A DNA stretch of 64,000 nt from positions 1 to 64,000 of the forward strand of contig CANBQT010000001.1 of assembly GCA_947371755.1 (NCBI GenBank). The letters are read 5' to 3'. The number at the start of each line of letters is the position of its first letter. The stretch's first letter is position 1. Source of the DNA: Chitinophagaceae bacterium. GTDB taxonomy: Bacteria > Bacteroidota > Bacteroidia > Chitinophagales > Chitinophagaceae. The notes below the pieces were generated by a model. That model was given only the letters and a program-made list of their open reading frames with translations, was not told the origin of the DNA and did not search any database. The translations under genes were made by a program, and so were the position numbers. Positions 1-64,000 of this stretch are shown one piece after another.

Positions 1-189
1 ATGTTGTAAATCGTCAGCATAAAGTAGACTAAATGATTAATTTATTAGTTTAGCCTTTAAAATCTCATACGGTGTTCATGAATATGTTTATAAAGAATTT
101 CGTTCCTTTATAAATTCTACTCAGGTTTACTTATCTAGATTAAAATCAAAAGGGAAAATATCAATTACAAAACCCCACGTCAATTTTGA

Positions 190-1050
190 ATGACAACTAA
201 AGGATATCGAAAACTAATTTTTTTTAATCTCAGCTTTCTTGCACTATGGCTGATTTTTGCTCAGAGCTGTATGAAGATGAGAATTAGCGATGGTAAAGCA
301 AAAAAAGAATTTGCTGAAAAGGGCGTTAATTTATTTACCGAAACCTTTCAGGTAAATGGCTACCCTATTCATTATGTAAAAACCGGGAACGATAGTTTAC
401 CAACTTTGTTCTTTGTACATGGCTCTCCTGGTAGTTGGGATGCTTTTAGTGTATATATGAAGGATAAAGATTTGTTAGCTAAATATCGTATGATTGCCAT
501 TGACAGACCAGGGTTTGGTTATAGCAGTTTTGGTGATTCAAAAAATCTAGCAGCGCAATCAAGAATCATCAGTCTTTTTTTAGACCATATTACCAATGGT
601 AAACCCATACACATTATCGGGCATTCTTTGGGTGGACCGCTTACCGTTAAACTAACGTCAGATAATCCAAATGTATTTACAACTATGGTTTTGCTGGCAG
701 CCTCTGTTGACCCTGCTGAGGAACCTACTGAAAAGTGGAGAGGATTTTTGTTCAATACACCTTTTCAATATTTATTACCAGGAGCCTTCAGGCAAAGTAA
801 CAATGAAATTTGGATGGCAAAAAAAGAACTGGATTCATTAGCAAAACAGTTTGCTTCCATCACCTGTGATGTATGGATAGTTCATGGCGATGCGGATACT
901 TTTGTACCTGTTGGTAATGCTGCGTATGCTAAAAAAATGCTAGTGAATGCAAAGTCTGTTCAAACAAAAATACTTTCTGGAGCGCCACATTTTATTCCCT
1001 GGGCTCCCTGGTATACTTACATCAAGGACATTTTATTACAAATAAAATAG
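190..1050 (+). CDS. alpha/beta hydrolase, membrane-anchored or lipoprotein
   Basis: A 286-residue alpha/beta-hydrolase. The nucleophile elbow GHSLGG puts the catalytic Ser at residue 146. The acid is probably the Asp in VHGDADTF and the His is in GAPHFIPW, so the triad is complete. An oxyanion-type HGSPGS loop follows strand 3. The N-terminus is a hydrophobic segment ending in a Cys at residue 27 (FAQSC), which could be a lipobox or just a membrane anchor, so the catalytic domain is probably outside the cytoplasm. The substrate cannot be read from the sequence; esterases, lipases and haloperoxidase-like enzymes share this fold. The gene stands alone and converges on the Rieske/FMN gene downstream. 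Fold is sure, substrate unknown. Confidence 0.85.
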   Translation: MTTKGYRKLIFFNLSFLALWLIFAQSCMKMRISDGKAKKEFAEKGVNLFTETFQVNGYPIHYVKTGNDSLPTLFFVHGSPGSWDAFSVYMKDKDLLAKYRMIAIDRPGFGYSSFGDSKNLAAQSRIISLFLDHITNGKPIHIIGHSLGGPLTVKLTSDNPNVFTTMVLLAASVDPAEEPTEKWRGFLFNTPFQYLLPGAFRQSNNEIWMAKKELDSLAKQFASITCDVWIVHGDADTFVPVGNAAYAKKMLVNAKSVQTKILSGAPHFIPWAPWYTYIKDILLQIK

Positions 1051-1161
1051 AACAGTACAATTGAATTTTACATATCTGACTTATTACATTAGCCTAAATT
1101 GATATTTAGTTCTCAGATGATAAATCCGGTCCACAATCTCAGTATCTGAATAATAAACCTT

Positions 1162-2772
1162 TTAAGCTCCAATACCTGCAAAAGTAATTCCGGTTAAGCG
1201 ATGCATCTCATAGATGAAGGTTGATAGATCATCTTGATTAAACTGATTGATATGATGATAGCCACAAGAACGTGCAATGACTTTTATGAGATCATTACTG
1301 GCATCCAGAAAACGATGGAGCTGATGGGCAGAAGATTCTATCATCAGCCGACTTCTCAGGCTTTCTTTCTGCGTGGCAATGCCAACAGGACAATTATTGG
1401 ATCCGCAAGCACGCATTCCTAGACATCCAATTGCTTGTAGTGCAGAGTTGGAAACTGCAATGGCATCTGCACCCATCATCAGTGCTTTGGCAAAATCTGC
1501 TGGTATCCTAAGTCCGCCTGTAATTACCAACGAAACATGCTTTGCACCCGATTGGTCAAGATGTTTTCTTGCCCTGGCAAGTGCGGGAATAGTAGGCACA
1601 TTAATGTTATCCCTCAAAATAGTTGGTGCAGACCCGGTACCTCCGCCCCTGCCATCCAGAATAATATAATCTGCACCTGCAGCAAGTGCGAAATCAATAT
1701 CAGCTTCTATATGACTTGCTGCTATTTTGAAACCCACCGGGATACCACCACCTATATCCCTGACTTGTGAAGCAAAGTTTGCAAAATCTGTTACTGTTTT
1801 AAGGTCAGCAAAGGTTGCTGGTGAAATGGCCGCTTCACCTGGTTTTAACCCCCTTACAATTCCAATCTCCTCTGTAACCTTACTAGCGGGAAGATGCCCC
1901 CCTGTTCCCGTTTTCGCGCCCTGTCCACCTTTAAAATGAAATGCCTGTGCCTTTTTTACTTTATCCCAGGAAAACCCAAATTTTCCTGAAGCATATTCAT
2001 AAAAGTAGCGACTATTTTGTGCCTGTTCATCAGGTAACATCCCCCCTTCTCCGCTGCAGATACCAGTTCCACTCATTTCAGCACCCATTGCCAACGCAAT
2101 CTTGGCTTCTTTAGAAAGAGCTCCAAAACTCATGTCAGATACAAAAATCGGGATGTCGAGTTGAAGGGGTTTTGCTGCAGCCGGGCCAATGATAACCTTG
2201 GTATCCACCTCCACATGATCCAGCAAAGGCTTGGTTGCTAATTGTGCCGGAAGGAACTGAATATCATCCCAGGATGGAAGGTTAACTCTTGAAACACCCA
2301 TGGATGCAGACGGACCGTGATGGCCGGTTTTTTTCAACCCATTACGGGCAAGTTCTCTTATATACAATGTGTGCGGCTCATCAACTTCCGGATGGGTATC
2401 TGCATAAGCTCCCAGATACTGCTCACGATCAAAAGGTTGAGGATGAACTTTTCCATAAGCTTCAATTTCATCCTGATCAACCATTACTGAATTATCCTCA
2501 ATGAATACAGCAAACTTTTGCAGCACTTCTTGGTTGTTGTATTCACTTACCCCAGAATCGATACGATAATCCCAGCCATGTAATCCGCAAATCAGATTTT
2601 GTGCCTCTACATACCCATCTGCCAACAGTGCTCCCCTGTGCAAGCATCTACCGTAAAGAACGGAATACTGATCATCAAATCGTACAACCACTAGGTCAAT
2701 TTCTTTTACCAGACGGTGTTCAGGTTTGCGGTCTTCAAAATCAGTGCACGCTCCGAGTGAAATCAAATGCAT
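1162..2772 (-). CDS. Rieske domain fused to glutamate-synthase-type FMN oxidoreductase
   Basis: A 536-residue fusion. Residues 1-100 form a Rieske [2Fe-2S] domain with ligands C43, H45, C62 and H65 (CLH and CGLH motifs). From about residue 170 it is the FMN-binding barrel of glutamate synthase, with the glycine-rich GGGTGSAP phosphate loop and the Cys-rich MRACGSNNCPVG segment that corresponds to the [3Fe-4S] site of GltB. There is no amidotransferase domain, so ammonia or another amine would have to be supplied directly, or the reaction may differ. Relatives include archaeal-type GltS and N-methylglutamate synthase subunits; which reaction applies here is unknown. It is transcribed away from the two other Rieske-fusion genes, 65 nt apart, suggesting shared control. 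The true gltBD pair lies at 37838-43864. Confidence 0.88.
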   Translation of the reverse strand: MHLISLGACTDFEDRKPEHRLVKEIDLVVVRFDDQYSVLYGRCLHRGALLADGYVEAQNLICGLHGWDYRIDSGVSEYNNQEVLQKFAVFIEDNSVMVDQDEIEAYGKVHPQPFDREQYLGAYADTHPEVDEPHTLYIRELARNGLKKTGHHGPSASMGVSRVNLPSWDDIQFLPAQLATKPLLDHVEVDTKVIIGPAAAKPLQLDIPIFVSDMSFGALSKEAKIALAMGAEMSGTGICSGEGGMLPDEQAQNSRYFYEYASGKFGFSWDKVKKAQAFHFKGGQGAKTGTGGHLPASKVTEEIGIVRGLKPGEAAISPATFADLKTVTDFANFASQVRDIGGGIPVGFKIAASHIEADIDFALAAGADYIILDGRGGGTGSAPTILRDNINVPTIPALARARKHLDQSGAKHVSLVITGGLRIPADFAKALMMGADAIAVSNSALQAIGCLGMRACGSNNCPVGIATQKESLRSRLMIESSAHQLHRFLDASNDLIKVIARSCGYHHINQFNQDDLSTFIYEMHRLTGITFAGIGA

Positions 2773-2837
2773 AAAGCAATTAAAGTTTAAAAAGTAAAAT
2801 ACAGAAATATCTCTAAATTGTGCAAAATTGATACAGG

Positions 2838-3026
2838 ATGTCTGATTTACCGGCTATTTATGCCCTTGGAGGTCTCCTATTCTCCTGCTGGTTTTCATGG
2901 ATAAAACTGAGAAAATCTGATCCAATGGCTGAGCATGCATCTGTTGGATTCAGAATCATCACCATGCCTGCAGCCATATTATTATGGCCACTCATTCTGA
3001 TCAAAATCATTCGTTCACATGAATAA
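2838..3026 (+). CDS. small membrane protein, first gene of Rieske operon
   Basis: A 62-residue protein with two hydrophobic segments (about residues 6-20 and 40-58) joined by a charged loop (KLRKSDPMAEH). I do not recognise the family. It is likely real because it opens a tightly packed operon: its stop overlaps the next start by 8 nt, and the following genes are 10 and 2 nt apart. Divergent from the Rieske/FMN gene. It may be an assembly factor or small subunit of the ferric-reductase-like membrane protein downstream, but that is inference only. Confidence 0.6.
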   Translation: MSDLPAIYALGGLLFSCWFSWIKLRKSDPMAEHASVGFRIITMPAAILLWPLILIKIIRSHE

Positions 3027-3111
3027 ATCACTGCGTAAAAGTCATCTTGCAATCTGGATATTACTATTGGTTATCCTGCTGACTGGAGTTATCTGCATAT
3101 CATTTAATTAA
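3019..3111 (+). CDS. 30-aa single-span membrane peptide
   Basis: A 30-codon frame: a short basic start (MNKSLRKSH) followed by one hydrophobic helix and stop. Its ATG lies inside the last codons of the preceding 62-aa gene (ATGAATAA overlap, 8 nt), the layout of translational coupling, and it ends 10 nt before the next ATG. Codons are compatible with translation, but the length alone gives no statistical support. Function unknown; small single-span subunits are common beside membrane redox proteins, so an accessory role is plausible. Confidence 0.5.
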   Translation: MNKSLRKSHLAIWILLLVILLTGVICISFN

Positions 3112-3121
3112 TTTCACCAAT

Positions 3122-5002
3122 ATGGGGCATGATTATCAAGCAATTTCTTGGAACAGATTTAAAAAGAGGTATGACCTGTTGCTTTGGTCTTTTAACCTGA
3201 CTTATTTGGCGCTTTTTATCGCTTTAAACATCATCCTTTTTCCACAACATAATGTCAACACTATCCTGATCAGGGCATTGGGAACACTGGCCATTTTGCT
3301 GCTTCATTTTATCCTGATCATTGGTCCGGCTTCCCGCTTTATACCCAAACTGCTGCCACTATTATATAACCGAAGACATGTAGGCGTTTCGACATTTCTG
3401 GTTGCTGCCGGGCATGGCATACTCAGCCTGATCTGGTTTCACGGTGGAAGCAATACACCTGTACTAGTTTCTCTGTTTACCAGCAATATGCATTATAACT
3501 CTCTGCAATTTTTCCCCTTTCAGACTTTGGGTTTTTTTGCGCTGCTGATACTGGCAGCGATGGCTTTTACCAGCCATGATGTATGGCTGAATGTATTGTC
3601 TCCCGCCACCTGGAAATTATTGCACATGCTGGTTTATGCGGCATATGCGCTGGTGATAGCTCATGTTGCGCTTGGTGTGCTGCAGCTGGAAAACAACCCG
3701 ATTCTGGTAATCATGCTTTATACTGGATGTTTTATCATTACCTCATTGCACCTTATGGCTGCATGGAAAGAGCGCGTGGAAGCAAAAACAGTTGCAGATG
3801 AGTGGATTTTTGTGGGCAACCTGCAGGACATGGAAAATAATAGGGCAAAAATTGTGGAAGGTAAGGATGAAAGGATTGCCGTATTTATGTATGACAATAA
3901 GCTGAGTGCTGTAAGCAATGTGTGCAAGCATCAGCTGGGGCCAATTGGTGAGGGAAAGATTGTTGATGGTTGCATCACTTGTCCCTGGCATGGTTACCAG
4001 TATAGGCCAGTTGATGGCTGCGCACCACCTCCATTTACTGAAAAATTAGCCACCTTCAGACTTAAAATGGAAGAGCAGAAAATATTTGTGGATCCGATAT
4101 CGTTGCCTGAAGGAACTTCAGTTGAACCAATCCGCATTGATTCAACAGCAAACAATGCCAAAGACAAGGGTTTGTTTATTGGATGGGATTCTGCCAACCT
4201 TGGAATTCAGAGCAGGTTTGCGTTAAACATAGCAATCACAATGATGGGTATAGCTTTATTGATAGGTGTAATTTTCACAATCAATCAACAAAAAATTACG
4301 CCATATAAGATCGACTATACACAGATTAAACAAATGCAGGGATGGCTCAGCAAAGAACCTGTTCCAATGCTTACAGTTATTATTGGAAAAGATCATTCCG
4401 GCAACCCCGTTTTTAAGACTATCTTATTGGTAGATGCGCTAAAAAATGGAGCAGACAATACCATCAGCTCCTACCTTAAAAATAACCAAAGTAGCTATGT
4501 TGAAATCACAGGATACCTGAGCAGTAATCTTTTATCCTGTGGAACGGATTCAGCTTCTTCCTGCAAAGACCTCTGTTCACAGTGTCTCACAGGTACTTTG
4601 AATGCCCCATTGATGGAAATAGAAAATGGAATTTTCTCCATCAAACAAAAACAACCACCTCCAGGAATCACCGCCCAGACGATACCAATTTCCGAAAAGG
4701 ACTGCACCATTACAGGAGAAATAATCGACCCGAAATGTTATTTTGGCGCTATGAACCCGGGTTATGGTAAACCACACCTCAGTTGCGCTGTTCGCTGTAT
4801 CTCTGGAGGCATCATGCCGGTGCTGAAATACACTGAAAACGGAAAAGAACAATTTGCTGTTCTATTATCAGCAACAGGAAAACCTGTCAATGAACAGGTA
4901 CTTTCAGTAATCGGTTTGCCAGTAAAAATCTCCGGCAAACTAAGTTCTTTGAACAATTGGCCAATACTCAATATTTTATCCCTTCAGCCAAAAACTCACT
5001 GA
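3122..5002 (+). CDS. ferric-reductase-like membrane protein with Rieske domain and Cys-rich C-terminal domain
   Basis: A 626-residue multidomain protein. Residues 15-215 hold about six membrane segments of the ferric-reductase/MsrQ type, with several His residues in helices that could carry haem (LLHFILI, AAGHGILS, LLHMLVY, IAHVALG). Residues 225-330 are a Rieske domain with ligands C268, H270, C287 and H290 (VCKHQ, CPWHG). One more membrane helix follows at about 365-385. The C-terminal 240 residues are soluble and Cys-rich (CGTDSASSC, CSQC, PKCYFGAMNPG, SCAVRCISGG), a pattern that suggests metal binding or disulfides. Probably passes electrons across or within the inner membrane. Many Leu codons are CTG, unlike most neighbours. 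Follows two small membrane genes and precedes another Rieske fusion by 2 nt. Confidence 0.85.
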   Translation: MGHDYQAISWNRFKKRYDLLLWSFNLTYLALFIALNIILFPQHNVNTILIRALGTLAILLLHFILIIGPASRFIPKLLPLLYNRRHVGVSTFLVAAGHGILSLIWFHGGSNTPVLVSLFTSNMHYNSLQFFPFQTLGFFALLILAAMAFTSHDVWLNVLSPATWKLLHMLVYAAYALVIAHVALGVLQLENNPILVIMLYTGCFIITSLHLMAAWKERVEAKTVADEWIFVGNLQDMENNRAKIVEGKDERIAVFMYDNKLSAVSNVCKHQLGPIGEGKIVDGCITCPWHGYQYRPVDGCAPPPFTEKLATFRLKMEEQKIFVDPISLPEGTSVEPIRIDSTANNAKDKGLFIGWDSANLGIQSRFALNIAITMMGIALLIGVIFTINQQKITPYKIDYTQIKQMQGWLSKEPVPMLTVIIGKDHSGNPVFKTILLVDALKNGADNTISSYLKNNQSSYVEITGYLSSNLLSCGTDSASSCKDLCSQCLTGTLNAPLMEIENGIFSIKQKQPPPGITAQTIPISEKDCTITGEIIDPKCYFGAMNPGYGKPHLSCAVRCISGGIMPVLKYTENGKEQFAVLLSATGKPVNEQVLSVIGLPVKISGKLSSLNNWPILNILSLQPKTH

Positions 5003-5004
5003 TT

Positions 5005-6135
5005 ATGGAATTTATACCTGTGTTAAAGCTGGATGAACTGCCAGCAGAATCATCTAAAATTGTTAAGGCAGGCAACAAAAAGATTGCCCTTTTTCACTAC
5101 AACAATAAAATTACAGCCCTCGGTAATGCCTGCCTTCACAGAGGTGGACCGCTTGGAATCGGACATGTCAAAGCATGTTATGACGGACTATACGTCAGCT
5201 GCCCCTGGCATGGCTGGGAATACAATATCCAAACTGGCTCAGCAGCCCCCGGCTATGAAGATCAGCAATCTGTTTATGAAGTTAAGATAGATGACAACCA
5301 GATACTGATCAGCAGCGAACCCGTGATTCAGGCTAAAAAAGCCTTCCATGATTCACCACTTCTGGATGACCTCAAAAACCTACGCTACCAGACTTCTCCA
5401 ACATCGCTGAATATACTTGGAATTTCTGCCACCAATATGCACAAGGATCTACCAAGATTTTCAACATCAGAAGATGCACTAGAAAAATCACTAGCTTTTG
5501 CTACAGAACAACTGGGTGCTGAAACCCGGATGATCAAACTCCGAGATCTCGAATTCAGACATTGCGAGGGTTATTATTCCCAACACATGCAGGCCTGCAA
5601 CTGGCCCTGCAGCATTACGGAAATGAATCCGGAAGACGGTATGACCAAAGTTTATGCTGACATGATTCTCTGGGCAGATATAGTTGTAATGGCAACTCCC
5701 ATCCGCTGGGGACAGGCCTCCTCGCTGTACTACAAGATGGCGGAAAGGTTGAATACCGTTCAAAATCAGATTACATTAAAAAATAAGATCCTTGTCAAGA
5801 ATAAAGTTGCCGCATTTATCATAACAGGCGGACAGGACAATATTCAACAGGTAGCCGGACAAATGATGTGCTTTTTCACCGACCTAGGTTTCGCCTTCCC
5901 TCCGTTCAGTTTCATGGGATGGAGCAGGGGGTGGACAGCTGAGGATATGGATAAAAATGTAATGCAATTCAAAAAAAGCGATTATGTGGTGCGTGCATCG
6001 AAAGAATTAATGGAAAATACTGTGGAAACACTTAAGCAACTAAAAAGGATGAACCCTGATAAAATTACGGCACCCAAACCCCGGAAAAACGACTCATGGA
6101 GTAGTGAAATTGAAAATCCAGACCAGAATTATTGA
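5005..6135 (+). CDS. Rieske domain fused to flavodoxin-like NAD(P)H:FMN oxidoreductase
   Basis: A 376-residue fusion. Residues 1-105 are a Rieske [2Fe-2S] domain with ligands C43, H45, C66 and H69 (CLHRGG, CPWHGW). From residue about 130 it is an NADPH-dependent FMN-reductase/flavodoxin fold: LNILGISATNM begins the first strand and phosphate loop, and ATPIRWGQASS is the typical second FMN loop. I chose the ATG at 5005, directly after the preceding stop; an in-frame TTG at 4957 would overlap the previous gene by 46 nt without adding a recognisable domain. Probably cytosolic; it could shuttle electrons from NAD(P)H through FMN to the Rieske centre and on to the membrane protein encoded just upstream. 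Partner and substrate are inferred from context. Confidence 0.87.
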   Translation: MEFIPVLKLDELPAESSKIVKAGNKKIALFHYNNKITALGNACLHRGGPLGIGHVKACYDGLYVSCPWHGWEYNIQTGSAAPGYEDQQSVYEVKIDDNQILISSEPVIQAKKAFHDSPLLDDLKNLRYQTSPTSLNILGISATNMHKDLPRFSTSEDALEKSLAFATEQLGAETRMIKLRDLEFRHCEGYYSQHMQACNWPCSITEMNPEDGMTKVYADMILWADIVVMATPIRWGQASSLYYKMAERLNTVQNQITLKNKILVKNKVAAFIITGGQDNIQQVAGQMMCFFTDLGFAFPPFSFMGWSRGWTAEDMDKNVMQFKKSDYVVRASKELMENTVETLKQLKRMNPDKITAPKPRKNDSWSSEIENPDQNY

Positions 6136-6532
6136 ACCCGAAATTTTTTATTGCTCAAGTAAGAAATATATACCAAGTAAATCTGAACCAAGATTTTTAA
6201 TTGCCTCTAATATGCCATAATCTTCAGCTCTTTTATTAATTTATCTAAGAAGTAAAAATGGAAAAAAAACAAGATTGGTATTCCTAAAAACATCTAAGCT
6301 TAACACCTTGTGAAATTTCAAATACATTTTCAATATAAATTAGGCATAAAAAGATACTAATCATATTGAAATTGGGGTAAACAAATCCTGCATTCGTTTA
6401 CTTTCACAAGCAAAGGAATCTTCATTACTTAAACATAAAATATGATGTTCAATACCTTATAGCGCAAACGAGTGCAAATAAAACTGAATACCTTTATCAA
6501 CTAGATCACAAACCTAGCTAGTAATTAGCCCT

Positions 6533-6568
6533 AAAAACTCCGATTTCATTAGATTTCGGAGTTTTTTT
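6533..6568. terminator. bidirectional terminator hairpin after the Rieske operon
   Basis: Perfect 9-bp stem AAACTCCGA/TCGGAGTTT (6535-6543 with 6556-6564), 12-nt loop, followed by a run of T on the plus strand and preceded by A on the other side. It lies about 400 nt after the last Rieske gene, farther than usual. Confidence 0.7.
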
Positions 6569-6640
6569 TATGCCCTTTGTGGTAGGCTTTTGTAGTCATT
6601 TGTACTAAATTTTGTGGCTCTGTTGAGGTACACGCAAAAT

Positions 6641-6668
6641 GAAAAACCACTCCCGGCTAAGAGAGTGG
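6641..6668 (-). terminator. minus-strand terminator of the 211-aa exported protein
   Basis: Stem CCACTC/GAGTGG (6647-6652 with 6663-6668) followed on the minus strand by five T. It sits 38 nt after the stop codon of the gene at 6706-7341. Confidence 0.7.
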
Positions 6669-6705
6669 CAATACCAAAATAGTTTATTACTTAAATTAGA
6701 AATGA

Positions 6706-7341
6706 TCACTTTTCATAAGGGAAGTTTCTAGTAACTTTTCTCATCATTCTTTCTACCATTTCATTTGCACTAGAAAATGCTCCTTCATTCATTTCTTTTG
6801 AAAATCTCCAAAGCAACTTCCCATCTTTTCCGTTATAGATATGCATAGTTAATAAACCTGAAGCTACACTTCCACCAAACCCTCCAAATATTAATGATTT
6901 TGCAATGGCTCCTGCTTCGCTTGCTGTTTTTTCATATGCATATGTGGCACCAATAACCGCATCTACTTTTAATATTTTACAAATAGTATCTTTTAAAGTT
7001 TCATCAAGTTTATCATAAACACCTGCTTTCTTTAATAAAATATTGGTTGTTTCAACATCCTGGCAAGTCACTGTAAAGTCATTTGACTTTCGCAAAATAA
7101 AAGTATACATACCTTCTTGCATACCTAATCCTTGTTTAATTTCCTCTAGCCTATTACCCTCTGCATCAAATCCTTTTGGCATTTTTTTATAGGAAATTGT
7201 AACTCTTAAAGGTAAAATGGCAATAATCTTATGTTCTTTTATTTCTGTTTTATAATTTGGTGCTTCAAATATTTGTTTTGAAGCCTGACCGTAAGATGAT
7301 AAAGAAATTAGTAGAATTAAAATTGAAAATAAATATTTCAT
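6706..7341 (-). CDS. exported protein, LpoB/CsgG/GNA1162-like fold (tentative)
   Basis: A 211-residue protein with a clear Sec signal peptide (hydrophobic stretch ending SSYGQA). The mature part has a strand reading IIAILPLRVTI, a segment where a helix ends in CKILKVDAVIGATY, and a late strand HIYNGKDGKLLWRFS. This order resembles the nucleotide-binding-like fold shared by CsgG, LpoB/PenB activators and GNA1162-type lipoproteins, but there is no lipobox Cys. A Gly-rich hydrophobic patch (IFGGFGGSVASG) could be membrane-active. No operon partners; its own terminator follows. Function not assignable; the fold call is a by-eye guess. Confidence 0.65.
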   Translation of the reverse strand: MKYLFSILILLISLSSYGQASKQIFEAPNYKTEIKEHKIIAILPLRVTISYKKMPKGFDAEGNRLEEIKQGLGMQEGMYTFILRKSNDFTVTCQDVETTNILLKKAGVYDKLDETLKDTICKILKVDAVIGATYAYEKTASEAGAIAKSLIFGGFGGSVASGLLTMHIYNGKDGKLLWRFSKEMNEGAFSSANEMVERMMRKVTRNFPYEK

Positions 7342-7643
7342 TGATTTTTTTTAAAAGTGAATATAATTATTAAAATAATAAATATATAAATATAAACTTA
7401 ACCATCTTTGTTTAATAAATTATACTCAATGCAGATTCGTTATTATTCGCAAATGGGCTTTTTACACTTTTTTGCATATGATGCTAATTTATTATGATAA
7501 CCAATTGTTTCTCTTATCCCACCTAAATATTGATTATATAGTTATACTCTTTGAATATAGAATTTCAATGTTTTGATTTTTTATTTTCAATTTTAAGGTA
7601 CACACATCCCATTACTCTATTTCAAATTTTAATCTTAAGCGTT
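7342..7643. other. AT-rich divergent intergenic region
   Basis: About 300 nt between divergent genes, strongly AT-rich with A/T runs. It presumably carries promoters for both. A sequence TATACTCTTTG at about 7541-7551 is close to, but does not match, the TAnnTTTG box. No gene seen. Confidence 0.5.
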
Positions 7644-8825
7644 ATGTACCGTATGCTTTATTCTATTGCTTGCGCAATACTATTATTTTCATGTACTAAA
7701 GTTGAAAGTGTAAATAAAACTTATACCAATCAAGATATCCAAAATTCAATTAATGCAACAGCATCAATTTCTCTTAACGGAAACATTAATACTATTTGTC
7801 GTGGAACTATTACGGGATATTCCGGAAACGGCGGTTTAGCTCAAAATGCATTATTTAATGGCATTTCAGGATCTGCATCAGACAATAACAACAATCTATA
7901 CGTTTGTGATAATGCAAATTTTGCTATTAGAAAAATCAATTTAACCACCAAAATAGTAACTACCGTTGCAGGTGGAAATGGCAGAGGTTCCTCGGGAGAT
8001 GGTGGAAAAGCAACTTTAGCGCAACTAGATATTCCCAACAATGTGGCAGTTGATAAAAATGGAAATCTATTTATTGCTGATTGGGGCAGCCCTAATTGCA
8101 TTAGAAAAGTGGATACAAAAACAGGTATTATTACAAAAGTAGCAGGTAACGGATGGAACTATAATGGTGAGGGAAATCCCGCATTAGCAACCAATTTGTC
8201 TGGACCATTTGCAATTGATTTCGACAAAGATGATAATCTAATTATTTCAACCGATTTTGGCAGAAGGTTAAGGCGTTTAAATTTTATAACAAATACTATC
8301 ACAACTATTGCTGGAAATGGATTAACCGGCTATACAGGTGATGGTGGCCCAGCAATTAATGCAAGTTTTGAATTTATCTGGAAATTCGCAGTTGATAAAA
8401 ACACAAATGACATTTACATTCCTGATGTACATAATCATGTAGTCAGGAAAATAAACGGGAAAACAGGTATTATCTCAACTTTTGCAGGAAATTATAATAA
8501 CCCCTATAGCCTTTATCTATCAAGCGGGCTGGCTATCAATGCATCTTTAAATATGCCATCGGGTATTGCAGTAGATTATTCAGGTAATGTTTACGTTTCG
8601 GATGAGGCAGCTGCTGTTGTTTATAAAATAAATAAACAAACGAATCTCATAAAGATGATTGCAGGTAAACAATATAATAATGGATTTGCGGGAGATGGTG
8701 GACCAGCAGTAAGTGCTCAACTTTATTTCGTTAATAGTTTATCCATAGATAGCAAAGGCAATTTATTTGTTTCTGATGCTGGTAATAATAGAATGAGAGA
8801 AATATTCAATGCTGCTTGTCTTTAA
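7644..8825 (+). CDS. NHL-repeat beta-propeller lipoprotein
   Basis: A 393-residue lipoprotein. The ATG at 7644 gives a signal peptide ending in the lipobox LLFSC; an upstream in-frame TTG at 7551 would bury it. The mature protein is built of repeated NHL blades: VAVDKNGNLFIADWG, IAVDYSGNVYVSDE and LSIDSKGNLFVSDAG, each followed by a basic-aliphatic turn (IRKI, VRKI, MREI) and by a glycine-rich TVAGNG-type segment (GDGGPA). Such extracytoplasmic propellers bind ligands or form part of surface complexes; no catalytic residues are evident. It is followed after about 50 nt by another repeat lipoprotein in the same direction. Confidence 0.85.
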   Translation: MYRMLYSIACAILLFSCTKVESVNKTYTNQDIQNSINATASISLNGNINTICRGTITGYSGNGGLAQNALFNGISGSASDNNNNLYVCDNANFAIRKINLTTKIVTTVAGGNGRGSSGDGGKATLAQLDIPNNVAVDKNGNLFIADWGSPNCIRKVDTKTGIITKVAGNGWNYNGEGNPALATNLSGPFAIDFDKDDNLIISTDFGRRLRRLNFITNTITTIAGNGLTGYTGDGGPAINASFEFIWKFAVDKNTNDIYIPDVHNHVVRKINGKTGIISTFAGNYNNPYSLYLSSGLAINASLNMPSGIAVDYSGNVYVSDEAAAVVYKINKQTNLIKMIAGKQYNNGFAGDGGPAVSAQLYFVNSLSIDSKGNLFVSDAGNNRMREIFNAACL

Positions 8826-8876
8826 TCAAATGGAAGTTTACGATACAAGAAGTACCTTTTTAATAGACTTTTCTAC

Positions 8877-10550
8877 ATGAATAGATTGTTTTTTGCTTTA
8901 TTATTAATTTTTGTTATCGCATGCAGTAAACCTGACGCTCCTTCTTCATCCAATCCATCTAATTCCTTACCTACCGCATCCATTAAAGGATCTGATTCGT
9001 TGAAAGCTGGTGATTCAACTTCGATTATTTTCTCATTTACTGGCACCGCGCCATTTAAACTGGTATATAGTGATGGCGTATCCAATTATTCAGTAGACAA
9101 TATTTCAACAAACTACTTTTCCATTTTTGCAAAATCATCAAAAACTACCATTTATAAACCTGTTAGTATATCAGATAAATTTTCAAACGGTACTGTTTCG
9201 GGTGAATTTAATTTATGGATACAACCTAAGTTTATCTCAAAAACAGCTAACTACTCCGGCATCAATCTAACGGTTGGAAATATTAATAATAATAAATTCT
9301 TCAGAGGCAACTACTATTCATTGGATGATATTAATGCACAATTTAGTTTTAAACTTTCCGATGGCAATACCTATCAGATGAACGACCATAGCTATGTTTT
9401 TTTTGATTATAATAATGATGGGTATTTAGATCTGTTTGGCTGGCTATATAATTTGAACCCCGTGATGGGAAGAAATTCTGGAAAATATATTTTAATTGAA
9501 AATGTTTTAAGTACGAGAAGAAAAATTAATTTTTTTGATTCTGACATAGCATGGCCTTCAGGAATGGAATTAAACGATTTTAATAATGATGGTGTGAAAG
9601 ATGTTGTATTTTACTCTTATAATAACCATGCTGATATTGGAGGACTATCAACAAACACGGCAAAATCCGTAAAAGTTATTTTATTTAATTCAAACGGAAC
9701 CTTTAAAGAAACCAATGCTACTGCTCCCTTAATTGTTCATGATATGTCTACGGGAGATTTGAACAACGATGGTTTGGCGGATTTGTTAGTATGGGAATAT
9801 GATCTTATCTCAAAACCAAGAATCTATTTAAATAATGGAACTGGCTTATTTACAGAAACACCTATCAGTAATATCAACGGTCTTCAAGAAATATTAAATA
9901 CCCACTCCAGTGGATTTGCATCCATTGCGAATGAATTATATGATATAAATGGAGATGGTATTTTAGATATCATCACTGCTACAGAAATTGGGGGCAGAGG
10001 CTGGGACTATACTTATCATAACGATTTTTTAAGTTATAAAATTCCACAGCAACGCATTTATTGGGGCAGCGGCAACGGCAAGTTTGATTTCGCATCAAAT
10101 TATACAGACTTACCAAATAACTCGATAGAAACTTGGTCCAGAACCCAACCTAGCGCCAATGACTCTGTCACATTGTTTAATCAAAATGCAAAAACCGCAC
10201 TTGGTTTTAATTTTTTTGATTTTAATAACGACGGCAATATGGATATCGTTACAGCGATAACTCCAAATTATAAAGGCTATACCATTCAATTACACCAAAA
10301 CTTGGGTAATAAAACTTTTAAGGATGTTACTATTGATTTAGTTGGCAACTTTAATGGACTACTTGGAGGTTCTAATCATACAGGAGTAAATGGTGACTTT
10401 CCCAATTTTTATGAATTAAGACCTTATGATGTGGATGGAGATGGAGATTTAGACTTAGTTCCTCATGGTGTTGCCTGTTGGAATCCTTTTACCTATCCAA
10501 AGAATTTTTATTGGGAGAATAATGGCGGAAAATTTATTGTACATAAATAG
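8877..10550 (+). CDS. FG-GAP/VCBS-repeat lipoprotein
   Basis: A 557-residue lipoprotein: signal peptide with lipobox VIACS, then a Ser/Pro/Asn-rich linker. The rest consists of FG-GAP/VCBS-type repeats with Ca-binding loops of the form DxNxDGxxD: DYNNDGYLD, DFNNDGVKD, DLNNDGLAD, DINGDGILD, DFNNDGNMD and DVDGDGDLD. The expected fold is an integrin-like beta-propeller on the cell surface, with adhesion or polymer binding as likely roles. It has no C-terminal T9SS sorting domain, consistent with lipid anchoring. It lies 51 nt after the NHL propeller gene, so the two may be co-transcribed. Function inferred from fold only. Confidence 0.85.
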   Translation: MNRLFFALLLIFVIACSKPDAPSSSNPSNSLPTASIKGSDSLKAGDSTSIIFSFTGTAPFKLVYSDGVSNYSVDNISTNYFSIFAKSSKTTIYKPVSISDKFSNGTVSGEFNLWIQPKFISKTANYSGINLTVGNINNNKFFRGNYYSLDDINAQFSFKLSDGNTYQMNDHSYVFFDYNNDGYLDLFGWLYNLNPVMGRNSGKYILIENVLSTRRKINFFDSDIAWPSGMELNDFNNDGVKDVVFYSYNNHADIGGLSTNTAKSVKVILFNSNGTFKETNATAPLIVHDMSTGDLNNDGLADLLVWEYDLISKPRIYLNNGTGLFTETPISNINGLQEILNTHSSGFASIANELYDINGDGILDIITATEIGGRGWDYTYHNDFLSYKIPQQRIYWGSGNGKFDFASNYTDLPNNSIETWSRTQPSANDSVTLFNQNAKTALGFNFFDFNNDGNMDIVTAITPNYKGYTIQLHQNLGNKTFKDVTIDLVGNFNGLLGGSNHTGVNGDFPNFYELRPYDVDGDGDLDLVPHGVACWNPFTYPKNFYWENNGGKFIVHK

Positions 10551-10631
10551 TAATGATTAAGTTTATGCAGGTTGGGGTTTATTCATCAAGATTACCTCAG
10601 ATATTTGTTTCTAAATTTAAATGCCTATACA

Positions 10632-10877
10632 GTGTGGATAGAAATAAACAATCAATTAAAACAAAGTTTCCAGTTTAAAAACTTTAAAGAGGCTTTTAGT
10701 TTCATGACACAGGTTGCTTCCGTAGCTGAAAAAATGAATCACCATCCCAATTGGAGTAATGTTTATAATAAAGTAGATATCACTCTTTGTACCCACGATG
10801 CGAATAATTGCATCACAGATAAAGATTGGCAACTTTCCAAAGAAATATCCAGCATTTTTCAAACTTTTAAAGATTAA
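10632..10877 (+). CDS. 4a-hydroxytetrahydrobiopterin dehydratase (PCD/DCoH)
   Basis: Pterin-4a-carbinolamine dehydratase removes water from 4a-hydroxytetrahydrobiopterin to recycle the cofactor of aromatic amino-acid hydroxylases. The signature is complete: FKEAFSFM, then [16 protein letters not shown] and LCTHDANN, with the HHP and THD His residues and a late Asp. I prefer the GTG at 10632 (81 aa, starting VWIEINNQL), because the family normally begins there. A TTG at 10572 would add 20 residues with no similarity to the family. No phenylalanine hydroxylase gene lies in the window, so the partner must be elsewhere, or the enzyme may serve another pterin, such as molybdopterin. Confidence 0.88.
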
Positions 10878-10942
10878 TGTTTAAGTAATACTGTAATAAT
10901 CAATCTTGAAAGACTTGCGTATAAATTGCACGAAAATTAATT

Positions 10943-12013
10943 ATGGGCAAGCGCTATATCTTATTTGTATTTCTAACAATAGTTTTAAGTCATGCTTTTG
11001 GACAATCGGCTTCTCAGCATAAAAAAGTAATTGTTATCACAACCGATGGTTTACGTTGGCAAGAAGTTTTTAAGGGCTTAGATACGTCCATTTTAAAAAT
11101 GAAGTCTTTTCAAAAAGGCGATAGTGCTGCAGCTGCGGAAAAATTTGGAGGATTAAACGATGAAGAAAGAAGAAAAAAATTAATGCCTTTCTTTTGGTCA
11201 ACCATCGCAAAAAATGGAGAGATTCATGGCAACCGTACAAAGGGAAGTAATGTAGATAATGCGAACCCATATTGGTTTTCATACCCAGGCTACAGTGAAA
11301 TCTTAACGGGTCAGGTTGATACAGCAGTAAATTCGAATGAATATAAAGCCAATCCGAATACCAACTTTTTTGAGTACCTCAACAGTTTACCATTTTACAA
11401 AAACAAAGTGGCAGCCTATGGCGCCTGGGATGCTTTTAAAAGAATCTTGAACGAAAAAAGAGCCGGTTTCCCAGTCATCAATGGCAATCAAATAGATAGT
11501 AGTTTACTAAAGGATTCAGACATGAAATTTCTTTCTAAAATCATGGCTGAAAGTTATCAGCCCTTTGGAAAAGATGAAACCCTGGATGTATTTATCAAAT
11601 TTCAGGCTTTGCATTATTTGAAAACTAAAAAACCAAATGCCTTATATCTTTCGATGGGAGAAACCGATGAGCTGGCACATGCTGGAAATTATCCCGCTTA
11701 TTTAAATGCCATCCATACTTTCGATAAACTGTTGAAAGAGATTTACAATTTTGTTGCAACTGATCCGGAATATAAGGGTAACACAGTTATATTAATTACA
11801 ACAGACCATGGCAGGGGTGATGTAAATAAAATGCAATGGACCTCCCATGGATCCAAGATTGCAGGTTCCCATCAAATCTGGTATGCCATGATGGGAGCTG
11901 GTGTGCTACCAATGGGAGAGGTAACTAAGAATGAACAAGTGTATCAAAAAGAACTGATACACAAAGTAGCTGCATTGATGAGTCTACCATTTACTTCAGT
12001 AAAAAAAGACTAA
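10943..12013 (+). CDS. alkaline-phosphatase-superfamily hydrolase, exported
   Basis: A 356-residue protein with a Sec signal peptide (LSHAFGQ). It belongs to the alkaline phosphatase/phosphodiesterase/sulfatase superfamily: the first metal-binding strand VIVITTDGLRW has the ligand Asp, and a late LITTDHGRGD carries the paired Asp and His ligands, with another His in SHGSKIAGSH. The nucleophile is probably a Ser or Thr in SYPGYSEILTG. A DELAHAGNY segment supplies further Asp/His ligands. The overall pattern is closest to the nucleotide pyrophosphatase/phosphodiesterase branch. Periplasmic; substrate unknown. A terminator follows immediately. Confidence 0.82.
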   Translation: MGKRYILFVFLTIVLSHAFGQSASQHKKVIVITTDGLRWQEVFKGLDTSILKMKSFQKGDSAAAAEKFGGLNDEERRKKLMPFFWSTIAKNGEIHGNRTKGSNVDNANPYWFSYPGYSEILTGQVDTAVNSNEYKANPNTNFFEYLNSLPFYKNKVAAYGAWDAFKRILNEKRAGFPVINGNQIDSSLLKDSDMKFLSKIMAESYQPFGKDETLDVFIKFQALHYLKTKKPNALYLSMGETDELAHAGNYPAYLNAIHTFDKLLKEIYNFVATDPEYKGNTVILITTDHGRGDVNKMQWTSHGSKIAGSHQIWYAMMGAGVLPMGEVTKNEQVYQKELIHKVAALMSLPFTSVKKD

Positions 12014-12036
12014 TTATTAGCATAAATAACATAGAA

Positions 12037-12070
12037 CTTCCCCAAATGTAAAAGGTTGGGGATTTTTTTA
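12037..12070 (+). terminator. terminator of the phosphatase-superfamily gene
   Basis: Stem CCCCAA/TTGGGG (12040-12045 with 12056-12061) followed by T-rich tract; 24 nt after the stop codon. Confidence 0.75.
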
Positions 12071-12114
12071 TTCTATAACGTTCTTTAAATAGTAAGCAAA
12101 TCATCCAAAAGGGG

Positions 12115-12146
12115 AAATAAAAAACCACCCTTTACTAAAGGATGGT
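12115..12146 (-). terminator. second minus-strand terminator hairpin
   Basis: Stem 12124-12133 with 12137-12146. The single C/A mismatch on the plus strand becomes a G-U pair on the minus strand, and the T run follows in minus-strand direction, so it works only for leftward transcripts. It backs up the terminator at 12294-12330. Confidence 0.5.
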
Positions 12147-12293
12147 TCTTGTTTAAATTTCTCAGGGGGGAATGAAAAGTATAGTTTTAGTTTTGCTGAG
12201 AACTTGTTAATCTTGTTTAAAATTATACGTCTTTTTTTAAACAAGATTTATCGTTTTACGCATCTAATAAAAATATTTAATCAATTTAAAAGC

Positions 12294-12330
12294 AAAAGAA
12301 CATCCAACTCATTAGATTCGATGTTCTTTT
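12294..12330 (-). terminator. terminator of the sialidase-like lipoprotein gene
   Basis: Perfect 11-bp stem AAAAGAACATC/GATGTTCTTTT (12294-12304 with 12320-12330), 13 nt after the stop codon of the minus-strand gene; T-rich on both sides. Confidence 0.75.
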
Positions 12331-12342
12331 ATAGTAGGCCCA

Positions 12343-13632
12343 TTATTTTTTAAACTGAATCTCGAATTCCGATATATAAACAGACGTATCCTTAGTTTGA
12401 TCTTTATAAAATAACCTGGCTTTTTCACCCATATTAAAAGTGGTTAACTTTTTTTTGGATGCATCTGCATCACCAATGGGTTGTAATGCCGGATACCAAA
12501 GAGTGCTTCCTGCTTTAGTTAAAATAAGCTGGGGCTTACTCCAATCTTGAGAATTGCTTTCATCTAATACTTCGTTTTTATTAAAAGATATAAAGATGCT
12601 ACTACCCTTCCAGGAAGCCCCCTCCGCTTTAGCCATTAACATCACCCAGGATTTCAAATAACTGTTCCAGCTTACAGAAGGCCCCCAGTAATATTTGCTA
12701 TTAACATGAGAAGTTGGTCCACCTCCTTCTGAAATAGGAATTTGAAGCGTTTGAATGGGCTTACCAATACCATCATAGATGGCCGCGTAATTTTTTCCGT
12801 CCCATCTTTTTGCTTTACCAGTAGGTTGATCTAAATCTGATAATTTAATTCTTGCCATACTGATACACTGGCCAGCTCTTTCAATGTTCGGATCATAGGT
12901 TGATGATTCAAATGTAGCAGGGTAACCATACTCTCCATAAAATATATATAAATAATCGCCGCTTGCAACTGCAGATGGATCACCTACTCCTCCTGCAAAT
13001 GTGATTGAGTTATTATATGGTTTAAGGATCATGCGATCTTGATTGTCTTCTAAAATAATCCCTTTGTTTTCCCAGCTAAGACCTCCATTCAGTGATTTCA
13101 TAATACCTATTCTACAAACTGCCGCAGGTGTAGTTTTACCGGTTAATCCTTCTGGCCAGTTAGCATTCATATAGCCTTTGCCAGTTTGAACATTATAAGG
13201 ATATGTTTGAGGATAATTTTCATTGTGATACAAAGCATACAATGTTTTTCCAGATGGATCTCTTTTATCCTGATAAATAGTTTCAAACCAAACCGCACCG
13301 TGTAATCCTAATGCTGTAGGTGCTATATTCTTGGGCATGAGAGGAGGCGTAAACTCTTTAAATTTTCGATTAAATACTTCTGCCACATTTTTACCATCAG
13401 CATATTTTAATTCATTGGAATAACCCCATAAAGGGTCTTCCCCATACTTTCCTGGAAAAATCCTAAAAGTATCTCCTATCCAGGCTTCCGCCATATTACA
13501 ATCGACGAATGATTTAAAATAAATGGATGATGATTTTTTCAATTCAAAATTGGGAGAGCCTGCTTCTTTTTTTTCTTTGCACATAGCCAAGAAAAGAGGC
13601 AAAACGGCCATGTATTTGAAAGATTTTAACAT
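12343..13632 (-). CDS. sialidase/DUF4185-like beta-propeller lipoprotein
   Basis: A 429-residue protein with a lipoprotein signal (LPLFLAMCKEK). Sequence features suit a five- or six-bladed glycosidase-like propeller: an Asp-box-like SLNGGLSWENKG, GGVGDPSAVASGDYLYIFYGEYG (printed here as separate motifs GDPSAV and YLYIFYGEYG), YYWGPSVSWNSYLKSW and a late TLWYPALQP. Enzymes of the GH33/GH43/DUF4185 group look like this, but I cannot place the catalytic acid residues. Probably a periplasmic or surface glycan-acting or glycan-binding protein. Single gene, divergent from the DUF6370-like gene with 36 nt between starts. Confidence 0.6.
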   Translation of the reverse strand: MLKSFKYMAVLPLFLAMCKEKKEAGSPNFELKKSSSIYFKSFVDCNMAEAWIGDTFRIFPGKYGEDPLWGYSNELKYADGKNVAEVFNRKFKEFTPPLMPKNIAPTALGLHGAVWFETIYQDKRDPSGKTLYALYHNENYPQTYPYNVQTGKGYMNANWPEGLTGKTTPAAVCRIGIMKSLNGGLSWENKGIILEDNQDRMILKPYNNSITFAGGVGDPSAVASGDYLYIFYGEYGYPATFESSTYDPNIERAGQCISMARIKLSDLDQPTGKAKRWDGKNYAAIYDGIGKPIQTLQIPISEGGGPTSHVNSKYYWGPSVSWNSYLKSWVMLMAKAEGASWKGSSIFISFNKNEVLDESNSQDWSKPQLILTKAGSTLWYPALQPIGDADASKKKLTTFNMGEKARLFYKDQTKDTSVYISEFEIQFKK

Positions 13633-13668
13633 AACTTGACTTTATATTTTGTAATCTAATGAACAACT

Positions 13669-14004
13669 ATGAAAAAAACTATTTTAACACTTATTGTATC
13701 GTTTTTTGTTTTGATGGCTTTTTCTCAAAATGCTTCAAAAAAGAAACTGGCATTTGATCCATCAAAAAAAACTTACACTTTAGAAACTGCCTGCGGTACT
13801 TGTATGTTTAAAATGAAAGGCACAACCTGTGCACTAGCTGTTAAGTTTAATAATAAAGCATATTACGTGGATGGCACTGGTATTGATGATCATGGAGATG
13901 CACATGATAAAGATGGATTTTGTAATGCAATTAGAAAAGCAAAAGTGCAGGGAGAAATTGTAGGAGATAAATTTTTGGTTTCCTATTTTGAGTTAATCAA
14001 GTAA
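13669..14004 (+). CDS. DUF6370-like exported Cys protein
   Basis: A 111-residue protein with a signal peptide ending FSQ. The mature domain has four conserved-looking Cys: a CGTC pair, one in GTTCALAV and one in DGFCNAIR, plus an acidic/His-rich DDHGDAHDKDG stretch. This matches my memory of the DUF6370 family of small Bacteroidota periplasmic proteins. The CxxC and His/Asp-rich loop suggest metal binding or a disulfide, but no function is established. Divergent from the sialidase-like gene. Confidence 0.7.
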   Translation: MKKTILTLIVSFFVLMAFSQNASKKKLAFDPSKKTYTLETACGTCMFKMKGTTCALAVKFNNKAYYVDGTGIDDHGDAHDKDGFCNAIRKAKVQGEIVGDKFLVSYFELIK

Positions 14005-14131
14005 AGAAAACAGATTAAATTATTGTAGAGGGATTAAAATTGAAAAAATGTATGAATTATACAATATTATAAATCTATGATGTAAGAAAACAACTGGGTA
14101 ATTAGGGAAATTACACCCTAAATTACCTGCA

Positions 14132-14542
14132 ATGTCAAACAGTGATCTTACATCCATGAACAAACATAAATCTGAGATTATTGAAACCTCAGAAGGATTT
14201 AAAAATAGAGAAGTTTTAGATTTAGCAACCCCTCAGCTCATCATAGAATTGGTTGAATACGTTCCGAATTCTATTTTACGTAAAACCATCTTAAAAAAAG
14301 CAACTGGAAGTGTTACAGTAAGTTCATTCGACACAGAAGAAGCTCTATCTGAAAGAATTTCTCCTTTCGCTACCTTTATTCAAATCATCGACGGGAAAGC
14401 AGAAATCTTGATCGCAGGAAAAAGTACAACTTTATTATGTGGACAAAGTATCATCATCCCAGCACATACAGCTCATGTAGTAAAAGCTGATGGCAGGTTC
14501 AAAATGCTGCAAACTGTTATCAAAAGCGGTTATGATATTTAA
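14132..14542 (+). CDS. small cupin-domain protein
   Basis: A 136-residue single-domain cupin with no signal peptide. The barrel core reads IQIIDGKAEILIAGKSTTL, then a GQSIIIPAHTAHVVKA turn with the two late His expected for cupin motif 2; motif 1 lacks the usual HxH, so metal binding may be weak or absent. The first ATG at 14132 is used; a second at 14156 (MNKHKSE) is equally possible. Monocistronic. Role unknown: cupins of this size act as isomerases, dioxygenases or sensors. Confidence 0.75.
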   Translation: MSNSDLTSMNKHKSEIIETSEGFKNREVLDLATPQLIIELVEYVPNSILRKTILKKATGSVTVSSFDTEEALSERISPFATFIQIIDGKAEILIAGKSTTLLCGQSIIIPAHTAHVVKADGRFKMLQTVIKSGYDI

Positions 14543-14549
14543 CAGTTAC

Positions 14550-14588
14550 AAAATAAAAATACCTTCCCCCATTTAAGGAAGAAGGTAT
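14550..14588 (-). terminator. terminator of the TonB-dependent receptor gene
   Basis: Stem ATACCTTC/GAAGGTAT (14559-14566 with 14581-14588), with a T-rich tract on the minus-strand side; about 50 nt after the receptor stop codon. Confidence 0.6.
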
Positions 14589-14635
14589 GTTACGATTGCC
14601 GGACAATTGCCCTATATTAATCTAAACTCCAAACG

Positions 14636-17269
14636 CTATTGCGAAATCTGCATGGCATCCTGTGTTCCTGAACTTTTAAAATTCTGACGCTTTAATAGTG
14701 ACACATCTAATTTTCCAAAACGATACGAGAAATTAATAGATACCATTTGCGGATTATTTAATCGATAATATTCCTGATAGAAGAATGGACTTGTTGAAAT
14801 CTGCATTGTAGATCTTGTTCTAAAAATATCGCTCATACTTAGAGATATGGATGCAGCATCATTTTTCATGAATGTTTTTCTGATAGCGATATCAATTCCC
14901 CAGTTAGGTTTGATATAACCCTGAGAAGAACTCTGCGATTGCATGCCGGGAGGTCCCATCATACCACCACCCTGACTTACAGGTAAATTGGTCTTACTTT
15001 GATATACACCTGATAACTGCACACTTAATTTGGAAGCAACCTTGAACGTGTTATTCAATTTTCCAAACCAACTCACCATGGCGTCTTGCTGCTTTGCACC
15101 TGGCACATTGGATACATTGATCTGAGACTTGTAAATATTGATGTTAGTGGTAACATCCCACCACTTGGTCAACTTATTGACTGATGTGATTTCTGCTCCA
15201 TAATTGTAGCTCGATGAAGCGTTGATGAAAGAGTTAATCAGATATAATTTTCCAGAAGGGCTATAAGATGAATCTAAATATCTTGTAATTAGATTATTGG
15301 TATGCTTATAATACAAGGAAATCAACAAACTATTGCCTGCTTTAAACGTCTTGTTATAAGAGAATTCAAATGAATTGGTAAATTCCGGAACTAGATTTGG
15401 ATTACCTCTTGTGATATTTGATAGATCAGTTGAATCTGTAAATGGAATGATCTGGAAGAAATTAGGTCTGTTGATCCTTCTAGAAAAATTCAATTGCAAT
15501 TCCTGATTCTTTTTCAATTTTTGACTTAAGAATATGGAAGGAAATAAACTGATAGGGTAATTATTACTGAATTGCTGTCCCGTGTTACTGATGATACCAT
15601 TATAATTACTTGCCTCAGCTCTTAACCCAATCTGATATCCAAAATCCTTGATAGAACTGGTAACGGTTGTATAAGCAGCATATACATCGTCTGTATTAGA
15701 ATAATTATTGGATGCTGCACTATTCTTGATCCAAGCGCCTGTTGGGGACATTAAATAAGTATCATTTGCGTTACTTAATTTTCTCAACTGCATTCTTAAT
15801 CCTGCTTCTAATTTTGTTTTCTTAGTAATTGGATTTACAAAATCGGTTTGAAAAGTAGTAAACTGATTGGTACCATCTGCTACTTGTTTTTGCACTAACG
15901 TACCATTCAAAATATCCTTATTTGAATAATAGTTCGTATTGTACTGCGACAAACTATTGTTTTTACCTGAGAATATATTTCCGTCAAATGTTAACTGTTC
16001 CCCTTCTTTTGCAAAGTTGTGTACCACTCCAAATTGAACACCAAATGCATTGAAATTCCTTTCACCTGTGGTGGTTCTCTCATTATAGTTTAGCACTTTC
16101 CCAGGATTATCAAGACTATCGCTTTTGATCATTGAATTCGGCTTAAAAGATCCATGTACCCTGATTCCTGAAAGAGAAATGGTAGTGCGATTGGTTACAT
16201 AATAATCTAATCCAATCTTACCAAATACAAATGCGCCATTCGTCTTATCTGTATTATTCTGATAAACTCGTGCAGTATCATTTCCATAAGTAGTTCTTGA
16301 AGTAGTTCCCTCTGCTTTATTTTTCATGGCATTCACCATCAACGCAGATGAAAAATTAAACTTACCCTGACGTACATTAAAATTTCCGCCAGTATTAAAA
16401 CCGCCCCTGCTATTCAAACCTGCCATCAGGTTTCCGTTATAACCTGATTTTCTATTTTTCTTCAAAACAATGTTCAGAATTCCTGCGTTACCACCACTGG
16501 CATCATATTTTGCACTCGGATTAGTTATTACTTCAACTGATTGAATGGCATCAGCTGGTATTTGATCTAATGAAAGCGTAGTTGGTCTACCATCAATATA
16601 TAATTGAGGTGTTGCATTTCTTAATTTTACATTTCCATCAATATCTACTTGAACAGACGGCACGTTTCTCATCGCGTCTAACGCTGTTCCACCTGCACTA
16701 ACAATATCTTTTGTTACAATATAGGTTTTCTTATCAATATCCATTTTCAATAAAGGAGCACTTGACACTACTGTAACTGCCTGCAGCTGTACTGCATCTT
16801 CAGTTAATTTTATATTGCCAAGATCTTTATCAAGCGCATTCAGCATTCCACTCATGGCTGCCATTGGATTGGCATTATTTCCCGCAGGAGCGGAAGGCTT
16901 TCCCATAGCACCCATCATTTGAAAACTGATACTTTTCTCATATGGCTTATATCCGACTGCTGAAATTTTTAATTTCAATGCACCCATAATGGGCAATTCT
17001 TCAAAGCTAAACTCCCCTATTGCGCTGGAGTTAACTGCTTTCAACAATACGTCCTTGGTTTTCTTACTTACAGAGTCATATTTTTTATGCATCAATACCG
17101 CTGATGCCTCAGGTATTGCTTTGCCTGAACTATCAACAATTTTCCCATAGATATGTCCAATATTCATGGCGCCAGGGCTTTTGGCGGCGCCTGCCATAGC
17201 ACCTGGAAATTGGGCAAATGAAAAATTGGCAACTAAGATCATTGCCAATAAGTAACTTATTTTCTTCAT
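14636..17269 (-). CDS. TonB-dependent outer-membrane receptor (OMP_b-brl_3 type)
   Basis: An approximately 877-residue outer-membrane protein. The ATG at 17269 starts a good signal peptide (MKKISYLLAM...NFSFAQ); an in-frame ATG at 17281 only adds four residues. Next comes a carboxypeptidase-regulatory-like beta-sandwich (IYGKIVDSSGKAIPEA), then a plug domain (GGTALDAMRNVPSV, QLYIDGRP, SVEVITNPSAKYDA) and a long beta-barrel ending in an aromatic-rich strand set (VSINFSYRFGKL). It belongs to the barrel type seen in Bacteroidota transporters without a SusD partner; none is adjacent here. Gly/Met/Pro-rich stretches (GAAKSPGAMN, GGGMMGPPGMQ) are unusual. Ligand unknown. Confidence 0.85.
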   Translation of the reverse strand: MKKISYLLAMILVANFSFAQFPGAMAGAAKSPGAMNIGHIYGKIVDSSGKAIPEASAVLMHKKYDSVSKKTKDVLLKAVNSSAIGEFSFEELPIMGALKLKISAVGYKPYEKSISFQMMGAMGKPSAPAGNNANPMAAMSGMLNALDKDLGNIKLTEDAVQLQAVTVVSSAPLLKMDIDKKTYIVTKDIVSAGGTALDAMRNVPSVQVDIDGNVKLRNATPQLYIDGRPTTLSLDQIPADAIQSVEVITNPSAKYDASGGNAGILNIVLKKNRKSGYNGNLMAGLNSRGGFNTGGNFNVRQGKFNFSSALMVNAMKNKAEGTTSRTTYGNDTARVYQNNTDKTNGAFVFGKIGLDYYVTNRTTISLSGIRVHGSFKPNSMIKSDSLDNPGKVLNYNERTTTGERNFNAFGVQFGVVHNFAKEGEQLTFDGNIFSGKNNSLSQYNTNYYSNKDILNGTLVQKQVADGTNQFTTFQTDFVNPITKKTKLEAGLRMQLRKLSNANDTYLMSPTGAWIKNSAASNNYSNTDDVYAAYTTVTSSIKDFGYQIGLRAEASNYNGIISNTGQQFSNNYPISLFPSIFLSQKLKKNQELQLNFSRRINRPNFFQIIPFTDSTDLSNITRGNPNLVPEFTNSFEFSYNKTFKAGNSLLISLYYKHTNNLITRYLDSSYSPSGKLYLINSFINASSSYNYGAEITSVNKLTKWWDVTTNINIYKSQINVSNVPGAKQQDAMVSWFGKLNNTFKVASKLSVQLSGVYQSKTNLPVSQGGGMMGPPGMQSQSSSQGYIKPNWGIDIAIRKTFMKNDAASISLSMSDIFRTRSTMQISTSPFFYQEYYRLNNPQMVSINFSYRFGKLDVSLLKRQNFKSSGTQDAMQISQ

Positions 17270-17281
17270 GGGATTAAACAT

Positions 17282-17596
17282 TGCGTGATTTATAACACAA
17301 AAGTATCCCCATTGTTTAGTTGAAATTTGTAGAATGAGAAGAGTGGCCGAAATGAAGAGACGTACGGCAAAAAATTATGCGGAATGATCATTTTTCTGCA
17401 AGATTGAATTCATGCTATAAGATGAAACTTTTTCTACTGCCATTGTTTTGAATCTGAACATGACATTCCTCATGTTACTATATGCACAAAATCATTGTTT
17501 TAAAAAACACCTCAGGGTAATTTCACACCATATTTAATATACTAATGTTTAAACAGCATTCAAAAACCCATTAGAAATTCTGAAAAAACAAACAAT
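17282..17596. other. divergent intergenic region between receptor and flavoprotein genes
   Basis: About 315 nt with no open frame of note. It contains a TACTTTTG box for the minus-strand receptor (17298-17305). On the plus side I see no convincing promoter match upstream of 17597. Confidence 0.55.
17298..17305 (-). promoter_or_regulatory. candidate -7 box for the receptor gene
   Basis: TACTTTTG on the minus strand matches the Bacteroidota TAnnTTTG consensus and lies about 30 nt before the preferred start. No clear TTTG -33 element at the right distance. Confidence 0.35.
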
Positions 17597-19240
17597 ATGC
17601 CCGAAAACGACATTACCAAACCAGTAGATCTAACCACCCACGCAGAAGGTACTGGTGCCTTAAGATCAAGACGTCCGGTTTATATGGACTTCATGCCACC
17701 TTGTAATAGCGCTTGTCCTGCTGGAGAAAACATCCAGGGATGGATGGCACATGCACAAGCAGGCAATTATTTCGAAGCCTTTCAAACTATGTTAGAAGAC
17801 AATCCTTTCCCTGGAATCATGGGTAGGATTTGTGTAAAACCCTGTGAAACGGGCTGTAACAGAAATCATATTGATGATACAGTAAATATTCATGCGGTAG
17901 AAAGATTTATAGGCGACGAGGCTGTTAAAAATAACTGGCAATTAAGAACCAAAGTTCAACCAACCGGTAAAAGAGTATTGGTAGTTGGTGCTGGTCCGAG
18001 CGGACTTTCAGCGGCTTACCATCTTGCAAAAGCTGGTCATGAAGTAGAAATTTATGAAGCAAGTGGTCATATCGGCGGTCTGATGTGGGCTGGCATACCT
18101 GAATATCGCTTACCTAAGGAAATCTTAGATACTGAGATTAATAGAATCGCTCAATTAGGGGTAAAGATTCGCCTGAATGCTAAAGTTCATGATTTAAATG
18201 GCCTGAAGCAAGATGGTAAATTCGATGCTGTTTACTTAGCAATCGGTGCACAAAAAATTCAAGATGAAGTTTTTGATCGTGACGACTCTGTATATATTAA
18301 AACAGCTTTCGAATTTTTTAATGAGATCAAAACCAATAACAGTGCCTATCTCCATAAGAAAGTAGTGGTATATGGAGGCGGCAAGTTGGCCATGTACTTA
18401 TCCAGAATCATCAAACGATTTGGTTCAGATGCATCAGTTTATTTCCCAGGCGACAAAAAAATGATGCCGGCATACGATTACGAAACAGAAGATGCACTAG
18501 CAGAAGGAGTTGATGTTCTATTATACAAGAAGATCCATAAAATTGAAAATAAAAAGATCACCCTCGAAACAGTAAAAGTTGAAAAAGGCAAAGCAATCGG
18601 AACAGAAGAATTTCAAACAATCGATGCTGATGTACTGATTATTGCAAACCGTCAGGCAGCTGATACTGATTTCTTACAATCAATTGAGGGAATCAAATTA
18701 AATGAAGATGGCACGATTGTAATAGATGGACAAAGAATGACTGGTCACTCCGGCATTTTTGCAGGTGGCGATACACTTCCTGGTGAAAACAGAAGTGCTA
18801 CCATTGCGATTGGTCATGGTAAAAAAGCCGCAAGAACTATTAATAGTTACCTGGAAAACCAACCATATAATAAAGGCGAAAAGCACCCAACTGCGGGTTT
18901 CAGAAAACTGCATATGTGGTATAAAACAGAAGCCCCGCAAAAGGAACAAGATAAATTAGCGCCAGCTGAAGCTGTTAAATCATTTGATGAAATCAACGCT
19001 GGCTTCTCAGAAGCTGAAGCAAGATTTGAAGCCCAACGTTGTTTGAGTTGTGGTAACTGTTTTGAGTGTGATGGATGTTTTGGTGCATGCCCTGAAGATG
19101 CCATCATCAAATTAGGTAAAGGCAATCGCTATAAATTCAATTTAGAGGCTTGTACAGGATGTGCCGTTTGTTACGAACAATGCCCTTGTCATGCAATAGA
19201 AATGATTTCAGAACCCATAAATGAAACTACTAATGCCTAA
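17597..19240 (+). CDS. GltD-like NAD(P)H/FAD iron-sulfur oxidoreductase linked to PFOR
   Basis: A 547-residue flavoprotein. The N-terminal Fe-S motif of the GltD family is present (CNSACPAG and GRICVKPCETGC). An FAD-binding GAGPSGLSAAYHLA follows at about residue 130, then an NAD(P)-type VVYGGGKLAMYLS, and a late GIFAGGDT FAD motif. Unlike GltD, the C-terminus adds Cys clusters of the two-[4Fe-4S] type (CLSCGNCFECDGCFGACP and CTGCAVCYEQCPC). The gene overlaps nifJ by 8 nt, so the likely job is exchanging electrons between NAD(P)H and the ferredoxin-like centres fed by pyruvate:ferredoxin oxidoreductase, much as NfnB-type proteins do. That partnership is inferred; glutamate synthesis is unlikely because gltBD are elsewhere. 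Confidence 0.85.
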   Translation: MPENDITKPVDLTTHAEGTGALRSRRPVYMDFMPPCNSACPAGENIQGWMAHAQAGNYFEAFQTMLEDNPFPGIMGRICVKPCETGCNRNHIDDTVNIHAVERFIGDEAVKNNWQLRTKVQPTGKRVLVVGAGPSGLSAAYHLAKAGHEVEIYEASGHIGGLMWAGIPEYRLPKEILDTEINRIAQLGVKIRLNAKVHDLNGLKQDGKFDAVYLAIGAQKIQDEVFDRDDSVYIKTAFEFFNEIKTNNSAYLHKKVVVYGGGKLAMYLSRIIKRFGSDASVYFPGDKKMMPAYDYETEDALAEGVDVLLYKKIHKIENKKITLETVKVEKGKAIGTEEFQTIDADVLIIANRQAADTDFLQSIEGIKLNEDGTIVIDGQRMTGHSGIFAGGDTLPGENRSATIAIGHGKKAARTINSYLENQPYNKGEKHPTAGFRKLHMWYKTEAPQKEQDKLAPAEAVKSFDEINAGFSEAEARFEAQRCLSCGNCFECDGCFGACPEDAIIKLGKGNRYKFNLEACTGCAVCYEQCPCHAIEMISEPINETTNA

Positions 19241-22200
19241 TAAAAATATCATATCAACCATCGACGGTAACGAAGCCGCAGCTTATGTGGCCTATCGTGT
19301 CAACGAAGTTTGTGCCATCTATCCTATCACCCCATCTTCAACAATGGCCGAATTGGCCGATGAGTGGGCATCTAAAGGAACTAAAAATATATGGGGCGGT
19401 GTTCCTGATATTATGGAAATGCAAAGTGAAGCTGGTGCTGTGGGTACTGTTCACGGTGCTTTACAAACAGGATCACTCACTACCACATTTACTGCATCAC
19501 AGGGTTTAATGTTGATGCTTCCAAACATGTATAAAATTGCAGGAGAACTTACTGCTACCGTATTCCATGTAGCAGCACGTTCGTTAGCTGCACAAGGATT
19601 ATCCATTTTTGGAGACCATCAGGATGTAATGGCAGCAAGAACTACAGGTTTTGCACTTTTAAGTTCTGCAAGTGTTCAGGAAGCACATGACTTTGCTTTG
19701 ATAGCACAGAATGCCACATTAAAATCAAGAATCCCTTTTGTTCACTTCTTTGATGGTTTCCGTACTTCACATGAAGTAAATAAACTGGAACTATTAACCG
19801 ATGAGCAGATCAAATCAATGATTCCAGATGACTTAGTGATTGCACATAGAAATAGAGGCCTGAATCCTGAGCATCCTTTTATCAGAGGCACAGCTCAAAA
19901 CCCAGATGTTTATTTCCAGGGAAGAGAAACAGTTAATACATTCTATAATAATCTTCCTCAAATTGTAGAAGACTCTATGCGTGAATTTGAAAAACTCACC
20001 GGTAGAAAATATGAATTGTTCCAATATTCCGGAGCTCAAGATGCAGAGCGTGTAATAATTGTGATGGGATCTGGTGGAGAAACTGTTGCAGAAACCATGG
20101 AAGCATTGAATGCTGCTGGTGAAAAAAATGGTGTGATTCAGGTTCGTTTATATAGAACATTCTCTCTAGAACATTTGGTAAAAGCATTACCTGCTTCTGT
20201 AAAATCTATCGCAATTCTGGATAGAACTAAAGAATCTGGTTCTGCTGGTGAACCAATGTATCAGGATGTTTTGTCAACATTGGTAGAAGCTTTACAACAA
20301 GGCAAGATTAAACATCTTCCAAATTTAGTGGGTGGCCGTTATGGATTATCTTCTAAAGAATTCACTCCAGCCATGGTAAAAGCCGTGTTTGATGAATTGA
20401 AAAAGGAGAAACCTAAAAATGGATTTACAGTTGGTATCAATGATGATGTAACTCATATGAGTTTGTCTTATGATCCTTCTTATAAATTAGATGAATCTGA
20501 ATGGAGACAAGGTTTATTCTTTGGTCTTGGTGCAGATGGAACAGTAGGTGCCAATAAAAATACCATTAAGATCATTGGTGAAAATACTGACCTCTATGGA
20601 CAGGGGTATTTTGTATATGATTCAAAAAAATCAGGCGCAAGAACCGTTTCTCACTTACGTTTCGGTCCAAAACCAATCCGCGCACCTTACTTAATTTCAA
20701 AAGCGGATTTCATTGCTTGTCACCAATTCAACTTCACTGAAAAAGTAGAAATGTTGAGCTATGCGAGTGATGGTGCTACATTCTTATTAAATAGTCCTTA
20801 TAGCAAAGATGAGGTTTGGGATAAATTAACCGGTCAGGTTCAGAAAAGTATTATTGATAAGAAAATCAAATTCTTTGTAATCGATGCAACAACAGTTGCA
20901 AGAGAAACTGGCATGAGAGGCAGAATCAATACCATTATGCAAACCTGTTATTTCGCATTATCTGGTGTATTACCTAGAGATGCTGCGATAAAACAAATCA
21001 AAAAGGCAATTGAAAAAACCTATTTCAAAAAAGGACCAAAAGTAATAGAACAAAACTTTTTAGCCGTAGATGCCACTTTGGCAAATATGTATGAAGTAAA
21101 TTATCCAGGTTCCGTTTCCGCTGCCGATAATAACTTACAAACTGTTTCCGACAAAGCACCTGATTTTGTAAAGAATGTAACAGCCATCATGATGGCCGAT
21201 CATGGCGATACATTACCAGTAAGCATGATGCCAATTGATGGCACCTACCCTAGCGGAACTACACAATGGGAAAAAAGAAATGTAAGCGACAGAGTGGCCG
21301 TATGGGAACCTGATATGTGTATCCAATGCGGAAACTGCGCCTATGTTTGTCCGCATAGTGTTATCCGTTCAAAATTCTATCATAAAGACAATTTAAAAGG
21401 TGTAGGCGATGGATTTAAACACGCCCCAATCAATGCCAGAGGATTTCCTGAAACACAATATACTTTACAGGTTTATTTGGAAGATTGTACTGGATGTAAT
21501 TTGTGTACAGAGGTTTGTCCGGTTTCTGATCCTTTAAACAAAGAACGCAAAGCGATTAACTTAGCAGACAAAGAACCCATCTTAGAGGTTGAACAAAAAA
21601 ACATTGAAACATTTGAAAATATCACCTGGAACGATCGTTCAAAAATTGATTTTTCAACTGTTCATGGTGCTCAGTTCTTAGAACCTCTATTCGAATTTTC
21701 TGGAGCTTGTGCAGGATGTGGAGAAACTCCATATTTGAAATTATTGTCTCAGTTATTTGGTCAAAGATTATTGGTAGCTAATGCAACAGGTTGCTCCTCA
21801 ATCTATGGAGGTAATTTACCTACTACACCTTGGACTGTAAACAAAGAAGGACGCGGACCAGCATGGTCAAACTCCTTATTTGAAGACAATGCTGAGTTTG
21901 GATTAGGTATGAGAATCACGGCAGATAATCAATTGAATATGGCTAAACAATTGCTGAATGAATTGAAACCTGAATTGGGTGAAGATTTTGTAGATGAGAT
22001 CATGAACGCAAAACAAACACACGAATCAGAATTAGCCATTCAACAATTGAGGGTTCAATTACTAAAAGAAAAGCTTTCTAAATTAAGAGAACCAGCTGCC
22101 AAACATTTGCTTTCAGTTTGCGATCAACTTGTTCGCAGAAGCGTCTGGTTAGTAGGTGGAGATGGATGGGCTTATGATATTGGCTATGGTGGTCTTGACC

Positions 22201-22805
22201 ATGCACTAGCAAGTGGACGTAATGTGAAGATCCTGGTGATGGATACCGAAGTATATTCAAATACTGGTGGTCAATCCTCTAAGTCTACTCCTACCGCAGC
22301 AACTGCAAAATTTGCAGCAGCAGGTAAAACTGGTGGCAAGAAAGATTTAGCCATGCAGGCCATGTCATATGGTAATGTATATGTAGCCAGAATTGCATTT
22401 GGAGCTAACCCGCAACAAACACTGTTAGCATTGCGTGAAGCCGAAGCTTACGACGGACCAGCTTTGATATTAGCATATAGCCATTGCATAGCTCACGGAT
22501 ACGATCTTAAAAATGGTTTAACTCAACAGAATATGGCAGTAGCAAGCGGTCACTGGCCTTTATTGAGATATAATCCAATTTTAAGAACTAAAAATCAAAA
22601 CCCATTTGTATTAGATTCTCCAAGACCTACTATTAGTTTAAGAGACTATGCATACAATGAGTTAAGATATAAAGTGCTAACACAAACCAATCCAGAAGAA
22701 GCCGAAAGATTGATGGTGCATGCACAGAATTTAGTGAATTTAAAATGGAAAACTTATGAAGAACTAGCAACTAAAAAAGCTAGTGACTTTGTACCGTTGG
22801 GATAA
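19233..22805 (+). CDS. nifJ: pyruvate:ferredoxin (flavodoxin) oxidoreductase
   Basis: A 1190-residue single-chain PFOR, the usual length. It converts pyruvate and CoA to acetyl-CoA and CO2 and reduces ferredoxin or flavodoxin. N-terminal domain I has AAAYVAYRVNEVCAIYPITP (YPITPSS motif). Two [4Fe-4S] ferredoxin motifs occur in the middle (CIQCGNCAYVCPHS and CTGCNLCTEVCPV). The proximal cluster and thiamine-diphosphate domain begin at SGACAGCGETPY and include GGDGWAYDIGYGGLDH and DTEVYSNTGGQ. I chose the ATG at 19233 (MPNKNIIS), because the one at 19221 lies deeper in the preceding gene and the family starts here. Translationally coupled to the GltD-like gene. Suggests a fermentative or microaerobic route, or reversible pyruvate synthesis. 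Confidence 0.96.
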   Translation: MPNKNIISTIDGNEAAAYVAYRVNEVCAIYPITPSSTMAELADEWASKGTKNIWGGVPDIMEMQSEAGAVGTVHGALQTGSLTTTFTASQGLMLMLPNMYKIAGELTATVFHVAARSLAAQGLSIFGDHQDVMAARTTGFALLSSASVQEAHDFALIAQNATLKSRIPFVHFFDGFRTSHEVNKLELLTDEQIKSMIPDDLVIAHRNRGLNPEHPFIRGTAQNPDVYFQGRETVNTFYNNLPQIVEDSMREFEKLTGRKYELFQYSGAQDAERVIIVMGSGGETVAETMEALNAAGEKNGVIQVRLYRTFSLEHLVKALPASVKSIAILDRTKESGSAGEPMYQDVLSTLVEALQQGKIKHLPNLVGGRYGLSSKEFTPAMVKAVFDELKKEKPKNGFTVGINDDVTHMSLSYDPSYKLDESEWRQGLFFGLGADGTVGANKNTIKIIGENTDLYGQGYFVYDSKKSGARTVSHLRFGPKPIRAPYLISKADFIACHQFNFTEKVEMLSYASDGATFLLNSPYSKDEVWDKLTGQVQKSIIDKKIKFFVIDATTVARETGMRGRINTIMQTCYFALSGVLPRDAAIKQIKKAIEKTYFKKGPKVIEQNFLAVDATLANMYEVNYPGSVSAADNNLQTVSDKAPDFVKNVTAIMMADHGDTLPVSMMPIDGTYPSGTTQWEKRNVSDRVAVWEPDMCIQCGNCAYVCPHSVIRSKFYHKDNLKGVGDGFKHAPINARGFPETQYTLQVYLEDCTGCNLCTEVCPVSDPLNKERKAINLADKEPILEVEQKNIETFENITWNDRSKIDFSTVHGAQFLEPLFEFSGACAGCGETPYLKLLSQLFGQRLLVANATGCSSIYGGNLPTTPWTVNKEGRGPAWSNSLFEDNAEFGLGMRITADNQLNMAKQLLNELKPELGEDFVDEIMNAKQTHESELAIQQLRVQLLKEKLSKLREPAAKHLLSVCDQLVRRSVWLVGGDGWAYDIGYGGLDHALASGRNVKILVMDTEVYSNTGGQSSKSTPTAATAKFAAAGKTGGKKDLAMQAMSYGNVYVARIAFGANPQQTLLALREAEAYDGPALILAYSHCIAHGYDLKNGLTQQNMAVASGHWPLLRYNPILRTKNQNPFVLDSPRPTISLRDYAYNELRYKVLTQTNPEEAERLMVHAQNLVNLKWKTYEELATKKASDFVPLG

Positions 22806-22824
22806 GTTTGGAATGTTTAGGATG

Positions 22825-22860
22825 AAAGAATGCCACCTAGTAAAACAGGTGGCATTCTTT
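22825..22860. terminator. bidirectional terminator between nifJ and the kinase gene
   Basis: Perfect 14-bp stem AAAGAATGCCACCT/AGGTGGCATTCTTT with an 8-nt loop. The minus-strand gene's stop codon (22859-22861) overlaps the foot of the stem, so one hairpin ends both convergent transcripts. Confidence 0.85.
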
Positions 22861-23899
22861 ATTGTAATAATGATTTTTTCTCAATTAGCTTTTCTAAAAG
22901 CTGTATTTGATTAATAGCACGTACAAAATTATTTCCTTCATATTTAGCACCATAATAACGATCATTATTCAAATGATCGGTTAGAAACCTTAGTGCTTGC
23001 ATATAAATCATAAACTGTGCGGCATAAAAAAAATATTGTTTTTCTTTTGTCGACAATTCATCTCCCATCGCATCGGCATAACCACTCACAATAGCTTGGT
23101 AGATGTCTGTTCGAATAACAATTTTATTGAGATCCTTTTCTTCCTCACTAACCGGACACAAATAAGTTCGCATCATATCACCCACGTCACTAATAAACAA
23201 TCCTGGCATTAATGTATCGAGATCTATCACACAAATTCCTTTATTGGAAGCATCGAATAATACATTGCTGATTTTGGTATCGTGATGAGTCACGCGCCTT
23301 TTAAATTCTTTATCAGTTAGAATTGACTCATACACAGCAACAATACCTTTGTGTTTGATCAATTGTTCAATCTCCTTTTTCGATTGATGAATCCTTGATG
23401 AATCCCCTGAAATTAATGATGCTTCGAACTGGTGATAACGTAAGGACAAATTATGGAAATCAGGTAAAGTCTCATACAATTGTTGCGTATTGAACCCACT
23501 CAACAATTTTGTAAAATTTCCGAACTGCTTGGCACCTTCAAATGCTTCTGCTGCAGTATCAACCACTAATTTAGCATGCGATCCATGTACAAATGGAAAT
23601 AATCGATAGTATTTATTTTCGAAATAAAACATCGATTTCCCATCAGTTGTTTGAACTGGGCGAACAAAAAAATAATTGGGTGAATTTTGCAGTAAATATT
23701 CACCAACAGCATCAATATTACTGGCAATAGCTTCGGGTTCGGGGAACACATTTTGATTGATGGTTTGCAAAATAAAATCACCCTTGGAACAACTTAGTTT
23801 CCAGGTATGATTGATCAAACCAGCACCAAAACTTTGCTGTTCTAAATCATTCAGGTCAAGTTCAAATGATCTTAATACTTCAATGGGAATCAATTCCAT
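22859..23899 (-). CDS. aminoglycoside-phosphotransferase-family sugar kinase (NahK-like)
   Basis: A 346-residue small-molecule kinase of the APH/choline kinase fold. The catalytic loop is HHDTKISNVLFD (HxDxxxxN) and the metal-binding Asp is in VIDLDTLMPG. The early segment GAGLINHTWKL is the nucleotide-binding loop region. N-acetylhexosamine 1-kinases have this architecture, and the gene follows a GH109-type N-acetylgalactosaminidase by 9 nt, so phosphorylating released GalNAc or GlcNAc is a good guess but not shown by the sequence. The ATG at 23899 (MELIPIEVL) is preferred over an in-frame TTG directly after the upstream stop. Confidence 0.8.
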   Translation of the reverse strand: MELIPIEVLRSFELDLNDLEQQSFGAGLINHTWKLSCSKGDFILQTINQNVFPEPEAIASNIDAVGEYLLQNSPNYFFVRPVQTTDGKSMFYFENKYYRLFPFVHGSHAKLVVDTAAEAFEGAKQFGNFTKLLSGFNTQQLYETLPDFHNLSLRYHQFEASLISGDSSRIHQSKKEIEQLIKHKGIVAVYESILTDKEFKRRVTHHDTKISNVLFDASNKGICVIDLDTLMPGLFISDVGDMMRTYLCPVSEEEKDLNKIVIRTDIYQAIVSGYADAMGDELSTKEKQYFFYAAQFMIYMQALRFLTDHLNNDRYYGAKYEGNNFVRAINQIQLLEKLIEKKSLLQ

Positions 23900-23908
23900 T
23901 TTTATCAA

Positions 23909-25264
23909 TTAGTAAGTATCATTTAAGGCAAACACTGGTTTGCGATACATCCATTGGCCTCCTGTAAAATCAGGGAATTCAACGGTTTGGCATCCAAGAT
24001 CTATTGACTTTTCACTCAATGGAGAAATAGCACTCCAGGTGGCTGCGTCGTATACATCCAATGGAGTTGCTGTATTATGTTTGATACTTTCTACCAAGGC
24101 ATGAATTACAAAAAAATCCATTCCGCCATGTCCTGCACCTGCTGTTTCTTTACTCCAACGTTGCCATAGAGGATGATCGTACTTGTCTAGCCACTGCTTG
24201 GCATCATCCCACTGATGTGCCTTTGCAGATTTATCCTGAATATAGATACTCTTATTTACATCCATCCAAAGACCTTCCGTTCCTTGTACTCTAAACCCTA
24301 ATGAATAGGGTCTTGGCAGGTTGGTATCGTGTTGCAATAAAATGGTTTCACCATTCACACAATTAATAGAAGTGGTAACCACATCACCTAATTTAAAATT
24401 CACTTTTGCATTAGGATGATTTTCTCCTCCCTGTTTAACAATATGATTGTGCAACCCCCTTGCTTTGGATGAAAAAGAACAAAGTGAAATAAATCTATTT
24501 CCTCTATTGATATTAATATAATTAGCAACTGGTCCTACACCGTGAGTTGGATACAAATCACCATTTCGATGAACAGAATGTTCCGTTCTCCAATGTGCTT
24601 CCGAATATCCTTTTTCACCAAATTCAACTCCATGGCCGTATACATCTGTTCCATTATTAAATTTCACTTCACGAAGATCGTGTTGATACCCTCCTTGCAA
24701 ATGGATGATTTCTCCGAACAAACCTTGACGTACCATATTCAACACGGCCATCACATCTCTTCGATAGCAAACATTCTCGAGCATCATCACATGTCCCTTA
24801 TATTTCTCTGCAGCATGCACCACTTCCCAATGATCTTCTAAGCTGATGCCTATGATTACTTCTGAACCCACATATTTTATACCTGATTCCAGACTGCCAA
24901 TAATCATTGCCTTATGCCATTCCCAAGGTGTGGCGATTACTATACCATCTAAATGATGCTTCTCAATCATTTTTTTCCATGCAAGATTATCTCCAGTAAA
25001 TATTTCGGGCATTTTTTTGCCACTCTTGGTAATAATTCCTTTGGCTTCTGTGAGCGTACGTTCATCAATATCACAAATAGCCACTAGTTCTACATCATCT
25101 CTGCGTAACAAAAGATCTAAATGATTTAAACCCCTTTGTCCTACACCTATGATACCCATTTTTACTTTTGTGTCTGCAACACTTGCAAATAATTTATTAG
25201 ATGATGCTATTGCCAAAGAAGCAGCAGCCATTCCTGTATTGCGGATAAAATCTTTTCTATGCAT
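23909..25264 (-). CDS. GH109-type Gfo/Idh/MocA enzyme (alpha-N-acetylgalactosaminidase-like)
   Basis: A 451-residue exported member of the Gfo/Idh/MocA family. The first ~27 residues are a Tat-like leader (HRKDFIRNTGMAAAS). The NAD-binding strand and loop read MGIIGVGQRGLNHLDLL, followed by ELVAICDID. Later motifs ENVCYRRDVMAV, HLQGGYQHDLRE, HWRTEHSVHRNGDLYPTHG and GAGHGGMDFFV are those of GH109, which uses bound NAD to cleave alpha-linked N-acetylgalactosamine. Family membership is strong by eye; substrate may differ, because the family is broader than characterised enzymes. Operon with the kinase just downstream; upstream lies the terminator of the protease gene. Confidence 0.85.
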   Translation of the reverse strand: MHRKDFIRNTGMAAASLAIASSNKLFASVADTKVKMGIIGVGQRGLNHLDLLLRRDDVELVAICDIDERTLTEAKGIITKSGKKMPEIFTGDNLAWKKMIEKHHLDGIVIATPWEWHKAMIIGSLESGIKYVGSEVIIGISLEDHWEVVHAAEKYKGHVMMLENVCYRRDVMAVLNMVRQGLFGEIIHLQGGYQHDLREVKFNNGTDVYGHGVEFGEKGYSEAHWRTEHSVHRNGDLYPTHGVGPVANYININRGNRFISLCSFSSKARGLHNHIVKQGGENHPNAKVNFKLGDVVTTSINCVNGETILLQHDTNLPRPYSLGFRVQGTEGLWMDVNKSIYIQDKSAKAHQWDDAKQWLDKYDHPLWQRWSKETAGAGHGGMDFFVIHALVESIKHNTATPLDVYDAATWSAISPLSEKSIDLGCQTVEFPDFTGGQWMYRKPVFALNDTY

Positions 25265-25332
25265 TTTGTAAGGTTTAATTGATTGGAAGCTTTAAAATTT
25301 TAGTAATGTTACTGAAAGGATTCATATCAGGC

Positions 25333-25367
25333 AAAAAAAAACAAGGGCTGAAAAATCAACCTTTGTT
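25333..25367 (-). terminator. terminator of the S41 peptidase gene
   Basis: A near-perfect 12-bp hairpin (25341-25351 with 25356-25366, one mismatch and one G-U pair), followed on the minus strand by nine T. Lies between the S41 peptidase gene and GH109. Confidence 0.7.
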
Positions 25368-25397
25368 TTATGAATAAAATTTCGAACCAATGTTTGG

Positions 25398-26987
25398 TTA
25401 TTTTAATGACGAAAGTGCTTTCTGTACCGCAGCATCATACCTGTTGGCAATTTCAAAATAACCTTCCATCCGCCAAATCTGCTTAGCCATGTAAGTCTGC
25501 AATCTTTGACTGATCTGGATTTTCTCTTTATCAGTAAAAGGATTTACAATAACGCCATCATGCGTTAAAGAAAATTCCCTTAATGCAGTAAACTCTTTAT
25601 CTCCGGGTTGAAAATCTGTTAGTATATTTTCAGGCTTGGAAATTTGGTCAAATTTCGCCCTGTTCTGTAAATAATATCTGTATACGAAATTGCTCAGTGA
25701 ATTTCTGTAATACAATCTCAGCACATTTTCGCTAATATTTACGGTATCCAAAGGAATAAAAATGTCTGGTGTAATACCTCCGCCATCATACACTAATTTA
25801 CCACTTGGTGTTTTAAATGCCTTACCCTTTGGTTTTGAAGTATCTTCTTTTATCATGGAACCATTATGAAATCTATTCAAAAGTTCCTCACTGTATTCCT
25901 GATGGTCCTTACCATAGGGTTTCTGAATATTTCTTCCCAATGGAGTATAATAACGTGCAATGGTTAAACGAACTGCGCTCCCATCACTCAATTGAAATTG
26001 TTGTTGAACTAATCCTTTACCAAAAGTTCTTCTGCCTATAATGGTTGCCCTGTCCCAGTCTTGTAATGCACCTGCCAAAACCTCGCTAGCAGAAGCGGAA
26101 CTTTCGTCCACCAATACCACCAACTTACCCGTTTCAAAAATACCATCTCTTCTGCAACGATTATCCATTCTTGATTGATGATCTCCTTCAGTATAGACAA
26201 TTAATTTATCTCCACTTAAAAACTCATCCGAAATGGCAATGGCTTCTTTTAAAAGCCCGCCCCCATTTCCGCGTAAGTCGAGTATTAATTTTTGCATGCC
26301 ATTCTTTTTCAGAACACCCATACTTTCCATAAATGCCTCATACGAACGATCCGCAAATCGGTTAATTCTTATAAAGCCAGTTTCTTTATCCAGCATATAA
26401 GAAACATCAATGATTGGCACTGGAAATGAAGCTCTTTCAACAATTTTATCTATCAATTTTCCTGACCTTACTATTTTAATTTTTACTTTAGTTCCTGCCT
26501 CGCCTTTTAACAATGATCTTACCTTCTCTACTTTTAAATATTTACCTGCGATCTGAATACTGTCATTTATTGCAACAAACTTATCTCCCACTTCAATACC
26601 TGCTTTTTCTGAAGGACCTGTTTTAATTACATTCATCACATTTACCGTGTCCTCAAATACCTGAAACTCAATTCCTATACCCTTTATATTATCCTGTAAA
26701 TGTTCATCTGCAGCAGTTAATTGTTCTGAGGGAATTAAAACAGAATGTGGATCAAGATGCGAAAGCAATTGATTAACAGCTAGTTGATTAATGCTATCTG
26801 AAGCAACTTTATCAACATACCTGCTCTTTACTAAATCTACAACCTCCTGTAAAGAAGTCCTTTTTGAGAAACCAAGAAATTTACCTCCTGTAGTCTCTTC
26901 TCTAAGTTGATAACCAATTAACATTCCTAATACAATCATTACTGCGAACAAAACCGGTAACCAAACCTGCAATTTTTTGCTTCCCAT
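25398..26987 (-). CDS. C-terminal processing peptidase, S41 family
   Basis: A 529-residue CtpA/Prc-type serine protease. It has one N-terminal membrane helix (LPVLFAVMIVLGMLIGYQL), then a PDZ domain at about residues 80-165 (GIGIEFQVFEDTVNV, GPSEKAGIEVGDKF). The protease core carries LDLRGNGGGLL and the catalytic Ser in VDESSASASEVL with the Lys in RRTFGKGLVQQ, the Ser/Lys dyad of the family. Probably cleaves periplasmic proteins at their C-termini. Length and domain order are typical of Bacteroidota. Single gene with its own terminator. Confidence 0.92.
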   Translation of the reverse strand: MGSKKLQVWLPVLFAVMIVLGMLIGYQLREETTGGKFLGFSKRTSLQEVVDLVKSRYVDKVASDSINQLAVNQLLSHLDPHSVLIPSEQLTAADEHLQDNIKGIGIEFQVFEDTVNVMNVIKTGPSEKAGIEVGDKFVAINDSIQIAGKYLKVEKVRSLLKGEAGTKVKIKIVRSGKLIDKIVERASFPVPIIDVSYMLDKETGFIRINRFADRSYEAFMESMGVLKKNGMQKLILDLRGNGGGLLKEAIAISDEFLSGDKLIVYTEGDHQSRMDNRCRRDGIFETGKLVVLVDESSASASEVLAGALQDWDRATIIGRRTFGKGLVQQQFQLSDGSAVRLTIARYYTPLGRNIQKPYGKDHQEYSEELLNRFHNGSMIKEDTSKPKGKAFKTPSGKLVYDGGGITPDIFIPLDTVNISENVLRLYYRNSLSNFVYRYYLQNRAKFDQISKPENILTDFQPGDKEFTALREFSLTHDGVIVNPFTDKEKIQISQRLQTYMAKQIWRMEGYFEIANRYDAAVQKALSSLK

Positions 26988-27144
26988 ATAGTATACTTCT
27001 TTGTAACTTGAAATAGAATGCGAATATCTGTATTAATGCTTGAATCTGAGATAAAGGTTTGTTGTTTCGGATGAATGGTATAAGTTGCGGGTTGATTTGA
27101 TAGACAGACCAAAGAAAGAATTTTAGACTAGAAAAAATAATAAT

Positions 27145-27984
27145 ATGTCAACAATATTAATTGCCGATAGCGGTTCTACCAAATGTGAATGGTGCCTAAT
27201 TAGCAAAGGCAATAAAAAAAAGATTACTACAACTGGTATCAGTCCATATTTTCTGAATGCAGAACAAATTGAAGACTTATTTCAAAAGCAATTGATTCCC
27301 AAATTAAAAGATGCGGTGGTAAAAGAAGTACATTTTTATGGTACTGGCTTAAGCAATCAAAATAACGTTACCATTCTAAAAACGGTATTAAAAAAAACTT
27401 TTAAGAAGGCGAAAATATTAGTTGAGACTGATTTAACGGCTGCTGCAAGGGCTTTATGTGGCAAAGAAAAAGGTATTGCTTGTATCCTTGGTACAGGCTC
27501 CAATTCATGTTTTTATAATGGTCGTAAAATCATCAAGAATAGTCCGGGTATCGGGTTTATTTTGGGAGATGAAGGGAGTGGTTCTTATTTAGGAAAAAAA
27601 GTAATTCAACATTATTTATACCAGACATTTGATGAAGAACTGATGACGAGTTTTAAAAAGAGATTCCTGACCACACCTACGGAGATTTTAGAAAATGTTT
27701 ATAAAAAACCAATGGCGAATAGATACTTGGCTTCTTTCGCAATTTTCTTAGCTGAAAACAGAGGGCATTATATGATCGAAAACATCATTGAAGATGGATT
27801 GAATGACTTCTTCTTTACCCATATTTATAAGTATAAAGAAAGTTGGACACATCCAATTAATTTCATTGGAAGTGTGGCATATGGATTCAAAGATGTGTTA
27901 CAGGAACTTTGCAATGGGTATGAATTAGAATTAGGTAAAGTGATGAAAGCCCCTATGAAAGGGTTAATTGAATATCATAGCTAA
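27145..27984 (+). CDS. BadF/BcrA-type amino-sugar kinase (MurK/GlcNAc kinase-like)
   Basis: A 279-residue kinase of the ASKHA superfamily: phosphate-1 loop LIADSGSTKCEW, then phosphate-2 type segment CILGTGSNSCFYNG and GFILGDEGSGSYLGK, hallmarks of the BadF/N-acetylglucosamine-kinase branch. It abuts murQ directly (stop TAA, next ATG immediately). In Tannerella a BadF-type kinase phosphorylates MurNAc before MurQ acts, so MurNAc/GlcNAc kinase is the best inference here. Cytosolic. Which amino sugar it prefers cannot be decided from sequence. Confidence 0.85.
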   Translation: MSTILIADSGSTKCEWCLISKGNKKKITTTGISPYFLNAEQIEDLFQKQLIPKLKDAVVKEVHFYGTGLSNQNNVTILKTVLKKTFKKAKILVETDLTAAARALCGKEKGIACILGTGSNSCFYNGRKIIKNSPGIGFILGDEGSGSYLGKKVIQHYLYQTFDEELMTSFKKRFLTTPTEILENVYKKPMANRYLASFAIFLAENRGHYMIENIIEDGLNDFFFTHIYKYKESWTHPINFIGSVAYGFKDVLQELCNGYELELGKVMKAPMKGLIEYHS

Positions 27985-28815
27985 ATGGATGGCATGTCTG
28001 ATTTTATTAAAGTAACTGAACAAAGTTCCCATTACAATCATCTTGAAAAAATGTCGATTCAAGAGTTGTTGGTAAACATCAATCAAGAAGATCAAACAGT
28101 GCCCCAAGCTGTTGAAAAAGCCATTCCTCAAATTGAAAAATTATGTACCGCCATTAGTGATAAAATGCTTGTGGGTGGTAGGCTTTTTTACATTGGTGCA
28201 GGTACTAGTGGCAGATTGGGAATCGTAGACGCAAGCGAATGCCCTCCCACTTTTGGCGTGCCCTATGGTTTAGTGATTGGGATCATTGCCGGAGGAGACA
28301 AAGCCATTACTCAGGCGGTTGAGTTTGCGGAAGATAGTACTACAGATGGTTGGTACGATCTTACACAATATGATGTAAGTGATAAAGATGTGGTGGTTGG
28401 ACTTGCCGCAAGTGGAACTACCCCTTATGTTATCGAGGCACTTAAAGCATGCAGAAATAGAGGGATTATTACTGGAAGTATTTGTTGTAATCCTCATTCT
28501 CCAGTTTCAAAAGAAGCCGACTTTCCCATAGAAGTGGTGGTAGGTCCTGAATTCGTTACTGGAAGTACCAGAATGAAAAGTGGCACAGCGCAGAAATTGG
28601 TTTTGAATATGATTTCTACTTCAATCATGATCCAATTAGGCCGTGTTGAGAATAACAAAATGGTGAATATGCAGTTGAGTAATGTAAAATTGGTTGAACG
28701 CGGCGTAAAGATGCTGATGGAAGCCCTACATTTATCTGATTATGAAATTGCCAAAGAACTTTTATTAAAACACGGAACTGTAAAGAAAGCCGTAGAATCT
28801 GTTAGTAATGTATAG
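27985..28815 (+). CDS. murQ: N-acetylmuramic acid 6-phosphate etherase
   Basis: A 276-residue SIS-domain protein. MurQ removes the D-lactyl ether of MurNAc-6-phosphate, giving GlcNAc-6-phosphate and lactate, in cell-wall recycling. The family signature is complete: TEQSSHYNHLEKM at the start, NQEDQTVPQAVEKA, GGRLFYIGAGTSGRLGIVDA, SECPPTFG and IIAGGDKAI, and later SGTTPYVIEAL and GSTRMKSGTAQK. The start is the ATG right after the kinase stop; the Met three codons later could be used too. Slightly shorter than E. coli MurQ, as is usual in Bacteroidota. Confidence 0.95.
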   Translation: MDGMSDFIKVTEQSSHYNHLEKMSIQELLVNINQEDQTVPQAVEKAIPQIEKLCTAISDKMLVGGRLFYIGAGTSGRLGIVDASECPPTFGVPYGLVIGIIAGGDKAITQAVEFAEDSTTDGWYDLTQYDVSDKDVVVGLAASGTTPYVIEALKACRNRGIITGSICCNPHSPVSKEADFPIEVVVGPEFVTGSTRMKSGTAQKLVLNMISTSIMIQLGRVENNKMVNMQLSNVKLVERGVKMLMEALHLSDYEIAKELLLKHGTVKKAVESVSNV

Positions 28816-28817
28816 CC

Positions 28818-29381
28818 ATGCATGATATCGAACCTTTTTTTAATTGGAGACATATTTATATAGCAGAGGAAGATCCATTATCCCCTTTTTTTGGACGTAC
28901 CTACAGCGAATTTGAATTTTCTCAAACGGTTTACAATTATTACATACATCCTCAATGGGACGATTTTGGAAGTAGAACACTTTACATGAAAATTGTGTAT
29001 GTTGACTATGAATTAAATTTTGCAATTATTGAATTAATGGGAGAATGGAATGATGCAATAGAGAATGATATCATGGAATTAAAAAGAGAAATTTTAGATC
29101 TATTATATCATCAAAAAATTTATAAGTATATATTGATTGCTGAAAATGTATTGAACTTTCACAGTAGCGACAAAGAATATTACCAGGAATGGTATGAAGA
29201 ATTAAGTGAAGTAAATGGGTGGGCTGTTATGCTGAATATGCCTGAAGCCACACAACAAGATTTTAAAAAGAAAAAATTACAATACTATATCGAGTTGATG
29301 GAAATAATCGATTGGCGTGTTTATAAACCCTATCATCTCTTCAAAAAAATTGATGAGGAACTGTTGAAAAGATTGGATTAA
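28818..29381 (+). CDS. unknown cytosolic protein in murQ operon
   Basis: A 187-residue protein I do not recognise. No signal peptide or membrane segment; rich in Tyr, Trp, Glu and Asp. It appears alpha/beta, with strands such as TLYMKIVYVDY and FAIIELMG and a long helix EIIDWRVYKPYHLFKKIDEEL. It begins 2 nt after murQ, so it is very likely co-translated with the kinase and MurQ, which suggests a part in amino-sugar recycling or its control. Confidence 0.7.
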   Translation: MHDIEPFFNWRHIYIAEEDPLSPFFGRTYSEFEFSQTVYNYYIHPQWDDFGSRTLYMKIVYVDYELNFAIIELMGEWNDAIENDIMELKREILDLLYHQKIYKYILIAENVLNFHSSDKEYYQEWYEELSEVNGWAVMLNMPEATQQDFKKKKLQYYIELMEIIDWRVYKPYHLFKKIDEELLKRLD

Positions 29382-29430
29382 ATGCAGAATTCGTAAAAGC
29401 TCATTATATTTAACCAATTAAATTACTGAT

Positions 29431-29586
29431 ATGTCATTACCCGTAAACAATAAAAACAGCGGAAAACCCGGCAGCAAAGGACCAAAAGGTTCAGCCCAAG
29501 GTTCCAAATTTATTGCTAAGCCAGGTGCTAAAGCAGTAGGTACCACTAAGAAACCAATCAAAACTGGCGGCTCTAGGGGAAGCTAA
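29431..29586 (+). CDS. 51-aa basic Gly/Lys/Ser-rich protein
   Basis: A 51-codon frame starting ATG, 49 nt after the murQ operon. The product is almost all Gly, Lys, Ser, Pro, Ala and Thr (for example GKPGSKGPKGSAQGSK and KKPIKTGGSRGS) with no acidic residue, so it is strongly basic and probably disordered. Low-complexity but clearly biased toward coding: no stop in a Gly/Lys-rich frame while surrounding DNA is AT-rich. A strong hairpin terminator follows. A nucleic-acid or ribosome-binding role would fit, though it is not shown. Confidence 0.6.
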   Translation: MSLPVNNKNSGKPGSKGPKGSAQGSKFIAKPGAKAVGTTKKPIKTGGSRGS

Positions 29587-29590
29587 AAAT

Positions 29591-29697
29591 TAAAAATGAA
29601 AGAGTAAAAAAGTAAAAATTTTTACATCTGCAATCAAAAGGGTTTGGTTATACAACCAAACCCTTTTTTGTTTTACTTTTTTACTCTTTCATTTTTA
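29591..29697. repeat. 27-nt perfect inverted repeat flanking a terminator
   Basis: The arms 29591-29617 and 29671-29697 are exact reverse complements (27 of 27), rich in A on the left and T on the right. Between them sits an inner 13-bp hairpin (29636-29669). The right arm runs into the hutU stop codon at 29695-29697. Together they can form a long cruciform or RNA hairpin ending both convergent genes. Confidence 0.9.
29636..29669. terminator. inner terminator hairpin between 51-aa gene and hutU
   Basis: Stem AAAGGGTTTGGTT/AACCAAACCCTTT (29637-29649 with 29654-29666) with a 4-nt loop, followed by more T. Strong for the plus strand; A-rich left flank gives a T tract for the minus strand too. 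Confidence 0.85.
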
Positions 29698-31365
29698 CAT
29701 CTTAATTCTGTCTAGTCCCAACCCAAATTTCCTTAAAGTATCAAGTGCAATATCGTATCCTGCATCAGCATGACGGATAACCCCCATGCCTGGATCGTTT
29801 CTTAATACACGACTTAATCTGGCTTTTGCTTCGTCTGTACCATCGGCAACAATCACCATACCTGCATGAATACTATAGCCCATACCTACTCCACCTCCAT
29901 GGTGTAAACTTACCCATGAAGCTCCACCCGCAGTATTGATCAAAGCATTCAAAATAGGCCAGTCTGCTACAGCATCTGAACCATCCAACATCGCTTCTGT
30001 TTCTCTATTGGGTGAGGCAACTGAACCTGTATCTAAATGATCGCGACCAATTACAATCGGTGCTTTCACCTTTCCAGTTCTTACTAATTCATTAAATGCC
30101 AATCCAGCCTTTTCACGCTCGCCCTGCCCCAACCAACATATCCTTGCAGGCAAACCCTGAAATGCAATTCTTTCCTGAGCCATTTTCATCCAACGATGCA
30201 AGCTTTTATTTTCTGGAAACAACTCCAAAATCAATGCATCGGTTACCGCAATATCCTGTGGATCTCCGCTCAATGCAGCCCAGCGAAATGGACCCTTGCC
30301 TTCGCAGAATAAAGGGCGAATATATGCTGGCACAAATCCAGGAAAATCAAACGCGTTTTTCAATCCATGCTCCTGTGCTCTTGCTCTTAAATTATTGCCA
30401 TAATCAAACACAATCGCCCCCTTTTTTTGTAAGGCTAACATGAGTTCTACATGTAACTTCATACTGTCATAACTAAGAGCAATATATTTATCCGGATCAT
30501 TGGTTCTTAATTCATTAGATTCTTTGTTAGTCAATGTATGGGGAACATATCCAATGAGGGGGTCATGAGCTGATGTTTGATCTGTTAATACATCTACAAC
30601 AATATTCCTTTCATCCAACCTCTTCAAAAGCGTTACCGCATTACATAATACACCAATACTCAAAGCTTCCCCCGCAGCCTTAGCTTGCAATGCCTTGTCG
30701 ATGGCAGCATCTAATTCTAAGATTTTTACATCCAGATAACGCGTTTCTAAACGCTTATCAATTCGCCACTCTTCTACCTCGGCAACTAAGCAAACTCCAT
30801 CATTCATAGTCACAGACAAAGGCTGAGCACCACCCATACCACCTAGTCCGGCAGTTACCGTAAGTGTTCCTTTGAGCGTTCCATTAAAGTGCTTGTTTGC
30901 AACGGCAGCAAATGTTTCATAAGTCCCCTGCACAATGCCTTGTGATCCAATATAGATCCATGAACCCGCAGTCATCTGACCATACATCATTAACCCTTTC
31001 TTTTCTAATTCAGTAAAATGTTCCCAGGTTGCCCATTTTGGAACTAATTGTGAATTGGAGATCAGTACACGAGGGGCATCTGAATGTGTTTGTAAAATGC
31101 CCACAGGCTTTCCACTTTGAATCAATAAAGTTTCATCATTATTAAGATCTTTTAATGCCCTGATAATTAAATCGAGACTCTCAAAATTTCGTGCTGCTTT
31201 TCCTCTGCCGCCATATACTATCAGATCATCTGGTCTTTCGGCCACTTCTGGATCTAAATTATTCAACAACATACGTAAGGCTGCTTCCTGCACCCATCCT
31301 TTACAATGCAATTGGGATCCTGTTGGTGTTGCATATTTGATAGGATCGTAATGTTTATATGACAT
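29695..31365 (-). CDS. hutU: urocanate hydratase
   Basis: A 556-residue urocanase, the usual length, converting urocanate to imidazolone propionate in histidine degradation with tightly bound NAD. Diagnostic segments: [68 protein letters not shown], and [20 protein letters not shown]; the active-site region [13 protein letters not shown] is intact. No other hut genes (hutH, hutI) lie beside it; the TPR gene upstream, 49 nt away on the same strand, could be co-transcribed. Its stop codon is inside an inverted repeat. Confidence 0.96.
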
Positions 31366-31414
31366 AAGGACTTTTTAGAAAATTGGGAATTATTTTTAAA
31401 ATAATCAGTTCATT

Positions 31415-31726
31415 TTAATATACTAAATCTTCGTATGCAGCTTGTAATTCATTGTAAGCGTGTTGGTCTTTGGCCAATTTCGCCTCAGCCATTCCCTTTT
31501 CATACCAACCAATTGCTAATGCTCTCTCTCCCAATTTTTCTAACAATTTAGCTAGATGATAATAAGACCCAATATAACCTGGTGTTTCCATCAATAATGC
31601 TTCAAATAAACCCCTTGCCTGAGTATCATCTCCCGTTTTCATTAATTCTAATGCCAATGCATGACGAAGAAAATTGTCTTTTGGATTAGCGATTAAATAT
31701 TCATTGATCTTAGCTATTCTGTCCAT
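31415..31726 (-). CDS. small TPR protein
   Basis: A 103-residue protein made of about two and a half tetratricopeptide-like helix pairs (NPKDNFLRHALALELMKTG, ARGLFEALLMETPGYIGSYY, LAKLLEKLGERALAIGWYEKG). No signal peptide, so cytosolic; TPRs mediate protein-protein contacts. No catalytic motif. Preceded by a promoter-like TAACTTTG box just upstream of the start; hutU follows on the same strand. Confidence 0.8.
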   Translation of the reverse strand: MDRIAKINEYLIANPKDNFLRHALALELMKTGDDTQARGLFEALLMETPGYIGSYYHLAKLLEKLGERALAIGWYEKGMAEAKLAKDQHAYNELQAAYEDLVY

Positions 31727-31730
31727 TAAT

Positions 31731-31764
31731 CAAAGTTAATAGAAGTACTGAAAGTTTGTACAAA
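31731..31764 (-). promoter_or_regulatory. candidate promoter of the TPR gene
   Basis: On the minus strand TTTG, a 22-nt spacer, then TAACTTTG, matching the Bacteroidota -33/-7 pattern. The box ends only 4 nt before the ATG, implying a nearly leaderless message. Confidence 0.4.
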
Positions 31765-31828
31765 AGACTGAATTTTAGAAGTATCAAAACTTCGAAATAA
31801 AAATAAATCATAAAATAACTCTCCAAAA

Positions 31829-31858
31829 TTTGATAGTTCAATTTCATTTGTATATTTG
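31829..31858 (+). promoter_or_regulatory. candidate promoter of etfB
   Basis: TTTG (31829-31832), 18-nt spacer, TATATTTG (31851-31858): matches the Bacteroidota consensus TTTG ... TAnnTTTG. The ATG of etfB follows 53 nt later. Confidence 0.5.
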
Positions 31859-31911
31859 CTAATAGTTGCATAAACAACTATTTATTTCTTCTAATTAAAT
31901 TGTGTGCATAT

Positions 31912-32655
31912 ATGAAAATCTTGGTCTGCATCAGTAAAACGCCCGATACCACATCAAAAATTGCTTTTAAAAATGACCATACTCAGTTTGATGACGCTGG
32001 TGTTCAATGGATTATCAATCCTTATGACGAATGGTTTGCCCTTGTTCGAGCCATTGAATTAAAAGAGAAAGATCCTGCCACCATCATTCATTTGGTTACA
32101 GTTGGTGGAGCAGATTGTGATCCCATCATTCGCAAGGCTCTTGCTTTAGGTGGAGATGAAGCATTTAGAATCAATGCAGATAGTAACGACAGTTATTATA
32201 TAGCAGTCCAAATTGCAGCATTGGCCAAACAAAATCAATATGACCTCATTCTTACAGGAAAGGAAGCCATAGATTATAATAGTGCTGCCATTGGCGGTAT
32301 GATTGCAGAACTGGTAGACTTCCCTTATATATCTCTTGCAACTTTATTTGAATTAAATGGAAATACCGCTTCTGTAACCAGAGAGATTGAAGGTGGCGAA
32401 GAAGTAGCTGAAGTATTGCTTCCATTAGTTGTTAGTTGTCAAAAAGGAATCGCAGAACAAAGAATCCCAAATATGCGGGGAATCATGGCTGCTAGAACAA
32501 AGCCTTTGAAAGTAGTTGAACCTGAAATAATAGATACGCTGACCAGTATCGTAAATTTTGAATTACCCGCTCCTAAAGCTGGTTGCAAAATGGTTGCTGC
32601 CGATAATGTACCAGAATTGATTCGTTTATTACACGAAGAAGCGAAAGCATTTTAA
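31912..32655 (+). CDS. etfB: electron transfer flavoprotein beta subunit
   Basis: A 247-residue ETF beta chain (AMP-binding subunit). ETF takes electrons from acyl-CoA and other dehydrogenases and passes them to the quinone pool. Typical segments: MKILVCISKTPDTT, WIINPYDEWFALVRAIELK, ALALGGDEAFRI, DLILTGKEAIDYNSAAIGGMIAEL and PNMRGIMAARTKP. The ATG at 31912 is the family start; an in-frame TTG at 31900 adds four residues. Paired with etfA 90 nt downstream; the gap holds a hairpin. Candidate promoter upstream. Confidence 0.95.
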   Translation: MKILVCISKTPDTTSKIAFKNDHTQFDDAGVQWIINPYDEWFALVRAIELKEKDPATIIHLVTVGGADCDPIIRKALALGGDEAFRINADSNDSYYIAVQIAALAKQNQYDLILTGKEAIDYNSAAIGGMIAELVDFPYISLATLFELNGNTASVTREIEGGEEVAEVLLPLVVSCQKGIAEQRIPNMRGIMAARTKPLKVVEPEIIDTLTSIVNFELPAPKAGCKMVAADNVPELIRLLHEEAKAF

Positions 32656-32671
32656 AGTCAAAAATCAAAAG

Positions 32672-32699
32672 TCAGAAGTAAAAAATATTCAACTTCTGA
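32672..32699 (+). repeat. hairpin and AT-rich repeat between etfB and etfA
   Basis: Stem TCAGAAGT/ACTTCTGA (32672-32679 with 32692-32699) followed by T-rich DNA. It sits within an A-rich then T-rich block (32655-32740) that resembles a decayed inverted repeat. It could weakly attenuate readthrough into etfA. Confidence 0.5.
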
Positions 32700-32745
32700 T
32701 TATTCTTTTTTTAAATTTTTATTTTTGAATTTTTAATTTTTAATC

Positions 32746-33711
32746 ATGTCAGTTTTAATAGTAGTAGATCAATCAGAAAATCATATCAAAAAATCAGCTT
32801 ACGAGATATTAAGCTATGGATCAAAATTAGCAGCACAAATTGGCACTTCCGCTGAAGCACTAGTTTTAGGAACGGTGCAAGATGATTTAAGTACTTTGGG
32901 AAAATATGGAGTTTCAAAAGTGCATCAGGTTAATAATGAAATCTTGAATCATGTAGATGGTCAACTTTATGCTAAAACTATTGCAGCAGTTGTGGCTCAA
33001 AATAACGCAACAGTCATTGTCTTTTCTCAAACACATACTGGCAAATCAGTAGCGTCAAGAGTTGCAGCGAGATTGAAGGCAGGATTTGTTGCAGGTGCTG
33101 CTTCATTGCCTGATACAAGTAATGGGTTTGTTGTTCGCAAAACGGTATTTTCAGGAAAAGCATTTGCGAATATTAGTATACTATCTCCTATCAAAGTAAT
33201 TGCCTTAAATCCAAATAGTTTTTCTGTTGTAACTACAGAAGGAACTGCAGCAGTAAATCAATTAAATGTTGCTGTTGAAAATTCGAAAATTAAAATAACG
33301 GCAGTCAATAAAATCACTGGTGAAATACCTTTAACGGAAGCCGATATTGTAGTGAGTGGAGGGCGTGGATTAAAAGGACCAGAAAATTGGGGTGTATTAT
33401 TAGATCTGGCAAAAGTATTAGGCGCAGGTACAGCCTGTAGCAGACCAGTTGGTGATGCACATTGGAGACCGCATCATGAACACGTTGGACAAACAGGAGT
33501 TCAGGTTGCACCGAATTTATATATTGCCTTAGGCATTTCCGGAGCCATTCAACATTTAGCAGGAGTAAATAGAAGTAAGATTATGGTGGTGATCAATAAA
33601 GATCCTGAAGCACCATTCTTTAAAGCTGCAGATTATGGTATTGTAGGAGATCTTTTTGAGATTGTTCCACAAATGACAGCAGAAATAAAAAAAATAAAAG
33701 GGATTGCTTAA
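32746..33711 (+). CDS. etfA: electron transfer flavoprotein alpha subunit
   Basis: A 321-residue ETF alpha chain, FAD-binding. The C-terminal FAD domain is intact: IVVSGGRGLKGPENWGVL, AKVLGAGTACSRPVGDAHW, GQTGVQVAPNLYIALGISGAIQH and VVINKDPEAPFFKAADYGIVGD. The N-terminal half is the usual adenine-nucleotide-alpha-hydrolase-like domain. Works as a dimer with the product of etfB upstream. No acyl-CoA dehydrogenase or ETF:quinone oxidoreductase gene is in the window. Confidence 0.95.
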   Translation: MSVLIVVDQSENHIKKSAYEILSYGSKLAAQIGTSAEALVLGTVQDDLSTLGKYGVSKVHQVNNEILNHVDGQLYAKTIAAVVAQNNATVIVFSQTHTGKSVASRVAARLKAGFVAGAASLPDTSNGFVVRKTVFSGKAFANISILSPIKVIALNPNSFSVVTTEGTAAVNQLNVAVENSKIKITAVNKITGEIPLTEADIVVSGGRGLKGPENWGVLLDLAKVLGAGTACSRPVGDAHWRPHHEHVGQTGVQVAPNLYIALGISGAIQHLAGVNRSKIMVVINKDPEAPFFKAADYGIVGDLFEIVPQMTAEIKKIKGIA

Positions 33712-33725
33712 CTTTTTGAAACTAT

Positions 33726-33760
33726 AAAATTAAAAGCCTCATTCAGAGGCTTTTAATTTT
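33726..33760. terminator. bidirectional terminator after etfA
   Basis: Perfect 15-bp stem (33726-33740 with 33746-33760), core AAAAGCCTC/GAGGCTTTT, 5-nt loop. Serves etfA and the convergent gene ending at 33759. Confidence 0.85.
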
Positions 33761-34145
33761 ATATATATTGACTTAACCATTTTTTTGCTTCCACATCATT
33801 CGAAAAACTTTTCATTGGTATAGGTGGCTGTTGCAATTGAAATAAAATTTTCATAATAAATTGAGCCAAACCAGGTTTTGAAACCATTGCCATTGCTTTG
33901 TAAACATTAGGCAACTGCTCCTTTGAAAAAGATCTTGTTGCCTTATCCGGAACCGGAGAATTAGTTAAATAAATGAGCAAAGGCATCTTGTTATTCTTGG
34001 TAATCTTCTTTACTAAAATAATGTTTTCGGATATATTGTTTACTGTTCTTAATACTGGTTTAGATAAAGAAAACAAGATCCCATCTTCTATCCAATAACT
34101 TGCAATATCACCTTCTATTATTTCAAGATTTTCTGGTAGTATCAT
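33759..34145 (-). CDS. SpoIIAA/STAS-like protein (DUF7793-type)
   Basis: A 128-residue soluble protein. It looks like the small STAS/SpoIIAA-like fold common in Bacteroidota: strand ASYWIEDGILFSLS, a helix, strand MPLLIYLTNSPVP, a Ser/Thr-rich linker and a final helix SNDVEAKKWLSQYI. No enzyme motif. Probably a regulatory or light-regulator-related domain, but this is a fold guess. Divides the etfA side from the DsrE-like gene on the same strand. Confidence 0.6.
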   Translation of the reverse strand: MILPENLEIIEGDIASYWIEDGILFSLSKPVLRTVNNISENIILVKKITKNNKMPLLIYLTNSPVPDKATRSFSKEQLPNVYKAMAMVSKPGLAQFIMKILFQLQQPPIPMKSFSNDVEAKKWLSQYI

Positions 34146-34195
34146 TTTGAAAGCCCCTATAAAGTAATTTTATTATGTAGAATAATTTATAATAA

Positions 34196-34915
34196 TTACC
34201 TATTAACATCCATCAATACAAACCCTTTTAACTGATAATTCGTTAATACAGTCTTAGCAGTTAAAGATACTTTCACAATAGGTATAAACGCCTCTTTTTT
34301 TATTTCAAGAAAAGTCATTGCTTGACCGCATGCAATAAATTTAGCACCTAATTTTTCCAACTCTCCAATTAGCGGAATATTGGGATTATCCGCCTTATAT
34401 TTTTTATTGAAATATTCATTATTCTTCAATGCATGAAGTGCTCCTGCATGCACTACAATTACTGGAATAATATTTTTTATGGGAATCCCTGATGCCACGT
34501 GTAGATTTAAAATTCTGGCAACTTCCACTAATCCATAATTGATTTCCTTGATGGTAGAATCTGGATTATTAGCGGTTAATTCAAACAATAATTTGTATTG
34601 AATTTTGGGATCCGGAACTTCATCTGGATTATTCACAGGCGCCACTCCAGAATTTTCTCCTGCATTCAATAACGGGAAAATTTCTATTGCTTTTATTTTT
34701 TCCCATTTGATAATGTCAGCATACTCCTTATTCGTTTTTACCGAATCATTGTGCAGATCTAACCGATAGGCACTATCCCTTTTAATTTTTGAAGCATTGA
34801 GGGTACTATCTTTTTGTGCTTTTATAATTTGTAATGAACTATCTAAATTAAAATTCTGTGAATAGCCAAACAATGCTATAAAACAACAGAATGCCAGTAA
34901 AGTTACTTTTCTCAT
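34196..34915 (-). CDS. exported DsrE-like protein
   Basis: A 239-residue protein with a Sec signal peptide ending LFGYSQ. The C-terminal 130 residues have the DsrE/DsrF fold: strand IQYKLLFELTANNP, EVARILNLHVA, IPVIVVHAGALHALKN, and a Cys in KFIACGQAMTFL where family members have a sulfur-handling Cys. The N-terminal stretch (60-100) is low-complexity and rich in Asp, Ser and Lys. A single Cys could move sulfane sulfur, but the location outside the cytoplasm is odd for that. Family call likely, role unknown. Confidence 0.7.
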   Translation of the reverse strand: MRKVTLLAFCCFIALFGYSQNFNLDSSLQIIKAQKDSTLNASKIKRDSAYRLDLHNDSVKTNKEYADIIKWEKIKAIEIFPLLNAGENSGVAPVNNPDEVPDPKIQYKLLFELTANNPDSTIKEINYGLVEVARILNLHVASGIPIKNIIPVIVVHAGALHALKNNEYFNKKYKADNPNIPLIGELEKLGAKFIACGQAMTFLEIKKEAFIPIVKVSLTAKTVLTNYQLKGFVLMDVNR

Positions 34916-35021
34916 ATTGCGGGGTTTTAAACCAATTTATAATAATTTATTTGATTATTATAACAAAATACTCTCTAATCCCTCTGCAATATGAACTCAT
35001 CTAACACTTTTCATTCTTCAC

Positions 35022-35813
35022 TTATAAGGTACCCAACCTTCCCCCATCAACAGGCAGATTGATTCCATTGATATATGCAGCAGCTGGTGAACATAGAAAT
35101 GCCACTGCTGCGCCAAATTCATGGGGTTCACCTAATCTTCCAGCTGGAATTAAATCCAGGGTACGTTTCAAAATTTCTTCTTTTGACACCTTTGCTACAT
35201 CTGCTTGTTTATTAAATAGATAATCTAAGCGATCTGTATTGGTATATCCGGGTAAAACATTGTTTACAGTAATACCAAAGGCCCCAATCTCGTTAGCTAA
35301 GGTCTTAGCCCAATTAGCAACAGCAGCTCGAATGGTATTGGAAATTCCGAGACCATTAATCGGTTGTTTAATGGAAGTTGACACGATATTAATGATTCTT
35401 CCAAACTGTCTTTCCTTCATTCCGGGCACCACTAATTGTGCTAATAGATGACTGACCATTACATGAGATTGAAATGCTGCTTCCAATTCGATAACAGTAT
35501 TGTTCATTAATGGGCCCGCTGCAGGTCCACCAGAATTATTCACAAGAATATCGATTTGAATTCCTGATGATACGAGTGTTTTTATTTTGTCAACAAGTTC
35601 AACAGGCTGGGATGTATCTGCAACAATGTATTGATGCTTTTGTCCTTTGGAAAAATCCAATTCACTTTGCACCTTTTGCAAATTGGATTCAGTTCTTGCT
35701 AATAAAATAATATTAGCACCCAGTAAAGCCAACTCTTTTGCAACTGCCGCACCAAGTCCTTGTGATGCACCGCAAACCAATGCTGTACGTTTACTCAAAT
35801 CTACATTCATCAC
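35022..35813 (-). CDS. atypical SDR-family oxidoreductase lacking the YxxxK pair
   Basis: A 263-residue short-chain dehydrogenase/reductase fold. NAD(P) loop CGASQGLGAAVAKEL, then LVNNSGGPAAGP (NNAG-like) and INIVSTSIKQP with the Ser. The catalytic YxxxK helix reads GLGISNTIRAAVANWAK: aligned with the family, the Tyr position holds Ser and the Lys position Arg. C-terminal NVLPGYTNTDRLDYL and INLPVDGGRLGTL are typical. It may use another mechanism or have lost catalysis; such variants recur in related genomes. Start at the double ATG; MNVDLSKR is the second. The cupin gene lies upstream on the same strand, 21 nt away, likely co-transcribed. Confidence 0.85.
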   Translation of the reverse strand: MMNVDLSKRTALVCGASQGLGAAVAKELALLGANIILLARTESNLQKVQSELDFSKGQKHQYIVADTSQPVELVDKIKTLVSSGIQIDILVNNSGGPAAGPLMNNTVIELEAAFQSHVMVSHLLAQLVVPGMKERQFGRIINIVSTSIKQPINGLGISNTIRAAVANWAKTLANEIGAFGITVNNVLPGYTNTDRLDYLFNKQADVAKVSKEEILKRTLDLIPAGRLGEPHEFGAAVAFLCSPAAAYINGINLPVDGGRLGTL

Positions 35814-35834
35814 TCAATTATTTTAAGATATCAA

Positions 35835-36161
35835 TTATAAATTTCGATAGTCTTCTCTCACTGGATTAAATACATCCAAAATTTTACAATCAGTGATGGC
35901 AATACCAGAATGAATCACATTGGAAGGAATCACTACCACTGTTCCAGGACCGAATATGATCGGCTCTCCATCAACAGTCAGCTGAAAACTTCCTTCTAAA
36001 ACATGACTCACTTGTTCATGCATATGCGAGTGAGCGGGCAGGGAAGCTCCAGCTTTTACATCAAGATACGAAAAGGTCATCCCTGAGGTATGTATAAATT
36101 TGGCATCATATCCTGCAACGATGGTCTTGGGCTCAATAGAAGATAATTCAATAACTGGCAT
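35835..36161 (-). CDS. small cupin protein
   Basis: A 108-residue cupin. Motif 1 shows SLPAHSHMHEQVSHVLEG (HxH, Glu/Gln and His) and motif 2 reads PGTVVVIPSNVIHSG, so a divalent metal could bind. Forms an operon with the SDR gene 21 nt downstream. Substrate unknown; cupins of this type often act in sugar or ketoacid pathways. Confidence 0.82.
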   Translation of the reverse strand: MPVIELSSIEPKTIVAGYDAKFIHTSGMTFSYLDVKAGASLPAHSHMHEQVSHVLEGSFQLTVDGEPIIFGPGTVVVIPSNVIHSGIAITDCKILDVFNPVREDYRNL

Positions 36162-36210
36162 AATGGTATTTTGTGTTTAAAATATAAAGCTGAAAGTTAA
36201 GAAGGCTTAG

Positions 36211-36243
36211 TTGCTTTTCGTGTTTTAAATTGGTTTACTTTTG
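36211..36243 (+). promoter_or_regulatory. candidate promoter of the DUF151 gene
   Basis: TTG (36211-36213), 22-nt spacer and a perfect TACTTTTG box (36236-36243), nine nt before the ATG; a short leader typical of Bacteroidota. Confidence 0.5.
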
Positions 36244-36252
36244 TAGCACATT

Positions 36253-36843
36253 ATGAAGAAAATCGAACTGGAGATAGTAGCACTTTCCCATAGCATTACA
36301 CAGACCCACTCCTATGCCGTGGTTTTGGGTGAAGTAAAAGGGCAACGTCGCTTACCAATTGTAATTGGTGGCTTTGAAGCGCAAGCTATTGCTGTTGCAT
36401 TGGAACACATGCAACCCAGTAGACCATTGACACACGACCTCATGAAAAATTTCATGAATAGTTTTGGGGTAGAACTTCAGGAAGTGATCATTAGCGATCT
36501 TCAGGAAGGAATATTTTATTCTAAGCTTGTTTGTTATACAGAAAATGATACGATTGAAATTGACAGTCGCACAAGTGATGCACTTGCATTAGCCGTTCGT
36601 TTTGGTTGTCCGATTTACACTTATGAGCATATTTTAGAAAACGCAGGGATCCTGATGGATGACAATGCCACCAAAAAAGATAAAACAGAATCTTTTGGAA
36701 GCGAAGAAGACATTAGCAGTGACAGAGAAGATCTAAGTGCTTTGGGAATTGAGGAATTGCACGTTCTTTTAAATGAAGTCTTAGAACAGGAAGATTATAT
36801 CCGAGCTATCGCTATCCGCGACGAGATCAACAAAAGAAAATAA
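36253..36843 (+). CDS. DUF151 bifunctional-nuclease-family protein with UVR motif
   Basis: A 196-residue protein. The N-terminal 140 residues are the DUF151/bifunctional nuclease domain (YAVVLGEVKGQRRLPIVIGG, MQPSRPLTHDLM, TSDALALAVRFGCPIY). The C-terminus has a UvrB/UvrC-type helical hairpin (LNEVLEQEDYIRAIAIRDEI) used for protein contacts. Members have been reported with DNase/RNase activity; its biological role is unclear. Same operon as ispE, 14 nt downstream. Confidence 0.88.
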   Translation: MKKIELEIVALSHSITQTHSYAVVLGEVKGQRRLPIVIGGFEAQAIAVALEHMQPSRPLTHDLMKNFMNSFGVELQEVIISDLQEGIFYSKLVCYTENDTIEIDSRTSDALALAVRFGCPIYTYEHILENAGILMDDNATKKDKTESFGSEEDISSDREDLSALGIEELHVLLNEVLEQEDYIRAIAIRDEINKRK

Positions 36844-36857
36844 TCTCCAACCCCAAT

Positions 36858-37685
36858 ATGGTTACATTTCCAAATTGTAAGATTAATCTTGGTCTCAATA
36901 TCATCAACAAAAGACCTGACGGTTACCACGATTTGGAAACTGTTTTCTATCCAATTTTTATTCAGGATGTTTTGGAAATTATTACTGACCAAAACACCGA
37001 ACCACTCCAGGATGTTAATTATACTGCCTCGGGTTTGCAGGTGGAAGGTGATAGTAATCTTAATTTGTGCGTTAAAGCCTTTCGATTACTTAAAAAAGAT
37101 TATCCTCAACTCCCTTCCATTAAAATTCACTTACATAAAAATATTCCAATGGGGGCTGGATTAGGAGGTGGAAGTGCTGATGGGGCGTTTGCTTTGAAAA
37201 CCCTCAATCAAAAATATCAATTGAACATTTCCGAGGAGCAAATGATTCAATATGCTTTACAACTAGGAAGCGACTGTCCTTTCTTTATCATGAATAAACC
37301 ATGTTTAGCTAAAGGCAGGGGCGAGATCTTAACTAGTATTGATTTGGATTTGAGTCAATATCAATTCTTAATTGTTAACCCGGGGATTCATATTTCAACA
37401 GCTTGGGCTTTTACTCAAATCCAACCATCTAGAGCACTATACCCTATAGAAGAGACTATTTTTATTCCAATCGGACAATGGAAGAGCATCTTACAAAACG
37501 ATTTTGAAAAACCTGTCATTCAGCAATTTCCGGAAATCGGCACTATTATACACCAACTATACTCCCACGGTGCAATTTATGCAGCCCTATCTGGATCCGG
37601 AAGTACCGTTTTTGGCATTTTTCCGAAAGGGGCAATTAATCAACCGATTTTTCCTAAACATTACTATATCGCGCAGGTTGATTAG
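36858..37685 (+). CDS. ispE: 4-(cytidine 5'-diphospho)-2-C-methyl-D-erythritol kinase
   Basis: A 275-residue GHMP kinase, close to the family length. IspE phosphorylates CDP-methylerythritol in the non-mevalonate (MEP) isoprenoid pathway. The ATP loop is IPMGAGLGGGSADGAFAL. The N-terminus reads NCKINLGLNI with KRPDGYHDLE, the usual substrate-binding region, and a late SGSGSTVFGIF is the third GHMP motif. Uses the ATG at 36858. Implies MEP-type isoprenoid synthesis in this organism. Confidence 0.95.
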   Translation: MVTFPNCKINLGLNIINKRPDGYHDLETVFYPIFIQDVLEIITDQNTEPLQDVNYTASGLQVEGDSNLNLCVKAFRLLKKDYPQLPSIKIHLHKNIPMGAGLGGGSADGAFALKTLNQKYQLNISEEQMIQYALQLGSDCPFFIMNKPCLAKGRGEILTSIDLDLSQYQFLIVNPGIHISTAWAFTQIQPSRALYPIEETIFIPIGQWKSILQNDFEKPVIQQFPEIGTIIHQLYSHGAIYAALSGSGSTVFGIFPKGAINQPIFPKHYYIAQVD

Positions 37686-37837
37686 ATATTTTCTAACGAT
37701 TTTGCTGATTAATTAGACAATTTCAACTATTACACGTTAGTATACAAGTTTAGCTCTTGAATTTGCGAATTATGATGTAATTTGCCACTATCGATTGCCC
37801 ACCATTAATTTCCTGAATATTAATAATTCGGTTGAGT

Positions 37838-40800
37838 ATGCTTGAGACAAAAAATCAAGGATTATACGATCCTTCGTTTGAACATGACGCCTGTGGTATT
37901 GGTTTTGTTGCGAATATCAAGGGACATAAGAGTCACCAATACATTTCTGATGCACTTACTGTATTAGAAAACATGGAACATCGTGGTGCCTGCGGTTGCG
38001 AGAACAATACAGGTGATGGAGCTGGTATCATGCTTCAAATGCCCCATGAGTTTTTCTTTGATGAATGCATCAATTTAGGTATTCAATTACCCGCCTATGG
38101 CAAATATGGCGTTGGATTTTTATTCTTTTCGAAAGAAATCAGAGTGAGAGAGGAATGCCGTGATATTTTTAATCGCGCAGCTGAAAAATTAGGTTTAGAA
38201 ATTCTTGGTTATAGAAAAGTACCTGTCAATAAAACCGACATCGGACCAACCGCTCTTTCTGTAGAACCCTGCATGGAACAGGTTTTTATCGCTTGCCCAG
38301 ATCACATTACCGATCCTGAAGCATTTGAAAGAAAACTGTTTGTATTGCGTAATTATGCAACCCATACCATACAGAATACAGTTATAAAAGATGAGGTTGG
38401 ATTTTACCTGGCCTCTTTATCTTATAAAACAATTGTTTACAAAGGGCAATTAACAAGTACACAAGTGAGGGGGTATTTCCCTGACTTGAGCGACAAGCGC
38501 GTAGTTTCAGCCTTTGGTTTAGTGCACTCTCGATTTGCTACCAATACTTTTCCTTCATGGAAACTTGCACAGCCTTTTAGATATATTGCTCATAACGGCG
38601 AGATCAATACCTTACAAGGAAACCTGAACTGGTTGCGGACCAATGAAAAAGGTTTTGCTTCTCCTTTTTTCAGTAAAGAAGAAATGGATATGCTTTTGCC
38701 CATTGTCAATGGCGTACAAAGTGATTCGGCCAGCCTCGACAATATGATTGAGCTGCTTACCCTAACCGGACGCTCATTACCACATGTAATGATGATGCTG
38801 ATTCCAGAAGCATGGGATGGCAACGAGGATATGGATGCAATCAAAAAGTCTTTCTATGAATTCCACGCCTGTATGATGGAACCATGGGATGGCCCTGCCT
38901 CGATTTCATTTACAGATGGAAAAATCATTGGAGCAACACTCGACAGAAATGGTCTTAGACCCTCTCGTTATTGTGTTACTAACGACGACCGGGTAATCAT
39001 GGCTTCCGAAACCGGTGTATTACCAGTTGATCCATCCACTATTATAGAGAAAGGAAGATTACAGCCAGGTAAGATGTTTGTAGTGGATATGGAACAAGGC
39101 AGAATTATTAGTGACGATGAATTGAAATCAGATATTTGCTCCAGAAAGCCCTATGCAGAATGGTTAAACAAATACAAGATTCGCCTGGAAGAATTACCTG
39201 AACCAAGGGTAATGTTCACGCACTTGGAATCTGATCAGATATTTAAATATCAAAAAGGATTTGGCTACTCTTCAGAAGACCTTGATAATATTATTTCTCC
39301 CATGGCAGTGGATGGCAAAGAACCTATCGGTTCGATGGGAACTGATTCTCCACTGGCAATTCTGAGTGATCAACCACAGCATTTGAGTAGTTATTTTAAA
39401 CAATTATTTGCTCAGGTTACCAACCCGCCTATCGATCCGATCAGAGAAAGAATGGTGATGTCTCTTGCTACATTTGCAGGAAGCACAGGAAACCTTTTGG
39501 TGGAAGATCCCTTAGCTTGTCACGTAGTTGCTTTACAACAACCTGTGCTGACTAGTTATGAGTTAGAAAAAATCAGAAGTATTGATACCGGAGTTTTCCA
39601 GGCCAAAACTTTGCAGACTTATTTCAGAGCGGATGGCAAACCTGGATCATTGAAAAAAGGCCTGGATCGTTTGTGTCGCTATGCTGTAGATGCTGTGGAA
39701 GATGGTTTTGAAGTGATTATATTAACTGATAGAGCGATCGATTCTGATCACGCTCCTATCCCGTCTTTATTAGCTTGTTCTGCAGTTCACCACCACTTAA
39801 TCAGAAAAGGATACCGTGGTCAAGTGGGTATTATCGTAGAAGCAGGCGATGTTTGGGAAGTACATCATTTTGCTTGCTTGATTGGATTTGGCGCAACAGC
39901 CATCAATCCTTATTTAGCCATTTCTTCTATTCGAGACATGAAAATCAGTGGCCGTCTAGTTACTGATATTGATCCTGATTATCTCAAGAAGAATTATGTA
40001 AAAGCAGTTAATGAAGGACTTTTAAAGGTGTTCTCTAAAATGGGCATCTCAACTTTACAATCCTATCAAGGCGCACAAATTTTTGAAATCATTGGTTTGA
40101 ATAAAGAAGTGGTGGATGCTTATTTCACAGGTGCTACCTCCCGTATTGAGGGAATGGGACTGGATGAAATTGCAAAAGAAACATTAACCAAACACTTCTT
40201 TGCATTTAGCAGAAAGGAAATCCCTGTAGACCGCTTACCAGTCGGTGGCTTATACCAATGGAAAAGAAAAGGTGAATTTCATCTTTTCAATCCTCAGACT
40301 ATTCATTTATTACAAGAATCTACCAAGACAAATAGCTTCGAAACATTCAAGAAATACACCAAATTGGTGAACGACCAATCTGTAAAAGCTTGTACCATTC
40401 GAAGTCAGTTTCAATTCAAACCTTCCCGACCTTCGATATCTATTGATGAAGTAGAACCAGCAGAATCTATCTATAAAAGATTTGCAACTGGTGCTATGAG
40501 CTTTGGATCCATTTCCTGGGAAGCACATACTACACTAGCTATTGCTATGAATCGTTTAGGTGGTAAAAGCAATACAGGAGAAGGTGGAGAAGATCCTATT
40601 CGCTTTAATTTAATGGAGAATGGCGATTCCATGCGCTCATCTATTAAACAAGTGGCATCAGCAAGATTTGGGGTTACCAGTCATTATTTGACCGAAGCCG
40701 ATGAATTACAAATTAAAATGGCTCAGGGCGCAAAACCTGGAGAGGGCGGACAATTGCCTGGTCACAAAGTGGATGACTGGATTGGAAAAACCAGGCACAG

Positions 40801-42355
40801 CACTCCTGGAGTTGGCTTGATTTCTCCACCCCCTCACCACGATATCTATTCAATTGAAGATTTAGCTCAATTAATTTTTGATCTAAAGAATGCAAATAGA
40901 GCTGCTCGAATCAATGTAAAGTTGGTTTCAAAAGCTGGAGTGGGTACCATTGCAGCAGGAGTTACTAAAGCAAAGGCAGACGTAGTGCTGATAGCCGGTT
41001 TTGATGGTGGTACAGGTGCTTCTCCGATTAGCTCCATTAAACACGCCGGTTTGCCTTGGGAATTAGGTTTAGCAGAAGCTCATCAAACATTGGTAAAGAA
41101 TAAGTTACGCAGTCGAGTAGTAGTTCAGGCTGATGGGCAAATGAAGACTGGTCGCGACATCGCTATTGCTGCATTATTAGGTGCTGAGGAATGGGGAGTG
41201 GCAACTGCCGCATTAATTGTGGAAGGTTGTATCATGATGCGTAAATGCCATTTAAATACCTGTCCGGTTGGCGTAGCAACCCAGGACCCAGAATTGCGTA
41301 AGCGTTTTAAAGGAGATCCAGATCATGTGGTGAATTTCTTCAAATTCATTACTCAGGAGTTAAGAGAGATCATGGCAGAACTTGGATATAGAACCGTTAA
41401 TGAAATGGTTGGTCAGGTTCAGGACTTAACAATGCGCGACGATATCACACATTGGAAATATAGCAAACTCGACCTATCTCCTATTTTATACAAACAGCCC
41501 GCAGATGAAACTACGGGATTGTATAAAACAGAAGAACAAGATCATGGCCTGAGCGAAGTTTTGGATTGGCAACTTTTAAAAATTGCCCAGCAGGCAATTG
41601 ATACAAAAGAAAGAGTTCAGGGCAGCTTCCTGATTAAAAATACGGATCGCACAGTTGGAACGATTGTTTCCAATGAGATTACGAAAAAATATAAAGCAGA
41701 AGGACTACCAGACGATACAATACATTTCAATTACAGAGGTACTGCTGGACAAAGCTTTGGTGCGTTCAATTCTAAAGGTTTAACACACGAATTAGAAGGC
41801 GATGCCAATGATTATTTTGGAAAGGGTTTAAGTGGAGCCAAACTAATTGTATATCCTGATAGAACAGCAAGTTTTGTGCCTGAAGACAATATCCTTATAG
41901 GTAACGTAGCATTTTATGGTGCTACTGATGGAGAAGCTTATATCAGAGGAAAAGCTGGAGAAAGATTCTGTGTTAGAAATTCTGGTGCAAAGGTTGTGGT
42001 TGAAGGCGTTGGCGATCATGGTTGTGAATATATGACCGGAGGCATCGCTGTAATTCTTGGAACCACCGGACGTAATTTTGCTGCTGGTATGAGTGGTGGA
42101 ATTGCATATGTATACGATGTAGATGGATCTTTCGCAAGTCGTTGCAATATGGAAATGATTGATCTGGATCCAGTAGATCAGGATGATGCAATTGTTCTGA
42201 ACGACCTGATCACTAAACATTATGCTTATACAGCAAGCACTGTAGCAAAATTTGTGTTAGGTGATTATGAATCTCAACTGAAAAACTTTATCAAAGTATT
42301 TCCTAAAGATTACAAGAAAGCATTATCAATTAAAAAAGAAAAAATTGCCGGTTAA
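37838..42355 (+). CDS. gltB: glutamate synthase large subunit
   Basis: A 1505-residue GltB. It transfers the glutamine amide to 2-oxoglutarate. The N-terminal amidotransferase should start at C19 after propeptide cleavage (FEHDACGIGF). The FMN site is around GVGTIAAGVTKAKADVVLIAG and GGTGASPISS. The [3Fe-4S] cysteines are in CIMMRKCHLNTC. The C-terminal beta-helix domain has the repeated Gly motifs (VEGVGDHGCEYMTGG, AGMSGGIAYVYD). The ATG at 37838 is preferred to a TTG 6 nt earlier. gltD follows after 36 nt. Confidence 0.97.
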   Translation: MLETKNQGLYDPSFEHDACGIGFVANIKGHKSHQYISDALTVLENMEHRGACGCENNTGDGAGIMLQMPHEFFFDECINLGIQLPAYGKYGVGFLFFSKEIRVREECRDIFNRAAEKLGLEILGYRKVPVNKTDIGPTALSVEPCMEQVFIACPDHITDPEAFERKLFVLRNYATHTIQNTVIKDEVGFYLASLSYKTIVYKGQLTSTQVRGYFPDLSDKRVVSAFGLVHSRFATNTFPSWKLAQPFRYIAHNGEINTLQGNLNWLRTNEKGFASPFFSKEEMDMLLPIVNGVQSDSASLDNMIELLTLTGRSLPHVMMMLIPEAWDGNEDMDAIKKSFYEFHACMMEPWDGPASISFTDGKIIGATLDRNGLRPSRYCVTNDDRVIMASETGVLPVDPSTIIEKGRLQPGKMFVVDMEQGRIISDDELKSDICSRKPYAEWLNKYKIRLEELPEPRVMFTHLESDQIFKYQKGFGYSSEDLDNIISPMAVDGKEPIGSMGTDSPLAILSDQPQHLSSYFKQLFAQVTNPPIDPIRERMVMSLATFAGSTGNLLVEDPLACHVVALQQPVLTSYELEKIRSIDTGVFQAKTLQTYFRADGKPGSLKKGLDRLCRYAVDAVEDGFEVIILTDRAIDSDHAPIPSLLACSAVHHHLIRKGYRGQVGIIVEAGDVWEVHHFACLIGFGATAINPYLAISSIRDMKISGRLVTDIDPDYLKKNYVKAVNEGLLKVFSKMGISTLQSYQGAQIFEIIGLNKEVVDAYFTGATSRIEGMGLDEIAKETLTKHFFAFSRKEIPVDRLPVGGLYQWKRKGEFHLFNPQTIHLLQESTKTNSFETFKKYTKLVNDQSVKACTIRSQFQFKPSRPSISIDEVEPAESIYKRFATGAMSFGSISWEAHTTLAIAMNRLGGKSNTGEGGEDPIRFNLMENGDSMRSSIKQVASARFGVTSHYLTEADELQIKMAQGAKPGEGGQLPGHKVDDWIGKTRHSTPGVGLISPPPHHDIYSIEDLAQLIFDLKNANRAARINVKLVSKAGVGTIAAGVTKAKADVVLIAGFDGGTGASPISSIKHAGLPWELGLAEAHQTLVKNKLRSRVVVQADGQMKTGRDIAIAALLGAEEWGVATAALIVEGCIMMRKCHLNTCPVGVATQDPELRKRFKGDPDHVVNFFKFITQELREIMAELGYRTVNEMVGQVQDLTMRDDITHWKYSKLDLSPILYKQPADETTGLYKTEEQDHGLSEVLDWQLLKIAQQAIDTKERVQGSFLIKNTDRTVGTIVSNEITKKYKAEGLPDDTIHFNYRGTAGQSFGAFNSKGLTHELEGDANDYFGKGLSGAKLIVYPDRTASFVPEDNILIGNVAFYGATDGEAYIRGKAGERFCVRNSGAKVVVEGVGDHGCEYMTGGIAVILGTTGRNFAAGMSGGIAYVYDVDGSFASRCNMEMIDLDPVDQDDAIVLNDLITKHYAYTASTVAKFVLGDYESQLKNFIKVFPKDYKKALSIKKEKIAG

Positions 42356-42391
42356 TCGGCTTTAAGAAATTAATCTACTAAACCATCCAAT

Positions 42392-43864
42392 ATGGGTAAA
42401 CCAACAGGTTTTATAGAATTCACAAGAGAATTACCAGGTAAACGCCCGGTGGCAGAACGTATCAAGGATTATCATGAATTTGTAGAACGTCTTCCGGAAG
42501 AAAAATTGAATCAGCAATCAGGCAGATGTATGAACTGCGGAGTACCTTTTTGCCATAGTGGATGTCCTTTAGGCAATGTAATCCCTGAATTCAATGATGC
42601 TATATATAATAAGAGCTGGGAAGAAGCATACGACATCCTCACCTCCACTAATAATTTCCCGGAGTTTACCGGAAGAATTTGCCCGGCTCCTTGCGAAAGC
42701 GCTTGTGTGCTTGGCATCAATCAACCACCCGTTACGATTGAAGAGATTGAAAAACATATTATTGAGATTGCATTTGATAAAGGCTTTGTAAAACCACGCA
42801 AGCCGAATGTAAGGACTGGCAAAAAAATTGCTGTGGTTGGATCTGGTCCATCCGGATTAGCCGCTGCCGCACAATTAAATTATGCAGGCCACTTAGTAAC
42901 TGTATTTGAGAGAGACGATGCGCCAGGAGGATTATTGAGATATGGCATTCCTGATTTCAAACTTGAAAAATGGGTAATTGACCGCAGAATTTCTGTAATG
43001 GAACAGGAAGGTGTGATATTTAAGTGTCAGTCCAATGTGGGTGTTAATGTGAGCATTAATGACTTATTACGTGAATTTCATGCCATCGTTTTAGCGGGTG
43101 GCTCTACCGTTCCAAGAAATCTACCAATTCCGGGAAGAGAATTAAAAGGCGTTTATTTTGCGATGGAATTTCTTAAGCAACAAAACAAAAGAGTTGCAAA
43201 CCTTCCGTTAGAAGAAGAATCACTTTTGGCAACCCATAAAAATGTTGTGGTAATTGGTGGTGGAGATACAGGGAGTGACTGCGTTGGAACATCTAATAGA
43301 CATGAGGCTAAGACGGTAACCCAATTTGAATTATTACCTAAGCCACCTGTAGGTAGAACTGATAATATGCCTTGGCCTACTTATCCGATGACATTAAAAA
43401 TCACTTCTTCACATGAGGAAGGTGCTGATCGTTATTGGGCTATTGCAACCAAATCTTTTATAGGTGATGAAAATGGCCATTTAAAAGCTTTAAAAATTGT
43501 GGATCTGGAGTGGGCTATTTCTGCAGATGGTCGTCCCGCGAAATTTGTTGAGAAAGAAGGATCAGAAAGAGAAATACCATGCGAACTTGCGTTGTTAGCG
43601 ATGGGATTTGTTCATCCACAACACGAAGGCCTGATCAATCAGCTTGGAATTGAATTAGATGAAAGAGGTAATGTAAAAGCTACAGAACAAGCATTTCAGA
43701 CTAATATCAATAAGATATTCACAGCCGGAGATATGCGAAGAGGCCAGTCATTGGTTGTTTGGGCAATCAGTGAAGGAAGAGAATGCGCCAGAAAAGTAGA
43801 TGAATATTTAATGGGACACTCTTTATTAGAAACGAAAGACAGTAGCTATATCGTAAATAGCTAA
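42392..43864 (+). CDS. gltD: glutamate synthase small subunit
   Basis: A 490-residue GltD that hands NADPH electrons through FAD and Fe-S centres to GltB. N-terminal Cys motifs MNCGVPFCHSGCPLGN and GRICPAPCESACVLG; FAD loop VVGSGPSGLAAAAQLNYAG; NADPH-binding VVVIGGGDTGSDCVG; C-terminal FAD contact NKIFTAGDMRRGQSLVVWA. All features intact. Operon with gltB; a strong terminator follows. Confidence 0.96.
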   Translation: MGKPTGFIEFTRELPGKRPVAERIKDYHEFVERLPEEKLNQQSGRCMNCGVPFCHSGCPLGNVIPEFNDAIYNKSWEEAYDILTSTNNFPEFTGRICPAPCESACVLGINQPPVTIEEIEKHIIEIAFDKGFVKPRKPNVRTGKKIAVVGSGPSGLAAAAQLNYAGHLVTVFERDDAPGGLLRYGIPDFKLEKWVIDRRISVMEQEGVIFKCQSNVGVNVSINDLLREFHAIVLAGGSTVPRNLPIPGRELKGVYFAMEFLKQQNKRVANLPLEEESLLATHKNVVVIGGGDTGSDCVGTSNRHEAKTVTQFELLPKPPVGRTDNMPWPTYPMTLKITSSHEEGADRYWAIATKSFIGDENGHLKALKIVDLEWAISADGRPAKFVEKEGSEREIPCELALLAMGFVHPQHEGLINQLGIELDERGNVKATEQAFQTNINKIFTAGDMRRGQSLVVWAISEGRECARKVDEYLMGHSLLETKDSSYIVNS

Positions 43865-43884
43865 AATATACTCAGATCACTTTA

Positions 43885-43920
43885 AAACCCGTTTGACAAA
43901 ATCAAACGGGTTTCTTTTTT
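43885..43920 (+). terminator. gltBD terminator
   Basis: Perfect 12-bp stem AAACCCGTTTGA/TCAAACGGGTTT (43885-43896 with 43902-43913), 5-nt loop, then TCTTTTTT. Confidence 0.88.
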
Positions 43921-44099
43921 ATACACATTCCATCTAACGATTCTCTCTATATTTTAGATATTTCAATAGCAGATCGCCTATTTTTACACATTATAATAAA
44001 TTAAATGTAACTTTAGTTTAGCTTTTTATGAATAATATTCCTATTTTAGCAATAGAAATATATTATTAAATATAAATCACATATCAAAAGAATTGATTA

Positions 44100-45446
44100 A
44101 TGAAAAAAGTAAGTTTACAAAGTTTATTACCCTTTACAGTTTTATTAGTTGTTGCTGTTGCTGCCATATTTGTACCCTCACTACCTACCTTCAACGACGC
44201 TGGAAAATACAGTTCTGCTGATATCACCTGGATGTTGATTGCGACTGCGTTGGTTTTTTTAATGACTCCTGCCCTTGCCTTTTTTTATGGGGGAATGGTT
44301 CATCGTAAAAACATCTTGTCTACGATGATGAAAAGTATTGTTGCTACAGGAATCGTTACGATTGTTTGGATCATAGTTGGATACAGTCTTTGTTTTGGAG
44401 ATTCCATAGGAGGTTTTATTGGAAATCCAGCTACTCACTTTATGTTTAAAGGTGTAGCTTCTGGAGCTCCCTGGAGTTTGGCCCCAACCATTCCACTTAC
44501 ATTGTTCGCTTTATTTCAATTGATGTTTGCAATTATCACACCGGGCTTGGTGGTAGGTGCGGTTGCTGAACGTATTCGTTTTACCTCATACACGGTTTTT
44601 ATTTTATTATTTAGTTTATTAGTATACGCTCCAATTGCGCATTGGACCTGGCACCCTGATGGATTCTTATTTAAAATGGGTGCTTTGGATTTCGCTGGAG
44701 GAACTGTAGTTCATATTTCTGCTGGATGTGCTGCATTAGCAGGTGCATTGGTTTTAAAACGCCGTCAATCGCATATTGATCAAAAAGAAATTCCACCAGC
44801 AAATATTCCTTATGTTTTAATTGGTACAGGTTTACTTTGGTTTGGTTGGTTTGGCTTTAACGCGGGCTCTGCTGGAGCAGCTAACGCATTAGCGGTTTCT
44901 GCTTTTGCTACCACCAATACTGCAGCTGCCGCAGCAGGACTTTCCTGGATGTTCTTTGATGTATTGCGTGGCAAAAAACCATCAGTACTTGGATTTTGTA
45001 TTGGTGCAGTTGTTGGTCTGGTTGCTATTACACCAGCTGCTGGCTTTGTTGCGATCCCTCAAAGTATTTTTATTGGATTCACCGCAGCCATCATTTCAAA
45101 TTTAGCTGTGCATTATAAAAGCAAATCAAGTCTGGATGACACTTTAGATGTATTTCCTTGTCATGGTTTAGGTGGAATGGTAGGTATGTTAATGACAGGA
45201 ATATTTGCTACTAAATCTGTAAACGGAGCTGGCGCAGATGGCCTTTTGTATGGCAACGTTAGTTTCTTCTTAATACAGGTAAAAGCATTAGGTATAGTTG
45301 TGGCTTATAGTTTCACTGTTTCCTATTTGATTTTCAAATTCATCAATTTAGTGATGCCAATCCGTGTGAGTTCTGAAGATGAGGAAAAAGGATTAGATGC
45401 TTCACAACACAATGAAAAATACGGAAGAAGACCAGAATTAGCTTAA
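44100..45446 (+). CDS. amt: ammonium transporter, first copy
   Basis: A 448-residue Amt/MEP/Rh channel with about 11-12 membrane helices. Signature segments: MTPALAFFYGGMVHRKN, AVAERIRFTSY, YAPIAHWTWHPDGFLFKMG with the first of the twin His region, GGTVVHISAGCAALAGALVL and DVFPCHGLGGMVGML with the second His. N-terminal hydrophobic stretch could be a signal or the first helix. It lies after gltBD and before the porin/second amt; no glnK gene follows, unusual as amt and PII are often linked. Confidence 0.93.
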   Translation: MKKVSLQSLLPFTVLLVVAVAAIFVPSLPTFNDAGKYSSADITWMLIATALVFLMTPALAFFYGGMVHRKNILSTMMKSIVATGIVTIVWIIVGYSLCFGDSIGGFIGNPATHFMFKGVASGAPWSLAPTIPLTLFALFQLMFAIITPGLVVGAVAERIRFTSYTVFILLFSLLVYAPIAHWTWHPDGFLFKMGALDFAGGTVVHISAGCAALAGALVLKRRQSHIDQKEIPPANIPYVLIGTGLLWFGWFGFNAGSAGAANALAVSAFATTNTAAAAAGLSWMFFDVLRGKKPSVLGFCIGAVVGLVAITPAAGFVAIPQSIFIGFTAAIISNLAVHYKSKSSLDDTLDVFPCHGLGGMVGMLMTGIFATKSVNGAGADGLLYGNVSFFLIQVKALGIVVAYSFTVSYLIFKFINLVMPIRVSSEDEEKGLDASQHNEKYGRRPELA

Positions 45447-45452
45447 ATATTT

Positions 45453-45478
45453 CCATCTCCGAGTAAAATCGGAGATGG
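45453..45478 (+). terminator. possible weak terminator after the first amt
   Basis: Stem CCATCTCCGA/TCGGAGATGG (45453-45462 with 45469-45478). The stem is perfect but only a weak T stretch follows, so it may be partial or an RNA-stability element. Confidence 0.5.
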
Positions 45479-45514
45479 GCTTTACACCATATTATTTTCT
45501 TCGATTATTAAACT

Positions 45515-45629
45515 GTATATCAACTTCTGACCAGGTTTATATACGGTGGGATCCTACCGATTGCGCCTCTTAAAAAAATTAAGGTACAGCCATATGATAA
45601 ACTTCTGACCAAGTTTAAAGGCTGTACCT
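45515..45629 (+). promoter_or_regulatory. tandem hairpin element with identical CTGACC loops upstream of porin-amt
   Basis: Hairpin 1 (45515-45544) pairs GTATAT/ATATAC and AACTT/AGGTT, one mismatch between, loop CTGACC. Hairpin 2 (45582-45629) pairs AGGTACAGCC/GGCTGTACCT and, inside, AAACTT/AAGTTT, with the same CTGACC loop. A small hairpin lies between. The element ends 25 nt before the porin ATG. The conserved loop and differing stems look like compensated RNA structure. Possible binding site for an RNA-binding regulator, or a riboswitch-like element; not an ANTAR site by its known A1-G4 loop rule. Confidence 0.6.
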
Positions 45630-45654
45630 ATTATTAATCATAAAACCAATCGCA

Positions 45655-46707
45655 ATGTTAAAGAAAATTTTAGCAGTTTCCCTCGCAATCGTAGGCTTTA
45701 TTTCTGTAAATGCGCAAACAGACAGTACTAAGAAAGCGCCAGTTGCAACTAACACTTTTACAGTTTCTGCAGATGCTTACTACAGAACTAATTTTAATGC
45801 ACCTGGGGGCAAGTCAAACAACTTAACAAGCTTTACCAATTCTCAGAATTCATTCGAATTGGGTATGGCTTCTGTTAGATGGGACCATTCAATTGGCAAA
45901 ATCTCAGCGACAGCAGATCTAGGATTTGGCAGAAGAGCTAGTGAATTTTCGTATAACGATGCTGGTGCTATGGCAGCTATCAAACAATTGTATGTTAGCT
46001 ATGCTTTAAGTGATAAAATCAAATTAACAATGGGTAAATGGGCAACCCACGTTGGATTTGAATTATTGGATGCTTATGCCAATAGAAACTATAGTATGTC
46101 TTATGGTTTCTCTTATGGACCATTCTTTCATACTGGTTTAAAAGCTGACATCTCCCTAGGCGGAAAATCTGCCTTCATGATTGGGGTTGCCAATCCTACA
46201 GATTATACCACTACCACTTCTGGTAATAAAGTTGCAATCGCTCAATTCAGTACTGGTACAAAAGACGACAAACTAAAAGCATTCTTAAACTACCAAGGTG
46301 GTAGCACAGGAGAAAATAGCGGATTTAGTCAGTTCGACTTAGTATTAAATGGTGTCATCAGCAGCCAGTTTGGTATCAACTATGATGGTACTATTGCATC
46401 CGTTAAAACTAGTGGTACAAGCAGCAGTTGGTCGAGCAATGCTTTGTATTTAAATTTTGATCCATCAAGCAAATTTGGTTTGACATTAAGAGGTGAATAT
46501 TTCGATGATAAAAAATCAGTTACATCTGCAGGTATTGCATCAAGTGTATTTGCAACAACACTTTCTGCAAATATCAAGATCGATAATTTGACCATCATCC
46601 CAGAGATCCGTGTTGATAATGGTAATAACGCCATATTCTTTAAAAGCGGCGGAGCTGCTACACAAACAACTAGCGGATTCATCCTTGCTGCAGTTTACAA
46701 ATTCTGA
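45655..46707 (+). CDS. outer-membrane porin (BBP2-like) in amt operon
   Basis: A 350-residue beta-barrel protein with a Sec signal peptide ending SVNAQ. Alternating strands run the length: VSADAYYRTNF, MASVRWDHSIG, ISATADLGFG, KQLYVSYALS, MGKWATHVGFEL and a final FILAAVYKF ending in Phe, the outer-membrane barrel signature. It resembles the putative beta-barrel porin-2 family. Placed between two amt genes, it probably lets ammonium or small nitrogen compounds through the outer membrane. Preceded by a structured leader. Confidence 0.85.
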   Translation: MLKKILAVSLAIVGFISVNAQTDSTKKAPVATNTFTVSADAYYRTNFNAPGGKSNNLTSFTNSQNSFELGMASVRWDHSIGKISATADLGFGRRASEFSYNDAGAMAAIKQLYVSYALSDKIKLTMGKWATHVGFELLDAYANRNYSMSYGFSYGPFFHTGLKADISLGGKSAFMIGVANPTDYTTTTSGNKVAIAQFSTGTKDDKLKAFLNYQGGSTGENSGFSQFDLVLNGVISSQFGINYDGTIASVKTSGTSSSWSSNALYLNFDPSSKFGLTLRGEYFDDKKSVTSAGIASSVFATTLSANIKIDNLTIIPEIRVDNGNNAIFFKSGGAATQTTSGFILAAVYKF

Positions 46708-46750
46708 TTTTTAATTATTGACAAACATTTTTAAACCAAAACCCTAAGCC

Positions 46751-48310
46751 ATGTTTTCAAACACTTTAACCAACTTGAGACAAATGGGCCGCAGGAAATC
46801 AGCACCTGCAGTTGTTATCCAACTCACAAAAGCTGAAAAATGGAAAATGGTATTTACCATTTTCACTGGAAAAATTTTGGGACTGTTCGTAGTATTAGGT
46901 ATCATGAAAATGTTACCTGGAATGATGTTCAATTCTGCAAATGCAGCTGAGACTTATTCTGCCCATGAAACTAGTATGATGAATTCCATCAATACAGTTT
47001 GGACTCTAGTTGCAGCATTCTTGGTATTTGGTATGCAAGCTGGTTTTGTTATGTTAGAAGCAGGTTTTGCTAGAACAAAAGAAACCGTGAACGTATTGTT
47101 AGAATGTATTTTCGACACTGCCATTTGTGGTGTTCTATTTTACGCTGTTGGATATGCGTTTATGTTTAGCCACGGAAATGGCTTTATTGGTCAAAACTGG
47201 TTTTTCTTAAATGGTGCTCCTAGCACTTACGAGGCAACTGGTATTCCAATTTTGGCACACTGGATATTCCAGTTTGCTTTTGCTGATACAACTTCAACAA
47301 TTACTTCAGGTGCTATGATTGGTCGTACCAGCTTTAGAGGTGATATCCTTTACAGTATTGGTGTTACTGGATTTATTTATCCAATTATTGGACATTGGGC
47401 TTGGGGACCGGATGGTTGGTTAGCATTAATGGGAACTCCAGATCATTTCTTACCAGGTCTTGGTCAAGGATTCCGCGACTTTGCAGGTTCTACAGTAGTA
47501 CATACCATTGGAGGTGCCATTTCATTGGCTGGTGCATTGGTTTTAGGACCTCGTATCGGACGCGTATTTACCAGAGATGATAAAGAAAAAGGTGGTTTAC
47601 CTCCTGCACATAATTTACCATTAGCCGCTGTAGGTGCATTTATCCTTTGGTTTGGATGGTATGGATTTAACCCTGGTAGCACTTTATCAGCTATGGATGC
47701 AGATGGAATCGGCCGTATCGCAGCAAACACAACTCTTGCAGCTTGCGCCGGATCGTTAACTGCAATGTTATTACCTCTTTGGTTTGGTCCAAATAAAGGC
47801 AAATATGATCTTCCATTTACTATTAATGGATTATTAGCAGGTCTTGTAGCAATTACAGCACCTTGTTATTGGGTATCTCCATTGGGCGCTGTGATCATTG
47901 GATTAATTGCTGGTGTAGTGGTTTACTATGGCACTTTGCTTTTAGAGCATTTTAGAATTGACGATCCAGTTGGTGCTGTTCCAGTGCATTTTGCGGCTGG
48001 TATCTGGGGAACATTATCTCTAGGCTTTTTTGCAAGTGGACAATATGGTGCAACAGGATCTACTGGAGCAGATAATTCAGCACCAGTGAAAGGATTACTT
48101 TATGGAGGAGGCTGGGATGTTTTGAAAGCTCAATTGATTGGAAGTGCTGTAATCACCCTTAGTACATTCGCCATCGCTTTAGTTTTAATGTATATCGTTA
48201 ATAAACTGCCTTATCCATGGAAATTAAGAGTAGAACCAGAAGCAGAAACCGGACCAGGTGGTCTTGATTTCTTCGAACATGGTGTTGCTGCTTATAACGA
48301 CCATGATTAG
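46751..48310 (+). CDS. amt: ammonium transporter, second copy with N-terminal extension
   Basis: A 519-residue Amt protein, longer than the first copy. Before the family core (NSINTVWTLVAAFLVFGMQAGFVMLEAGFARTKE split as WTLVAAFLVFGMQAGF and MLEAGFARTKE) it has a ~75-residue extension with one hydrophobic segment (ILGLFVVLGIMKMLPGMMF) that may be an extra helix or a leader. The twin-His regions are in GHWAWGPDGW and AVPVHFAAGIWG. It is 43 nt after the porin gene, likely one transcript. Paralog of the protein at 44100. A terminator follows. Confidence 0.92.
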   Translation: MFSNTLTNLRQMGRRKSAPAVVIQLTKAEKWKMVFTIFTGKILGLFVVLGIMKMLPGMMFNSANAAETYSAHETSMMNSINTVWTLVAAFLVFGMQAGFVMLEAGFARTKETVNVLLECIFDTAICGVLFYAVGYAFMFSHGNGFIGQNWFFLNGAPSTYEATGIPILAHWIFQFAFADTTSTITSGAMIGRTSFRGDILYSIGVTGFIYPIIGHWAWGPDGWLALMGTPDHFLPGLGQGFRDFAGSTVVHTIGGAISLAGALVLGPRIGRVFTRDDKEKGGLPPAHNLPLAAVGAFILWFGWYGFNPGSTLSAMDADGIGRIAANTTLAACAGSLTAMLLPLWFGPNKGKYDLPFTINGLLAGLVAITAPCYWVSPLGAVIIGLIAGVVVYYGTLLLEHFRIDDPVGAVPVHFAAGIWGTLSLGFFASGQYGATGSTGADNSAPVKGLLYGGGWDVLKAQLIGSAVITLSTFAIALVLMYIVNKLPYPWKLRVEPEAETGPGGLDFFEHGVAAYNDHD

Positions 48311-48735
48311 AATTATAAATATCTGAGAAAACCAATTTACAATTTTCAATTGTAGCAAAAGGACCATCTAGTATGGTCCTTTTTGCTTTATTAACCTAAT
48401 CTTGAAAGTCTAGTTTTATAGAAAATATTGCCCATTTTGACTGATTTCAGGCATTTTCCAAAAAAAAATAAAAATATTTTCATTTTTTTTCATTTTTTTT
48501 TGAACTCAAAAATCTTAGTTTTTAATCAAAAAGCACATTTTAAAAATGGCTCAATTAAGAAATAAGAATATTTTTTTCTTGCCACCCGCGATTTTGATTT
48601 CAATATGTGAAATCTCAGCTACTTTATATTATTTTATAATGCGTAAAATGACTGCCTTGTAATTTTGGATTGTTGTTTATATCAAAATTTTGAGCTCAAT
48701 TTGTATCCTATTAACCACAAATAAAAACTCAAACC
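48311..48735. other. intergenic region with amt terminator and long A/T runs
   Basis: After the terminator at 48354-48387 the DNA has long A and T runs (around 48460-48510) and no open frame. A TAATTTTG box at 48660-48667 could be the -7 element for the 43-aa gene, but no good -33 element is seen. Confidence 0.5.
48354..48387 (+). terminator. terminator of the porin-amt operon
   Basis: Stem AAAAGGACCAT/ATGGTCCTTTT (48357-48367 with 48373-48383), 5-nt loop, followed by T-rich DNA; 46 nt after the stop codon. Confidence 0.8.
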
Positions 48736-48867
48736 ATGATTTTACTAGCAGCACAAATCGCTAATAATACACCAAACGAAAGTCCTTTGATGATTATTGG
48801 AGTTACCGCTTGTATCATTTCCATCGTTTTGTTACTTTGGAAAAATGAAGCAAAAACTACCATCTAA
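48736..48867 (+). CDS. 43-aa single-span membrane protein
   Basis: A 43-codon frame starting ATG. The product has a polar N-terminal part (MILLAAQIANNTPNESPL), a hydrophobic helix (MIIGVTACIISIVLLLW) and a basic tail (KNEAKTTI), so it should be a single-span membrane protein. It stands alone, with a TTCG-loop terminator 24 nt after its stop, which supports real expression. Function unknown. Confidence 0.6.
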   Translation: MILLAAQIANNTPNESPLMIIGVTACIISIVLLLWKNEAKTTI

Positions 48868-48891
48868 AATATAAGCTTAGCCATATTTTAC

Positions 48892-48918
48892 AAAGCGACC
48901 TTCGGGTTGCTTTTTTTT
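48892..48918 (+). terminator. TTCG-loop terminator of the 43-aa gene
   Basis: Stem AAAGCGACC/GGTTGCTTT (one G-U pair) capped by TTCG, then a run of T. Confidence 0.85.
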
Positions 48919-48972
48919 GTCCCTAGTACAAAATTTTAAAGGAATATCCCATATTCTACTTAAGTTAGAATA

Positions 48973-49728
48973 ATGAAATGGATTTGGAAACCTTTACAAT
49001 TTGTTTATTGTATTTACGCATTTTTAATATTTGTTATTCTCACATTCATCGCATTTCCCTTTGTAATAATTGCATTAGCTTTCGGTAAGATCAAAGGGGG
49101 TAATATCATTTACCAAATTTGTAAAACATGGGCTTGGATCTGGTATTTATTGATTGGTATTCGACATGAAGAAATATATGAATCCGAGCATAATACCCAG
49201 CAACAGTATATTTTTGTAGGCAATCACGCTTCCTATATCGATATCCCTCCTATTGTCTTATTCGCACATCAACCCATCCGAGTACTGGGTAAGTATGAAA
49301 TGGTGAAAGTTCCTATTTTCGGAATCATCTATAGGGCAGCAGTAATACTTGTGGACCGAAGTAATTCAGAGACAAGGGCTAGAAGTGTTCGAGCCTTGAA
49401 AGCTGCCATCAAGAATAATATTTCGATTTTCATTTTCCCAGAAGGTACTTTTAATGAATCCGCCTATCCTTTAAAATCCTTTTTTGACGGCGCATTTAGA
49501 ATTGCCATTGAAACACAAACACCCATAAAACCCATTTTATTGGTTGATACGTTGGAAAGACTTCATTTTAGATCCCTATTTTCGTTAACCCCCGGAAAGA
49601 ACAGAGTGGTTTATCTAGAAGAAGTTCCTGTATCTGGATTAGCAATGTCAGATATTCCTGCACTTAGGGAACAGGTATTTCACAGGATGGATGCCGGTTT
49701 AAGAAGGTATCGCAGATATTCTGTTTGA
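48973..49728 (+). CDS. plsC: 1-acyl-glycerol-3-phosphate acyltransferase (PlsC family)
   Basis: A 251-residue acyltransferase. Adds an acyl chain to lysophosphatidic acid in phospholipid synthesis. The catalytic HxxxxD motif is VGNHASYIDIPP, and the glycerophosphate-binding motifs are LVDRSNSETR and FIFPEGTFNE. One or two N-terminal hydrophobic segments anchor it to the membrane. Likely PlsC; other PlsC-like lipid acyltransferases look alike. Followed by priA after 36 nt. Confidence 0.87.
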   Translation: MKWIWKPLQFVYCIYAFLIFVILTFIAFPFVIIALAFGKIKGGNIIYQICKTWAWIWYLLIGIRHEEIYESEHNTQQQYIFVGNHASYIDIPPIVLFAHQPIRVLGKYEMVKVPIFGIIYRAAVILVDRSNSETRARSVRALKAAIKNNISIFIFPEGTFNESAYPLKSFFDGAFRIAIETQTPIKPILLVDTLERLHFRSLFSLTPGKNRVVYLEEVPVSGLAMSDIPALREQVFHRMDAGLRRYRRYSV

Positions 49729-49764
49729 TTGTTGAAAGCTACTTAACTTAGCCTTCTAATTTTC

Positions 49765-52263
49765 ATGGCAAAAAACAATTCTTTTACAGCACTTTCTGCA
49801 TTTTCTACCCACGAGGCAACCATGTTTGCTGAAGTGATTATTCCTTTAGCATTACCTAAGAATTATACATGGTCAGTTCCAATTGATATGCAGGATCGTA
49901 TTCAACCAGGCATACGTGTTGAAGTTGTTCTTGGCAAACACAAAAAATATGCAGGTATTGTAAAAAGAATTTTCTCAGATCCTCCTGTCGGATTTTCACC
50001 CAAACCATTAATCAATATCTTAGATACTGATCCACTCGTAAATCCTCAACAACTAGCCTTGTGGGATTGGATTGCTAAATATTATTTATGCAGCGAAGGT
50101 GAAGTGATGCAAGCTGCTGTTCCAGCGAATTTAAAATTGTCCAGTGAAAGCATTTTAATCTGGAATGAAGAACTTGATGAATCTTATAGCGACTTGAATG
50201 ATGAAGAATTTATTATTGCTGAAGCTTTAGAATTAAAGAAAGAATTAAGACTGAGTGAAGTTCAGCAATTACTGGATAGCTCGCATGTTTATCCTATCAT
50301 AAAAAAACTAATTGATAGAAGAATCTGTTATGTATGGGAAGAATTGATAGAAAAATATCAGGAGAAAAAACAGACATATATTCTGTTACATCCCGATTAT
50401 GCAAGTGAAGAAAAATTAGCTGAGCTTTTAAATAATTGGGGGAAGGCTCCAAAACAAATGGAGCTTCTTCTATCCTATTTATTCCTAAACAAAACGGAAG
50501 GAGAAGTTATTCAGTCAACTTTATTAAAAAAATCAAATGCCTCGGCAGCACAATTGAAAGGCTTGATTGATAAAGGAATTCTTTCGATTCAAAAAAGAAG
50601 TGTTTCTAGAATCGTTTCTTACAATCAAGAAACAAATATCAAGTTCCAGCTATCTCCTGCGCAAATCATTGCTTTGGATCAAATTAAATCAGCCTATCAA
50701 TCCAAACAAGTTTGTTTACTGCATGGCGTAACAGCTAGTGGAAAAACACAATTGTATATTCAATTGATTGAGGAATATATGAATCAGGGAAAACAGGTTT
50801 TGTATTTGCTACCTGAAATCGCTCTTACTTCACAAATCATTCGTAGACTGCAAGTTCATTTTGGTAACAAAATTGGAATTTATCATTCGAAATTCAATGC
50901 TAATGAAAGAGTTGAGATTTGGAATAAAGTAAAAACGGGAGAGATGAAAGCAGTACTTGGTGCACGTTCATCCCTTCTTTTACCATTTTGTGACCTTGGT
51001 TTAATCATCGCTGATGAAGAACATGATGCTTCTTATAAGCAGCAAGATCCTGCACCAAGATACCATGCTCGTGATAGCGCCATTTATTATGCGGGCTTAT
51101 TCAATGCTAAAGTGTTATTAGGAAGTGCTACACCCAGTATAGAAACATACTATAATTGTCAACAAAATAAATATGCCCTTGTAACATTATCTGAAAGGTA
51201 TGGTAATGCAGAGTTGCCAAAAATGGAATTGGCTGATTTTAAAAACAGAGTCGAAACACCTAATGGCATCACAGTTTTCTCTGAATCCTTACTGAAAAAC
51301 ATAGAAAGGACTTTACTGGAAAACAAACAAATCATATTATTTCAAAACCGTAGAGGTTATTCGCCCTACTTACTTTGTGATACCTGTGGATGGATTCCAC
51401 ATTGCGAACATTGTGATGTAACACTTACCTATCATAAATCCAAACACAAACTATCTTGTCATTATTGCGGAAGTACATACCCTGTAGTTGCAACTTGTGC
51501 TGCTTGTGGAAGTCACCATTTCATCCAGAAAAACTTTGGCACTGAAAAAATCGAAGAACAAGTGTTAGAACTTTTCCCAGATGCAAAAGTGGCCAGAATG
51601 GACTATGATAGTGTAAAAGGAAAAAATGCACATGATGCAATGATAAAACAATTTGAACAACAAAGAATAGATATTTTAGTGGGTACCCAAATGGTTGTAA
51701 AAGGTCTAGACTTTGAACACGTGAATTTAGTGGGTATTGTTGATGCAGACGGGATCTTAAACTTTACAGATTTCAGGGTAAATGAAAGAGCATTTCAATT
51801 AATGGAACAGGTTAGTGGAAGAGCCGGAAGAAAAAATGCAGATGGCAAAGTGATTATACAAGTAAGCAATTTAAAGCACCCTATTTTGCAATTTGTAAAA
51901 GCACATGATTATCATCAACTGTATCAATTTGAAATCGATAATCGTAAACAATTTAGTTATCCTCCATTTACAAGATTGATCAGGATTAATTTCAAACATA
52001 AAGAAAAGCATATAGCTGAAGAAGCAGCGAATGTGTTTTCCAATGGAATAAAATCTCAGTTTGGCAATTATATCATGGGGCCCTCGCAACCAGTGGTTGA
52101 TAGGATCAGAAATCAATATATCTGGGAGATTCTTTTGAAATTACCCAAGGATAACCGCTTAATTCATCAAAGTAAAATTGCCATACAGCAGCAATCATTA
52201 ATCTTGCAAACCCATAAAAGATACCGCTCAGTTCATATTATCACAGATGTAGATCCGAACTAA
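49765..52263 (+). CDS. priA: primosomal protein N' (helicase PriA)
   Basis: An 832-residue replication-restart helicase. The 3'-DNA-binding domain starts at MFAEVIIPLALPKNY. The helicase core has Walker A (LLHGVTASGKTQLY), DEEH box (LIIADEEHDASYK), and motif VI (QVSGRAGRKNADG). Zinc-binding CxxC pairs lie in between: CDTC, CEHC, CHYC and CAAC. The first ATG (49765) adds 19 residues before the usual start at 49822 (MFAEVI), which may be the real one. Confidence 0.95.
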   Translation: MAKNNSFTALSAFSTHEATMFAEVIIPLALPKNYTWSVPIDMQDRIQPGIRVEVVLGKHKKYAGIVKRIFSDPPVGFSPKPLINILDTDPLVNPQQLALWDWIAKYYLCSEGEVMQAAVPANLKLSSESILIWNEELDESYSDLNDEEFIIAEALELKKELRLSEVQQLLDSSHVYPIIKKLIDRRICYVWEELIEKYQEKKQTYILLHPDYASEEKLAELLNNWGKAPKQMELLLSYLFLNKTEGEVIQSTLLKKSNASAAQLKGLIDKGILSIQKRSVSRIVSYNQETNIKFQLSPAQIIALDQIKSAYQSKQVCLLHGVTASGKTQLYIQLIEEYMNQGKQVLYLLPEIALTSQIIRRLQVHFGNKIGIYHSKFNANERVEIWNKVKTGEMKAVLGARSSLLLPFCDLGLIIADEEHDASYKQQDPAPRYHARDSAIYYAGLFNAKVLLGSATPSIETYYNCQQNKYALVTLSERYGNAELPKMELADFKNRVETPNGITVFSESLLKNIERTLLENKQIILFQNRRGYSPYLLCDTCGWIPHCEHCDVTLTYHKSKHKLSCHYCGSTYPVVATCAACGSHHFIQKNFGTEKIEEQVLELFPDAKVARMDYDSVKGKNAHDAMIKQFEQQRIDILVGTQMVVKGLDFEHVNLVGIVDADGILNFTDFRVNERAFQLMEQVSGRAGRKNADGKVIIQVSNLKHPILQFVKAHDYHQLYQFEIDNRKQFSYPPFTRLIRINFKHKEKHIAEEAANVFSNGIKSQFGNYIMGPSQPVVDRIRNQYIWEILLKLPKDNRLIHQSKIAIQQQSLILQTHKRYRSVHIITDVDPN

Positions 52264-52286
52264 ACTATTATTCAAATTTTAAGAAG

Positions 52287-53309
52287 ATGACATTATTAAA
52301 AAATATCTCTCTCAAAAAATATAACAGCTTTGGTATAGAAACTATTGCAAGAGATTTTTCTATTTTTCAAAGTCAAGATGAACTTTTTGAAATAGTAGAC
52401 CAATATCATGATCGTATCCTAGAATCGCATTTAATATTAGGTGGGGGAAGTAATATTTTATTTACCAGTCAGTTATTGGATACCATTGTTTTAAAAAACG
52501 AATTAAAGGGTATCCAGATAATTAAAGAAGACGATGATCATTTTTATGTAGAAGTTGCAGCAGGAGAAAATTGGCATCAATTTGTTTTGCATTGTATAAA
52601 TAATGGATGGGCGGGGGTAGAAAATTTGAGTCTCATTCCGGGAACGGTGGGTGCTTCTCCCATTCAGAATATAGGTGCCTATGGTGTTGAAGTAAAAGAT
52701 TTAATAGATTCAGTTGAAGCATATCATATTGCGGATCGTACAATTCAAAATTTTACAAACGCAGCATGTGCTTTTGATTATCGGGATAGTATTTTTAAAA
52801 CAAAATGGAAAAATCAATTTGTAATTACTAAAGTACTATTTCGATTGAGTAAATTTCCAATTTTCAAAACAGGATATGGGGCTATTGAGACCGAATTGAA
52901 AAACATGGGGATTACTGACCTTAACATCCGATCAGTTTCTGATGCCGTTATAAAAATACGTTCCAGTAAATTACCAGATCCGGCAATCATTGGAAACGCT
53001 GGAAGCTTCTTTAAAAACCCTAGTATTTCAAAGGAACAATTTGAAACAATTAAACAGAGTCATCCAGACATTACAGGTTATCCCAATAAAGATGGTTCAG
53101 TTAAAATTGCAGCAGGTTGGTTAATTGAAAAAGCAGGATGGAAAGGATATAGGGAAGGTGAGGCCGGATGCCATTCCCTTCAGGCTTTGGTTCTGATCAA
53201 TTATGGACACGCATCAGGTTCTGAGATTTTCGATTTATCCGAAAAAATAATATCCTCTATTAATCAAGTATTTAAAATACCTCTTGAAAGAGAAGTCAAC
53301 ATCTTATAG
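52287..53309 (+). CDS. murB: UDP-N-acetylenolpyruvoylglucosamine reductase (type I)
   Basis: A 340-residue MurB, which makes UDP-MurNAc with NADPH and FAD for peptidoglycan. FAD-binding GGGSNILFTSQ and LSLIPGTVGASPIQNIGAYG; the catalytic Arg is in FDYRDSIF, the acid/base Ser in NAGSFFKNP, and the terminal Glu in LEREVNIL. Length and motifs match the type I (E. coli-like) form. Strong terminator after it. Confidence 0.95.
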   Translation: MTLLKNISLKKYNSFGIETIARDFSIFQSQDELFEIVDQYHDRILESHLILGGGSNILFTSQLLDTIVLKNELKGIQIIKEDDDHFYVEVAAGENWHQFVLHCINNGWAGVENLSLIPGTVGASPIQNIGAYGVEVKDLIDSVEAYHIADRTIQNFTNAACAFDYRDSIFKTKWKNQFVITKVLFRLSKFPIFKTGYGAIETELKNMGITDLNIRSVSDAVIKIRSSKLPDPAIIGNAGSFFKNPSISKEQFETIKQSHPDITGYPNKDGSVKIAAGWLIEKAGWKGYREGEAGCHSLQALVLINYGHASGSEIFDLSEKIISSINQVFKIPLEREVNIL

Positions 53310-53319
53310 CTATTCAACA

Positions 53320-53356
53320 AAAAGGCCCGATCATTGAAGTGATCGGGCCTTTTACT
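53320..53356. terminator. bidirectional terminator between murB and ompA-like gene
   Basis: Perfect 14-bp stem AAAAGGCCCGATCA/TGATCGGGCCTTTT (53320-53333 with 53340-53353), 6-nt loop. Serves both convergent genes. Confidence 0.88.
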
Positions 53357-53372
53357 ATTCTTTATTCATTTA

Positions 53373-54704
53373 TTAATTTTCCTGAATCTTAAATTCTACA
53401 CGTCTATTTGCTTTTTGACCTGCTTTGGTTTTGTTATCAGCTATAGGTTTGCTGCTTCCATAACCAGTTGCAGTTAATCTAATAGCTGCAATACCTTTCT
53501 CTACTAAATAAGATTTAACTGAAAATGCACGATTCAAAGACAATTTATCATTGAATTTAGCACTACCTGTATTAGAAGTATGGCCTTCTACATACAATTT
53601 CAAATCTGGATTTTCATTTAACACTTTAATCCCTTTATCCAGCTCTAGTTTAGATGATTTGGTTAACACATTGCTTCCATTTGCAAAAAGAATATCAGAA
53701 GCTTTGAAATTTAATGAAGGACAACCAAAAGATGCAGCTGTTCCTTTTACATGAGGGCATTTATCTTCTTCATCATTCACACCATCTCCATCTGTATCAG
53801 GAATAGGGCATCCCTGATAGCGAGCCAAACCAGCTACAGTTGGACACTTGTCTTCTTCGTCATTAATACCGTCTTTATCAGTATCAGGAATAGGACATCC
53901 TTCGTATTTGGCCAGGCCTTTAACTGTAGGACATTTATCATTCTCATCATTGATTCCATCTCCATCTGTATCTGGAACTGGGCAACCTTGATATTTAGCA
54001 ATACCAGGAACAGTTGGACATTTATCGTTTGGATCAATAATACCATCTCCATCAGTATCAGCTGGAGGAGGAGGTGGCGGCGGTGGTGGTGCAACTACTA
54101 CAGGTGCTTTTTTCTCCTTTAAAGAAGTAGAAAATCCAATAGAATAGTTTAAGTGATTGGTAGTAAAGGCAGATACCTGACTGCGATAATTCATTTGAGT
54201 ATGAATGAAAGCACCTTCACCTAAATTCATTTGAATTCCTCCACCGAAAGGCATAAATGCAGCAAAGTATGATCCATTATACATGGAGGCACCGATACCT
54301 GCATTAAGGTAAGGAACTAGGAAATATTTATCGGTCAATAACTTAATATTTACACCAGCATCTAATTCCATTAATAATTTATTAGAACCCAACGGAGTCA
54401 TTCCAGAAGCAGCTCTAAAAGGATAATTAATAAATGAACCACCTAATGATGTGGTAAAATCGATGTGCTCTGTTATGCCGTTCATATATTGAACACTTAG
54501 GCCAGAACTCATATCTTTTACCTTAGCCCATGAATTATTTAGAAGGGCTCCAGATAAAGAACCACTATTAATAATTGCGGGGGTTTTAAAGTCTTGTAAA
54601 AAAAAGTTGACACCTAAAGAAGGCGTTTTTTTATAACTGGTAGTCTGCGCAAAACTAATTGCAGATAGACCCATTACAACAGTAAAAAATAAAATTTTCT
54701 TCAT
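53373..54704 (-). CDS. OmpA-family protein with thrombospondin type-3 repeats
   Basis: A 443-residue outer-membrane protein. I use the ATG at 54704 (MKKILFFTVVMG...), a good signal peptide; the longer frame up to 54815 adds no recognisable domain. An N-terminal beta-barrel of about 180 residues is followed by a Pro run, then four 29-residue thrombospondin type-3 units (DTDGDGxxDxxDKCP with a CP turn) that bind Ca, and an OmpA peptidoglycan-binding domain (LYVEGHTSNTGSAKFNDKLS, GYGSSKPIADNKTK). Probably anchors the outer membrane to peptidoglycan. The RlpA gene is upstream on the same strand. Confidence 0.93.
   Translation of the reverse strand: MKKILFFTVVMGLSAISFAQTTSYKKTPSLGVNFFLQDFKTPAIINSGSLSGALLNNSWAKVKDMSSGLSVQYMNGITEHIDFTTSLGGSFINYPFRAASGMTPLGSNKLLMELDAGVNIKLLTDKYFLVPYLNAGIGASMYNGSYFAAFMPFGGGIQMNLGEGAFIHTQMNYRSQVSAFTTNHLNYSIGFSTSLKEKKAPVVVAPPPPPPPPPADTDGDGIIDPNDKCPTVPGIAKYQGCPVPDTDGDGINDENDKCPTVKGLAKYEGCPIPDTDKDGINDEEDKCPTVAGLARYQGCPIPDTDGDGVNDEEDKCPHVKGTAASFGCPSLNFKASDILFANGSNVLTKSSKLELDKGIKVLNENPDLKLYVEGHTSNTGSAKFNDKLSLNRAFSVKSYLVEKGIAAIRLTATGYGSSKPIADNKTKAGQKANRRVEFKIQEN
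53715..54062 (-). repeat. four 87-nt tandem units encoding TSP3 repeats
   Basis: Units 54062-53976, 53975-53889, 53888-53802 and 53801-53715 code for 29-residue repeats with identical spacing of the Asp-rich and CP motifs. Likely grows and shrinks by recombination. Confidence 0.85.
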
Positions 54705-54724
54705 AAACAGTTTTGTTGGTCCGA

Positions 54725-54732
54725 CAAAAATA
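54725..54732 (-). promoter_or_regulatory. candidate -7 box of the OmpA gene
   Basis: TATTTTTG on the minus strand fits TAnnTTTG and lies 20 nt before the preferred start. This also argues for the short start. No good -33 element found. Confidence 0.35.
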
Positions 54733-54783
54733 CAGGCAAGAATTGATTTTATAAAATAATAAAAACAGCCAAATTCTACACAG

Positions 54784-55299
54784 TTAATCAACAATTTTAT
54801 GCTCAATTGGTTCAACTCTCACTCTAGTAAGGCCTTTTTTCATAAAATCAAGCTCTTTAGCTGCTAATCTGCTTAAATCAACTACTCTTCCCTTCTTGGC
54901 CATTCTTGGATGCATCCGATCATTTATTCTAACTATCACAAATTTGCTGTTGCTTAGATTGGTAACCCTAACCCAGGTATTGAGCTTATAATTATTACTG
55001 GCTGCGGTAAGCTTTGCATTCCTATAATATTCACCCGTAGCTGTTTTTGTACCGTCAAGATTTTTAGAATAAAAACTGGCAATTCCAGTCATTACCTTGG
55101 CATTAGGTTTGAGTTTAAAGCCACCTGGGGGCTCCAATTTAATAGTGGAATCTAATACAAGGGTATCTTTCAGTTGAGTTAGAGAATCCCTTACTTGTAT
55201 GAGTGAATCAGTATTCGGATGCAGAATGGCAGTGTCAATCTGAGCTTGAATCTGGTGTGAACAGATCAAAAACAGCAAAATGGCAATAATTTTTTTCAT
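54784..55299 (-). CDS. rlpA: RlpA-like septal-ring protein (double-psi beta-barrel)
   Basis: A 171-residue exported protein from the ATG at 55299 (MKKIIAILLFLICSH signal). After a Thr/Ser-rich linker the C-terminal 95 residues are the RlpA double-psi barrel: TGIASFYSKNLDGTKTATGE, LTAASNNYKLNTWVRVTN, VIVRINDRMHPRMAKKGRVVDLS. Such proteins cleave or bind glycan strands of peptidoglycan. The Asp in INDR and the His nearby fit the lytic-transglycosylase site. No SPOR domain. Upstream of the OmpA gene, 79 nt apart. Confidence 0.88.
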   Translation of the reverse strand: MKKIIAILLFLICSHQIQAQIDTAILHPNTDSLIQVRDSLTQLKDTLVLDSTIKLEPPGGFKLKPNAKVMTGIASFYSKNLDGTKTATGEYYRNAKLTAASNNYKLNTWVRVTNLSNSKFVIVRINDRMHPRMAKKGRVVDLSRLAAKELDFMKKGLTRVRVEPIEHKIVD

Positions 55300-55581
55300 G
55301 CTTCCAATTTGAAATTTGCCTATCAAACCGACTTTTTTAAAAGAGTAATGTACTTAAAAACTCCCATTTGGTAATTCAATAGGCTACCAATACATCCCCA
55401 TTTTAGCCAAACACCATGCCAAAACCTTCAATTAACCTTTATCTAAAAACTAGAACAAATATTACATTGCATATCAATTATTTACGAATATATAATTAAA
55501 CACAGACGAGATATCTTCTTTTTTAAGATAAGATTATCAGGATTTTTAACCATTTCGGTATTGAAGTAATAAATTTGAGGA

Positions 55582-57609
55582 GTGAAATTCCAATACCAAC
55601 TGTTTCTTGTATTCATTCTAACTCTTCTAATTGTAAATGTTGGGGTTGGACAAACTTGTACCACCTTAGGTCAAAACCCTACCACAGCTTTTCCTGTTTG
55701 CGGTACTACTACATTTCAGCAAAATGTAGTTCCTTTTTGTGGAGGCAGAAGTGTACCAACACCATGTACTGATGGCGCTGGGTATTCAGACATTAATCCA
55801 TTTTGGTATAAATTCACTTGTTTCACATCAGGGAGTTTCGCATTTACCATCAGCCCAATTAATTCAAATGACGATTATGATTGGGAGCTATTTGATATCA
55901 CGGGATATGACCCCATGGATGTTTATACCAACAAAAATTTAATCATTTCTGCGAATTGGTCTGGAATGTATGGTCCAACGGGTGCCGGTAGTTCTGGGAA
56001 AAAATGGTTTGAATGCGCATCTGCAACGATTAACGGAAACCCTACATTCAGTACCATGCCTAATCTGATTGCAGGCCACAATTATATTTTACTAGTAAGT
56101 AATTTTTCACCTTCACAAGTTGGCTATAAACTTTCATTTGGAGGAGGTACTTCTAGCATTATTGATCCTATAACCCCTCTTCTTTCAAAAGTACATGCAG
56201 TTTGCGATGGCACACAGATTCTTTTAATGCTTAACAAAAAAATGAATTGTAGTAGTTTAAGCCCTGACGGATCTGACTTTAGTGTTTCTGGTGCCATTCC
56301 TAACACCATCTCAAAGGCAATTGGCCGTGGGTGTGCCTTTTCTTTTGATACTGATACCTTAGAATTAACTATGCAGAATATCCTTATCCCAGGATCTTAT
56401 TCAGTTACATCTAAACTTGGTATTGATAACAACACATTACTTGACAATTGTGGTAATCAATTGCCTGTTGGATTATCAGAATCACTAATTTTCACCACAG
56501 CTGTGCCCACACCCATGGATAGTATCAAACCAATTGTATGTATTCAAGATACTTTACAATTAGTTTTTAATAGGCCTATGGATTGCAGTTCCATTGCTGA
56601 AGATGGCTCAGATTTTTTCATCACTGGTCCTTCGCCAGTTTCAATAAAATCGGCTAAGGGAATATGTTCCAGTGGATTAACAGACATCATTCAGGTAATT
56701 CTAAATAATCCAATAAAAACAAATGGTGCTTATCAAATTCATTTGAAGGTTGGATCAGATGGGAATACCATTTTAAACGAATGCGGAAAACCTACTGCAG
56801 TTGGGTCTACCCTCAATTTCATAATTAAAAATGTTACTACCGCAGATTTTACAAATCAAATAAATATTGGTTGCAAATTCGATACTTTGAATTTATTTCA
56901 TGATGCAAATAATGGAGCTAACCAATGGAATTGGGCTCTAGATAATGGTTCAAAAAGTAATCTACAGAATCCAATTTTCAAATTGAATCAATTCGGAAAA
57001 CTACATGCATTTTTAAGCGTATCAAATGGCTTTTGTACCGATAGCAGTTCTGTAGATTTAAATTTACCTGATCATACAGTAAAAGCTGGCTTTACTTTAT
57101 CTGATACACTATGTTTAACCGATAGTTTAATAGTTATTGATAATAGCAGTAGCAATACTTCTAGCTGGAATTGGAATTTTGGAAATGGTATTACCAGTAA
57201 AGCAAAACAACCAACTGGCATTTACTTCCAGGCCAATGGCAGGCAAAATCAATATCTTGTAATGCAGGTAGTGCAAAACTCATTTAATTGCACCGACACA
57301 AGCATTAAAAAAGTATTTGTTCTTCCAAACTGCTATATAGATATTCCCTCAGGGTTTACGCCAAATGGGGATGGGCTCAATGATTATCTCTATCCCTTAA
57401 ATGCATTCAAAGCACAAAACCTCAGCTTTAAAGTATATAATAGATATGGGCAAGTAATTTATGAATGCAGTGACTGGCATCAAAAATGGGATGGCAGACT
57501 TAAAGGAGAACTACAACCAAGCGGTACGTATATCTGGACGCTTGATTATACACACAAAGACACAGGTCAGACCTTCCACTTAAAAGGCACCACTGTTCTT
57601 ATTAGATAA
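55582..57609 (+). CDS. secreted protein with PKD-like domains and T9SS gliding-motility-type C-terminus
   Basis: A 675-residue exported protein, starting GTG at 55582 with a GAGG stretch just before it. Signal peptide ends VGVGQ. An N-terminal Cys-rich beta domain is followed by two Ig-like repeats (KAIGRGCAF/LKVGSDGNT regions) and a PKD-type segment (NTSSWNWNFGNG). The end is the gliding-motility-associated C-terminal domain: IPSGFTPNGDGLNDYLYP, VYNRYGQVIYE, DGRLKGELQPSGTYIWTL, the type B sorting signal of the type IX secretion system. Predicted surface protein or adhesin. It overlaps the convergent gene's end by 8 nt. Confidence 0.88.
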   Translation: MKFQYQLFLVFILTLLIVNVGVGQTCTTLGQNPTTAFPVCGTTTFQQNVVPFCGGRSVPTPCTDGAGYSDINPFWYKFTCFTSGSFAFTISPINSNDDYDWELFDITGYDPMDVYTNKNLIISANWSGMYGPTGAGSSGKKWFECASATINGNPTFSTMPNLIAGHNYILLVSNFSPSQVGYKLSFGGGTSSIIDPITPLLSKVHAVCDGTQILLMLNKKMNCSSLSPDGSDFSVSGAIPNTISKAIGRGCAFSFDTDTLELTMQNILIPGSYSVTSKLGIDNNTLLDNCGNQLPVGLSESLIFTTAVPTPMDSIKPIVCIQDTLQLVFNRPMDCSSIAEDGSDFFITGPSPVSIKSAKGICSSGLTDIIQVILNNPIKTNGAYQIHLKVGSDGNTILNECGKPTAVGSTLNFIIKNVTTADFTNQINIGCKFDTLNLFHDANNGANQWNWALDNGSKSNLQNPIFKLNQFGKLHAFLSVSNGFCTDSSSVDLNLPDHTVKAGFTLSDTLCLTDSLIVIDNSSSNTSSWNWNFGNGITSKAKQPTGIYFQANGRQNQYLVMQVVQNSFNCTDTSIKKVFVLPNCYIDIPSGFTPNGDGLNDYLYPLNAFKAQNLSFKVYNRYGQVIYECSDWHQKWDGRLKGELQPSGTYIWTLDYTHKDTGQTFHLKGTTVLIR

Positions 57610-58183
57610 TTGATCCTGAACTGAAATTAAACCGCTCTTTCTTGATTGAATGGATTTCATTCTTTTTCGAAATTACACTGAAGTCAATTTTTGCCTCATA
57701 ATGTTTAGCAAAAAAAGTATTTAACCAAAATGCTTTTCGGAATAAATAACCAGGCTTCTGGTATAAAAAATCGGGTAAAATATGATACCAGTAATGGCCT
57801 TGTTTAATAAAATAATTGACGCACTCTTTTCTCATACCCAATTCTTCTGCCGCTGCAATTACCGCATCGCGTTGACAACGTGAAAATGAAAATGGCTTAA
57901 TAATTCTTGGTTGGAAGCCATAAAGGTATAGATGGTCTTTTACTTGTTTATAATTTTGGTAGCGGGACCTAGCATCACATTGTGGGAAAATAGGAGCAGT
58001 TACAAACCCTAATAACAAAGCTGACTTTAAAAATACAAAATCTGCTTGTGCCCATTTTATCAGATCAAAATATTGAAAGCAATTGTAGATCACTACTATT
58101 TCTGCGATTGTCATCAAGTGAAGTAAATATCCAAGCTTAATGTAAGTAAAAAGAAAGCTTCGCTTATGTACCTGAATAGCCAT
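57602..58183 (-). CDS. unknown Bacteroidota membrane-associated protein
   Basis: A 193-residue protein. Hydrophobic N-terminal segments (residues 10-35 and 48-65) could be two membrane helices. The rest is basic and has two Cys in FPQCDARSRYQN and FSRCQRDAVIAAAEELG, a pattern I have seen in uncharacterised Bacteroidota proteins but cannot name. No catalytic motif. Single gene; its end overlaps the T9SS-type gene by 8 nt. Confidence 0.6.
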   Translation of the reverse strand: MAIQVHKRSFLFTYIKLGYLLHLMTIAEIVVIYNCFQYFDLIKWAQADFVFLKSALLLGFVTAPIFPQCDARSRYQNYKQVKDHLYLYGFQPRIIKPFSFSRCQRDAVIAAAEELGMRKECVNYFIKQGHYWYHILPDFLYQKPGYLFRKAFWLNTFFAKHYEAKIDFSVISKKNEIHSIKKERFNFSSGSII

Positions 58184-58255
58184 AAACTAAAAATAATAGT
58201 TAATTATAAGAATATACAAGGGTTTGATTCATTTTTTATGCTCCGTGGCATTTAT

Positions 58256-58741
58256 TTATTTCATATCCGCGCTAGAAAAAGCCAAGGGCAAGAGGTCTGT
58301 TGCCCTGTCAATAATAAACACTTTACCCTGCGTTCCACCCAGAATTAAACGGATACTATGATTCACCCTATTTTCAAATTCAGACAAACTTTGTCTGCAT
58401 ACGCCGCAAGGACTAATAGGCTTATTACTCACTCCTAATTGGTTGTTATAACTAATTGCCATATCGATAATTGGCAGGCCTGGGTATAAAGAAGAACAAA
58501 TAGATAAAAGAACTCTTTCTGCACATAACCCGGCGGGAAAACTTGCATTTTCCTGGTTACTTCCCTTTAAAATTATTCCATTAATAAGCCTAGCTGCAGC
58601 GCCAACCTGAAATCTTGAATAAGGAGCATACGATAAATCTATTGCTTCTCTTGCTGCATGCAATAAATTAGCATCCCCAACATTTAATGCGTTGATATCT
58701 TGGTATTCGTCGAAGGAAACTTGAATAAGATGTTGCTGCAT
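58256..58741 (-). CDS. cdd: cytidine deaminase
   Basis: A 161-residue zinc enzyme that deaminates cytidine and deoxycytidine. Zinc site: Cys and Glu in GLCAERVLLS and the PCGVCRQSLSEF pair. N-terminal YAPYSRFQVGAAARL is the usual substrate-contact region. Homotetrameric type by length. A terminator lies upstream, between it and lepB. Confidence 0.94.
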   Translation of the reverse strand: MQQHLIQVSFDEYQDINALNVGDANLLHAAREAIDLSYAPYSRFQVGAAARLINGIILKGSNQENASFPAGLCAERVLLSICSSLYPGLPIIDMAISYNNQLGVSNKPISPCGVCRQSLSEFENRVNHSIRLILGGTQGKVFIIDRATDLLPLAFSSADMK

Positions 58742-58757
58742 AAAATATTATTTAGAC

Positions 58758-58788
58758 AAAAAGTCCCCATAGCAAAAGCTATGAGGAC
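58758..58788 (-). terminator. lepB terminator
   Basis: Stem 58763-58773 with 58778-58788 (GTCC..CATAGC core, one G-U pair on the minus strand), then five T on the minus strand. Separates lepB from cdd. Confidence 0.7.
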
Positions 58789-58810
58789 CCCTTCGGTTAT
58801 TAAAGATAAG

Positions 58811-60319
58811 TTATTTGATAGTATTGAACAAACGACCCCAACGTGGTCCTTTATCGTAACTAAACCAGATCATAGAAGCTTTACCCACTACATGTGTTTC
58901 TGGAACAAAACCCCAATAACGACTATCCTGACTACGATGTCTGTTATCACCCATCATCCAGTAATAATTATAAATTGGAGTATAGGTATTGCTTTCTTTT
59001 CCATTGATAAAGAACTTACCATTTTGTTCTTCAAACTTATTATGCTCGTAATCTGAAATCAACCTTTTATAAAGAGCAATATTCTGTGGTGTAAGCTGGA
59101 TAGTTTCACCCTTTTTAGGAATTTTAATGGGTCCAAAGTTGTCTAAACTAAAAGGGAAATTAGCATCATCAAATGGGAAAAAACCGCCCACATAATTATC
59201 AACAAATAGACTGACCGATTTTACATTAGGCTGTTTTTTTATTACATCCAATTCTTCTGGAGTCATATTAATCTTGAAAATATTGGGCTTATTTTCTATT
59301 GTTTGAATTTGGCCTTCCGTATCCTGTACATTTATTCCAAGAGCAGACATTAAAAACTCTTCCGTGAAATTAGTGCCGTTTGTTTCAACCAGATATTCTG
59401 TTTCAGAATTTCTAGGCAAGTACGCTTTTTCGCCATTGATAAATAGCTCAGCATTTTTAATTTGCAATAGATCCCCTGCCTCGCCTACACATCGTTTGAT
59501 ATAATTATCTGTTTTATCCATTGGATGAACGATAATGGGAAATTGGTTCATCAATGCTTCCCTATCACCTTTAAACTGCGTTCGAAGCACATCATAATAA
59601 AGTTGTTTACTACCATATTCAGGCAGGTTGATAATGGTATCTCCAGCTGGAACATTGAAAACCACCACATCATTTCTTTTAACTGGGGTAAATGCAGGAA
59701 GTCTTTTATAGGGAATTTGTATCCATTTCAGGTAAGAAGCTGTGGTGATAGAACCAGGCATTGTATTATGCACAAATGGAAATGACAATGGAGTTTGTGG
59801 TATTCTAGGCCCGTAACTCATTTTATTTACAAATAGAAAATCATTCACTAATAATGTCTTTTCCATACTTCCAGAAGGAATCACATAGGCCTCAAATACA
59901 AAGGTTCTAATAATCGTAGCGGCCACAATTGCAAATACACCTGCATCAATCCATTCACGGGAAGCTGGTTTATGGTATAATTTCATGACTGAAGGGCCAT
60001 AAAATTTTTCATTTTTAGAAAACCCAAGATAAGGGAAATAGATAAAGGGGATAAGTGCAGCTGCAGTATGATGGAGCATATTAACCCTCTTAAACTGCAT
60101 CACAAAAATAATAGTGATCCATATTGTAATGAATTGCCCGGCAACAGGTATCAATTGAAGCCAAAACCAATATTTCTTCAATTCGGTTTTTTCTACTATC
60201 AACCATGTATTGTAAAAAGGGATCAATGCTTTCCAAGGCGTAATTCCTGCCTTCTGAAACATACCATACATACCAATATGCCAACCTATTACACCAACAA
60301 AAAACAAAATTAAACCCAT
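58811..60319 (-). CDS. lepB: signal peptidase I
   Basis: A 502-residue signal peptidase, long as in Bacteroidota. Three hydrophobic segments precede the protease domain and a fourth lies at about residue 125-143. Catalytic Ser151 is in IPSGSMEKTLL and Lys275 in NYIKRCVGEAGD. A later MMGDNRHRSQDSR motif is the conserved box E. It cleaves Sec and Tat leaders on the outer face of the inner membrane. It ends 23 nt before a terminator. Confidence 0.95.
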   Translation of the reverse strand: MGLILFFVGVIGWHIGMYGMFQKAGITPWKALIPFYNTWLIVEKTELKKYWFWLQLIPVAGQFITIWITIIFVMQFKRVNMLHHTAAALIPFIYFPYLGFSKNEKFYGPSVMKLYHKPASREWIDAGVFAIVAATIIRTFVFEAYVIPSGSMEKTLLVNDFLFVNKMSYGPRIPQTPLSFPFVHNTMPGSITTASYLKWIQIPYKRLPAFTPVKRNDVVVFNVPAGDTIINLPEYGSKQLYYDVLRTQFKGDREALMNQFPIIVHPMDKTDNYIKRCVGEAGDLLQIKNAELFINGEKAYLPRNSETEYLVETNGTNFTEEFLMSALGINVQDTEGQIQTIENKPNIFKINMTPEELDVIKKQPNVKSVSLFVDNYVGGFFPFDDANFPFSLDNFGPIKIPKKGETIQLTPQNIALYKRLISDYEHNKFEEQNGKFFINGKESNTYTPIYNYYWMMGDNRHRSQDSRYWGFVPETHVVGKASMIWFSYDKGPRWGRLFNTIK

Positions 60320-60337
60320 AATAATCAGTTATAGGAA

Positions 60338-60345
60338 CAAAAATA
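60338..60345 (-). promoter_or_regulatory. candidate -7 box of lepB
   Basis: TATTTTTG on the minus strand, 19 nt before the ATG, fits TAnnTTTG. No clear -33 element. Confidence 0.35.
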
Positions 60346-60456
60346 TCCTTTTCGGTCACACTTTATCTAATCTAACTGAAAAGTTTTCCTAAATTAGCTT
60401 GTGTTTAACGAAAAACACAGTCCCTGGAATTTAAGTTCAATACCTTTTTTATACGG

Positions 60457-61356
60457 ATGGACTATTTTAGAATCAAAGACATTGAAAATCTAACAGGCAT
60501 CAAAGCCCATACACTACGTATTTGGGAAAAACGATATAAACTAATAGTCTCAAAAAGAAAAGATAGCAACCACCGCTATTTTGATAACGAAGATCTTAAA
60601 ACAATTTTACAGATTAGATATCTCTACGAAACAGATTTTAAAATCTCTCAAATTGCGAAATTGAGTCCTGAAGCAATTGCAACTTTTACTCATATCGACC
60701 ATTCCAATTCAAAAAGCACAGATGCGTTTATTTTGCAATTGATCAATGCCATGATTGATTTTAATGGTAACGACTTCAACAGCATTTTAAATGCTGCCAT
60801 TGATCAGTTTGGTATGCAAAAAGCAATTACTGAAATTGCTTATGGTTTTATGAGAAGAATTGGATTATTGTGGTTAACTAATCACATGATACCTGCTCAG
60901 GAACATTTTGCAACTAATTTGATCAAATCCAGATTAATTAAAGCGATTGAAGAATCCCCCAAAAAACAGGAAAATAAAGATCAAATAACGCTTCTATTTA
61001 CTCCACCCGGAGAATTTCATGAAATCCCTTTGCTTTTTATTCATTTTTTATTTAAGCAAAACAACAGGGGCGTTTGCTATCTGGGAACAAATACTACTAT
61101 GGAAGATTTATCTTACTGTATCGAAAAAAGACAGATCACGCATTTGTATTTTCATCTTATCACCAACCTAACCGGCAAAACCATCAACGAACTAGTTGAA
61201 GAATTGCTAACTCAATTTCCTACAATCCCTCTGATTGTTTCAGGACCACTTGCAAATCAGATCAGCATATCATCACCGAATCTGGTTTGTTTACAAAGCA
61301 TCGAAGAAATGTTGCAATTCCCCATTCATTTTATGAACCCGGAATTACAAAACTAG
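60457..61356 (+). CDS. MerR-family regulator with CarH-like cobalamin-binding-type domain
   Basis: A 299-residue transcription factor. Residues 1-75 are the MerR winged helix (RIKDIENLTGIKAHTLRIWEKRY). Then a helical domain shows the W-x9-EH signature of CarH/LitR-type B12 sensors (W139, E149, H150). The following Rossmann-like part has GEFHEIP where family members have ExHxxG: E186 and His188 are present, but the Gly is Pro (P191). Its His could still bind cobalamin. Bacteroidota often have light-responsive regulators of this kind. The 3' end overlaps the convergent regulator by 26 nt. Confidence 0.87.
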   Translation: MDYFRIKDIENLTGIKAHTLRIWEKRYKLIVSKRKDSNHRYFDNEDLKTILQIRYLYETDFKISQIAKLSPEAIATFTHIDHSNSKSTDAFILQLINAMIDFNGNDFNSILNAAIDQFGMQKAITEIAYGFMRRIGLLWLTNHMIPAQEHFATNLIKSRLIKAIEESPKKQENKDQITLLFTPPGEFHEIPLLFIHFLFKQNNRGVCYLGTNTTMEDLSYCIEKRQITHLYFHLITNLTGKTINELVEELLTQFPTIPLIVSGPLANQISISSPNLVCLQSIEEMLQFPIHFMNPELQN

Positions 61357-62494
61357 ATATATCGGCAACCGTTATTGTTTTACCTGAAAGAATGATCAAT
61401 CTTTCAACAACATTTCTAAGTTCCCGGATATTGCCAGTCCAATTATGCAATTGCAATGCATCCATCGCTTTTTTATCAATCAATTTTGGAGCTTGTCCAT
61501 ATTCTTGTGCAATATCAATCAAGAATTTCTCTACCAGTAATGGAATATCTTCTAATCTTTGATTAAGTGAGGGTACATTGATTAAAATAACACCTAATCG
61601 ATGATACAGATCCAGTCTGAAGTTCTTCAACTCAACTTCTTTTAATAAGTCTTTATTTGTTGCAGCAATCACTCGAACATCTACAGAGATTTCTTTATCT
61701 CCTCCTACTCTAGTTATCTTTGATTCCTGCAATGCTCTCAATACTTTTGCCTGTGCAGACAAGCTCATATCACCAATCTCATCAAGGAATAGAGTACCTC
61801 CATTAGCTTGTTCAAATTTGCCGATTCTTTGTTTGATTGCGGAGGTAAAAGATCCTTTTTCGTGACCAAACAATTCGCTTTCAATTAATTCAGAGGGAAT
61901 TGCAGCGCAGTTAACCTCAATGATAGGAGAACCCGACCGATTACTTTTTTCATGCAACCATCTTGCAACTAATTCCTTTCCTGTACCATTCTCACCAGTC
62001 ACCAATACCCTTGCATCAGTAGTAGCTACTTTTTCAATGGTTTCTTTGATTTTTCTGATTGCTTCACTATTCCCAATAATCTCCTGCACTTTTGAAACCT
62101 TTCTCTTCAAAACTTTGGTCTCTTTAACGAGATTATTTTTATCTAAAGCATTCCTGATAGTAATCAACAATCTATTTAGATCTGGCGGCTTAGAGATATA
62201 GTCGTATGCCCCTTTTTTTACAGCATCTACAGCTGTTTCTATATTACCGTGTCCACTGATCATGATAACCGGCACTTCAGAATTTGCTTGAATGATACTA
62301 TCTAAAAATTCTAGCCCGTCAAGCTTTGGCATTTTAATGTCGCATAAAACCAAATCAAAGGCATTTGCATTAAACTTCTTCAATCCTTCTTCCCCATCTG
62401 CAGCTTCGTCTACTTTAAAACCTTCGTTGGTTAATATATCCTTCAATACATTCCTAATGGAACGTTCGTCATCAATTATAAGAATTTGTGCCAT
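61331..62494 (-). CDS. NtrC-type response regulator lacking a DNA-binding domain
   Basis: A 387-residue protein. Receiver domain: acidic pocket D8/D9, phospho-acceptor D52 (LVLCDIKMP) and the conserved Lys in YDYISKPP. AAA+ sigma-54 interaction domain: Walker A VTGENGTGKE, GTLFLDEIGDM, and sensor-2 Arg in WTGNIRELRNVVER. Two oddities: the GAFTGA loop that contacts sigma-54 reads GSFTSA, and the chain ends right after the AAA+ domain, without the Fis-type HTH helix. Without DNA binding it may act on sigma-54 from solution or through a partner. No histidine kinase gene adjoins. Confidence 0.9.
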   Translation of the reverse strand: MAQILIIDDERSIRNVLKDILTNEGFKVDEAADGEEGLKKFNANAFDLVLCDIKMPKLDGLEFLDSIIQANSEVPVIMISGHGNIETAVDAVKKGAYDYISKPPDLNRLLITIRNALDKNNLVKETKVLKRKVSKVQEIIGNSEAIRKIKETIEKVATTDARVLVTGENGTGKELVARWLHEKSNRSGSPIIEVNCAAIPSELIESELFGHEKGSFTSAIKQRIGKFEQANGGTLFLDEIGDMSLSAQAKVLRALQESKITRVGGDKEISVDVRVIAATNKDLLKEVELKNFRLDLYHRLGVILINVPSLNQRLEDIPLLVEKFLIDIAQEYGQAPKLIDKKAMDALQLHNWTGNIRELRNVVERLIILSGKTITVADISSFVIPGS

Positions 62495-62534
62495 GGTCTT
62501 TTTTTAATTCGGTGTTGCTAAGATAATCAATGCC

Positions 62535-64000
62535 TTATTTATCCAAGTTAAAATGAATTCCAACAAAATAGTTCCTTTTATCAGCAGGATTATAATATCT
62601 TTTTCCTGCAGCATTAATGTCGTTTCCCAAACTATAATTTTGGTCCAACATATTATCTATACCTGCAAAAACCTGTGTTTGCCATTTTTTAATTTGAAAG
62701 GGATAATCAATTTTTAATTGAAGCAATTGATATGGATTTGCAAAGGCGTCGTTAGCATCTGTTAAAGGAATACGCGACACACAATTCAATGAAGTATGCC
62801 ATTGAAGTTTATTCAGAATCTGAAAGTCAACCCCTGTTACAACAATATTTCTCGGCACACCTGTGATCATTTTACCGGCATAGCTGGTATTGCCCTGCTG
62901 ATAATCCAGGAAATGATAGGGTTGAAAACTTTGAGACCCCCAAATAGACATATTAGATAGAAATCCACGGTGGTTTTTAACTACAACAGCTTTAACTGCA
63001 AGTTCAATACCTTGCTGTATAGTAGAACCAGCATTAATAAAATATTCCGCACCTGAGATATTGTTTCTTCTGACTATTGCATCTTTGAGTTGAAAATGGT
63101 AGTAGGCAAAATCAAACTGTAAGATGTGATGAAATAAAAATCCTTTTAGTCCAACTTCCAGGTTCCATCCTTTCTCGGGGGCTAACTCGCCATAATAATT
63201 TCCATCGGAAGGACGGACCTCAGCTAAAGAGGCAGGAGAAAAACCATACGCCATCAATGCATAGGCAGCTATATCATAATTAACATCATACAAGACCGAA
63301 ACACGGGGTGCGGGAACCAAATGAGTGGTCTTGTTTTGAACCCGGGATAAAGGGTCTGAAACACGTTGATATTGATACTGTTGTTGATTTAAGCTCATTC
63401 CGGCACTAATGTGCAGCTTATTCCAATAAGTGCGTTGAATTTGAGTATAGATACTCCACTGATTGGCATACACCTGATCGTTGAATTGTAACGTATCAGG
63501 GATCCCTTTTCTATTACCAAAATCAGTTATGATAGAATGATTATAGAGCCATTCAAAACCAGAGACCCATTGTAAATTATTCTTGGGTGAATGAACTATT
63601 AATCTAGACCCAAAACTTGCATTGGTTTCATTGCGAAATTCATAATTAGTAATAAACGGATTTTCGAAATTGGTGTTATTTATGGAGATATAAGAATTCA
63701 AATCAATATTTGATGACAATTTCCATTGATCTTTCAAACCACCAAAAATAGTCTTATTAGAGATAGCCGTTTTCTGCTGAATGGCGCCTGGTAAAGTAGC
63801 TGTTGGCTGCCTGGAAAGACGAGGATTGGAAAGCATTTGAGCCTGTGTAATCCCCCCAGGAGTTTGGTAATACAAATCGGTTAGCCAACCTAAAAAATCA
63901 ATTTGATGACGCGTTAGATTCATAGAAGCCTGGTACATAATATTAAATCTTCGCATTGATGATTGGTCCCGATACCCCTCTGAATACAAATAAGATTGAT
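62535..64000 (-). CDS. TonB-dependent receptor, C-terminal part (5' end beyond window)
   Basis: Open to the window end on the minus strand; the last complete frame reads through position 64000 without a start, so only about 488 C-terminal residues are seen. They form a beta-barrel: SVLYDVNYDIAAYALMAYGF, ELAPEKGWNLEVGLKGFL, FDFAYYHFQLKDAIV, NAGSTIQQGIELAVKA and a final DKRNYFVGIHFNLDK. This fits the TonB-dependent receptor barrel, such as siderophore or vitamin receptors; plug and substrate lie outside the window. An apparent start near 63989 is a TTG inside the gene. Confidence 0.85.
   Translation of the reverse strand, partial: QSYLYSEGYRDQSSMRRFNIMYQASMNLTRHQIDFLGWLTDLYYQTPGGITQAQMLSNPRLSRQPTATLPGAIQQKTAISNKTIFGGLKDQWKLSSNIDLNSYISINNTNFENPFITNYEFRNETNASFGSRLIVHSPKNNLQWVSGFEWLYNHSIITDFGNRKGIPDTLQFNDQVYANQWSIYTQIQRTYWNKLHISAGMSLNQQQYQYQRVSDPLSRVQNKTTHLVPAPRVSVLYDVNYDIAAYALMAYGFSPASLAEVRPSDGNYYGELAPEKGWNLEVGLKGFLFHHILQFDFAYYHFQLKDAIVRRNNISGAEYFINAGSTIQQGIELAVKAVVVKNHRGFLSNMSIWGSQSFQPYHFLDYQQGNTSYAGKMITGVPRNIVVTGVDFQILNKLQWHTSLNCVSRIPLTDANDAFANPYQLLQLKIDYPFQIKKWQTQVFAGIDNMLDQNYSLGNDINAAGKRYYNPADKRNYFVGIHFNLDK

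Follow-up and report, generated by a model that had tools for sequence, protein, structure and literature searches.

A four-part membrane core is the conserved unit in this part of the window (the whole 64,000-nucleotide stretch of DNA that was analyzed), and it is narrower than the trio of Rieske fusion genes found there. It consists of a small two-TM protein, a small one-TM protein, an FRD haem domain joined to a Rieske domain, and a tail with a Cys/His/Cys/Cys motif. We propose that this core moves electrons from the cytoplasm to the periplasm as a YedZ/STEAP-type haem conduit loaded by Rieske-tagged enzymes, a reading in which our confidence is somewhat less than even. The genes are listed in Table 1.

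Table 1. Genes of the Rieske cluster, in window positions.
Feature	Position	Strand	Role
Rieske-GltS (Rieske plus glutamate-synthase-type FMN domain), 536 aa	1162-2772	-	Optional partner
sm62, 62-aa two-TM protein	2838-3026	+	Core subunit; Rhizobium counterpart exists
30-aa one-TM protein	3019-3111	+	Core subunit
FRD gene, first part (six-TM FRD haem domain, then Rieske)	3122-4150, boundary approximate	+	
FRD gene, second part (TM7 plus OB-like tail)	4151-5002, boundary approximate	+	
Rieske-FMN reductase (NADPH-dependent, flavodoxin-like), 376 aa	5005-6135	+	Optional partner

Pfam detected Rieske (E 2e-11) and Glu_synthase (E 6.3e-88) domains in Rieske-GltS, Ferric_reduct (E 3.7e-10) and Rieske (E 9.6e-14) in the product of the whole FRD gene (3122-5002), and Rieske (E 1.7e-14) and FMN_red (E 6.6e-10) in the Rieske-FMN reductase. 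In all three proteins PF00355 scored above its cut-off and the C-x-H...C-x-x-H ligands were complete (residues 43-65 of Rieske-GltS, 268-290 of the FRD protein and 43-69 of the FMN reductase), which bears out the original prediction of three neighboring Rieske fusions carrying three different redox modules. The possibility raised with it, that these are ferredoxin domains of Rieske oxygenases, gained no ground, as Pfam detected no oxygenase domain among the seven ORFs scanned (190-7341). Rieske-GltS shares the FMN domain and a 3Fe-4S-type Cys motif (C450-C461) with the glutamate synthase large subunit and archaeal-type GltS, and differs from glutamate synthase in its N-terminal Rieske domain and in the lack of any glutaminase (GATase_2) domain detectable in the chain by Pfam.

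The plus-strand genes are closely packed. The sm62 and 30-aa ORFs share 8 bases, the FRD gene follows after a 10-base gap, and the ATG of the FMN reductase lies 2 bases past the FRD stop codon, a tight spacing that fits a single operon; Rieske-GltS diverges from these genes, with 65 bases between the starts. A TTG start at 4957 was considered for the FMN reductase and set aside in favor of the ATG at 5005, as the longer ORF overlaps the FRD gene; the FMN-reductase copy at the locus of a near relative (L011) has no ATG at the matching position. Comparison of the window with L011 gave dN/dS values of 0.09 for Rieske-GltS, 0.23 for sm62, 0.17 for FRD and 0.04 for the FMN reductase, indicating purifying selection on these genes, strongest for the FMN reductase.

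The composition of the core was apparent from its relatives. Blastp detected an sm62-like ORF close to FRD-Rieske in 16/18 loci from genome contigs and the phylum sample, and in 16/17 stretches from 16 genomes of the window organism's family; it found none in L016, of which L137 is a duplicate, or in L037, where the contig starts inside the FRD gene. A narrow sm62 pattern gave 14/36, and the BLAST counts were relied on instead. The tail accompanied FRD-Rieske in 34 of the 36 rows, being fused in 8 (two of them duplicates) and encoded by a separate downstream gene in 26, with an extra ORF between FRD and tail in L151; L038 and L142, which make up the other two rows, end at contig edges. Most relatives encode the tail in its own gene; the core therefore has four functions, and in the window a single gene combines the last two. 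The 30-aa protein is a short version of one that in many loci reaches about 145-165 aa and has an extra domain. The claim that the two small membrane genes belong with FRD was supported, and they are conserved as proteins in relatives. The core was found across Bacteroidota, where the FRD gene occurred in 12 of the 394 phylum-sample genomes (window genome excluded) and in 16/213 other genomes of the family, and on Rhizobium plasmids. Five Rhizobium plasmid records matched both FRD and tail, and the three examined had the same order of two small genes (71 and 53 aa in L042), FRD-Rieske and tail. Viral contigs gave 57 pattern matches to FRD relatives, none of which was confirmed.

The FRD protein belongs to the FRD superfamily (PF01794, 40.3 bits against a cut-off of 28), with the haem histidines conserved in TM3 and TM5. 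R84, R85, H86, H98, H152, H168 and H181, as well as the Rieske ligands C268, H270, C287 and H290, were invariant in 37/37 aligned rows, and H62 and H107 were kept in 34 and changed in 3. These 37 rows represent 35 distinct stretches, as L135 and L137 apparently repeat L013 and L016; L014 and L047-L076, being partial or duplicate, were left out. In YedZ and STEAP proteins the first canonical histidine is lost, with arginine in its place, and two or three others are kept, according to PMC3591440, and residues R84, H98, H168 and H181 fit this pattern. Foldseek matched the FRD model to Rieske ferredoxins and weakly to STEAP4 (E 2.7e-3) and STEAP2 (E 6.1e-3); the full FRD plus tail model was poor (pLDDT 56.8) and was used just for these likenesses. 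Charge counts suggest that the Rieske domain is cytoplasmic and the tail periplasmic.

The Cys-rich tail named in the original prediction is present; it is here predicted to be periplasmic and to have its own fold. Its motif in the window protein is C539/H552/C555/C559. Alignment of 14 tails from Bacteroidota and Rhizobium, chosen from 31 distinct motif-bearing domains plus two Rhizobium tails, gave 13 invariant columns, including three Cys and one His, and the first tail domains of the window, L011, L012 and L013 have another four cysteines in common. The tail model (pLDDT 74.5, pTM 0.71) has two OB-like domains, with the Cys/His insert placed after the first strand of the second. Its best structural match (Z 7.6 over 75 residues, rmsd 2.7) has a Z-value that is common among unrelated models and would not by itself prove kinship. 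The fold lists, which held mostly nucleic-acid-binding OB proteins, were used for the OB arrangement alone, and no tail function was drawn from them; SilF and NlpE (Z 5.5-6.1) were not treated as related. Sequence searches found no match for one tail in PDB sequences at E up to 1, a single chance-level match to superoxide reductase (E 0.49) with the 14-tail profile, and nothing over a cut-off when six tails were compared with Pfam at E up to 10. Across the window genome, outside the FRD gene, the tail profile gave one weak match with three stops.

Co-occurrence of the core with Rieske-tagged enzymes was counted in 394 phylum genomes, excluding that of the window, and the counts depend on the E-value limits used. 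Rieske-GltS was present in 47 genomes (leaving out ten whose match begins at residue 161-162 and so has no Rieske part), a Rieske-ThDP (thiamine-diphosphate) enzyme in 10, and the Rieske-FMN reductase in 47. Rieske-GltS occurred in 11/12 FRD genomes versus 36/382 others (Fisher 2.5e-10) and Rieske-ThDP in 5/12 versus 5/382 (Fisher 2.4e-6), values that ignore shared ancestry, and the FMN reductase was in 0/12 FRD genomes of this sample. Nine of the ten ThDP genomes also had Rieske-GltS, and the overlap between GltS and FMN reductase was 4/47 genomes. Rieske-GltS is therefore a frequent partner of the core and the Rieske-ThDP enzyme an alternative one, and the FMN reductase mostly occurs without the core. 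The original prediction took the trio for a single system. The co-occurrence of Rieske-GltS with FRD, far above expectation, supports part of this claim, but an obligate trio is unsupported, and the genes do partly occur apart in relatives, since the FRD core is in 0 of the 47 other FMN-reductase genomes.

Neighborhoods gave a similar picture. Of the 11 genomes with FRD and Rieske-GltS, 6 had the two genes about 5 kb apart or closer and 5 had them on different contigs; Rieske-ThDP lay within that distance of FRD in 3 of the 5 genomes with that pair. Rieske-GltS adjoined FRD in 8/18 loci from contigs and the phylum sample and in 0/17 family stretches; several of these loci and stretches are short, some being limited by contig ends. 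The FMN reductase directly follows FRD in the window, L011 and L013, the L013 copy having a frame break and a stop. When the same gene order was sought in other genomes, as had been suggested, the four-part core recurred and the complete trio was seen only in the window and its near relative L011; the sequence of L014 is cut off inside FRD. Rieske-GltS and Rieske-ThDP genes stand side by side in L057 and L058, where FRD had no match, and are about 1.4, 4 and 17 kb apart on three haloarchaeal plasmids, with no FRD match in the plasmid stretches compared; the plasmid records name these fusions by homology alone. A ThDP enzyme is nearby in three Rhizobium loci, and the one scanned (L042) gave no Rieske match. 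In a tree of 26 chosen Rieske rows, FRD and GltS domains fell into separate supported groups by protein type, the FMN-reductase domains into a fairly supported group (93/89), and Rieske-ThDP rows into no settled group; two outgroup rows were long branches. Local duplication as the origin of the three Rieske genes was rejected, because their Rieske domains cluster with namesakes from other genomes.

A membrane-linked electron chain, as originally predicted, is the best reading of these observations. In the outward route that we propose, soluble Rieske-tagged enzymes would oxidize their substrates and pass the electrons on through their own Rieske clusters, the proposed substrates being NAD(P)H for the Rieske-FMN reductase, an amino or imino acid for Rieske-GltS and, in other species, a 2-oxo acid for the Rieske-ThDP enzyme. 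Rieske-GltS, which had been placed at the end of the chain, may instead be an electron source. The tagged enzymes would dock at the FRD protein's own Rieske domain, predicted to face the cytoplasm, and hand over the electrons to it; b-type haem, held in the six-TM domain by the conserved histidines as in YedZ/MsrQ and STEAP, would carry the electrons across. They would then reach the predicted tandem OB-like tail in the periplasm, whose Cys/His/Cys/Cys site may be the acceptor or may hold a metal, haem or thiol being reduced, a reaction that would serve repair or metal handling. Both small TM proteins are putative accessory subunits. A secreted-looking MsrA-MsrB gene lies immediately downstream of the core at one locus only (L012). 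Counting against the conduit, Rieske-GltS (36 genomes) and the Rieske-FMN reductase (47 genomes) exist without FRD. A more tentative extension is that NAD(P)H-flavin, glutamate-type FMN and thiamine-diphosphate enzymes all dock through their Rieske domains on this common conduit, which would drive reduction in the periplasm by way of a new kind of OB-like Cys/His domain, as plugs on an electron bus whose inputs are swapped and whose four-part core is kept.

The main rival, which haem- and metal-linked neighbors at several loci bring forward, is a STEAP-like metalloreductase or haem-iron system whose substrate would be Fe(III), Cu(II) or haem bound to the Cys/His site in the periplasm. These neighbors are HmuY-like (L016, below the Pfam cut-off), HbpS-like (L138 and L146), UPF0093 (L015, L042 and L044), chlorite-dismutase family (L046), and TANGO2 with YHS (L030 by Pfam; L011 by BLAST likeness, YHS below cut-off). 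The Foldseek matches to STEAP4 and STEAP2, the YedZ/STEAP residue pattern (PMC3591440), and the OB metallochaperone SilF among the tail fold matches (Z 5.5) point the same way. However, the neighbors vary by locus, are raw observations and in some cases lie several genes off, and the fold Z-values are within the range that the tool calls common by chance; we consider this explanation possible, with a probability well below one half. A NOX-like oxidase producing extracellular superoxide is very improbable: FRD is homologous to NOX (PMC5676040), but no FAD- or NADPH-binding domain was matched in the FRD protein, and a dedicated conserved periplasmic domain comes after the haem domain.

Two further explanations concern the partners. 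The FRD core could be one system and Rieske-GltS and the Rieske-FMN reductase independent of it, placed there by chance or common regulation, as might be expected from the FMN reductase being in none of the 12 FRD genomes, from Rieske-GltS being on a different contig in 5/11, and from Rieske domains that group by protein type and not by genome. The FRD/GltS association (p 2.5e-10, ancestry ignored), the adjacency in 6/11 genomes, and the FMN-reductase start 2 bases past the FRD stop together with its dN/dS of 0.04 argue otherwise, and we regard the absence of a shared function as unlikely. Slightly more doubtful still is inward flow, in which the haem would receive electrons from a donor in the periplasm and the Rieske domains would supply cytoplasmic reductions, such as formation of glutamate by Rieske-GltS. 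GltS FMN domains ordinarily run reductively, and the 3Fe-4S motif is retained, but Pfam detected no glutaminase domain in Rieske-GltS, the NAD(P)H-type FMN reductase encoded in the operon would be superfluous, and the window also has a GltB-sized ORF (1507 aa, with a Glu_synthase match) and, after it, a GltD-sized one, the pair spanning 37832-43864.

The nearest working precedent for the proposed outward conduit is Fre-MsrQ-MsrP, which moves electrons outward (PMC5676040). MsrQ (YedZ), fed by Fre, is likewise a six-TM FRD haem protein with a soluble flavin reductase as the likely donor and a periplasmic partner that is reduced. The window FRD protein differs from MsrQ by its Rieske domain and its OB-like Cys/His tail; it scored 26.4 bits with the MsrQ equivalog NF003831, against a cut-off of 130, and no MsrP (molybdopterin) domain was found in the seven ORFs scanned (190-7341, on a contig that starts at window base 1). 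MsrQ-like cytochromes are also present in flavinylated chains (PMC11334425). STEAP metalloreductases have a similar FRD residue pattern and a weak Foldseek likeness; STEAP2-4 have a nucleotide-binding domain (PMC3591440), in place of which the core has a Rieske domain and the predicted periplasmic tail. Bacterial NADPH oxidases (SpNOX) resemble the FRD protein in FRD homology and transmembrane electron transfer, and differ in having fused FAD/NADPH domains, of which Pfam hits at E up to 0.1 showed none in the FRD protein. The FRD-Rieske module was already listed in 2013 (PMC3591440, model M4), as an architecture, with no operon, tail or partners in the portion of that source available. Among the open-licence PMC articles listed by literature searches, no title or abstract opening described the operon, the tail, or the Rieske-GltS and Rieske-ThDP fusions; the core gene set is seemingly undescribed as a system.

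Reducing power is known to be exported through the inner membrane by proteins of the DsbD/ScsB kind and by MsrQ or flavinylated chains, and the way in which donors are used differs from one of these routes to the next. A conserved conduit with a Rieske inlet and interchangeable Rieske-tagged donors, if true, would add a further means of driving chemistry in the periplasm, and it would hint at what the Rieske-GltS and Rieske-ThDP fusions of Bacteroidota and haloarchaea do. The tail motif offers a definite target for spectroscopy.

The FRD gene was absent in 30/30 other genomes of the same genus, about half of which are less than 90% complete or more than 5% contaminated; three had weak matches to the Rieske part alone. 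An assembly artefact as the source of the cluster is made less likely by closely related genes in L011 and L014, which are two other MAGs, and there may be a chimeric join near the contig start, given this absence and the higher GC content of the cluster (0.428 versus 0.363 in the window from 6707 on). GC3 was 0.42 for FRD, 0.44 for the FMN reductase and 0.34 for Rieske-GltS, and 0.27-0.32 for nine other window genes checked. The cluster was likely gained horizontally. Rfam at gathering thresholds gave no match in the window, promoter-like sites were not above shuffles (12 versus a shuffle mean of 15.8), and terminator-like sites, on which no conclusion was based, numbered 10 against a shuffle mean of 5.2. 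The longer other Rieske ORF of the genome sits on another contig.

A GltB-sized open reading frame followed by a GltD-sized one is also present in the window (see the table below), and Rieske-GltS, in which a Rieske domain is joined to a glutamate-synthase FMN domain, therefore looks like an additional gene of the glutamate synthase kind. Among the stretches compared from other genomes or plasmids, Rieske-GltS is accompanied by a protein of about 263 residues in L029, L051, L054, L065, L066, L074 and L076. This companion gave no Pfam match; a WPHHFD-like motif was seen in several copies, and the protein accompanies Rieske-GltS even in stretches without a visible ferric-reductase-like membrane domain (FRD). 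In the haloarchaeal plasmids L041, L043 and L045, the regions that carry Rieske-GltS and Rieske-ThDP (thiamine-diphosphate enzyme) genes also contain merA and TauE/SafE-type genes, and some have redoxin or DsrE genes as well.

Coordinates and basis of individual features
Feature	Location	Basis or state
GltB-sized ORF (1507 aa), then GltD-sized ORF (490 aa)	window 37832-43864	Glu_synthase match in the 1507-aa ORF; size for the 490-aa ORF
Broken FMN-reductase gene	L013 8961-10090	frame break and in-frame stop
Companion of Rieske-GltS (~263 aa)	L029 10714-11505	

A single family of small genomes (f18), probably Chlorobiaceae, accounts for 46 genomes with the Rieske-FMN reductase; there it often adjoins a gene judged LysE-like from the sequence letters. 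In L013 the FMN-reductase gene is broken, and the FRD gene preceding it is fully open.

The core consists of the small two-TM protein sm62, a small one-TM protein, FRD-Rieske and a tail. Downstream of it, proteins resembling DinB and ATP-grasp by BLAST recur in L011 (a near relative with the full trio), L030, L036, L037 and L039; by the same likeness, the ATP-grasp-like part in L036, L037 and L039 belongs to an abhydrolase/VTT protein, and the Pfam scores of both L030 copies fell slightly under the cut-off. TANGO2-, YHS- and DoxX-like genes are common to L011 and L030. Upstream of sm62, genomes of the window's own family (L138, L140-L144, L146-L148 and L151) encode a protein that resembles subtilases and contains a CBM48/AMPK-type domain, assigned by Pfam scan for the L142 and L146 copies and from the sequence letters for the remainder; complete copies have a CPLC zinc-finger-like N-terminus.

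The L016 contig, titled as an Alphaproteobacteria MAG, agrees in length and in its match with a contig (L137) from a genome that belongs to the window's own family; the Alphaproteobacteria title is probably wrong. L016 also carries an HmuY-like gene.
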